A DNA stretch of 38,611 nt, from positions 1 to 38,611 of the forward strand of contig CANRJO010000008.1 in the NCBI GenBank assembly GCA_947630965.1, given 5' to 3'. This stretch comes from an uncultured Alphaproteobacteria bacterium. GTDB lineage: Bacteria > Pseudomonadota > Alphaproteobacteria > RF32 > CAG-239. Below, one piece after another: positions 1-38,611 of the stretch (its first letter is position 1; each line of letters opens with the position of its first letter). Under the pieces are notes generated by a model. That model saw only the letters and a program-made list of their open reading frames with translations. It was not told the DNA's origin and made no database searches. Position numbers and translations under genes: made by a program.

Positions 1-340
1 TAACATCGCCACAAGAACCATCAGCATAAAACACATCGCCAATATTGCAACGCGGCTTGAGGCAGTTACAAGCCGTATATTTTGGATTGCCTTTGCAATT
101 CACGACTTCTGGGCACCAAGACGATTTGTCCGATTCGCTAAAACCCATTTTAGCGCAATCCATGTTGACACATTTTTTATATTCATGATTGAACGGACAA
201 TACATATAGCCACCATCCGCGCAATTTGGCTCATCTTCTGTGGAATAACCTAACTCTTCACAAGTTGGCACCTTTTCACAATTCATCGCATGTGCCACAT
301 TCGCTAACATCATAACCATAAAAAACATCAAGTATCGCAT
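1..340 (-). CDS. Secreted Cys-rich protein, N-terminal part (gene cut by window edge)
   Basis: The first 113 codons of a minus-strand gene are present; the C-terminus lies outside the window. The protein begins with a clear signal peptide (MRYLMFFMVMMLANVAHA) with predicted cleavage after AHA, so it should be exported. The mature part is Cys-rich, with Cys in pairs spaced 6-15 residues apart. It is clearly paralogous to the N-terminus of the gene at 21405-22613: both share the CEKVP, LGYS, PNC, CPF and ESDK-SWC blocks. A GGGA-like ribosome site lies just upstream of the ATG. I do not recognise a named family. The function is unknown; the N-terminal module may be a surface or adhesion domain (inference). 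The upstream region also resembles that of the paralogue (palindromic repeat and paired GGTACC palindromes). Confidence 0.8.
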   Translation of the reverse strand, partial: MRYLMFFMVMMLANVAHAMNCEKVPTCEELGYSTEDEPNCADGGYMYCPFNHEYKKCVNMDCAKMGFSESDKSSWCPEVVNCKGNPKYTACNCLKPRCNIGDVFYADGSCGDV

Positions 341-384
341 TTTAGTTTTCCCTTTCTTAACTTGCGCTTGCCTCTATACAAAGA

Positions 385-444
385 GTCATCCCGAACTTGT
401 TTCGGGATCTCATCAAAGAGATGCTGAAACAAGTTCAGCATGAC
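385..444. repeat. REP-like intergenic palindrome (GTCATCCCGAAC type)
   Basis: A 60-bp element with GTCAT/ATGAC ends. It folds into two internal hairpins (CCCGAA...TTCGGG and GCTGAA...TTCAGC) flanking a short ATCTC/GAGAT stem, giving a cloverleaf-like shape. Elements of this look are common between genes in Alphaproteobacteria. It lies in the presumed 5' untranslated region of the gene at 1-340. A different REP-like element occupies the same position upstream of the paralogue at 22613. Confidence 0.75.
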
Positions 445-470
445 ATTTAGAAGCTGTCGAATCACATCAA

Positions 471-566
471 AAAAAGGGTACCTTTAAATGCAACAGATTA
501 ACCAACGCGAAACTGCGGGTTTTAGAGCTTGACAACCCCACTTTTTTAAGGTACCTTTAAATTGCT
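471..566. promoter_or_regulatory. Paired GGTACC-centred palindromes upstream of secreted-protein gene
   Basis: Two copies of an AT-flanked palindrome (core AAGGTACCTTTAAAT) have their GGTACC centres at 477-482 and 550-555, 73 bp apart. The left copy has one mismatch in its left arm. The same arrangement occurs at 22806-22907 and 32161-32262, each time upstream of a minus-strand gene for an exported protein. The first palindrome lies 137 bp upstream of the start codon at 340. The symmetric, AT-rich form suggests a dimeric regulator binding two sites in a loop, but this is an inference. No promoter was identified with confidence between them. Confidence 0.5.
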
Positions 567-578
567 ATATCAGAGCAA

Positions 579-612
579 CAAAAAACATCCGAAAAATCGG
601 ATGTTTTTTTAA
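579..612 (-). terminator. Rho-independent terminator, bidirectional
   Basis: A perfect 12-bp stem (581-592 with 597-608, ACATCCGA/TCGGATGT core) with a four-base loop has A-tracts and T-tracts on both sides. It is the likely end of the psd-pssA transcript, which runs on the minus strand. Confidence 0.75.
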
Positions 613-628
613 TTTTCTCCCAAGCCGT

Positions 629-907
629 GGAAAGCCAGCTAATGAGGCGAATGGAGTGATTTTAAGGTTAAAAGTACCGGAGCGCGCGAGGATAAAAACA
701 ACCCCAACGGGTTGTTTTTACCACAAGCGGCGTAGCTTTGTTAAAACTGCTAGGGAGCGGTAGCGACCGCGGCAGATTTTACAAAGCAAGTGACCGAAAT
801 GAGTTAGGGTTGCCATTTCTGACAACCCTTACGAGTAAGACCATAAACGTACGTGAGGACACTTTTAACCTTAAAATTGCTCTAGGCGTCCATTAGATGG
901 CTTTTCC
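629..907. repeat. 280-bp element with long imperfect terminal inverted repeats
   Basis: The arms 629-675 and 861-907 are inverted copies. The inner 16 bp (TTTTAAGGTTAAAAGT, 660-675, against 861-876) match perfectly, and the outer part (GGAAAGCC-AGCTAATG) matches with several mismatches. The interior holds a 12-bp hairpin (693-704 with 709-720) and the structured core element at 711-840. The whole could fold as one very long branched stem. It starts 7 bp after the pssA stop codon. It could be a miniature mobile element or an untranslated structured RNA; no coding capacity was seen. Confidence 0.6.
711..840 (+). other. Structured intergenic element, copy A (divergent)
   Basis: This is the divergent copy of the element also found at 23074-23202 and 37346-37474. 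It keeps GTTGTTTTT at the start, then a long stem (GCTTTGT...ACAAAGC) enclosing a GCGGT/ACCGC hairpin. The conserved single-stranded core GTGACCGAAATGAGTTAG follows, then a second hairpin (GGGTTG...CAACCC) and CTTACGAGTAAGA. The stem sequences differ from the other copies while pairing is kept. It reads on the plus strand, antisense to the pssA transcript. Function unknown. Confidence 0.5.
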
Positions 908-913
908 TGCCAG

Positions 914-1711
914 CTAGACGCGTTCCTTTTCTTTATAGTACCTATACCTCTCTATCCAAAACTTCACCACCCCAATCGGAATAAAGATGATATAAAGACA
1001 AATCATCAAGCCCAAAGTCAGCCATGGTTGAGAGATCATAAAGTTAATGAAAATCACAACAAAAAGCATGAGGGGCAAAAGCATGTAGTTTTGGACCTTC
1101 GTCTTTTTAATAGATATGGTCGGAATGCGACTAACCATTAAGAAAGAAACAACAGAAAGCAATATGGTGCAAAAGATTTTGGAGCGCAGAACAGGTTCAA
1201 ATTCCGGAAAGTCAAAACAGACGAGAACCGGCATAATCGCCATGGCAGCCGCCGCAGGTGCAGGCACGCCCACAAAGTAATGCGACCAGTAGGCCGGCTG
1301 ATTATTTTCTTCCAACATCGTATTAAAACGCGCCAAACGCAACGCCATACCCATGGCAAAAAGCAGGCTAAAAAGCCACCCGAAACGCGGAAAATCAGCC
1401 AACGCCCATTGATACATTAAAATTGCCGGCGCCACACCGAAACTGACAAAATCAGAAAGCGAGTCAAGCTCGGCCCCAAACTTTGTGGATGCTTTCAAAA
1501 ACCGCGCAACCCGACCATCAAGCCCATCAAAAAGCGCCGCTAAAAAAATGCAAATAACCGCCTTTGACCATTGATCTTGGATGGCAAAACGGATAGACGT
1601 CACACCCGAGCACAAAGCCATCATCGTAAGCATACTAGGCAAAAGTTTACGAAAAGGCGTGCCTGTCAACTTTTGCTTTGACAGGAGCAATTTATTATTA
1701 ATTGTTTTCAT
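914..1711 (-). CDS. pssA: CDP-diacylglycerol--serine O-phosphatidyltransferase
   Basis: This inner-membrane enzyme makes phosphatidylserine from CDP-diacylglycerol and serine, the first committed step to phosphatidylethanolamine. The 265-residue protein carries the CDP-alcohol phosphotransferase signature DGLDGRVAR...G...D (residues about 63-85). This is preceded by a helix with conserved small residues and followed by at least five hydrophobic segments and a basic C-terminus. The length is normal for the alphaproteobacterial type. The start ATG at 1711 lies 3 bp after the psd stop codon, so the two genes are one operon with consecutive reactions. Confidence is high from the signature and the neighbour. 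Confidence 0.93.
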   Translation of the reverse strand: MKTINNKLLLSKQKLTGTPFRKLLPSMLTMMALCSGVTSIRFAIQDQWSKAVICIFLAALFDGLDGRVARFLKASTKFGAELDSLSDFVSFGVAPAILMYQWALADFPRFGWLFSLLFAMGMALRLARFNTMLEENNQPAYWSHYFVGVPAPAAAAMAIMPVLVCFDFPEFEPVLRSKIFCTILLSVVSFLMVSRIPTISIKKTKVQNYMLLPLMLFVVIFINFMISQPWLTLGLMICLYIIFIPIGVVKFWIERYRYYKEKERV

Positions 1712-1714
1712 GGT

Positions 1715-2401
1715 TTAAGCCTTTCCGTTTTGCATATTGGCTAAAATTGTTTCACCGGCAACCATGGTTTGCCCCGGCGAAACCAAAATTTCGACATCGG
1801 TCGGCAAATAAACATCAAGCCTTGAGCCAAATCGAATAAGCCCAAAACGCTCGCCCGCCTTATATTGTTGACCCTCGCGTGCAAAACACACAATACGCCG
1901 CGCAATCAAGCCAGCAATCTGGACAAAGGCAATTTCCTTACCGGAAGTTGTCCGCATAGATAAAAGCATACGCTCGTTATCTTTGCTCGCTTTATCCAAC
2001 GTGGCATTTAAAAACTTACCTTTAATATAGTTTCGTTGCAAAATTTTGCCTTCAGCCGGTGCACGATTGACATGCACATTAAAAACACTCATAAAAATGC
2101 TGATACGGTTAAATGTTTTAGTGTTTAAGCCTAACTCTTCCGGACCTGTCACGCGGGTGATCATTTGCACAATGCCATCTGCCGGCGCAACAACCACATT
2201 TTCAACCTGCGGCGTCACACGCTCGGGGTCACGGAAAAAGTAATAACACCAAACGGTCAGTACAACACCCACAAGACCGAGCGGCAACCAAATAATCGCC
2301 AGTAACGCTGTTACCCCTGCGAAAATACTGATAAAGCGCCATCCCTCATTGTTAATGTTCGGGAATAAATAATGCGCTAAAGAAATATCCACTTTATTCA
2401 T
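1715..2401 (-). CDS. psd: Phosphatidylserine decarboxylase proenzyme
   Basis: This enzyme decarboxylates phosphatidylserine to phosphatidylethanolamine at the membrane. It is made as a proenzyme that cuts itself at a Gly-Ser bond to form a pyruvoyl group; the GS pair is seen in RFGSRLDVYLP near the C-terminus. The short form (about 228 residues) is typical of Alphaproteobacteria. Two hydrophobic segments near residues 22-60 anchor it. I chose the ATG at 2401 (MNKVDISL) because an AAAGG site precedes it by 7-8 bases. A possible promoter at 2478-2506 would place the transcript start near 2471, after a longer in-frame start at 2473. It is the first gene of the operon with pssA. Confidence 0.92.
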   Translation of the reverse strand: MNKVDISLAHYLFPNINNEGWRFISIFAGVTALLAIIWLPLGLVGVVLTVWCYYFFRDPERVTPQVENVVVAPADGIVQMITRVTGPEELGLNTKTFNRISIFMSVFNVHVNRAPAEGKILQRNYIKGKFLNATLDKASKDNERMLLSMRTTSGKEIAFVQIAGLIARRIVCFAREGQQYKAGERFGLIRFGSRLDVYLPTDVEILVSPGQTMVAGETILANMQNGKA

Positions 2402-2477
2402 AAATTTACCTTTCAAAAAATACCGAAACGCTGTTTCCGGCGTATTTTCCAACGCTCTTCGCTTGAAGAACACACCT

Positions 2478-2506
2478 AATTAAACACATTTTTACATTCT
2501 TTTCAA
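2478..2506 (-). promoter_or_regulatory. Candidate sigma-70-type promoter of psd-pssA
   Basis: On the minus strand, TTGAAA (2501-2506) is followed after 17 bases by TTAATT (2478-2483). The predicted start near 2471 leaves a leader of about 70 nt before the psd ATG at 2401. Confidence 0.4.
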
Positions 2507-2514
2507 GATTTATC

Positions 2515-2542
2515 TTGCAATTATAAAATTATGCGTTATAAA
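2515..2542 (+). promoter_or_regulatory. Candidate promoter of tRNA-Leu
   Basis: TTGCAA (2515-2520) and TATAAA (2537-2542) are separated by 16 bases and lie 14 bases before the tRNA 5' end. This is a fitting distance for a short precursor. Confidence 0.55.
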
Positions 2543-2555
2543 TGTGCTTTGTGAT

Positions 2556-2642
2556 GCGCTTGTGGCGGAACAGGTAGACGCTGCAGACTTAAAATCTGTT
2601 GGAGGCAACTCCGTGCCGGTTCGATTCCGGCCTAGCGCACCA
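2556..2642 (+). tRNA. tRNA-Leu (anticodon UAA)
   Basis: This is a full class II tRNA. It has the acceptor stem GCGCTTG/CTAGCGC, a D-arm with GG in the loop, the anticodon stem GCAGA/TCTGT with loop CTTAAAA (anticodon TAA), and a long variable arm (GGAG GCAA CTCC). The T-arm is GCCGG TTCGATT CCGGC, and CCA is encoded. The acceptor stem has a U6-U67 mismatch. Its 3' end is the integration site of the following island: the last 21 bases plus two flanking bases are repeated at 17541-17563. Confidence 0.95.
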
Positions 2643-2644
2643 AT
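2622..2644 (+). repeat. att repeat, left (attL) in tRNA-Leu 3' end
   Basis: 23 bp beginning CGATTCCGGCCTAGCGCACC, running from the T-loop through the CCA plus AT, are identical to 17541-17563 in direct orientation. A duplication of a tRNA 3' end on both sides of an AT-rich gene block is the mark of integration by a tyrosine recombinase. Confidence 0.85.
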
Positions 2645-2645
2645 A

Positions 2646-2691
2646 CAAACAAAAGCACCGAATGCTTTCATATTCGGTGCTTTTGTTTGCC
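2646..2691 (+). terminator. Terminator of tRNA-Leu
   Basis: An 18-bp perfect stem (2646-2663 with 2672-2689, core GCACCGAAT/ATTCGGTGC) with an 8-base loop ends in a T-rich arm. A near-copy of this hairpin stands at 17739-17772 beyond the right att sites. Confidence 0.85.
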
Positions 2692-2716
2692 TAAGCATAA
2701 AGGATTCATAAAACTA

Positions 2717-3775
2717 TTAGACATCAAAGGCTTTATTTACAATCGAGTCTAAATTTTTAACAATAATCTGAAAATTCGTGTTTAAATCTAATGTTTTAAC
2801 GCTGATTTTATTACCACTCATTATAAAGTCACAGTCTGGGGTTATATCTTCATTAGTTTTTGCATATAACAGCATTCCAGAGACATTACCCGTATTTTTA
2901 TAATCTTGGTTTTTCACATATGTGAATATTTGGTACATATTATGGGAATGTAAAGTTTGTTTTTCATATTGAGTTTGCATCGTTTTGCTATAATACTTGG
3001 CATCAATTATTAAAATCTTCTCATTGAGTTGCAAAGTTATATCTGTTTGCATAGTTGGCAAGAATTTAATAACAGATTCGTCTTGTCCTCGGTCAAGAGC
3101 CCATTTTACTTGCATAGCACTAATGTTTGTTAAATATGAGTGATGATGTTTATAGTATTCCAATATGAATTTTTCATATAGTCTAGCCATATGATCATCA
3201 GAGAATTGTAATAATTTATGTTCACCTTTATCTGTGGTCATGAGCATGCCATCAATAATAAAGAAACATATATTCATCATCATTTCATAATTTTTATTGT
3301 TTCGTTGGTAAGTCAGCATACTCCAACGAATGGACTTCGGATCTACAACATCAACGTCATCTAGAAAAATAAGGACTTTTTTAAGTTTATTTTTTCTATC
3401 TGGCTTTACCTGTTTATCCTTGATTAGTATGAGAATTGTGGTTTTTAGAATCTTATTAAAAATATTATTTTCTGACAATTCATCATATGTACAGTTTAGC
3501 TTTTGCCTTTTCTGTATTTTATTTTTAAAACTTTCTGCAATATTGAGCTTACCCCGAAGAGTAGATAGATCTTCATTAAATGAAATATATTCTCTATATA
3601 AACCTTGTTTAAGTTGTTGGGAAACACCTTTAGCCAATATTTCTGCAAAAAGGTCTTGAATATATTCAAATTCTTCCGAAGCTATTTTTTCATAATTCTG
3701 ATGCCTTAGTACTTGGAAAGCATAAGTCAGCATGTAGTATATATTTTTGATAAAAATACCTTTATCATTAATCAT
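2717..3775 (-). CDS. mcrC: McrC-type nuclease subunit of a McrBC restriction system
   Basis: McrC is the partner of the McrB GTPase and carries the DNA-cutting domain that acts on modified (typically methylcytosine-containing) DNA. The protein (about 352 residues) has the McrC N-terminal region (NIYYMLTYAFQVL) and a PD-(D/E)XK-type core. In that core, DITLQLNEKILIIDAKYYSK (about residue 255) supplies the D...DAK motif. It overlaps the end of mcrB by 8 bases, which implies translational coupling. An ATG at 3775 (MINDKGIF) is preferred; a GTG at 3784 in the same frame is possible. The target modification cannot be told from sequence. Very AT-rich codon use fits the island. Confidence 0.87.
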   Translation of the reverse strand: MINDKGIFIKNIYYMLTYAFQVLRHQNYEKIASEEFEYIQDLFAEILAKGVSQQLKQGLYREYISFNEDLSTLRGKLNIAESFKNKIQKRQKLNCTYDELSENNIFNKILKTTILILIKDKQVKPDRKNKLKKVLIFLDDVDVVDPKSIRWSMLTYQRNNKNYEMMMNICFFIIDGMLMTTDKGEHKLLQFSDDHMARLYEKFILEYYKHHHSYLTNISAMQVKWALDRGQDESVIKFLPTMQTDITLQLNEKILIIDAKYYSKTMQTQYEKQTLHSHNMYQIFTYVKNQDYKNTGNVSGMLLYAKTNEDITPDCDFIMSGNKISVKTLDLNTNFQIIVKNLDSIVNKAFDV

Positions 3776-6164
3776 CAAAGACACTTTCTAGTCTATTAAT
3801 CCACATTTGGACTTTTTGACTATCATCAAACCAATATTCTTGTAGCATGGGAACAATTTCATATGTTATAACAGATTTTAACCAATCTTCAGTACATAGT
3901 TTCTGGTTACAAAAATAACTGTGCCCAATACAAAAGCCACTGCCCAATGAGCTATCTTGTCTTATTTCTCTGTTCAGTTCTTCAATTTTTACTATCAGAT
4001 TATCAAAAGTTTCATTAGAGAGCTTTTTCTTATACTTTTGAAAACCGTCAGATGAAAATCTTGGTTCTATCTCATAGAAACTAAAACGACGTCTTAAAGC
4101 ATAATCAATCATGGCCAAACTTCTATCAGCCGTATTCATCATGCCAATGATGTAAAGGTTTTCCGGTACATAAAAAGGCTTTTGGTTATATGCTAAAGTG
4201 ATTTTATGCTCAGGACCTCTATAATCTTTTTCAATTAACATAAGGAGCTCACCGAAAATTTTACTCATATTTCCGCGGTTAATCTCATCAATTATAAAGA
4301 AAAAGTCTTTATCCGGATTGTTTGCAGCTTTTGTACAAAATTGGTAGAATATGCCATTTCTTAATTCAAAATCAGCTCCATTAGGTTTATATCCCATAAC
4401 AAAATCTTCATAAGTATAGTTTTGATGGAATTGAACCATTTCTATACGGTTATTGTTTTTTTCGCCCATAATAGCATATGCAAGTCTTTTAGCTGTATAT
4501 GTTTTTCCAACCCCAGGGGCTCCTTGTAATATAACATTCTTTTTCTGCTTTAAAAGCATACGTAAAGTTTCAAACTCTTCAGCAGAGGTATAAACATCAT
4601 CTAAAAAGTTTTCTTTGGTATATACTTCTATATGTTCATCTTGTTGTGTAAGAGGGTTATTATCTCTAATTATATCCATTAAAATATTATACTCATTTTC
4701 AGTAAGTTTAAATAAGCTTCCTTGAGCAGATCTGATATATTCCATATTTTTCAGTTCATCAACATCTAGCAGTTCTTTATAATCTATCGGTGAAGATAAT
4801 TGCTCTGTCTTTTCAAAATAAAAATTATTTTCATCATGCTCTCTGGATACTTGTGCAAGTGCTACAATCTGTTTAACCGGAGTAGATTCATAGCCAACAA
4901 TAATATCACCTGGTTTAGCATCTAAGAAATATTGGAAAACTCTGCGTTTGTTACCATTATCGTTGTATAATGTATAACTTTGTTCATTTCCAACGGCTAT
5001 ATTGCTAAAACTCCATATTTTAGGATTAGCATTTAACCACCAATAATTAACTTGTTTTTGAGGATTCTTAACATTTTCAGTATTTGAAGAAGCATAAAGG
5101 TCAATTGATGAGAGATTAATTTTATCTAGAGCCTTACTCAGTTCATCTCTCAATTTCCAAACATATGTCCCTTCGGTTTCTTTGTCTGCAGTTTTTCCTA
5201 AGTAAAGAATAGGCCACCATTTGGAATTATCGGTATCATTTTGTAAAATAGGACATTTTGTATATTCGGCAATACGTTTTGCTAATTTTGTGGAGCGGAC
5301 ATTGTATGTTTGTGGGGTTTCTCCATATTTATTAGCTAGCTGCAAACATGTAGCTGTACCACCTATATCTTTAAACCGTCTCATAATTTCTAAATCTGTT
5401 TTATTGAAAACATTTGGGTTATTAAGCAATTGAACCCAATCGTCAACGGTAAAATTAGGAGAATAATCTTGTGGAAACCAATCATTTTTCTCAACGATAC
5501 TTCTGCTGATATAAAAACAGAAATCCGTAGTCCATATTTTCAAATTTTTATCATCGTAACAGTCTGGTTCCATTACCTTTTTGGCTATTTTTTTGATAGA
5601 CTTATCGTCTTTAATGTAACGATTAAGTTCATTATATAAATTCATGGTATCTTGAATTTTCTCTGCAGAAGAACTTTTGGACGATATTAAAGGATAATCA
5701 AAAAAACTCGCAACTTTTTTGTACTCGTCATACTTATAAATATAATATTTTTCAGGATATTTTAACCAAAGATAGGTCGATATAGTATTTGCTGTCTGAT
5801 AATGATTTTGATTAGGATTATTTATTATATTGGCAGCATTTATACTAGAAGAAAACTCCTCAATTCTCTCTGCTAGTGGTTGATCTTCATTAAACAGTTT
5901 CTTAAACACATTACGAATAACTTCTGGATTATCTTTAATATATTCAATCATCATCTTGCGAGGAAAGAACATTCTGCTAGTTAAAAGATTATGTGTTTTT
6001 TCTGTAGCATTGATAAACATTTCTAAGAAATCAGGAGCATTTATATCCCAATTTTCTTGAAAATGCTTTACGGCTACCCATTTAAATTTTTCGTATTCCC
6101 ATCTCTTTGGAAATTCATTTTTATATTTTTCGATAACTTCTACTAGCTTATCATAGTTTAACAT
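3768..6164 (-). CDS. mcrB: McrB-type AAA+ GTPase with EVE-like recognition domain
   Basis: This is the motor and recognition subunit of a McrBC system. The C-terminal half is an AAA+ domain of the McrB family, with Walker A GAPGVGKT (about residue 547), Walker B FFFIIDEINRGN and the sensor region MMNTADRSLAMIDYALRRRF. These features mark McrB/Dnmt-like GTP-dependent enzymes. Before it (about residues 370-500) lies a region with WWLNANPKIWSF, GDIIVGYES and VALAQVSRE. It resembles an EVE (PUA-like) domain, a fold known to read modified bases. The N-terminal 370 residues are helical and unassigned. At 798 residues it is much longer than E. coli McrB (about 460). It is the first gene of the mcrBC operon. 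Confidence 0.88.
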   Translation of the reverse strand: MLNYDKLVEVIEKYKNEFPKRWEYEKFKWVAVKHFQENWDINAPDFLEMFINATEKTHNLLTSRMFFPRKMMIEYIKDNPEVIRNVFKKLFNEDQPLAERIEEFSSSINAANIINNPNQNHYQTANTISTYLWLKYPEKYYIYKYDEYKKVASFFDYPLISSKSSSAEKIQDTMNLYNELNRYIKDDKSIKKIAKKVMEPDCYDDKNLKIWTTDFCFYISRSIVEKNDWFPQDYSPNFTVDDWVQLLNNPNVFNKTDLEIMRRFKDIGGTATCLQLANKYGETPQTYNVRSTKLAKRIAEYTKCPILQNDTDNSKWWPILYLGKTADKETEGTYVWKLRDELSKALDKINLSSIDLYASSNTENVKNPQKQVNYWWLNANPKIWSFSNIAVGNEQSYTLYNDNGNKRRVFQYFLDAKPGDIIVGYESTPVKQIVALAQVSREHDENNFYFEKTEQLSSPIDYKELLDVDELKNMEYIRSAQGSLFKLTENEYNILMDIIRDNNPLTQQDEHIEVYTKENFLDDVYTSAEEFETLRMLLKQKKNVILQGAPGVGKTYTAKRLAYAIMGEKNNNRIEMVQFHQNYTYEDFVMGYKPNGADFELRNGIFYQFCTKAANNPDKDFFFIIDEINRGNMSKIFGELLMLIEKDYRGPEHKITLAYNQKPFYVPENLYIIGMMNTADRSLAMIDYALRRRFSFYEIEPRFSSDGFQKYKKKLSNETFDNLIVKIEELNREIRQDSSLGSGFCIGHSYFCNQKLCTEDWLKSVITYEIVPMLQEYWFDDSQKVQMWINRLESVFDD

Positions 6165-6256
6165 CTGTATTTCCTTAAAAAAAACTATATATACTAGTCT
6201 ATATCCAGATAATTATCAAAAACAAGCATAATCAGTAAAATATCCTACAACAATAA

Positions 6257-6326
6257 AACCTATCCCAAAGCTCCATAAATAGCCCCAGAACAAGCGATTC
6301 TCATCAAATAAGTAAAAGATATGCCC
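6257..6326. repeat. 70-bp inverted repeat, left copy, flanking the hsd cassette
   Basis: The reverse complement of this stretch matches 13578-13646 at about 64 of 70 positions, including the block GAGAATCGCTTGTT and GGCTATTTATGGAGCTTTGG. It lies 3' of hsdR, within the 326-bp gap between hsdR and mcrB. On the minus strand its edge overlaps a GCCC...GGGC hairpin (6323-6326 with 6347-6350) that may terminate the hsd transcript. The rest of this gap (6165-6256, 6352-6490) shows no gene; an AT-rich mcrB promoter is likely but not clear. Confidence 0.75.
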
Positions 6327-6490
6327 GATCAGAATAAGTTTGTATGGGGCTAAGTAAGCCATGTCAAACTAATCACTCTAGGTTTAAGGTGGTTGTCGAT
6401 TCTTCCACAGTTGTATAATTACACAAGTCCAAACATATACATTATGAGAGATAGGCTTATAAAAAGTCTTTCATGCACGCTTATTTAAGA

Positions 6491-9400
6491 TTAATCATTA
6501 GAATTTTCTTCAAAATTTTCCACTTGTTCCATAACTTTTTTGAAAACTTTGGAACAGTATTGTGGAGGATAACCATTTTTAATTAAACAAACTTTTATAT
6601 CAAATTTCAGCTCGTCGCGAACTCTTTGATTGTTGAGCCAATCAGCAAAAGAAGATTTAGTGTCAATTATCTCCTTAACTTTTTTTGCCAATGCTTTACA
6701 TTTTTCATTTACGATTATCCCATCTATTTTTTTATCTGTTCCATATTCAAAATTATATTGGTTTCGTAAGGCAATCAAAATATCATAAAATGCTTTTTCT
6801 TCAAAGGTTAGGCCCATTTTACGAAAACTTTCTCTATGTTCTTTCATTTGTTTCAAAATTTCTAATGCCTGATTTGTGGCATTTTGAATTATATTCTCAG
6901 AAGCAACCTCTTGAGTTTCTCCGGCTTCCTCTGCTGTAAGCTGTTTCCGTCTTTCGTGATATTCTTCAATTGTTTTTTCAAGCATTTCTTCAAATGTTTT
7001 AGCTGCCACCTGATTGGTTTTGCCGTATTCTTTAATTTGTTGGCGCGACATTTTAACAAGAATTTCTAACTTTGTTGCTGGCATTTTTATATCGGAAAGT
7101 TTTTCATAATATTCCGGCGAGAAAATATCTTCTTCATCACTACTTTCAAGGACATTTTCTACATGGTTATATCTTAAGGCTTCTTCAACCATTTTGGCTA
7201 CAGAACGATTCATAGTATCTGCATCCACCTCTGAAGTGCCACTCATTTTACGAACAAAGCCGGCTATCGCCATAAAACACTGAGCAAGGGCTGATTCTGC
7301 TTCATCAAGATAGCCGGAAGGCTGACAAACAGCATATGCCGCTCGCATTCTTTTTACGACTTCTAAAAAGTATGTTTTAAAGGATACTTTTTGTGCTTTG
7401 CCTTTACCTTCAATATTTAACTCTTCTATTGATGTAAACACATATTCTGCTGAATGAGCTAATAATGCATATCGTTTTATCGGATCACAATCTAAATCAA
7501 AAAAAGGTTGTAAATCTTCGGTTTTAAATAAGTTTTTCAAAACAGTCAAATTTTCTCTAAAAAGTTGAGTGGCCTGTTCCACATCATCTTCTGTAGGAGC
7601 AACAGACATATTTCCGCCATAAATTTTCATTGCTTCACGCATATTGTTGCGGATACCGATATAATCTACAATCAAGCCATATTCTTTTCCTGGATATTTT
7701 CGGTTTACACGACTAATTGTTTGAATCAACAAGTGTTTTTTTAATGGCTTGTCATTATACATGTATGTCAGCGATGGCACATCAAAGCCGGTGATCCACA
7801 TATCGACAACGATAACAATGCGGAAGTTTGACTTTTCTTGCTTAAACATTGCATCCAAATCTTCAGAACGCTTGTCGTTTTTTATGCCACCAAGATAGTT
7901 ATACATATCTTCTTTATCATTGCTACCAACACTAGCCACCATTGCAATAAAAGGCATCGGCTTTAATTCTTTTAACTCTTCATTCGTAGCAAAGACACCG
8001 TTTGGAGTTTTTTGTTCTTTAAACCATTCAGGATATTTTTCTTTGAACTTTTGTAATAAATCAAACGCGATTTCACGCTTTGAACATACAATCATTGCTT
8101 TTTGAATCCGATTTGGATCATTGGCACATGCTGCGACATAATGGTCATGAATATCCTCTGCTAAGCGCTCTAAGCGTGAAGGCTCGCCAAGAATAACTTC
8201 CATTGAACTCATTGCGCTCTTACTTGCCACAATATCTTCTGCGGTGGCACCATCATCGGCACATTTTTTATAATATGTTTCAATTTGTTTGACTTTTTCT
8301 TTATTTAGCAAGACTTTTGCAATACGCGGATGGTACTTGATAGGAACAGTTAATCCGTCTGCCACAGCCTGATCCATGGTGTAGCGGTCAATTTCCTCGC
8401 CGAATGTTTGATAAGTTTCGGCAATCGGCGTACCAGTAAACCCTACAAATGTTGCGTTTGGAAATGCCTCTTTCAGCACTTTTGCATAAGGTTTAGAAAT
8501 AAGAGCTTTCATATTTTCATCAGCATCTTTGCTAAACTTAATTTCTTTAGATCGTTCAAGCTGAGTTCTATGAGCTTCATCAGAAAAACAAATAATGTTG
8601 TTACGCTCGTTTATCAGACCGATTTTATCATCCTTGCGATCACAAAACTTTTGAATGGTGCAAATGTAAAAGCCGCCACTTTGCCTTGCCTTTAATTCTT
8701 CACGTAATTGATTTCTGTTTTTAACGACCGAAACTTCGCCAAGGTTCAAGAACTCTTTACTCTTAGTAAACAATTTCGCGCCTTGTTTTTGCAGTTCGTC
8801 ACGGTCAACAATCATGATAATTGTTGGTGAGCCCATTTCGGTAATATCGGTACAGCGCAAAGCCAACTGACGGGCCAGGAATGCCATTGTATAGGTTTTA
8901 CCACATCCCGTTGCGCCAAAATATGTTCCGCCTTTACCGCTTTTTTCAACAATAGACTTTACAATGCTTTTCTTTAACAGTTTTGAAGCAAAGAATTGCG
9001 GATAGCGGCAAACGATTTCCACTTCATCTTTATCGTAGATGGCATCTTCAAAATAAATGTAATTTCTGAAGATTTCCAAGAAACGTTCCGGACTGTAAAC
9101 GCCTTTGATCATCGTTTCCATTTCGGCAAATGGCAAAGTGGATAATTTATCGCCATCATTAACGCGCCGCCAAGCATAGAAGTGCTCATAAGGCGTGCGA
9201 ACCGTTCCTAAACGTGTTTTAACACCGTCCGAAATACAGGCCAATGGGCAATAGTGCAATAAGTGCGGAATATCACGCCAATAACGAATAGTTATTTGCT
9301 CCCATGCATCATTAACAGTAGCGTTGGCATCTGCCGGATTTTTAAGCTCTATCACACATAAAGGCAGACCGTTAACATATAGCAAAATGTCCGGACGACG

Positions 9401-9820
9401 TGTTTTCTTTTCACCGTTATTGACATATTCAATGCTGAATTGGTTCACAACATGGAAGATATTTTTATTCGGCTCATCAAAATTGATTAGCGAAATCATC
9501 TTGGTTAAGCCCTTTTTCGGTGTAAATTGCACACCATCAACCATCCAACCATAAACTTTGTGCAAAGTTGCAAAATCACTGGTGCTTCCAACCAGGCGCA
9601 CAGTATCATAAATTTGCGTGATTTCTTCTGCATCTAATTCAGGATGCTGATCAGATAAGAATTTTTTGAAATCTTCTTCAATTAAAACGTCTTTCTTTGT
9701 CTCACGTTTAATGAAATCGCTCGAAGAATAGTTCCAACCGTTGGATTCAAGAAAAGCAATAAAGGCACATTCAAATTCGGATTCACAATAATAACCGTTA
9801 AAATTTTCCAGTTTGGCCAT
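6491..9820 (-). CDS. hsdR: Type I restriction enzyme, R (translocase-nuclease) subunit
   Basis: The R subunit reels in and cuts DNA lacking the methylation pattern of the system. The N-terminal nuclease domain shows RRPDILLYVNG...CVIELKN (about residues 140-165), the PD-(D/E)XK motif. The superfamily 2 helicase motor follows, with Walker A GATGCGKT (about 297), the DEAH box SDEAHRTQ (about 413), FVGFTGTPI, and the motif VI region QTISRVNR. The C-terminal helical region binds the methylase. At 1109 residues it is of normal size. The ATG at 9820 is chosen because AAGGAG stands 7 bases before it and it follows the hsdS stop by one base. It is the last gene of hsdM-hsdS-hsdR. No frameshift is seen. 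Confidence 0.95.
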   Translation of the reverse strand: MAKLENFNGYYCESEFECAFIAFLESNGWNYSSSDFIKRETKKDVLIEEDFKKFLSDQHPELDAEEITQIYDTVRLVGSTSDFATLHKVYGWMVDGVQFTPKKGLTKMISLINFDEPNKNIFHVVNQFSIEYVNNGEKKTRRPDILLYVNGLPLCVIELKNPADANATVNDAWEQITIRYWRDIPHLLHYCPLACISDGVKTRLGTVRTPYEHFYAWRRVNDGDKLSTLPFAEMETMIKGVYSPERFLEIFRNYIYFEDAIYDKDEVEIVCRYPQFFASKLLKKSIVKSIVEKSGKGGTYFGATGCGKTYTMAFLARQLALRCTDITEMGSPTIIMIVDRDELQKQGAKLFTKSKEFLNLGEVSVVKNRNQLREELKARQSGGFYICTIQKFCDRKDDKIGLINERNNIICFSDEAHRTQLERSKEIKFSKDADENMKALISKPYAKVLKEAFPNATFVGFTGTPIAETYQTFGEEIDRYTMDQAVADGLTVPIKYHPRIAKVLLNKEKVKQIETYYKKCADDGATAEDIVASKSAMSSMEVILGEPSRLERLAEDIHDHYVAACANDPNRIQKAMIVCSKREIAFDLLQKFKEKYPEWFKEQKTPNGVFATNEELKELKPMPFIAMVASVGSNDKEDMYNYLGGIKNDKRSEDLDAMFKQEKSNFRIVIVVDMWITGFDVPSLTYMYNDKPLKKHLLIQTISRVNRKYPGKEYGLIVDYIGIRNNMREAMKIYGGNMSVAPTEDDVEQATQLFRENLTVLKNLFKTEDLQPFFDLDCDPIKRYALLAHSAEYVFTSIEELNIEGKGKAQKVSFKTYFLEVVKRMRAAYAVCQPSGYLDEAESALAQCFMAIAGFVRKMSGTSEVDADTMNRSVAKMVEEALRYNHVENVLESSDEEDIFSPEYYEKLSDIKMPATKLEILVKMSRQQIKEYGKTNQVAAKTFEEMLEKTIEEYHERRKQLTAEEAGETQEVASENIIQNATNQALEILKQMKEHRESFRKMGLTFEEKAFYDILIALRNQYNFEYGTDKKIDGIIVNEKCKALAKKVKEIIDTKSSFADWLNNQRVRDELKFDIKVCLIKNGYPPQYCSKVFKKVMEQVENFEENSND

Positions 9821-9821
9821 T

Positions 9822-10940
9822 CTATGTCTCCTTCCTAGCTTCTTCAATAGAGCCTTTTATCAAAATCGGACAAATGTCTTTAATTTGTAATTTGAGTTTT
9901 TCGTTTATTGTTTTACGAGAATTACATACATTATAAATATTTACAATGTCTTGTTGTATTTCGATATTTGGAATAGGTATTGAGATTTCTTTCATATCAT
10001 CAAACGTAAAAATATCCCTTGTCGTTCCAAAAGAGATAAATCCAGCATATCGTTGTGTTTCACAACGATTAAGCCATAGTAATAAATATTTCGACAATAA
10101 TTTTTCTTTATTAATTATCTCAAATACTTGATAAGAATTAGAAACAACACAATCAGGACCTTCACGAAGAGCAACAGGTAATTTAGTGTTATGAGATTTC
10201 ATTACTTTATTAAATGCAAATTGTCCTGTTCTAACAATACTTCCATTTTCAGAGTCTTCAGCAATTCTTTTAGGGTCTATAAAAATATGGTCAACATTAA
10301 CTCCTTGAAATAATTTAATAAAATTGTCTTCATTTTTTTCATTTTTTTCTTCAATGTACGATCCAATTGCTTCGCAAGGTATTTTTCTTCTTAAATCTTC
10401 TATATAAGCATCGCAAACCAGTTTTAAATCTTCTAATCCTCGTTCATAGCTTTTTTGATTAGCAAGCATAGCATTATAAACATCAACATACTTCTGCTGA
10501 ATTTCAATTGGTGGTAGGTCAATATCTATGTCGCACATATCATCCCAGCTAAATGTTTCTCTTGCCGAACCCCAAGAATTAAACCGAGAAAATCTATCAA
10601 ACTCCGGCCGATTAAAATACATGAAAAGATATTCAGGATTTAATTTATCCTCATCACTCACATAAAAGACTGTCGATATAGAAGATACGATGTAGGTACT
10701 TTCGGTACTATTATAGCAAAGGGACATTTTGTCGCCACGCCTTGAAGTATCTGAAACATAAGCAAAGTGTCTAGGAGGAACTAATTTATATGATGTTAAT
10801 TTTACACCCATTAGATCAGCTTTTGTGTGTATCATCATTTTTTGCGTAGAAATGCCGACGACATCATCTTCGCCATACTTGTCATCGGTATTACGCAAAT
10901 CGCATTGTTTTATGTATAAGCCAAGTTTAGTCAATGCCAT
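9822..10940 (-). CDS. hsdS: Type I restriction enzyme, S (specificity) subunit
   Basis: HsdS chooses the bipartite DNA target for both methylation and cutting. The 372 residues form two target-recognition domains, each ending in a similar block. These are TFSWDDMCDIDIDLPPIEIQ (about 140-160) and IFTFDDMKEISIPIPNIEIQ (about 310-330), each followed by a helical spacer. The two halves are otherwise different, as expected for two half-sites. The ATG at 10940, with AAGGGG before it, overlaps hsdM by 14 bases; a longer in-frame start at 10961 is less likely. The recognised sequence cannot be predicted by eye. Confidence 0.92.
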   Translation of the reverse strand: MALTKLGLYIKQCDLRNTDDKYGEDDVVGISTQKMMIHTKADLMGVKLTSYKLVPPRHFAYVSDTSRRGDKMSLCYNSTESTYIVSSISTVFYVSDEDKLNPEYLFMYFNRPEFDRFSRFNSWGSARETFSWDDMCDIDIDLPPIEIQQKYVDVYNAMLANQKSYERGLEDLKLVCDAYIEDLRRKIPCEAIGSYIEEKNEKNEDNFIKLFQGVNVDHIFIDPKRIAEDSENGSIVRTGQFAFNKVMKSHNTKLPVALREGPDCVVSNSYQVFEIINKEKLLSKYLLLWLNRCETQRYAGFISFGTTRDIFTFDDMKEISIPIPNIEIQQDIVNIYNVCNSRKTINEKLKLQIKDICPILIKGSIEEARKET

Positions 10941-12534
10941 AGCCAATCCCCTTAAAGGCATCTTCTAGCATAACCTGAGATTCTTTCTCTTGTTTCATAA
11001 TATCTTGCATTTCTTTTTGAATGCGTAACATTTCTTTTTCGTAGTCAATTTTTAAATCATGGTCAATAAATTCAATGTATTTACTTGGCGTTAAAGCCCA
11101 ACCTTTTTCTTCAATTTCTGCAATACCGACACTGCGATAAAGTTCCGGCTCTGCATAGTTTTTGCCGTCTGTTCCTTCAGATTGCCACTTGTGATAAATT
11201 TCGGCGGCTCTTTCAATTTGTGCAGTTGTGAGCTGAACTTTCTTTTTATTTTCGTTCTTTACAGCGTTTTCTCTCCATTGGCGCAGATCCATAAATAAGA
11301 TTTCATGCTCACGGTTGCGAAGGTTACGTCCATGATATTCGCCGCCTTTTTTATTTTGGTTCAAAATCCACAAGGTAACACTGATATCTGTTGTAATAAA
11401 CAATTCTCGCGGTAGAACAATGATTGCTTCCACTTTATCATTTTGGATCAGGCGTTGGCGGATTAAAGTTGTGTCGCTATCGTTTAAGGCACCGTTTGCA
11501 AGCAAGAAACCGGCAACACCATCTTGATGCTTCAAGTGTGATAGCATGTGTAAAATCCACGCATAGTTTGCGTTGCTTTCCGGTGGGGTAGCGTAGTCTG
11601 CCCAACGTGCATCGTTTTGCAAGTTTGGATCATACCAACCCTTCAGGCTAAACGGTGGGTTTGCCATGATGTAATTGAAGTATAAACCTTTATGCAAATC
11701 GTGCGTAAAAGATGAATCGTTTGTTTCGCCAAGATTATGGCTGAGACCGCGCAAAGCCAAGTTCATTTTCGCTAAGCGGTATGTTGCCGCATCTTTTTCT
11801 TGCCCGTAGATATTAATGCGGCTGACATCACCTTGTTTAGATTTTACCAACTCGGCACTTTGAATAAACATACCGCCGGAACCGCAGGCCGGGTCATAAA
11901 GAGTTCCTTCCCATGGCTCAATCATTGCGGCAATTAATTGCACAACATCATGTGGGGTGTAAAATTCGCCTTCTTCTTTAGTGGCATTTACCGCAAACTC
12001 TTTTAAGAAATACTCATAAACACGGCCGATCAGATCTTTTTCTTCGCCAAAGGCTTTGTGGCTTATTTTATTTACTTCATCAACCAGTTTTTTGATGTCG
12101 TTAGCACCAAGGTTACGGGTGGTAAATGTACCCTCAATGAAACAGCCTTTTAATTGCTCAGAAGAGGTAGCAATGCTGTGAAGTGCCGTATCAAGAGCTA
12201 CGTTCAGCGATGGTGCCGGTGTATTAATGATTGTGGACCAACGGGCTTCAGGCGGAAGGTTATAAGTTCCATCGGCAAAGGTCGCATCATCAAAGAATGC
12301 CGCCTGGATATTCTCATCATCTGGATCAAGGTTCTGTGCAATCAAGGTTTGGCGCAATTTTTCAATACCATCTTCATATTTTTCGCCGATAAAGCGTAAA
12401 AACACGAGGGTTAACATCATGTCTCTTTTTTCAAAGAATGAGCCTGAATTACGTGCGGCCCTCAAAATATCGCGACAGTTAAATAAAATGTTATCAAGAT
12501 TAAGAAAAGATTCAGTTTTTTTCTTACTAACCAT
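10927..12534 (-). CDS. hsdM: Type I DNA methyltransferase, M subunit
   Basis: HsdM methylates adenine (N6) at the site chosen by HsdS and is also part of the restriction complex. The protein (535 residues) has an N-terminal helical domain (RDILRAARNSGSFFEKRDMM), the AdoMet-binding motif DPACGSGGMF, and the catalytic NPPF motif of N6-adenine methylases (ANPPFSLKGW). A C-terminal helical tail follows. It is the first gene of the operon, overlapping hsdS by 14 bases. All key motifs are intact, so the system looks functional. Confidence 0.95.
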   Translation of the reverse strand: MVSKKKTESFLNLDNILFNCRDILRAARNSGSFFEKRDMMLTLVFLRFIGEKYEDGIEKLRQTLIAQNLDPDDENIQAAFFDDATFADGTYNLPPEARWSTIINTPAPSLNVALDTALHSIATSSEQLKGCFIEGTFTTRNLGANDIKKLVDEVNKISHKAFGEEKDLIGRVYEYFLKEFAVNATKEEGEFYTPHDVVQLIAAMIEPWEGTLYDPACGSGGMFIQSAELVKSKQGDVSRINIYGQEKDAATYRLAKMNLALRGLSHNLGETNDSSFTHDLHKGLYFNYIMANPPFSLKGWYDPNLQNDARWADYATPPESNANYAWILHMLSHLKHQDGVAGFLLANGALNDSDTTLIRQRLIQNDKVEAIIVLPRELFITTDISVTLWILNQNKKGGEYHGRNLRNREHEILFMDLRQWRENAVKNENKKKVQLTTAQIERAAEIYHKWQSEGTDGKNYAEPELYRSVGIAEIEEKGWALTPSKYIEFIDHDLKIDYEKEMLRIQKEMQDIMKQEKESQVMLEDAFKGIGYGID

Positions 12535-12625
12535 TTATAGTTGTCCTGTTTTTGCTAAATATGCCTGTCTGCTTATTCTATGAGGTAAATGTTAATAAAA
12601 GGTTATCAAAGCTTTTTAAGCTCAA

Positions 12626-12652
12626 CTTGTTGACCTTGAGGGTACGAGGTTA
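12626..12652. repeat. 27-bp repeat, copy 1 (upstream of hsdM)
   Basis: A block with core CCTTGAGGGTACGAGGTTA lies about 90 bp upstream of hsdM. It recurs in direct orientation with 3 mismatches at 16035-16061, upstream of the GHKL ATPase gene. Both sites precede minus-strand defence genes, so a shared operator is possible. The gap 12535-12791 shows no other gene. Confidence 0.55.
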
Positions 12653-12791
12653 AGGGCTTGTTTTTGTCTGTTTCTTAGTAATCCCGTCCAAATTGTAGCA
12701 AAAAGTCGTTGGTTTTGTGCATTTTTGGGGCTCGCGAACAAGATTTTTTACGGCATAATATACATAGTTAATCAAAAAAAGGAGGTTAATT

Positions 12792-12923
12792 ATGTATCAA
12801 ATCAAGGTTTGTGGCGTTTTAATGCCAACCATTTATTGGAGCTTGCGCGAGGCGATTATGGCTTGTCAGGCTGAAAAAGAACGCGGAATCGCTGTTTTTA
12901 CGGAAATCGTTAGTTTAAGTTAA
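12792..12923 (+). CDS. Small protein of unknown function (43 aa)
   Basis: A short open frame (MYQIKVCGVLMPTIYW...) has a very strong ribosome site (AAGGAGG, 6-7 bases before the ATG). It is the first of three closely spaced plus-strand genes (gaps of 14 and 11 bases). The protein is mixed alpha/beta with two Cys and no signal peptide or membrane segment. I do not recognise a family. The strong translation signal and tight spacing to a DUF3768 gene argue that it is real. Confidence 0.7.
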   Translation: MYQIKVCGVLMPTIYWSLREAIMACQAEKERGIAVFTEIVSLS

Positions 12924-12937
12924 TATGGAGGTTGATT

Positions 12938-13195
12938 ATGTTGAAAAATTTTGAAACTTGGCTTTTAGAAAACAAATATTCCGCTTTAACATCCGCTGAT
13001 TATGCCGGAAGAATTGAGAGATTGTGCAAAAAAGAGCAATTTACCCTTGCGCATCTGGTTGAAAATATCGCTTCTATCTTGCCAGAATATGAAAGTTTGG
13101 GCGAAAAAGCAAGCTATGGCAGAAGAAGTCATACTTCGGTTAAGCAGGCCTTAAGAAAATTCAAAATGTTTGTTACATCTGAAATATCAGCTTAA
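12938..13195 (+). CDS. Small helical protein resembling an integrase core-binding (SAM-like) domain
   Basis: 85 residues, mostly helical: FETWLLENKYSALTSADYAG at the start and SVKQALRKFKMFV near the end. The layout (W-L start, S-T-x-x-Y, then a final ALRKF-x-FV helix) looks like the N-terminal core-binding domain of tyrosine recombinases, without any catalytic domain. It may be an orphan DNA-binding protein or a remnant of the island integrase; this is an inference from pattern only. The ATG at 12938 is set by GGAGG 6 bases before it; a TTG at 12932 is less likely. Middle gene of a three-gene operon. Confidence 0.7.
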   Translation: MLKNFETWLLENKYSALTSADYAGRIERLCKKEQFTLAHLVENIASILPEYESLGEKASYGRRSHTSVKQALRKFKMFVTSEISA

Positions 13196-13206
13196 AGAGG
13201 CGTGTT

Positions 13207-13524
13207 ATGAGCGATATTAAGACATTGAATGATAACTTAAGACAAACCCTTAATGGCGGAAAAGTTATGCTAACCAAGGGCATCAACTGTCGGTCAACTT
13301 TGGAAAAAATTGAGATTCTTAAGAAAATCAGGCAGTTTGATGATTTTACCGAGGATAATGATCCGTATGGCGAACACGATTTTGGAAGTTTTGATCATAA
13401 TGGCGAGAAAATTTTCTGGAAGATTGACTATTATGACAAGAGTTACCAATACGGTTCTGAAGATCCAAGTAATCCGGAAGTTACAAATCGTGTTATGACG
13501 ATTATGTTGGCCGAAGAATATTAA
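13207..13524 (+). CDS. DUF3768 family protein
   Basis: 105 residues matching the pattern of DUF3768, a family typical of alphaproteobacterial plasmids, phages and islands. The pattern includes ND-LRQTLNGG, the block NDPYGEHDFGSF, then FWKIDYYD, GSEDPSNP and the C-terminal RVMTIMLAEEY. The family has no known function; the many acidic and aromatic residues in conserved blocks suggest a binding or DNA-mimic role (speculative). AGAGG precedes the ATG. It is the last gene of the small-gene operon and is followed by a terminator hairpin at 13553-13582. Confidence 0.88.
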   Translation: MSDIKTLNDNLRQTLNGGKVMLTKGINCRSTLEKIEILKKIRQFDDFTEDNDPYGEHDFGSFDHNGEKIFWKIDYYDKSYQYGSEDPSNPEVTNRVMTIMLAEEY

Positions 13525-13552
13525 ACTGTTTGTTGGATACAGCCTAAAATTT

Positions 13553-13590
13553 AGCCCGATTTGATTGATTTCAAGTTGGGCTTATCTTTT
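13553..13590 (+). terminator. Terminator of the DUF3768 operon
   Basis: A 12-bp stem with two G-T pairs and one T-A rich end (AGCCCGATTTGA with TCAAGTTGGGCT, 13553-13564 with 13571-13582) is followed by a T-rich tail. The GGGCT arm overlaps the right inverted repeat. Confidence 0.6.
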
Positions 13591-13646
13591 ATTATTTGTT
13601 GAGAATCGCTTGTTTTTGGGCTATTTATGGAGCTTTGGAATAGGTT
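13578..13646. repeat. Inverted repeat, right copy, flanking the hsd cassette
   Basis: 69 bp, about 91% identical to the reverse complement of 6257-6326. It lies just 3' of the DUF3768 operon. With the left copy it brackets 7.3 kb that hold exactly hsdMSR and the three small genes. The remaining gap to 13854 is AT-rich; a 22-codon frame at 13784-13852 has no convincing ribosome site and I do not call it. Confidence 0.75.
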
Positions 13647-13854
13647 AAGGACTTCATTAAAATTGTAAATGAGGTTCATCATTCAACTTTGGATATAACT
13701 GTGTTAAAAGTGGCTGTGATATGTATTTTTTGAAATATTTTTTTAGTAAACATGAGCAGTATTGCTTTTTAATTTACAAACATATGTCTAAATCCGAAGT
13801 TACTCATCTTTTAGAAATTGATTGGAATATTTTATATCAGTATCTTAAATAATG

Positions 13855-15813
13855 CTATGCTTGAGATTTATTCCGTTGTTTTTTCAAAATATTCAAGAAA
13901 ATTCTATTTCTTGCATCGGCATCTGCAATTATTGATTTTAAATCAATGATTGTAACATGCGCCTTTTTCTCTCTGAAATAAGTATAATATGCTTTCCCAT
14001 CATCTGCATTACTAAATAAAGGTTGATATCGCTCTTGACTTTTTATGCTACTTTCAAAATCCTCATCGATAGACGTTATAATATATCCCCAAATTCTATT
14101 ACATTCTGGGATGTTGCTTCTGATTGTAGCTATGTTGTCAGGAAGCTCTGTAAGTGATTTTTTCTTTTCATCTTTTGAAGCGTTGCTTCCTTTAAGTTCA
14201 ATGATGATAGCATCTTTTTGATTATCTTCTTTATTATAAAAAATAGCAAGATCCGGACGGTCGTGTACCTTAAATAATCTTTTGTATTTAGTATGAATAT
14301 CTGTTGTTATTTTCTTCATAGTTTTATCACTAGCCGCGTAAGAATATGTCATAAATTTATCATCAAAGAGCCAAAAGTTAGTAAAAAAGTGTTTATCACT
14401 CTCATCTATTTCATCATTTATAATGATTTTCATTTGCATGATTATATTATGTATATATTCTTCTTTTTTATCTTTATCATTCAATGCTTTTTTAAGCCCC
14501 TCAATAATTTGTTGTCTATATAGTATATATTCTCCTAATTCTTCTAAGGCTATTTTATTAACTTGTGCAATAGATGCTTTAAATTCTTCAGGATCAATAT
14601 TTTTTTTGTTCAACATATGTGTAAACAGCTCTCTAGTGCTTTGTTTTTCTTTTTCAAAGACATCTTTGGCTCGTCTAATAATATCTTTTTTGTTTTTAAT
14701 TACAGCTTTATCCGCTTGTATATAACTTGTCAGATAAGGAACCTCGTCTATAGCTTTGTCTAATTCTTTTTTATTTTCCTTCTCTATATTTGGATATTGT
14801 CTAATTAGCAAGCCCTCCATATTACTTTTTAATTCTTCATTAATTTTAGGGAAAGATAAACTATTATCCGTGTCCTCATTATTTTGTTGTTTATCTATTA
14901 TAAACCCATTGCGTTCATCATTTACCTTTTCATCTAAATAATCTGAAGTTAGCAACATTATAATAGAATCTTCATTTTTTAATTTATTTAAAGAAATAGC
15001 CTCGGGGAATTCGCACACTGTCCGACCATTTGCACAATAGTATAAGTCTTTTTGATTAAGACCATTGTTATCAAAATTATAATAAAGCCTAAAATTCTGA
15101 AAATTTTTATTATAATCTTCAATCTGGAAATCTAGTTTTTTTAACTCGGGTATATCGTTATTAGCAATTATTCTTTCTTCTTCTCCCATTTTTATAATAA
15201 TTTGGAAATTTTCACCTCCTTCTTTCAAAAGTGCCAATTTTACCAATAAATGTTTCTTTATTTTAATGTGTATTCTATCTATATCGGCCCTTTCTCTGTT
15301 ATCATAAATATCACCTGTTTTATGAATCTTTCTATAGAAATTTTCAGTAACATCCCTAAAAGTTAATTGAGTTAAATTTTTTTGATTTTGTATATTGCTT
15401 TTGTTACACTCAATATTACTAAAATTAAAATCTTCCGAAAAACGAAAATTTATTTCACGATCTGACACTTTACTTAAAACATCAACATATTTATAAACCT
15501 TCAACCAAGTGAGTCTCCCTACGCCCCTACATCCCAAATCTTGTTTAGCTCTTGTCCATAATTCTCCAAATGATTTTATGTTTGTTTCTGTAAAACCATC
15601 ACCATCATCAGTTATAGTAAAGCCATTTATTCTGTTGACATTAGAAATCTCCTCAGATAGACTAGCTTGCATATCATCTACATCAAATACTACACATATA
15701 TTTTTTGCGTGAGCTTCCAAAGAATTTGATATTGCTTCATAAACTGGTTGTAAAAATTCAACCTTGTTGTTTAATTTAGATAAAGCTGTTTTAATACTAA
15801 CTTGGAACCCCAT
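13855..15813 (-). CDS. GHKL-type ATPase fused to a PD-(D/E)XK-like nuclease domain, probable defence protein
   Basis: 652 residues. The N-terminus is a GHKL (Hsp90/MutL/MORC) ATPase with the N-box PVYEAISNSLEAHA (about 22-35), DDGDGF (about 68) and the glycine lid CRGVGRLT (about 93). A long helical region (about 350-480) full of Lys and Glu follows, probably coiled coil. Near the C-terminus RPDLAIFYN...AIIIELKG (about 514-540) has the D...E-x-K pattern of PD-(D/E)XK nucleases. MORC/MutL-like ATPases are known in restriction-modification settings (work of Iyer, Abhiman and Aravind), but I do not recognise this exact protein. The start ATG follows GGAGGA by about 8 bases. It is a single gene with its own promoter, next to other defence genes. 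The nuclease assignment is from motif only. Confidence 0.8.
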   Translation of the reverse strand: MGFQVSIKTALSKLNNKVEFLQPVYEAISNSLEAHAKNICVVFDVDDMQASLSEEISNVNRINGFTITDDGDGFTETNIKSFGELWTRAKQDLGCRGVGRLTWLKVYKYVDVLSKVSDREINFRFSEDFNFSNIECNKSNIQNQKNLTQLTFRDVTENFYRKIHKTGDIYDNRERADIDRIHIKIKKHLLVKLALLKEGGENFQIIIKMGEEERIIANNDIPELKKLDFQIEDYNKNFQNFRLYYNFDNNGLNQKDLYYCANGRTVCEFPEAISLNKLKNEDSIIMLLTSDYLDEKVNDERNGFIIDKQQNNEDTDNSLSFPKINEELKSNMEGLLIRQYPNIEKENKKELDKAIDEVPYLTSYIQADKAVIKNKKDIIRRAKDVFEKEKQSTRELFTHMLNKKNIDPEEFKASIAQVNKIALEELGEYILYRQQIIEGLKKALNDKDKKEEYIHNIIMQMKIIINDEIDESDKHFFTNFWLFDDKFMTYSYAASDKTMKKITTDIHTKYKRLFKVHDRPDLAIFYNKEDNQKDAIIIELKGSNASKDEKKKSLTELPDNIATIRSNIPECNRIWGYIITSIDEDFESSIKSQERYQPLFSNADDGKAYYTYFREKKAHVTIIDLKSIIADADARNRIFLNILKKQRNKSQA

Positions 15814-15844
15814 GATAAAAATCCTCCAAATTTAATAATTTTTA

Positions 15845-15873
15845 TTATTACTGAGAAATATCTAACTTTTCAA
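15845..15873 (-). promoter_or_regulatory. Candidate promoter of the GHKL ATPase gene
   Basis: On the minus strand, TTGAAA (15868-15873), 17 bases, then TAATAA (15845-15850). The start would fall about 25 bp before the ATG. The rest of the gap 15814-16117 holds the 27-bp repeat and a hairpin, and no gene. Confidence 0.5.
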
Positions 15874-16034
15874 TATGATTGTAATTTTTTATGCACTTGT
15901 TTACCAAAATTAATTATATTTTTCTAAATACCATTGCTTAATATATATTGAACTTTGGGGATAGTTAGCGGTTTTTGTTGTGTATTTATCCCCTTTCGGA
16001 AATGCTCGGCTTTTGATTCAATACCGGATTTTAA

Positions 16035-16061
16035 CCTGTTGTCCTTAAGGGTACGAGGTTA
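16035..16061. repeat. 27-bp repeat, copy 2 (upstream of GHKL gene)
   Basis: Near-identical to 12626-12652 (core CCTTAAGGGTACGAGGTTA). It stands about 220 bp upstream of the GHKL ATPase start and 57 bp past the toxin stop codon. Confidence 0.55.
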
Positions 16062-16065
16062 CGAT

Positions 16066-16093
16066 AACTTTGGACACAGCCATGTCCAAAGTT
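16066..16093. repeat. 11-bp inverted repeat (hairpin) after the toxin gene
   Basis: AACTTTGGACA and TGTCCAAAGTT are separated by 6 bases. It lies 25 bp 3' of the toxin stop on its strand but has no T-run, so it is either a weak terminator or a protein-binding palindrome. Confidence 0.5.
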
Positions 16094-16117
16094 GAATAAT
16101 TGCACATTCGGATCATA

Positions 16118-16489
16118 TTATTTTGCCAAGTTTTTTATAAAATTCTCAAGGCGGTTGCGATTTTCATTTGCTTTATCGCCTTTGAAATACATTTCTATAA
16201 AAGTGACTTGCCTTTTACTTGCTTCCCATACAAAAATCACGCGGATTCCCGATGCTGCACCACGCCCCTTTAATGCCATACACGAAAATTTGCGAACCTT
16301 ATAAGCGCTATACGTGTTTGAGCAGAAGCCTTCCATGGGAACAAAAGCCGTTGTCGGTTGATTTTCTTCATAAAAAGTCTCCAATGTGTATTTTTTCATA
16401 ATTTCAAAATCTTTTTCCAAAGATTTGAAGCGCTTTAACAACAGTTTGAAGTCTTTATCAAATTCCGGGAGGGTTACATAGTTAATCAT
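16118..16489 (-). CDS. RelE-like toxin of a toxin-antitoxin pair
   Basis: 123 residues with the pattern of a RelE/HigB-superfamily toxin. It has a helical start (LPEFDKDFKLLLKRFKSLEKD), a central strand segment with KVRKFSCMALKGRGAASG, then IRVIFVWEA and the C-terminal VTFIEMYFKGDKANENRNR. The basic central block and the closing I-E-x-Y-x-K strand are typical of this group. Such toxins usually cut mRNA or block translation. The ATG at 16489 overlaps the antitoxin stop codon (ATGATTAA), the usual coupling; a longer frame from 16552 has no support. Specific target unknown. Confidence 0.8.
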   Translation of the reverse strand: MINYVTLPEFDKDFKLLLKRFKSLEKDFEIMKKYTLETFYEENQPTTAFVPMEGFCSNTYSAYKVRKFSCMALKGRGAASGIRVIFVWEASKRQVTFIEMYFKGDKANENRNRLENFIKNLAK

Positions 16490-17255
16490 TTTCGTCCGCG
16501 TACTCCCGAAGTGATGTGTCGTTATTTCTATAAAATACGGCCTCATAATCAATCACATCGCCCAATTTAGCGCCAATCCACGGAATGTCTTTATGAGAAA
16601 AATCAGACAATTCTTTGCCGGTCTTATCAGATAGACGCTCCAATTCTTTATCAATATGCTTCAACTCAAGCGCCGATAACAACGACAAATCAGCTTTTTT
16701 TCTAGGGAGATACTTTGTTTGATCCCGATTAAAATATTTTGTTTTGACTTCTTCCAAGTCGCCATTTTGCTCCATTTCTTTAATAAGCTTAGCAAAATCA
16801 ACGGGCGTTGGTCCAAAATTGTTCTTGAGGTATCTTAAGCCCATGAGCTGTTCTTCATAGAGTTCATAAAAGTCAAAATCAATAAAATACAACAGCTTAT
16901 ATATAACTGTTTGTCCCACATTAGGTTTTGCGCCGACTTTGTTTAAAATGTATAAGAGTACCTGCTTAAATTTAGCGATATTTTCTTGTGGGATATTTAT
17001 CCGCATATCCGTCTGAGGCTTGGAAACGCTAGTTTTCACAATATTGTACTGTGGCGTAAGCGGCATTTCATTATCAATAAAGCATGCATAATCAACGTTA
17101 AAAATTTCAGCCAGCTTTTTAATAATATCGGACGAAAAATTACTTTCGCCATTTTCATATTTGCTCAACGTTTGGCGCGTGATACCTAAGCGTGCGGCCA
17201 AATCGTCCTGAGAAATGTTTTCCCTTTCCCGTAGTGTCTTCACAATGCTCGTCAT
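16482..17255 (-). CDS. Antitoxin/regulator: XRE helix-turn-helix plus Panacea (DUF4065)-type domain
   Basis: 257 residues. Residues 1-60 are an XRE helix-turn-helix (LRERENISQDDLAARLGITR, QTLSKYENGE). From about residue 95 the protein matches the DUF4065/Panacea type: LLYILNKVGAKPNVG, KLLYFIDFDFYELYEEQLMG, FGPTPVDFAKLI, and a C-terminal helical tail. Panacea domains are known to neutralise many unrelated toxins (PanAT systems, Kurata and colleagues). Here it is upstream of and overlaps a RelE-like toxin gene. It probably represses its own promoter, since repeated TGTCAA half-sites cover the -35 region. The ATG at 17255 is used because the nearby ATG at 17259 is out of frame and stops at once. 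Confidence 0.87.
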   Translation of the reverse strand: MTSIVKTLRERENISQDDLAARLGITRQTLSKYENGESNFSSDIIKKLAEIFNVDYACFIDNEMPLTPQYNIVKTSVSKPQTDMRINIPQENIAKFKQVLLYILNKVGAKPNVGQTVIYKLLYFIDFDFYELYEEQLMGLRYLKNNFGPTPVDFAKLIKEMEQNGDLEEVKTKYFNRDQTKYLPRKKADLSLLSALELKHIDKELERLSDKTGKELSDFSHKDIPWIGAKLGDVIDYEAVFYRNNDTSLREYADEND

Positions 17256-17278
17256 GACATATTTTCTCCTTTATAAAA

Positions 17279-17331
17279 AGTATAAGACTATTTTTCCAAT
17301 ATGTCAATAACTTTTGACATCGTATTGTCAA
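17279..17331 (-). promoter_or_regulatory. Promoter and operator of the toxin-antitoxin operon
   Basis: On the minus strand there is a consensus promoter: TTGACA (17302-17307), 17 bases, TATACT (17279-17284). Three half-sites TGTCAA/TTGACA in alternating orientation at 17302, 17314 and 17326 are spaced exactly 12 bp. They form two overlapping palindromes, one of which includes the -35 box. This fits autorepression by the XRE antitoxin. Confidence 0.75.
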
Positions 17332-17540
17332 TTAATTTTTACATACTCTTGCGTTGTCGTTTACGAATTTTTCAAAGATTTCGTTACTTTTGAGCAGAAA
17401 ATTGTGTATTTTTTAGTTTTTCCGCGTTAAAATACGAAAAATTCAAAAAATTGTATGGCAAACTGTATGGCATTTGCCCGAAACAGTTTTTGAAATTTGA
17501 GGAAACAAAGGCATTTCAAGGGATTCAAAAAGAAATGGTG

Positions 17541-17563
17541 CGATTCCGGCCTAGCGCACCAAT
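17541..17563 (+). repeat. att repeat, right (attR), copy of tRNA-Leu 3' end
   Basis: 23 bp identical to 2622-2644 and in the same direction. The upstream bases do not continue the tRNA, so this is a duplicated end and not a second tRNA gene. A GTATGGCA direct repeat (17452 and 17466 area) lies about 75-90 bp upstream and may be a recombinase arm site (inference). Confidence 0.85.
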
Positions 17564-17610
17564 TGAAAATAAAGGCTTTCAGGGTTTTTGTGAGAGCCTT
17601 TATTGCTGAA

Positions 17611-17646
17611 AAAGGTTACTGCAAAGGTGACTGTAAAGGTTACTGT
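17611..17646 (+). repeat. Three tandem 12-bp repeats between the two right att copies
   Basis: AAAGGTTACTGC, AAAGGTGACTGT and AAAGGTTACTGT follow each other without gaps. Short tandem sites beside a core att site are typical of arm-type binding sites of tyrosine recombinases, but no integrase is present to test this. A 71-codon frame across it is rejected as a gene. Confidence 0.6.
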
Positions 17647-17707
17647 AAATCAGTATTTATCCCCTTTTTTTCCACTTTTTCATCAAAAAATCATATCGCA
17701 AACTCCG

Positions 17708-17720
17708 CCTAGCGCACCAA
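17708..17720 (+). repeat. Third, shorter tRNA-Leu end copy (att-like)
   Basis: CCTAGCGCACCAA matches the last bases of the tRNA. After it the sequence CCAATACAAA and the hairpin copy the region downstream of tRNA-Leu at 2640-2689. This is probably the original chromosomal 3' flank of the tRNA, with 17564-17707 a remnant of a second insertion. Confidence 0.6.
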
Positions 17721-17734
17721 CACGTACCAATACA

Positions 17735-17773
17735 AAATAAAACACCGAATGTTTTCACATTCGGTGTTTTTTG
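17735..17773. terminator. Terminator of ileS; near-copy of the tRNA-Leu terminator
   Basis: A 13-bp perfect stem (17739-17751 with 17758-17770, core ACACCGAATG/CATTCGGTGT) has T-rich tails on both strands. It closely matches the hairpin at 2646-2689, with base-pair changes that keep the stem. Confidence 0.8.
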
Positions 17774-17780
17774 ACCTCAT

Positions 17781-20700
17781 TTAAGCCACTTTGGCATCAA
17801 AGATAATCGGCTTGCCCTCTATGGTTTCAGACGTTCCGCTTGCGGCTGTCTGCTCCACCTTAACGGCTAATACCTGCTCGGCAATATACGCCTCGTTTTC
17901 CTTGAGCGCCTGTGAAAGCTCGGCATCCGATGTCTGCCAGCTTAAAACAATGCGATCTGAAATATTAAAATCTTTATCTTTACGCAATGTTTGCACCAAA
18001 CGGACAAAGTCACGCGCAAGACCCTCGCGGACAAGCTCGGGCGTTAAAGTCGTGTTAAGCGTCGCAACCGCCTTATTTTGCGCAAACGCGCGTCCGGCGA
18101 CATTTTCTTTCATCTCAAGGCGCACTTCAAACAAATCAGGCGTGAGCGTTTGCCCCGCAATGCTCAACGTGCCGTCATCATTTAAATGCCACACCCCTTG
18201 CTTATAAGCCGCCATAACCGCGCCCATTTCTTTACCTAAAGTCTTGCCCAAAAGCGGCGTGTAAAGATAAAGCTTTTTAACGGCATAAGCGTTTAAGTCG
18301 GTATCATAGCAAACTTTTTTAACGTTCAGCTCGTCTTTCACAATCTCCTCATAAGCGGGCTTTAAGGTTGCCCCGACAAGCGTTAAGGAAGAAAGCGGCA
18401 AACGGTTGCGCAGATTTTTTTCCTCGCGGATAAATTTACCGGCGGAACATAAATCTTGCAGAAAATCCATTTCATCCATCAGGTTTTGTTGCAACTCAAT
18501 TTCGCTTAATGCCGGATAATCGGTCAAATGCACCGATTCGCCTTTGGTGAGTGTTTTATAAACATATTCACTCACAAACGGCATCAGCGGCGCCAAAATT
18601 TTGCTCAAGTTGACAAGCACAGTATAAAGCGTGTCAAAGGCTTCGGCATTGCCTTCCCAAAACCGATCGCGCGAACGGCGAATATACCAGTTGTTCAAAA
18701 TTTCCATAAACGCCGCCGCTTCCGAAGTTGCCTTTGAAACATCATAACTTTCCAAGCCCTCTTGAACGGCGTTGCGTAAATGCTTGAGCTTGGATAAAAT
18801 GTAATTATCCATCGCCTCGTTAGAACGGCTGATTTCTTTAGCCTCATATTCCTCAGCATTGGCATAAAGCGTGAAAAAGTAAAAAGCATTCCAAAGCGGA
18901 ATAAGCGCCGGGCGCGCCGCCTTGGCGATTTCTTTGCCCTCTTTATCCACAGCGACATTGCCACCCTTTAATACCGGTGAAGAAACCAAAAACCAACGCA
19001 AAGCCTCAGAGCCGATTGTTTCTAAAACCTCATTCGGATCAGGATAATTTTTGAGCCGCTTGGAAAGTTTTTGCCCACCTTCAGCCATCAACAGACCTGT
19101 GCAAATGCAGTTTTTGAACGCGGGCTTGCCCATTAAAGCGGTGGAAAGAACGGTTAATGTATAAAACCAACCGCGCGTTTGGTCAATTGCTTCCACAATA
19201 AAATCTGCCGGAAAATGACTTTCAAACCAAGCTTTATTTTCAAACGGATAATGCACTTGCGCATAAGGCATAGAGCCGGATTCAAACCAGCAGTCAAACA
19301 CGTCTGAAACGCGGCGCATAAGCGTTTTGCCGGACGGATCATCAGGGTTTTTATAAACCACATCATCAATATAAGGCTTGTGCAAATTGGTCACTTCAAC
19401 GCCTGTTTTTTGTTTTAATTCCGCCAAAGAGCCAAAGACATCAACCCGCGGATACGCCGGATTATCCGACTTCCAAACCGGTATCGGCGTGCCCCAAAAG
19501 CGGTTGCGTGAAATGGACCAATCGCGCGCGCCCTCAAGCCATTTGCCGAAACGTCCGTCTTTAATATGCTCCGGAATCCAATTAATTTGCTGATTGTTTT
19601 GCACCATTTCATCGCGAAAATCCGTCACGCGGACAAACCAGCTTGACATCGCCTTATAAATCAGCGGTGTATCGGTACGCCAGCAATAAGGATAAGTGTG
19701 CGTGTATTGTTCCTTTTTAACCAAAAGCCCGTTTTCTTTCAGAAAAGCCAAAATCGGCTCATTTGTTTCAAAAACTTGTTTTCCCGCATAATCAGACACT
19801 TCAGATGTAAATTTACCGGCCTCGTCAACAGGGCAGGCAACCGGGAACTCGGGGTTATATGCGCGGCAGACCTCAAAGTCGTCCTGACCGAACCCGGGGG
19901 CAATATGCACCACGCCCGTGCCGTCTTCGGTGGAAACAAAATCGCCCGAAAGAACCTTAAAAGCGCCTTTTTCCTTGAGGTGCTTAAAGTAAGGGAACAT
20001 CGGCTCATAAGAAAGCCCCAAAAGCTCGGCGCCTTTTATGGTGCCAACCTGAACGGCGTTTTCAAGTTGCTTTTTATAACGCCCTAAAAGCGCTTGCGCC
20101 AAAACATATTTTTGCCCGTCTTCTTCCATAACGGCATAATCAATATCTTTGCCGACAGCCAACATCAGGTTAGAGGGCAACGTCCAAGGCGTGGTTGTCC
20201 AAACCAAAATCTTCATACCATTTTCAAGGGTAAACATCACGGTAATCGCGGTATCGGTTTTTTCCTGATAGCCAAGGTTGACCTCAAAGTTTGAAAGGGG
20301 CGTTTCCGCCGCCCAAGAATAAGGCAAAACGCGATAATCTTCATAAACCAAGCCTTTATCATAAAGGGTTTTGAAGTTATGAATGACGCTTTCCATAAAA
20401 GGCAAATCCATGGTTTTATAATCGCGCGAGAAGTCCACCCAACGCCCGATTCGCTTAAACATATCAACCCAAATGCCCGAATATTTCAAAACATCGGCGC
20501 GGCAAAAATTATTAAATTTTTCAACGCCAAAGGCTTCAATTTGCTTGCGTCCTGAAACGCCGAGCTGTTTTTCAGCTGCCATTTCAGCCGGCAAACCATG
20601 GCAATCCCAACCCAAACGACGGTCAACTTTTTTGCCATTCATGGTTTGAAAACGCGCCACAACGTCTTTGACGTATGAAACCATAATATGCCCGTAGTGT

Positions 20701-20867
20701 GGCGTGCCATTGGCAAACGGCGGGCCGTCATAAAACACAAACTCCGCCGCGCCGTCACGGTTATGAACCGATTTTTCAAACGTGCGGTCTTCTTCCCAAA
20801 ATTTCAAGATTTCTTTTTCAAGCGCCACAAAGTCGGGCTTTGCTTTCACATCAGCATAATGTTTCAT
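17781..20867 (-). CDS. ileS: Isoleucyl-tRNA synthetase (IleS2, eukaryote-like class)
   Basis: It charges tRNA-Ile. The 1028 residues show the HIGH-type motif as GTPHYGHIMV (about 56-65), the editing domain in the middle, the KMSKS-type motif as GGQKLSKRLKNYPDP, and a long C-terminal anticodon-binding part. HYGH and the KLSKRLKNYPDP form are marks of the IleS2 class shared with eukaryotes and some bacteria. This class is generally less sensitive to mupirocin (established for the class, not tested here). The start ATG follows AGG by 7 bases. An Ile-rich leader peptide and a hairpin precede it (20927-20986). It is followed by a terminator next to the island border. Confidence 0.96.
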   Translation of the reverse strand: MKHYADVKAKPDFVALEKEILKFWEEDRTFEKSVHNRDGAAEFVFYDGPPFANGTPHYGHIMVSYVKDVVARFQTMNGKKVDRRLGWDCHGLPAEMAAEKQLGVSGRKQIEAFGVEKFNNFCRADVLKYSGIWVDMFKRIGRWVDFSRDYKTMDLPFMESVIHNFKTLYDKGLVYEDYRVLPYSWAAETPLSNFEVNLGYQEKTDTAITVMFTLENGMKILVWTTTPWTLPSNLMLAVGKDIDYAVMEEDGQKYVLAQALLGRYKKQLENAVQVGTIKGAELLGLSYEPMFPYFKHLKEKGAFKVLSGDFVSTEDGTGVVHIAPGFGQDDFEVCRAYNPEFPVACPVDEAGKFTSEVSDYAGKQVFETNEPILAFLKENGLLVKKEQYTHTYPYCWRTDTPLIYKAMSSWFVRVTDFRDEMVQNNQQINWIPEHIKDGRFGKWLEGARDWSISRNRFWGTPIPVWKSDNPAYPRVDVFGSLAELKQKTGVEVTNLHKPYIDDVVYKNPDDPSGKTLMRRVSDVFDCWFESGSMPYAQVHYPFENKAWFESHFPADFIVEAIDQTRGWFYTLTVLSTALMGKPAFKNCICTGLLMAEGGQKLSKRLKNYPDPNEVLETIGSEALRWFLVSSPVLKGGNVAVDKEGKEIAKAARPALIPLWNAFYFFTLYANAEEYEAKEISRSNEAMDNYILSKLKHLRNAVQEGLESYDVSKATSEAAAFMEILNNWYIRRSRDRFWEGNAEAFDTLYTVLVNLSKILAPLMPFVSEYVYKTLTKGESVHLTDYPALSEIELQQNLMDEMDFLQDLCSAGKFIREEKNLRNRLPLSSLTLVGATLKPAYEEIVKDELNVKKVCYDTDLNAYAVKKLYLYTPLLGKTLGKEMGAVMAAYKQGVWHLNDDGTLSIAGQTLTPDLFEVRLEMKENVAGRAFAQNKAVATLNTTLTPELVREGLARDFVRLVQTLRKDKDFNISDRIVLSWQTSDAELSQALKENEAYIAEQVLAVKVEQTAASGTSETIEGKPIIFDAKVA

Positions 20868-20926
20868 TGTTTTACCTATGATTTAATTAATTAAAAACAG
20901 AATATTTTCGTCAAAAATTTGAGTAT

Positions 20927-20950
20927 AAAAAAGCCATCCCCTTAGGGGAT
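20927..20950 (-). terminator. Candidate attenuator hairpin in the ileS leader
   Basis: On the minus strand, ATCCCC-TAA-GGGGAT is followed by GGC and six T. The 5' arm is formed by the last two codons of the leader peptide and the loop is its stop codon, so a ribosome held on the final Ile codons would block the stem. A further GCCAT/ATGGC pairing could extend it. The hairpin ends about 60 bp before ileS. Confidence 0.65.
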
Positions 20951-20986
20951 AATTCGTAAGATATGTATGGCATTTATATGTTTCAT
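20942..20986 (-). CDS. Putative ileS leader peptide MKHINAIHILRIIP
   Basis: A 14-codon frame with five Ile codons (positions 4, 7, 9, 12, 13). It starts after a good ribosome site (GAGGA, 4-5 bases before the ATG), only about 12 nt from the predicted transcript start. Its stop codon lies in the loop of a terminator-like hairpin. Five Ile in 14 residues directly before an Ile-tRNA synthetase gene is the classic form of an amino-acid attenuation leader. Two of the five are ATA codons, usually rare. The mechanism is inferred: scarce Ile-tRNA would stall the ribosome at codons 12-13 and open the way to ileS. Confidence 0.7.
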   Translation of the reverse strand: MKHINAIHILRIIP

Positions 20987-21004
20987 TTATTCCTCGTGAA
21001 AGTT

Positions 21005-21033
21005 AAAATATATCAAGAAAAAGCATCTGTCAA
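21005..21033 (-). promoter_or_regulatory. Promoter of the ileS leader
   Basis: On the minus strand, TTGACA (21028-21033), 17 bases, TATTTT (21005-21010). The start falls near 20998, just before the leader ribosome site. The -35 box directly abuts the T-run of the terminator at 21035-21063. Confidence 0.7.
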
Positions 21034-21034
21034 C

Positions 21035-21063
21035 AAAAAAGCCTTGGTTTATGAAACCAAGGC
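21035..21063 (-). terminator. Terminator of the small zinc-ribbon gene
   Basis: On the minus strand, AGCCTTGGTTT and AAACCAAGGCT pair perfectly over a 3-base loop and are followed by T6. It isolates the upstream gene from ileS. Confidence 0.85.
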
Positions 21064-21069
21064 TCAAGA

Positions 21070-21306
21070 TCACTGCAAAGAAGCATTAAACTCCTCAGCC
21101 TTACGGAAAGAAAAGCACCTGCATTTAGTACCGACAAGCGGCTCATTGCAATAAGGGCAACACGTCACACCGTCATGACTAACGCGCTTAAGCGGAAGCT
21201 GTCCATTCCAATCAGCAAAGAGGAATGCCGGTCTGCCATCATAAATTTTAAGATCTTTGACTTCTTTCGGTAAGAATCTCGGGTCAATAACTACTCGCTC
21301 TTTCAT
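21070..21306 (-). CDS. Small protein with a C-terminal zinc-ribbon-like Cys cluster
   Basis: 78 residues from the ATG at 21306 (MKERVVIDPRFLPKEVKDLK). The C-terminal third has CCPYCNEP...KCRC, two Cys pairs of a possible zinc knuckle. I do not recognise the family. The ATG at 21306 is chosen because the protein looks compact from there, although no clear ribosome site is seen; a longer frame to 21366 exists. It is followed at once by a strong terminator, so it is the last gene of its transcript. Confidence 0.6.
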   Translation of the reverse strand: MKERVVIDPRFLPKEVKDLKIYDGRPAFLFADWNGQLPLKRVSHDGVTCCPYCNEPLVGTKCRCFSFRKAEEFNASLQ

Positions 21307-21404
21307 AATAATAAGTGTTTTAGATAAATAATAATTTTTCAACACACGAGAGTTTAAATACTCCACAGAAGAAGTAAAGATGAATAAAACTTTTTACACA
21401 AAGT

Positions 21405-22613
21405 TTATTCATGTTCCCAATCCGGTGAGGTTGGAATATTTTCCAAAAGTGTTGCGCCGACTTTCGTTGGGTGGTAGACTATGCCCATATAGTTAAGCGT
21501 AGCGGCGGTGTTTTGGACATCTAAAGTCACCATGTCCCCTGTATATTTTTTCCCGATAATAAGTGTTGCGGGCTTTTCTGCCGTGCCGTTAAAGATAAAT
21601 TTTAACTTTCCGCCCGCATAAACAAGAGTATTTTCTTTTGTATCAAGATAGCCTCCCTTACCTAACTTAAAGGTATATTCATACATGCTAGGCTTCCAAA
21701 CAACACCAAAGACATCATTTTCTACAATCATTTTTGAATCAACTAATTCAAATTCTCCATTACAAGTTCCCGAAACAACAAAACTTTTAGTCTGGATGTG
21801 AATCTCAGAATTCTTAGCATAATTCTTTGCAAAGGTAGAGTGTCCTACGAAGGCATCTGATGAAGATGAGCCAATCAGTTCCACTTTTGCATTTTCAAAA
21901 ACCAACGAAGCTGCCTCAAGAAGATGATGTTTGAAATCATTTTTCACTTCAAATTTAAGAACCCCGCTTAATGTCAAAGTTCCTGAAGTCTGGCAAAGCC
22001 ATCGATATTCTTCAGGTAAAACCGTGTTATTATTTTCATCTAAAACAGAAATATCTTCAAAAAAGCCATTACCTTGAACTGTAATAAATATTAAGCGTTC
22101 AACAGAATCAATCTTCCGATGGATATGCAGATTTTTTAATTTCGCACCATCTAAAAGCTTGAAAGATGTAAAGGTGGCTGTAATTGTATGTCCGCTACCG
22201 TCAAGGGTGGTATTCTTCGCAAGCGTGAGATTTTGATTGGCAGGAATGCTGATGTCGTTTCGCATGGTCACGACTTTACATTGACCGGAGCCTGCAAGTT
22301 CAATTAAGCTTTGCGCATCGGTTGCGAAACATGGTTTTTGACAAAGCGTCATTTTGGAGTTGCCCTTACATTCGATGAGGTCTGCGCACCAAGATGTTTT
22401 GTCCGATTCGGTAAAACCTAAAGCCGCACAGTTATACTGCACACAGACTTTATAATCCTGATCAAACGGGCAGTTAAGATAACCGTCCTCAACACAATTT
22501 GGGTCATTGCCTTTGGAATACCCTAAACTTTCACAATCTGGCACTTTCTCACAATCCATCGCATTTGCAACATTTGCAAACATCAAACCCAACAAAAACA
22601 TCAAGTATCGCAT
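21405..22613 (-). CDS. Secreted protein: Cys-rich N-terminal module plus beta-helix-like region
   Basis: 402 residues from the ATG at 22613, with GGGAG 7 bases upstream. The signal peptide MRYLMFLLGLMFANVANA is followed by about 85 residues with some 14 Cys. This module is paralogous to the gene at the left window edge. From about residue 100 there are no Cys repeats but rows of short hydrophobic strands (LTLAKNTTLDGSGHTI, KLKNLHIH). These fit a right-handed beta-helix as in surface polysaccharide-binding or adhesion proteins (inference). No anchor or autotransporter barrel is seen. Family not recognised. The stop codon lies in a weak hairpin (21380-21412). Confidence 0.85.
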   Translation of the reverse strand: MRYLMFLLGLMFANVANAMDCEKVPDCESLGYSKGNDPNCVEDGYLNCPFDQDYKVCVQYNCAALGFTESDKTSWCADLIECKGNSKMTLCQKPCFATDAQSLIELAGSGQCKVVTMRNDISIPANQNLTLAKNTTLDGSGHTITATFTSFKLLDGAKLKNLHIHRKIDSVERLIFITVQGNGFFEDISVLDENNNTVLPEEYRWLCQTSGTLTLSGVLKFEVKNDFKHHLLEAASLVFENAKVELIGSSSSDAFVGHSTFAKNYAKNSEIHIQTKSFVVSGTCNGEFELVDSKMIVENDVFGVVWKPSMYEYTFKLGKGGYLDTKENTLVYAGGKLKFIFNGTAEKPATLIIGKKYTGDMVTLDVQNTAATLNYMGIVYHPTKVGATLLENIPTSPDWEHE

Positions 22614-22651
22614 TTTATTCTCCCTTTCTATTCCTTGCGCCCGCCTCGGTG

Positions 22652-22750
22652 CCGTCATCCTGAACGCACGCCGTAGGCGTTAGTGAAGGATCCAGGAAAA
22701 AATTAGCTTTATTTATTGTCCTGGACTCTTCGCTCCGCTCAGAGTGACGG
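22652..22750. repeat. REP-like element (CCGTCATCC...AGTGACGG)
   Basis: 99 bp bounded by CCGTCA and TGACGG. It contains the paired blocks TCCAGGA/TCCTGGA and the typical phrases GTCATCCTGAAC and CTCTTCGCTCCGCTC seen between genes in many Alphaproteobacteria. It lies in the presumed 5' untranslated region of the gene at 21405-22613. Confidence 0.75.
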
Positions 22751-22805
22751 TTTGGAGTGTGTTTTGCTCCTTTCCCGACGTTCGACGGCTGTCGAATCAC
22801 ATCAA

Positions 22806-22907
22806 TTTAAAGGTACCTTTAAATGCAACACTTTTTAAAATTGTGAAGCCTTGATTCTGCTTGATTTTTTCTTATTGACAACGGCACTTTTTTAAGGTAC
22901 CTTTAAA
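22806..22907. promoter_or_regulatory. Paired GGTACC-centred palindromes upstream of secreted-protein gene
   Basis: Two palindromes (TTTAAAGGTACCTTTAAA at 22806-22823, centre 22812-22817; second centre 22896-22901) lie 84 bp apart. Flanking bases are also shared with the pair at 471-566: CTGTCGAATCACATCA before the first copy, and GACAAC-CACTTTTTTAAGG before the second. The whole upstream region of the two paralogues is therefore related. Confidence 0.55.
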
Positions 22908-22911
22908 TTGC

Positions 22912-22945
22912 ACCATAAAAAAAACACCCCTCGGGGTGTTTTACT
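22912..22945 (-). terminator. Rho-independent terminator
   Basis: AAAACACCC and GGGTGTTTT (22921-22929 with 22934-22942) pair over CTCG, with eight T on the minus strand. It would end any minus-strand transcript reading through from serS. Confidence 0.8.
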
Positions 22946-23004
22946 TTTCTCATAGTCCTCGGGAATGCGGAGAGTGGTACAGATAAAGTCGTTTTAAGGG
23001 CGAG

Positions 23005-23042
23005 CAAAATTCTAGTGTACAATAGAAGTACATGAATTTTGA
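23005..23042. repeat. Hairpin in the serS 3' gap
   Basis: CAAAATTC and GAATTTTG enclose GTAC-7-GTAC. It lies between the serS-side structured element and the terminator at 22912. No gene is seen in 22946-23073. Confidence 0.5.
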
Positions 23043-23073
23043 CCGTTCTGCAGTTTTTCGCTCTAGATGCCAG

Positions 23074-23202
23074 CTTTCTTACTCGTAAGCTTTGCGTTCA
23101 TCGCAAAGCTAACTCGCTTCGGTCACCGCTCTGTAACGCTTGCTTTGGCGCTTGTCAGCGCCTCGCAAGCTAACAATCGCGTGATGTCGCTTAAAAAACA
23201 AC
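23074..23202 (-). other. Structured intergenic element, copy B
   Basis: 129 nt on the minus strand, aligning without gaps to copy C (37346-37474). Order: GTTGTTTTTT, ACATCACGCGATTGT, stem GCTTGC...GCAAGC enclosing GGCGCT-GACA-AGCGCC, the core GTGACCGAAGCGAGTTAG, hairpin GCTTTGCG-ATGAA-CGCAAAGC, then TTACGAGTAAGAAAG. It starts 3 bases past the serS stop codon; its first ten bases are also the 3' arm of the serS terminator hairpin. Confidence 0.6.
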
Positions 23203-23222
23203 AATTACTTTTGTTGTTTTTT
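23193..23222 (-). terminator. Terminator hairpin overlapping the serS stop codon
   Basis: On the minus strand, AAAAAACAACA and TGTTGTTTTTT pair perfectly over an 8-base loop that contains part of the stop codon. It ends in T6. Confidence 0.65.
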
Positions 23223-24509
23223 AGACTCCACGCCTTTCCCAATCTTAGAAACGCCCATATATGCACGCAGCTTTGGAGGAATGTTAACGGTACCGTCCTC
23301 ATTCTGATGATTCTCAATGAATGGAACGAGGACGCGAGGGGTGGCAATGCCGGTGTTGTTGAGGGTGTGGACGTAGTGAACTTTGCCATCGGCGTTATCG
23401 CGATAACGAAGGTTTGTGCGACGCGCTTGCCAATCGGTAATGTTGGAGCAAGAATGCGTTTCGCGATAGCAATTTTGGCTCGGCACCCAAGCTTCCAGAT
23501 CATATTGACGATATTTTGGCGCGCCCATATCGCCGGTGCAAACTTCCAAAACCTGATAAGGAAGTTCCAAATCCTGTAAAATTTCTTCTGAAATTTGCAA
23601 AAGTTTTTGATGCCATTTTTCGCTTTCGGCAATGGAATCTTTACAAATAACAAATTGTTCAGTTTTCATAAACTGATGCACACGCACAAGGCCACGCGTA
23701 TCTTTGCCCGCGGCACCTGCCTCACGCCGGAAACAGGGCGAAAAACCGGCATAAAGCACGGGGAGTTCGTTTTCAGATAAAATTTCATCTGCGCGCAGAG
23801 AGTTCAAAATCAGCTCAGCCGTGCCGGAAAGATAAAGATCATCGTCCGGCATATAATAAACTTCATCGCGCGAAAACGGCAGATAACCTTGCCCATAAAG
23901 CGGCTTTTCCTTAGAAACGGAAGGCACGGTAATCACGGTAAAGCCCTCGGCGCGGAGCTTATCTATAACCATCATGTGCATGGCAAGTTCAAGCTTGGCA
24001 AGCTCATTTTTAATAGCGTAAGTGCGCGAGCCTGAAACCTTGGCGATGCGCTCCATTTCCGACCAATCGTTTATTTCCATTAAGGCGATATGGTCGCGCG
24101 GTTCAAAATCAAAATGCGGAATTTCGCCAACTTTCCGGCGCACCACATTCCCCGAATCATCAGGGCCGACAGGGCTTTCGGGCGAGGGCAAATTAGGCAT
24201 TTTAAGCATAAAGAGGTCAAATTCTTTCTGTTTGGCGTCAAGTTGATCTTGCTCTTGCTTAAATTTTTCGCCAACGGCCTTGCTTTGCGCAATAATATTC
24301 GGGCGTTCGTCCGGCGCGGCGCTTTTAATGCTGTTGCTGAGCTTATTTTTTTCTTCCGCCAACGCCTGTGACGATGTTTTAAGCGCCGTGATTTCCTTAT
24401 GAAGTTTAATCAGCGCGTCAACATCTAATTCCTCGGGCGTATAGCCTTTTTTTTGGAGCCCTTCTTTAACAAGGGCGGTATTTTCAACAATAAATTTAAT
24501 ATCAGGCAT
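23205..24509 (-). CDS. serS: Seryl-tRNA synthetase
   Basis: It charges tRNA-Ser. The 434 residues have the N-terminal coiled-coil arm (about 30-100) that grips the long variable arm of tRNA-Ser, then the class II core. The core shows motif 2 (FRREAGAAGKDTRGLVRVHQF) and motif 3 (NNTGIATPRVLVPFIENHQ). The usual bacterial form of motif 3 has GLAVGR; the Pro in place of Gly is a mild variation. AAGGAA stands 8 bases before the ATG. It lies 67 bp downstream of the gene at 24577-25545, with a small AAAATTGC/GCAATTTT hairpin between them. The coding end runs into a terminator. Confidence 0.97.
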   Translation of the reverse strand: MPDIKFIVENTALVKEGLQKKGYTPEELDVDALIKLHKEITALKTSSQALAEEKNKLSNSIKSAAPDERPNIIAQSKAVGEKFKQEQDQLDAKQKEFDLFMLKMPNLPSPESPVGPDDSGNVVRRKVGEIPHFDFEPRDHIALMEINDWSEMERIAKVSGSRTYAIKNELAKLELAMHMMVIDKLRAEGFTVITVPSVSKEKPLYGQGYLPFSRDEVYYMPDDDLYLSGTAELILNSLRADEILSENELPVLYAGFSPCFRREAGAAGKDTRGLVRVHQFMKTEQFVICKDSIAESEKWHQKLLQISEEILQDLELPYQVLEVCTGDMGAPKYRQYDLEAWVPSQNCYRETHSCSNITDWQARRTNLRYRDNADGKVHYVHTLNNTGIATPRVLVPFIENHQNEDGTVNIPPKLRAYMGVSKIGKGVESKKQQK

Positions 24510-24576
24510 TTCGAAATTTCCTTAAAATTGCATTTTTCATACAATAGCAATTTTAACCTGATTTTCAACAGAAAAA

Positions 24577-25545
24577 TTAATTTGCAAGCAAAAACGCCTG
24601 TGCCGCGGCATAATCCTGCAACAACAGGCTTGCCTTATATTCAGCACTCCACTTCAAAACATTCAGCCTTTCCCTGGGTTTGGGATATTCTTTGACAAGA
24701 GCTTTCAAGAAGGCACCTTCTTTAGCGGGCGCATCCATAATCTGGTGCGCGGAGTAGCCCACATTTTTAACAGCCGCGAGCGTATAATCAAAAATTTTGC
24801 GCCAATCGGGCAAGTTTTCAGCGCTCAAATAAGCTTTTGCGCCACCTGTTTCAATTTGTGCCAAAAGTTTTGAGACCACCGCAAAGGCATTGGCGCCCGC
24901 ACCTAGCGTGCAGAAATCATTTGAAATTTCGGCACTTTGTTTCAGCGCAAATGCTTTGATATTTTCCTCTAACTTTGTCCCACGCGCGGCAAGGCACATA
25001 TAAACGGCCGCCGCGGTGTGCGCCTGCATCATTTTATAAGCATTTGTGATGGTTTTGACCTTTTCATAATTAAAGATTGTGCTTTTGAAAGTTTTTTCAA
25101 TTTGCGCTTGAGAAACGCCTTTTTCCCGAAGTTCCCAAAAGCGTTTTTCCAAATTTTCAAAATATTCGGGATAAAGTTGCGCCGCCTGCAAAACGCCAAT
25201 GATTTTCATCAAGCCCTCATAAATAAGCCCCGCCGGTGTTTCCGCGCAAGATGCCACTGCCAAAATATGGCGTATTTCTTTCGCACCGGTTACCATAAAA
25301 ACGCCCTGTTGATGCTCATTAAGCGTTTTTTGCAGAAAAGATTCATAGAGTTTTGCCCGTGGAGGATTTTGATTTTGGAACACCGAAGCAACATATTTTT
25401 TCACATCCGCGGCATTCATTTCATCTTTAAAAACAAAATGACACAAAGTTTTTGTGTCATGAACAAGGGCTTGCGCACGTGCAAATTCAGAAACCACAAA
25501 CAGCCGTGCCTGATTTATGTTTGAAAGGGCTTGAGTAAAATTCAT
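24577..25545 (-). CDS. Unrecognised helical protein (322 aa)
   Basis: The protein is mostly helical, rich in Ala, Leu and Lys, with no signal peptide, no membrane segment and no motif I recognise. Phrases such as LNEHQQGVFMVTGAKEIRHIL, YLSAENLPDWRKIFDY and YPKPRERLNVLKW give no family. GGAGG 6 bases before the ATG at 25545 decides the start; a TTG two codons earlier is less likely. It lies upstream of serS and may share its transcript. It could be a lineage-specific cytosolic protein. Confidence 0.8.
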   Translation of the reverse strand: MNFTQALSNINQARLFVVSEFARAQALVHDTKTLCHFVFKDEMNAADVKKYVASVFQNQNPPRAKLYESFLQKTLNEHQQGVFMVTGAKEIRHILAVASCAETPAGLIYEGLMKIIGVLQAAQLYPEYFENLEKRFWELREKGVSQAQIEKTFKSTIFNYEKVKTITNAYKMMQAHTAAAVYMCLAARGTKLEENIKAFALKQSAEISNDFCTLGAGANAFAVVSKLLAQIETGGAKAYLSAENLPDWRKIFDYTLAAVKNVGYSAHQIMDAPAKEGAFLKALVKEYPKPRERLNVLKWSAEYKASLLLQDYAAAQAFLLAN

Positions 25546-25611
25546 CAGCAACCTCCATCATCAAAGACAAGCTCATCATAACACATTTTCCGGCGCAAAA
25601 CAAACTTTTTT

Positions 25612-25649
25612 TCAAAAAAAATTGCCCGAGATGTTTCCACCCCGGGCAA
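25612..25649 (-). terminator. Terminator of the autotransporter gene
   Basis: On the minus strand, TTGCCCG and CGGGCAA (7 bp, 14-base loop) are followed by eight T, 16 bp after the stop codon. Confidence 0.8.
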
Positions 25650-25665
25650 GCTGCCTAACAAAAGT

Positions 25666-28600
25666 TTAGTTAAACATATATTGTACGCCGAGCCGTACGC
25701 CCACATCCGTGCGCGAGCCACTCCGACCAATTACCTGGAAGTTGGTGCTTAAAGCCTTGTTCCAGATTTTAGCAACGCCGGCGCCATATTGGAAGTAATC
25801 GCCGTCCATGCCGATATCGGGCAGATCCGTTTCTTCGGCTTTGCCTTGAGCATCTTGATCAAACGTAAACATATATTGCAACATACCATAGACGCTCCAA
25901 TCGTTTTGCGTATAGATCAAATTCAACTCGGGCGCCACGTTATAACCGTTCAGGGCATCTGCTTCCATAGCCAAATTACCAAAGTCGGAATCCCAATCTT
26001 GTTTGCTAAACATATTATAAGAGGCAAACAACGCAGGTTGCAACGTCAAGTTGGTATTGAGCTTGGCATTATACGCCGCACGAGCGGAAACACCGGCAAA
26101 CCAGCCATCAGTTTTATCTGTAAAGTTTTCAACCTCCATTTCGTTTTCATAAGCGCCGCCATAGACATTCGCCGCCGCAACAAAATTATCTTTCATGAAT
26201 GTTGTCATGAAGCCGGCTTGACCACCGTTTTGCTTCATATCGACATCATCATAGCTTTGGTCTGCGCCATTATAAGCCACGTAGAATGTCGGCACATATT
26301 GCCAACCGTTATCAAACGTGCCCATCGGCATATCCGCGCCGGCAATCAAGCCATAAGCATTGTTATCCACATCAAGCCCTTCGGAAAGCGAGAGTTTGCC
26401 ACCGTCATAATACGGCTTAACCCACACATTCGCGCCGCGGCCGTCATTGACCGCCTGATTAACGCGGCGTGTTTTGGCAACGCTCGATTCGTGTGACACC
26501 GTGCCGGCATGATCCAAAATCAGGTGATGCAAGACCATATCATCCACACCGAGCTGATTATAAAGCATGGCAACCTGGGAGACCTGTCCGCGGTAAGCAT
26601 TCGGATTATACGCTGAGAGCGTTGCGCGGTACCAACCTTTATTATCTTCAAGAGCTGTTAAGTCATAATAGCCCAAGGCTGTACGCACCTGATCCGCCGA
26701 TGCGGTAAAGTCCAGATTATCAACGTCACCCGCAAAGAGTTGGACCTCAACGCTTTTCGCGTTAGGCTCTTTGCCGATAACACCAAATTCTGAAACATCT
26801 AAAGTGCCGTTGCCGTTGACCTTGTCAACCACGATCTGATCGCTTTTTCCATTCGAGAAGTCCACATCAAAGGTAAAGTGGCTCACACCGTCAATGGTCA
26901 ATTCATCAACCGTCAGCGTTTGTGCCGCGCCATTGTTAAAGCCGAACGTAGAACCTTTTGACATGCTCAGATTTTTAAGGTTCATATCCGAACCATGGTC
27001 AAAGGCAATGTATGAATTCACAAGTGCCACACCGCCATCCTTAACATTGAATAGATCACTGTGAAGAAGCATCTGCGAATTCTCAAAGGTTACATCACCT
27101 GATTCTTGGTTAAAGGCACCACCAATTTTCTCAAGATCAGAGAATTTCACCGAGCCACCGTTATTATTGATTGTGCCCTGCCATACATCATCTTTTTGAC
27201 CTAAGGTCAGCGATGCACCGTCATCCACATTAAGTGTGGAACCTTCTAAAATTTTGACCACAACATCGTCACCAATCGTGCTGCTTTCCTTTTTGCCCTC
27301 TTCACCGATTGTCATGACAGAGCCGTCAAGGAGCGTTAAGTTACCCGATGTTGCAGTTAAATTGCCATTCGTGGTTGTGGCGTAATAAAGGTTGCCACCG
27401 GCAAGGTTAATATTACCGTCCCACTTATCTTCATCGCTAATCATGATAGAGCCGAGGCTGAGTTTCAACGTTGCATCTTTTGCAATATTGAGCGCAACCG
27501 GATCATCAATGAAGCTATTTTTAGAAGTAAGGTCTAACGTGGCACCCTCCAAGATGTTTAAGTTACCTCTTGAAGCTTCCAACGTGGCATTCGTGCCCTC
27601 ATCAACCGTCACACCCTTGCCAAATTTCAGCGTACCACCGTCCAAAACTGTATGACCTTGGGTGGTATCGCCCTCGTTCAGGCTCAAAGTACCACCTTGA
27701 GCAACATAAACCGTGGCGTTATCACCGATGGTTGTTTTAACACCATCGCCAATCATGCTACCGTTATCCAAGCGAAGCTTGCTACTCGCACCAAGTGTCA
27801 CTTTACCACCTGTAGCATTCAAAATGCCGCCAGACTCTGGTTGCGTAGCTGATGTTGTGTCGAGGTTAAAATCACCACCCTCAACATTAATGGTGCCTTC
27901 CCAAACCGAACCTTCCTTGAGGGTAAGATCGCCACTTTGAACCGTCATGGTTGAACCGTTGTCAAGGCCTACAATGGCGTTAATGGAATCCCCATTGCCC
28001 AAAGTGAATTTTTTATTTTCGGCAAGCTCAAAGATGGTTGCATCACCATGCACAGTCAATGTCCCCTTTGCCCGCTCTGCATCGGTATTCCAGAACAAAG
28101 AACCGCCGGAAACATCTGACTTTCCACCAAAGAACGTGCCTGTCACTTCGGTTGCGCCGCCTGTTTGATTAAAGGCGCCTTTAAACTCGGAAGCATCACC
28201 TGTTAAGCTCAAATCGCCTTCATTGGAGAGTGATCCTCCGGAACCTGAAAAACTTTCGGACAATGTCAACATACCTGTGTTGTCCACGGTTCCGGTATTT
28301 TCAGCATTTTGAAGCTCCAAGACGGAAGTATTAGTCAGCTTGCTCGTATTCTTAAGTACGTCCACCTTGCCCTTGCCGCTAAAGGTTGCGGTTGCCGTAC
28401 CCGTATTATGAAGCTCGGCAAATGTATCATCGCCTGCAAAAGTGGCTGTACCTGTGTCGGCATTTGTGACAAGACTGTTAAAGGTGTTTTGACCAAGGGT
28501 AACAATATCACCTTCATTATAAACATCGTTTTTACCTTCCGGCAACGATGTTTCTGCCGCAAGCATAATACCACTTTCCGGCTCCCAAGCATCAACGGTC

Positions 28601-31600
28601 ACACTATCAAGGATCATGTAGCCGTTTTGATCATTATAAATGGCGCCACCCTTACCGTTTTCGCCGGCTTCGTTGTTCTTCAAAGTTGATGAGGTCAAAT
28701 AAAGCCCTGAAGTGAAGTGCTCGCTGTTCTTGGTACCACCATTGTTATAAATCGCGCCGCCTTTACCGCTAGACGAGTTGTTTTGAATAATCAGGTTTGA
28801 CATATCCACACGGGCATTGGCATTATTGTTCCGCAAAACGGAACCGCCGCCTTTTGTAACATCCGTACGCCCGGCATCTTGGATGGTCAGGTCTTTCACA
28901 TGCAAACTAACATCGCCCTCTTCCAAATCAAAGAAACTGCCTCTTCGCTCTGTGAGTTCTTCGTGCTTATCGTCAACAAGTTTTCCGGACAGAACATCTT
29001 TTTCCCGATTATTATTTTCCCCGAAAACGGAAAAGTCTCCATTTTCCATTGAATCAAGTGATTTTTGGCTATGATATGCACCATCTGTAAAGTTAGAGCG
29101 CACGCCATATTGACGGTTACCATCATGCTTATTCATTGTAGCAAGCGGATCATCGCCCGCCACGCCTAATTGCTTAATTGTCACCTTTCCGGCGTCTTCG
29201 GTAGAAGTAGAGACTTTATACTCAAATTTATTGGTGGAAACAAGTGTCTTCCCGTCAACAAAACCTAATTGCACGGCACCTTCACTTTGCAAGACAGAGC
29301 TACCCTCATATATTTTACCTGTAGCCTGAACCTCTTCCCCGCCGATATAAATGTTGCCAAGAGTCCACTTTAAGGTTGGCAACCCGCTGCTTTTGTTCTT
29401 AAACTTAACCGTATCGCTCGTAAATTTATATTTGTCATTTGTCGGAGCTTGAAGTCGCACATCAAAATGAAGCTTATTTGTCCCTTCCATGAAAGAATCC
29501 GTGAAAGTATAAGCTTTTGTTTCCAACTGATCATCATGCAAGTTTAAGCTGGAGTCTTTAAACCCGACATTATTGAAATCCGTGCCGTCAAGTGACACTT
29601 TTGTGTTCTCAAAGACAACTTTATTATTGTTTACTGTAACCTGATCCGAAAGCGTGAAACCGCCCGAACCTGTAAAGGTTGCCTGTGAATTTGACCCGCT
29701 AAAGGTTAAATTGTTATTATCAATTGTTTCAAGAGCCTCGGTCGTAGAATTATGTTTCCATGTGGCGTTACTGCCAAGCGTCACGCCATAATCCAATTTA
29801 TCTTGCGTCACATCAAGCGAGCCACCGTTAATGTTGTTGGTACCCTTAAACATTTTACCGTTGACGGTCGTGGTGCCTGCTGTTTGGGTAAAATCGCCCG
29901 TAAAGCCCGAGGCATCACCATTTAAGTTCAAATCTCCCGAGTTATCAAACTTGCCATTGCCGGAAACAGCACCCGCAAAAGTGAGTGTACCGCTGTTGGT
30001 CCAGTCTTTATTATTTTCAACAGCCCCTGTCACGCTTACTGTACCTGTGGTGGTCACGGTGCCGCTGTTGGTCACTTTACCGCTGATGTCACCGTCGGCA
30101 AAGGTCAACGTGGCATCTGTCTCATTTGTCACATCGCCATGAGCTTCCAATTTGCCGTCAACTGTAAACGTGCCATGGTTATCAATTTTGGCCGTATGCG
30201 CATCACCATGAACAGTGATCGAAGATTGAGCGTCCGTGTTCTCAATATCCACATTGTGGACAGTTAATTTTTGAGCCGTGATTTTGCCTTCGTTCTTTAA
30301 GGGATTAGCAAAAACAACCTCCTCGTCATCTTTACCTGTGGCTGTCACCGTCAAGGTACCTGACAAAGTAACCGTGCCTTTATTTTCATCAAAGACAGTC
30401 GTTGTCAAATTCTTTGCGGTAAAGGAGGCATCCTTATCATTAAGCTTCAAAGTTTCAACGGTCGCATCATTCTCACCCAAATCGATTGTGCCACTATTGG
30501 TCAGCGTTTTCGCCTTCAAGGTGGCACTGTTGCCCGTTGCCTTAAAAGTGGCGTCTTTTTTATTCTCAAAAACACCGCCGTCAAACGTGTTGAGATAGTG
30601 CCTAATAGTACCTGAGTTCTTCACGCTTTCTGCCGTTAAGTTGCCGAAGTTCTCAATTGTACCATGTTCTTCGTTATTGATTTCACTAAAAGTAGAATCC
30701 CCCTTATTCGTCATTTTGCCGGAATTTTTAACCGTCACATTTTGAAGCTTATTTTCGCCCGTTTCCAATGACAAATCAGCAATATGTTGTCCGTCAACCG
30801 TTAAGGTTGAATTGCCCGTACCGCTATTATAACCTTGCACCACCAAATGCAAAGCGTCCAGAGCGCTACTTTCTTCTGGTGTCAGAGCGGTTGCCAAAGC
30901 TTTTAAGGTGTTCCCTGCCGTTTCTGTTAAATTTTTAAGCGTTAAGGTAGAGTTTGAAGAAGCTTTAAGCTTCAAACTTTCACCCAAACCGCTATCACTT
31001 GAACCAGAAAGCGTCAATTTTGTATTTTTCAAATCAAGCGTGCCATCGCCCTTCACTTGCTTATTTAAGGTTTGCCCGTTTCTGTCCTGAAGTGTCAGCG
31101 TGCTATTCCCATTGATGGTAATATCCACATCGGAGTTCAAGTCATCTTTTGCTCTTAAAATCAGAGAGGCTGTTTTTTTACCATCACCACTTCCTGTTTC
31201 GCCAACCTCCAAGGATGAACCGCTTTGAAGTGTTAATTTGCCGTCAAGAGCCCTGTTTGTCAGCCACTTTAACGTACCACCTTCAAATGTTGTGTTATTC
31301 TTAAAAAAGTTCAAAACATTTCTGACTTCAACATCCCCACTCTTATTTGTAAATGTACCAGCATATAATGAGAAATTTGCAGCCATGCTATCACTATCAC
31401 CACCCAAAACAAGTGTACCCTCTTCATGCGTGACGCTAGCATCAGATGACCAACCAGATATACCCGATTCGAGTTTAACTTTCCCTTTACCTTTGATGGT
31501 CAGGCTAGCTTTGTCACCCAAACCAACGTCAGCGCCCCTAGAAGGGCCTGTGGACGACTCTCTATTGTTGGAAAATTCGACTGTTTTACCCTCATCTGCC

Positions 31601-32028
31601 TCAATAACCACTTTTCCATTGCTGTAAATGGCACCATCATAAGGAGCAGCGCTCCCATTAAAATTTTTGACACTTATATTTTTCAAAGTCAAAGTGGTAT
31701 CACTTCCTTCAACGACAAAGCCCCTTGATAATTTGCTCTTATCGCCGCCATTCTTACCGTCTAATATTTCTGAACCTGCTTGACCTTGAATTGTTATTGC
31801 TTTTGGTTTTGGTTCTGATTCTGATTCTTTATCAATTTTTATATACTGTGAGAACTTAATATCGCTTCCTGTTACAACAATGATATCTTCTTTTTTTTCT
31901 GTTAGAGCTCTTTGCAGATCCTCAAAAGAAGAAACCGTATTATCTTCCGCTAAAGCCGAGGAAATATTGGAAAGACTAACAAGTGCCGTTGATAAAAGAA
32001 GGAGAGCTGTCAAATTCGTTTTTGTCAT
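25666..32028 (-). CDS. Giant autotransporter (type Va) with repetitive beta-helix passenger
   Basis: 2120 residues. A signal peptide (MTKTNLTALLLLSTALVSLS..., cleavage near SALA) leads a passenger of about 1830 residues. The passenger is full of short strand repeats (GTLTV, GNGTL, NNGSV, NSGTI) rich in Gly, Asn, Thr and Ser and almost without Cys: a beta-helix. Two stretches repeat one another (GTTTVNGKMFKG... and GATEVTGTFFGG...). The last 250 or so residues (from NVWVKPYYDGGK) form the autotransporter barrel, ending in VGVRLGVQYMFN with the usual C-terminal aromatic strand. It should be exported to the surface by type Va secretion. No protease triad or named adhesion motif was seen; adhesion is inferred. 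AAAAGGA precedes the ATG. Confidence 0.93.
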   Translation of the reverse strand: MTKTNLTALLLLSTALVSLSNISSALAEDNTVSSFEDLQRALTEKKEDIIVVTGSDIKFSQYIKIDKESESEPKPKAITIQGQAGSEILDGKNGGDKSKLSRGFVVEGSDTTLTLKNISVKNFNGSAAPYDGAIYSNGKVVIEADEGKTVEFSNNRESSTGPSRGADVGLGDKASLTIKGKGKVKLESGISGWSSDASVTHEEGTLVLGGDSDSMAANFSLYAGTFTNKSGDVEVRNVLNFFKNNTTFEGGTLKWLTNRALDGKLTLQSGSSLEVGETGSGDGKKTASLILRAKDDLNSDVDITINGNSTLTLQDRNGQTLNKQVKGDGTLDLKNTKLTLSGSSDSGLGESLKLKASSNSTLTLKNLTETAGNTLKALATALTPEESSALDALHLVVQGYNSGTGNSTLTVDGQHIADLSLETGENKLQNVTVKNSGKMTNKGDSTFSEINNEEHGTIENFGNLTAESVKNSGTIRHYLNTFDGGVFENKKDATFKATGNSATLKAKTLTNSGTIDLGENDATVETLKLNDKDASFTAKNLTTTVFDENKGTVTLSGTLTVTATGKDDEEVVFANPLKNEGKITAQKLTVHNVDIENTDAQSSITVHGDAHTAKIDNHGTFTVDGKLEAHGDVTNETDATLTFADGDISGKVTNSGTVTTTGTVSVTGAVENNKDWTNSGTLTFAGAVSGNGKFDNSGDLNLNGDASGFTGDFTQTAGTTTVNGKMFKGTNNINGGSLDVTQDKLDYGVTLGSNATWKHNSTTEALETIDNNNLTFSGSNSQATFTGSGGFTLSDQVTVNNNKVVFENTKVSLDGTDFNNVGFKDSSLNLHDDQLETKAYTFTDSFMEGTNKLHFDVRLQAPTNDKYKFTSDTVKFKNKSSGLPTLKWTLGNIYIGGEEVQATGKIYEGSSVLQSEGAVQLGFVDGKTLVSTNKFEYKVSTSTEDAGKVTIKQLGVAGDDPLATMNKHDGNRQYGVRSNFTDGAYHSQKSLDSMENGDFSVFGENNNREKDVLSGKLVDDKHEELTERRGSFFDLEEGDVSLHVKDLTIQDAGRTDVTKGGGSVLRNNNANARVDMSNLIIQNNSSSGKGGAIYNNGGTKNSEHFTSGLYLTSSTLKNNEAGENGKGGAIYNDQNGYMILDSVTVDAWEPESGIMLAAETSLPEGKNDVYNEGDIVTLGQNTFNSLVTNADTGTATFAGDDTFAELHNTGTATATFSGKGKVDVLKNTSKLTNTSVLELQNAENTGTVDNTGMLTLSESFSGSGGSLSNEGDLSLTGDASEFKGAFNQTGGATEVTGTFFGGKSDVSGGSLFWNTDAERAKGTLTVHGDATIFELAENKKFTLGNGDSINAIVGLDNGSTMTVQSGDLTLKEGSVWEGTINVEGGDFNLDTTSATQPESGGILNATGGKVTLGASSKLRLDNGSMIGDGVKTTIGDNATVYVAQGGTLSLNEGDTTQGHTVLDGGTLKFGKGVTVDEGTNATLEASRGNLNILEGATLDLTSKNSFIDDPVALNIAKDATLKLSLGSIMISDEDKWDGNINLAGGNLYYATTTNGNLTATSGNLTLLDGSVMTIGEEGKKESSTIGDDVVVKILEGSTLNVDDGASLTLGQKDDVWQGTINNNGGSVKFSDLEKIGGAFNQESGDVTFENSQMLLHSDLFNVKDGGVALVNSYIAFDHGSDMNLKNLSMSKGSTFGFNNGAAQTLTVDELTIDGVSHFTFDVDFSNGKSDQIVVDKVNGNGTLDVSEFGVIGKEPNAKSVEVQLFAGDVDNLDFTASADQVRTALGYYDLTALEDNKGWYRATLSAYNPNAYRGQVSQVAMLYNQLGVDDMVLHHLILDHAGTVSHESSVAKTRRVNQAVNDGRGANVWVKPYYDGGKLSLSEGLDVDNNAYGLIAGADMPMGTFDNGWQYVPTFYVAYNGADQSYDDVDMKQNGGQAGFMTTFMKDNFVAAANVYGGAYENEMEVENFTDKTDGWFAGVSARAAYNAKLNTNLTLQPALFASYNMFSKQDWDSDFGNLAMEADALNGYNVAPELNLIYTQNDWSVYGMLQYMFTFDQDAQGKAEETDLPDIGMDGDYFQYGAGVAKIWNKALSTNFQVIGRSGSRTDVGVRLGVQYMFN

Positions 32029-32059
32029 TTTTAGTTCCTTTTAAAGTTTATTTGTGAGT

Positions 32060-32088
32060 AACTTACCATAACTCAAAAATTTTCGCAA
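32060..32088 (-). promoter_or_regulatory. Candidate promoter of the autotransporter gene
   Basis: On the minus strand, TTGCGA (32083-32088), 17 bases, TAAGTT (32060-32065), about 30 bp before the ATG. The boxes are not ideal. Confidence 0.4.
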
Positions 32089-32160
32089 GCTATTTTATAG
32101 GCGAGTTTTGAAAATTTTTGAGACCATCCTTTGGTTAGTTGGGTTAAACAATCATGTCAA

Positions 32161-32262
32161 AAAAAAGGTACCTTAAAATTTTTGAAAATGCAAGAATTTT
32201 TTTACAGTAAATTCAAGATGTTAATTTTTGGATTATCCCTAAATTTTAAGGTACCTTTTTTT
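32161..32262. promoter_or_regulatory. Paired GGTACC-centred palindromes upstream of the autotransporter
   Basis: Centres at 32167-32172 and 32250-32255, 83 bp apart. Here the two copies are inverted relative to each other: both read AATTTTAAGGTACCTTTTTT from the outside in. They lie 139-227 bp upstream of the autotransporter start and beyond its candidate promoter. Confidence 0.5.
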
Positions 32263-32320
32263 TGCTCTGTTTTAAGCTCGTATTTCTTTGATTCTCCGTC
32301 ATTTTTACAAAAACAACATC

Positions 32321-32356
32321 AAAAAAACGCTCCTTTTGCTTTTCGCCAAAGGAGCG
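32321..32356 (-). terminator. Terminator of the two small genes upstream
   Basis: On the minus strand, CGCTCCTTT and AAAGGAGCG pair over 11 bases and are followed by T7, 20 bp after the stop of the gene at 32376. Confidence 0.8.
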
Positions 32357-32375
32357 CTCCTTATGCTTAAAAGTT

Positions 32376-32684
32376 TTATAACCCGTCTGTAAAGGCGTTT
32401 TTCTTAATGTGCTTCACAGGGGCTTCATAATCACGCACAACATCTTGGGTTTCATCGCTTAATTCAAAAACCACAATCTTGCCTGATTTTTGCAACATCG
32501 GCACAATCTGCGAATTAAGGTAATCAAACAAAACAGTCTCATCCGCACGCCTGTAAAACGTGGCATGATAACCGCCGTCATACAATAAAAACGGTTTGTC
32601 CGGCTCTTGCGCACGCGCTTTAATCAAAAAAACAAGCGTGCCCTCATGGGTGATAATCACCTTATAATCATTTTCATGTTCCAT
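32376..32684 (-). CDS. Small cytosolic protein of unknown function (102 aa)
   Basis: It starts MEHENDYKVIITHEGTLVFL and is mixed alpha/beta, without signal peptide or membrane segment. The stop of the upstream gene overlaps its start codon by one base (TGATG), so the two are translated as a pair. Family not recognised. Confidence 0.75.
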   Translation of the reverse strand: MEHENDYKVIITHEGTLVFLIKARAQEPDKPFLLYDGGYHATFYRRADETVLFDYLNSQIVPMLQKSGKIVVFELSDETQDVVRDYEAPVKHIKKNAFTDGL

Positions 32685-32932
32685 CAGCGGTTCCAGTAAT
32701 TTTTGCCTTGTTTAAAAAGCCACGAACTGAGTTTTTTGGCTTGTGTGTGCATGTTTGAAACAATCGTATCGCCTAATTTGAGGTTGCCGCTTTTGCCGGC
32801 AAACTCCGCCGCCAAGCCTGTTGCCCCATTGCCAACAACGCGCGCCACCGAAAGCCCCCATTGCCCCAACTTTGCCGCAACACCCGCCGTGATAAGCGTG
32901 GCGCCTGCCGTTTTGGTGATAACTTTATTCAT
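32684..32932 (-). CDS. Small protein with hydrophobic N-terminal half (82 aa)
   Basis: It starts MNKVITKTAGATLITAGVAA, followed by a second Gly/Ala-rich weakly hydrophobic stretch (LSVARVVGNGATGLAAEF) and a basic, aromatic tail (SSWLFKQGKNYWNR). This suggests membrane association or a small exported peptide. AAGGAGAAAG precedes the ATG and a strong promoter lies at 32962-32990. It is coupled to the next gene. Family not recognised; a toxin-like or bacteriocin-like role cannot be excluded. Confidence 0.7.
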   Translation of the reverse strand: MNKVITKTAGATLITAGVAAKLGQWGLSVARVVGNGATGLAAEFAGKSGNLKLGDTIVSNMHTQAKKLSSWLFKQGKNYWNR

Positions 32933-32961
32933 GGTCTTTCTCCTTACTTATATATAAATAA

Positions 32962-32990
32962 AGTATATCAGAAAAATGCCCCTTTATCAA
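32962..32990 (-). promoter_or_regulatory. Promoter of the two-gene operon 32932-32376
   Basis: On the minus strand, TTGATA (32985-32990), 17 bases, TATACT (32962-32967). It lies in the 61-bp gap just after the stop codon of the membrane gene, so the small genes need not depend on the dnaE transcript. Confidence 0.7.
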
Positions 32991-32993
32991 GGC

Positions 32994-38611: not shown

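Follow-up and report, generated by a model that had tools for sequence, protein, structure and literature searches.

Control of aminoacyl-tRNA synthetase genes by leader peptides is less rare than the original prediction for this locus had it. Leaders of pheST, leuS and trpS are known or predicted, that of pheST in gammaproteobacteria and those of leuS and trpS in Streptomyces (PMC1262725), and Caulobacter has a mapped trpS leader together with an ileS leader CDS (PMC4117421). Our search covered the open-access literature, and ileS may figure already in a 2010 survey of synthetase attenuators (Lopatovskaya et al., cited in PMC10272879). The ilvB leaders of Actinobacteria have short ORFs with Ile/Val/Leu codons that overlap candidate terminator hairpins (PMC1262725), and the uORFs of Corynebacterium ilvB-II are 15-17 aa long, BCAA-rich and accompanied by a proposed antiterminator stem (PMC10272879). 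How far a ribosome reaches has been measured in E. coli. There, a Rho-independent terminator is suppressed if translation goes on within 27 nt of its hairpin, and a terminator that worked at about 90% efficiency fell below 10% once a stop codon was moved to 5 bp before it (PMC4824070).

The window analysed here is the whole 38,611-nt stretch of contig CANRJO010000008.1, from an uncultured alphaproteobacterium. Its minus strand carries ileS preceded by a short Ile-rich ORF, a hairpin and a T run (Table 1). We consider it likely, from comparison with related loci, that a ribosome-mediated attenuator controls this type-2 ileS. When we re-read the minus strand, the coordinates, peptide, hairpin, stop-codon loop and T6 of the original prediction all proved correct. 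The Ile codons of the leader ORF MKHINAIHILRIIP are numbers 4, 7, 9, 12 and 13. The last of these and the Pro codon (ATC CCC) form the 5′ arm of the hairpin, which we call P2, and the stop codon TAA is its loop. Folding predicts a stability of -9.5 kcal/mol for P2. The promoter boxes match the consensus at 10/12 positions; promoter and start-site assignments are by pattern. The encoded IleS matches TIGR00392, and its nearest solved structures are eukaryotic cytoplasmic and bacterial type-2 enzymes. MupA/MupB models cover it nearly full length, below their cut-offs. We take the enzyme to be of type 2 partly from general knowledge.

Table 1. Features of the ileS leader region, in window coordinates.
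Feature	Position	Strand	Details	Basis
Terminator of upstream small gene	21039..21065	-	strong, 12 pairs + T run; separates that gene from the leader transcript	sequence
Promoter of leader/ileS transcript	21005..21033	-	TTGACA (21033-21028), 17-nt spacer, TATTTT (21010-21005)	sequence pattern
Shine-Dalgarno of leader ORF	20991..20995	-	GAGGA	sequence
Leader ORF	20942..20986	-	MKHINAIHILRIIP-stop; 14 codons, 5 Ile; ATG at 20986, stop TAA 20944-20942	sequence; homologous ORF in 73 relatives
Hairpin P2	20936..20950; with G-U pairs 20952-20934	-	ATCCCC (20950-20945), loop TAA, GGGGAT (20941-20936); extendable by two G-U pairs	folding; coupled arms in relatives
U-tract	20927..20932	-	T6, after P2 and a C	sequence; U-rich tract at stop+12 to +19 kept in relatives
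Long-range helix P1, imperfect here	20920..20985	-	20985-20968 (5′ arm) pairs with 20936-20920 (3′ arm); four runs make up 13 pairs, mismatches between	folding prediction; helix class backed by partner swaps in relatives
Leader tail up to ileS	20868..20919	-		in relatives G-poor, C richer than G
ileS, isoleucyl-tRNA synthetase, type 2 (eukaryote/MupA-like)	17781..20867	-	1028 aa; start ATG at 20867; own Shine-Dalgarno at 20878-20875	profile and structure matches

On the window genome alone, the ileS leader is not beyond chance. It is comparison that makes the case solid, and the leader is lifted above chance because it is conserved in relatives. The leader RNA of the window folds no better than shuffled sequence (z -0.78). 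The region holds 2 promoter-like sites vs. 3.1 expected from shuffles, and 5 terminator-like sites vs. 1.3 expected. Several dozen ORFs in a genome-wide scan of upstream short ORFs are more extreme in amino-acid bias than the ileS leader, which stands roughly 45th (composition bias p about 8e-4). The same composition scan found nothing convincing as a leader of other synthetases in this genome. The most biased upstream ORF in the scan is a Cys-rich one of 29 codons (MGCLCCDFGYPCRRGVCCNHGFNACATTC), 119 nt upstream of a recombinase-like gene (L152 11228-12130, minus strand); it may be chance.

The short frame and its Ile codons, on whose conservation the original prediction depended, are kept at 73 of the 79 related ileS loci whose upstream DNA could be used, and the Ile-rich ORF overlapping an attenuator-like hairpin before ileS is thereby borne out. 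The relatives' DNA comes from MAG contigs. Six loci are exceptions. Five of them (L078-L081, L083) make up one deep outgroup clade, and in L076 the contig breaks off within the leader. The conserved ORFs have 12-17 codons, are 39% Ile, and end in Ile-Pro-stop in all 73 cases. The stop codon is TAG in 59, TAA in 12 and TGA in 2, and lies inside the P2 loop in 73/73. Since three different stops are used, it is the stop function that is kept, not one DNA word. The coding frame gives a peptide body with 30% Ile and no stops; the other frames have 11% and 7% Ile, with stops. Upstream of the ORF, TTGAC is found at the same place in 65/73 leader-bearing loci and the 17-nt spacer in 71/73. In the nearest genome, of the same genus and with 98.5% identical IleS, the peptide body is largely different (MIKVLNIIRFIIIP), yet the leader retains Ile codons, the Ile-Ile-Ile-Pro-stop ending, a hairpin ATCCCC-TAAA-GGGGGT and T7.

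The leader is also specific to ileS. Its core motif ATYATCCCYTRRGGG occurs exactly once per genome in 41/49 genomes of the window's family (the reversed control gave 0), and it lies 73-113 nt upstream of ileS at all 30 loci checked. Among the family genomes missing the core motif, the same-genus genome and G299 carry variant leaders, and three of genus g227 are without the leader. Beyond the family, the leader turned up in a single genome, which belongs to another family (G050, MSDIRSISIIISIIIP); 49 ileS upstream regions sampled from the class, excluding families f1 and f50, held no leader of the present type. The lack of the leader in the outgroup genus and in other sampled alphaproteobacteria suggests that it arose within this lineage. 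One database title needs a remark here. L073 (JAISVX010000003.1) is titled Lactobacillaceae bacterium, but a genome search puts the contig of the same length (L170, G299) in the alphaproteobacterial family of the window, so the title is probably a mistake.

AUA makes up 47% of the leader Ile codons vs. 12% genome-wide. We rejected selection for a rare regulatory codon as the cause, as local base composition mostly explains the enrichment: AUA is 42% among the out-of-frame ATH triplets of the same segments. Separately, two loci of small-genome alphaproteobacteria with 46-47% IleS identity, L109 (G068) and L110 (G188), have short ORFs (MKKAMIIIIK and MKQKSIIIIK) about 100 nt before ileS, followed by a GC-rich hairpin and a T run ahead of the gene. 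These Ile leaders are of a different, probably convergent type that looks more like a multi-hairpin attenuator.

The two arms of P2 change together across the relatives. CCCT goes with GGG in 45 leaders and CCCC with GGGG or GGGGG in 26, with 2 exceptions. A U-rich tract is conserved at stop+12 to +19. In the window and its genus, P2 and the T6/T7 that follows have a good terminator shape (-8 to -9.5 kcal/mol). In many relatives the U-tract begins 3-5 nt past a stem of 5-6 bp, which is weak for an intrinsic terminator.

The original prediction had a single hairpin. In the relatives, a covarying long-range helix, P1, also closes the start of the leader onto sequence past that hairpin, joining the Shine-Dalgarno/start-codon region with stop+8 to +30. 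The sequences of P1 vary widely (AAAAAGATGC-GCATCTTTTT, TATGTGCA-TGCACATA, ATACGCAAA-TTTGCGTAT, AATGCCC-GGGCATT), with 39 distinct helices among the 52 leaders that have a clear P1. When partners were swapped between species, the cognate arms scored 18.3 vs. 14.3 for swapped ones (z 10.9; 7.5 dereplicated). Thermodynamic folding gave 10.3 expected pairs vs. 7.2 with swapped tails. The sister species L033 and L052 have compensatory changes (GCGCAG-CTGCAC vs. GCGTAG-CTACAC). A sign test on independent pairs of the tree found 3.7/5 concordant and 0 discordant, too few pairs for significance. P1 is clear in relatives and weak in the window.

Where the 3′ arm of P1 falls differs among species. It begins no later than stop+14, on the U-tract or adjoining it, in 31/52 leaders with a clear P1, and in these the whole ORF would form the loop of a composite terminator. 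It begins at stop+15 or later, beyond the U-tract, in the other 21/52. Thus, for about 40% of the species with a clear P1, the predicted geometry is unlike that of a plain intrinsic terminator. Most leaders (L005-L083) also have an ACATAAA / TATATAAAA-like stretch at stop+20 to +28, even where this is outside P1. This stretch may be part of the RNA's function as an element, or else the -10-like box of a second ileS promoter.

The placement of the Ile codons fits the measured reach of the ribosome. Across the 73 leaders, 369/373 Ile codons are no more than 24 nt away from where P2 begins, and codons further upstream are almost never Ile (4/73 at codon -13 and 0/73 at -12). With a measured reach of 27 nt, a ribosome waiting at any of these codons could therefore hold P2 open. 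The original prediction confined the stall to Ile12-Ile13, and this was too narrow, as Ile codons from about codon 4-5 on are also within reach of the hairpin. A search of the 73 leaders for words that could pair with the GGGGAT arm as an antiterminator showed none to be conserved. In 46/73 leaders all the tested words lacked an upstream match, and the matches in the remaining leaders were mostly ATTCC, from the Ile-Pro codons. Because there is no conserved antiterminator and the Ile codons are within reach of P2, the ribosome itself is the best candidate for the antiterminator, as had been proposed.

The conserved ORF, its frame and Ile codons, the stop-in-loop hairpin, the U-tract and the covarying P1 of the relatives come from sequence comparison, and from them we infer leader translation, termination, the direction of the response and the role of P1. 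RNA polymerase would start from the promoter at 21033-21005, and a ribosome would load on the Ile-rich leader ORF. With charged Ile-tRNA plentiful, the ribosome would finish the ORF and leave. P2 would then fold, plus P1 where it is well formed, shutting the leader start onto the sequence past P2, and RNA polymerase would halt at or soon after the U-tract, ahead of ileS. When charged Ile-tRNA is short, the ribosome would wait on an Ile codon, all of them from about codon 4-5 on being within about 24-27 nt of P2. Stalled at the late codons it would hold P2 open; stalled at the early ones it would, judging from footprint size, cover the start arm of P1. Transcription would then continue into ileS. 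The scheme would have no separate antiterminator hairpin, and the ribosome would take that role.

The stop codon in the P2 loop tells against this scheme, in that termination should be suppressed by a ribosome in active translation as well (PMC4824070). If ribosomes stayed close behind RNA polymerase, the terminator would be blocked in Ile-replete cells too, so the switch must depend on dwell time and pausing. Given the position of the stop codon, only pausing, or coupling that is loose, would allow the switch to be strong. The off state would be the closed P1/P2 leader, acting through intrinsic termination or, in some lineages, perhaps through Rho. We tentatively suggest a fuller reading, possible rather than probable, in which P1 makes the leader ORF the loop of its own switch. 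A ribosome held at any Ile codon would prevent the structure from closing, with no need of an antiterminator hairpin, and once P1 closed, leader translation would stop as well. The lineages with P1 beyond the U-tract would then have Rho-type shut-off with the same sensor.

An Ile-sensing leader in which Rho, not an intrinsic terminator, performs the shut-off is, in our estimate, unlikely. Here the ribosome would leave, P1 would close the start and prevent reloading, and Rho would bind the G-poor tail and end transcription ahead of ileS. The leaders of tnaC, mgtL and corL follow the same Rho logic. The tails themselves (stop+24 to ileS, L005-L083) have 5.1% G and 14.8% C, vs. 17.4% and 14.9% in control upstream regions, and G of at most 4% with C of at least 10% is found in 58% of leaders vs. 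0.6% of controls. This low G with normal C resembles Rho-loading RNA, although G depletion could instead spare the ileS ribosome site from structure and stray start codons, and the window's own tail is not C-rich (3 G and 2 C in 35 nt). The 21/52 leaders in which the 3′ arm of P1 is made only past the U-tract point towards Rho; the conservation of the U-tract points away from it. Unless P1/P2 gates access, a stalled ribosome on its own would bare more RNA and so help Rho just when it should not act; for this reason we place intrinsic attenuation above Rho. The Rho gene is absent from the window's MAG, probably through a gap in the assembly. We rejected this absence as proof of intrinsic termination, since Rho is present in 40/43 family genomes, the same genus included, which suits the Rho reading.

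If the leader and P1/P2 acted on translation or reinitiation, setting the supply of ribosomes to ileS and not its transcription, the shortness of the tail between leader and ileS would make sense, as would its being so G-poor that start codons and Shine-Dalgarno-like sites are scarce. However, the ileS Shine-Dalgarno is sequestered by neither P1 nor P2, starvation for Ile would lower reinitiation and not raise it, and the U-tract would go unexplained; we find this very unlikely. The palindrome ATCCCYTARGGGAT could in principle be a DNA operator for a regulator with the ORF incidental to it, for it is a near-perfect inverted repeat and its sequence is almost invariant. An operator would not explain why the reading frame, the Ile codons and a functional stop, spelled in three ways, are kept, nor why a covarying RNA helix encloses the ORF, and the site occurs once per genome in 41/49 genomes and only before ileS (30/30 checked). 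We thus hold this highly improbable. The dispersed form of the idea, an operator with several copies at several promoters, was rejected: such copies were not found, there being one per genome with the coding frame kept. The weak statistics of the window genome alone would allow a chance short ORF over an ordinary terminator, without regulation. Against this stand the 73 relatives that keep the leader and the comparison within the genus, and we give chance virtually no credence.

Other genes in the window drew our attention. A secreted-looking protein (21405-22658, minus strand) has MRYLMFLLGLMFANVANAMDCEKVPDCESLGYS near its start and no NCBIfam match. Its paralogues elsewhere in the genome (L168, L256, L258, L271, L157 and L241) are perhaps a lineage-specific expansion. 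At 16118-17255 (minus strand), the gene of an HTH regulator, whose C-terminal domain is unnamed, shares sequence with an overlapping ORF of 144 aa; the HTH matches PezA, HipB and DarG-like models, all below cut-off, and the pair looks like a toxin-antitoxin-type module. A 2120-aa protein (25666-32028, minus strand) appears autotransporter-like by eye, with a repetitive passenger and a barrel-like C-terminal end, and has no NCBIfam match.

The attenuator proposed here would extend leader-peptide control to ileS of the type-2 (mupirocin-resistance-like) kind, and would add to it a large clade of uncultured gut Alphaproteobacteria. Its architecture would be compact, the ribosome alone serving as antiterminator. 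With more than 70 variants found in nature, it can readily be tested up to what distance from the hairpin a stalled ribosome is able to prevent termination, and how antiterminator stems come to be lost or replaced in such switches.

Among the known systems, T-box riboswitches before ileS are alike in gene class and signal, but are tRNA-binding RNAs without a leader ORF, unlike the leader in the window. Window positions 20700-21200 gave no T-box match in Rfam up to E 5, and no Rfam family above the gathering score, the only matches being sub-threshold chance ones. The pyrBI attenuator of E. coli senses UTP via RNA polymerase pausing, whereas the signal proposed here is the charging of Ile-tRNA, read through Ile codons. 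The likeness is in the layout, as pyrBI also has a terminator inside the leader ORF, the body of the ribosome blocks folding, and distance is decisive (PMC4824070). The ileS leader CDS of Caulobacter crescentus, CCNA_03934, is likewise a small CDS upstream of an alphaproteobacterial ileS; its source shows it as a CDS serving for negative control, and we liken it by position, not sequence (PMC4117421). The ilvB-type leaders share a short ORF with BCAA codons overlapping a candidate terminator, but belong to biosynthetic ilv operons and not to ileS, and ilvB-II has its proposed antiterminator stem. With the leader-peptide attenuators (E. coli trp, his and ilv; pheST with pheM), the present leader has in common a short Shine-Dalgarno-led ORF rich in the cognate amino acid, and a hairpin and U-tract before a gene whose product acts on that same amino acid. 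It differs from them in having no conserved competing antiterminator hairpin, in the stop codon inside the hairpin loop, and in the P1 helix that encloses the ORF in relatives. Because a competing antiterminator was tested for and not found, we do not file the ileS leader as a classical trp-type attenuator; on its conserved features it is best called a leader that would work like one, with a different architecture.
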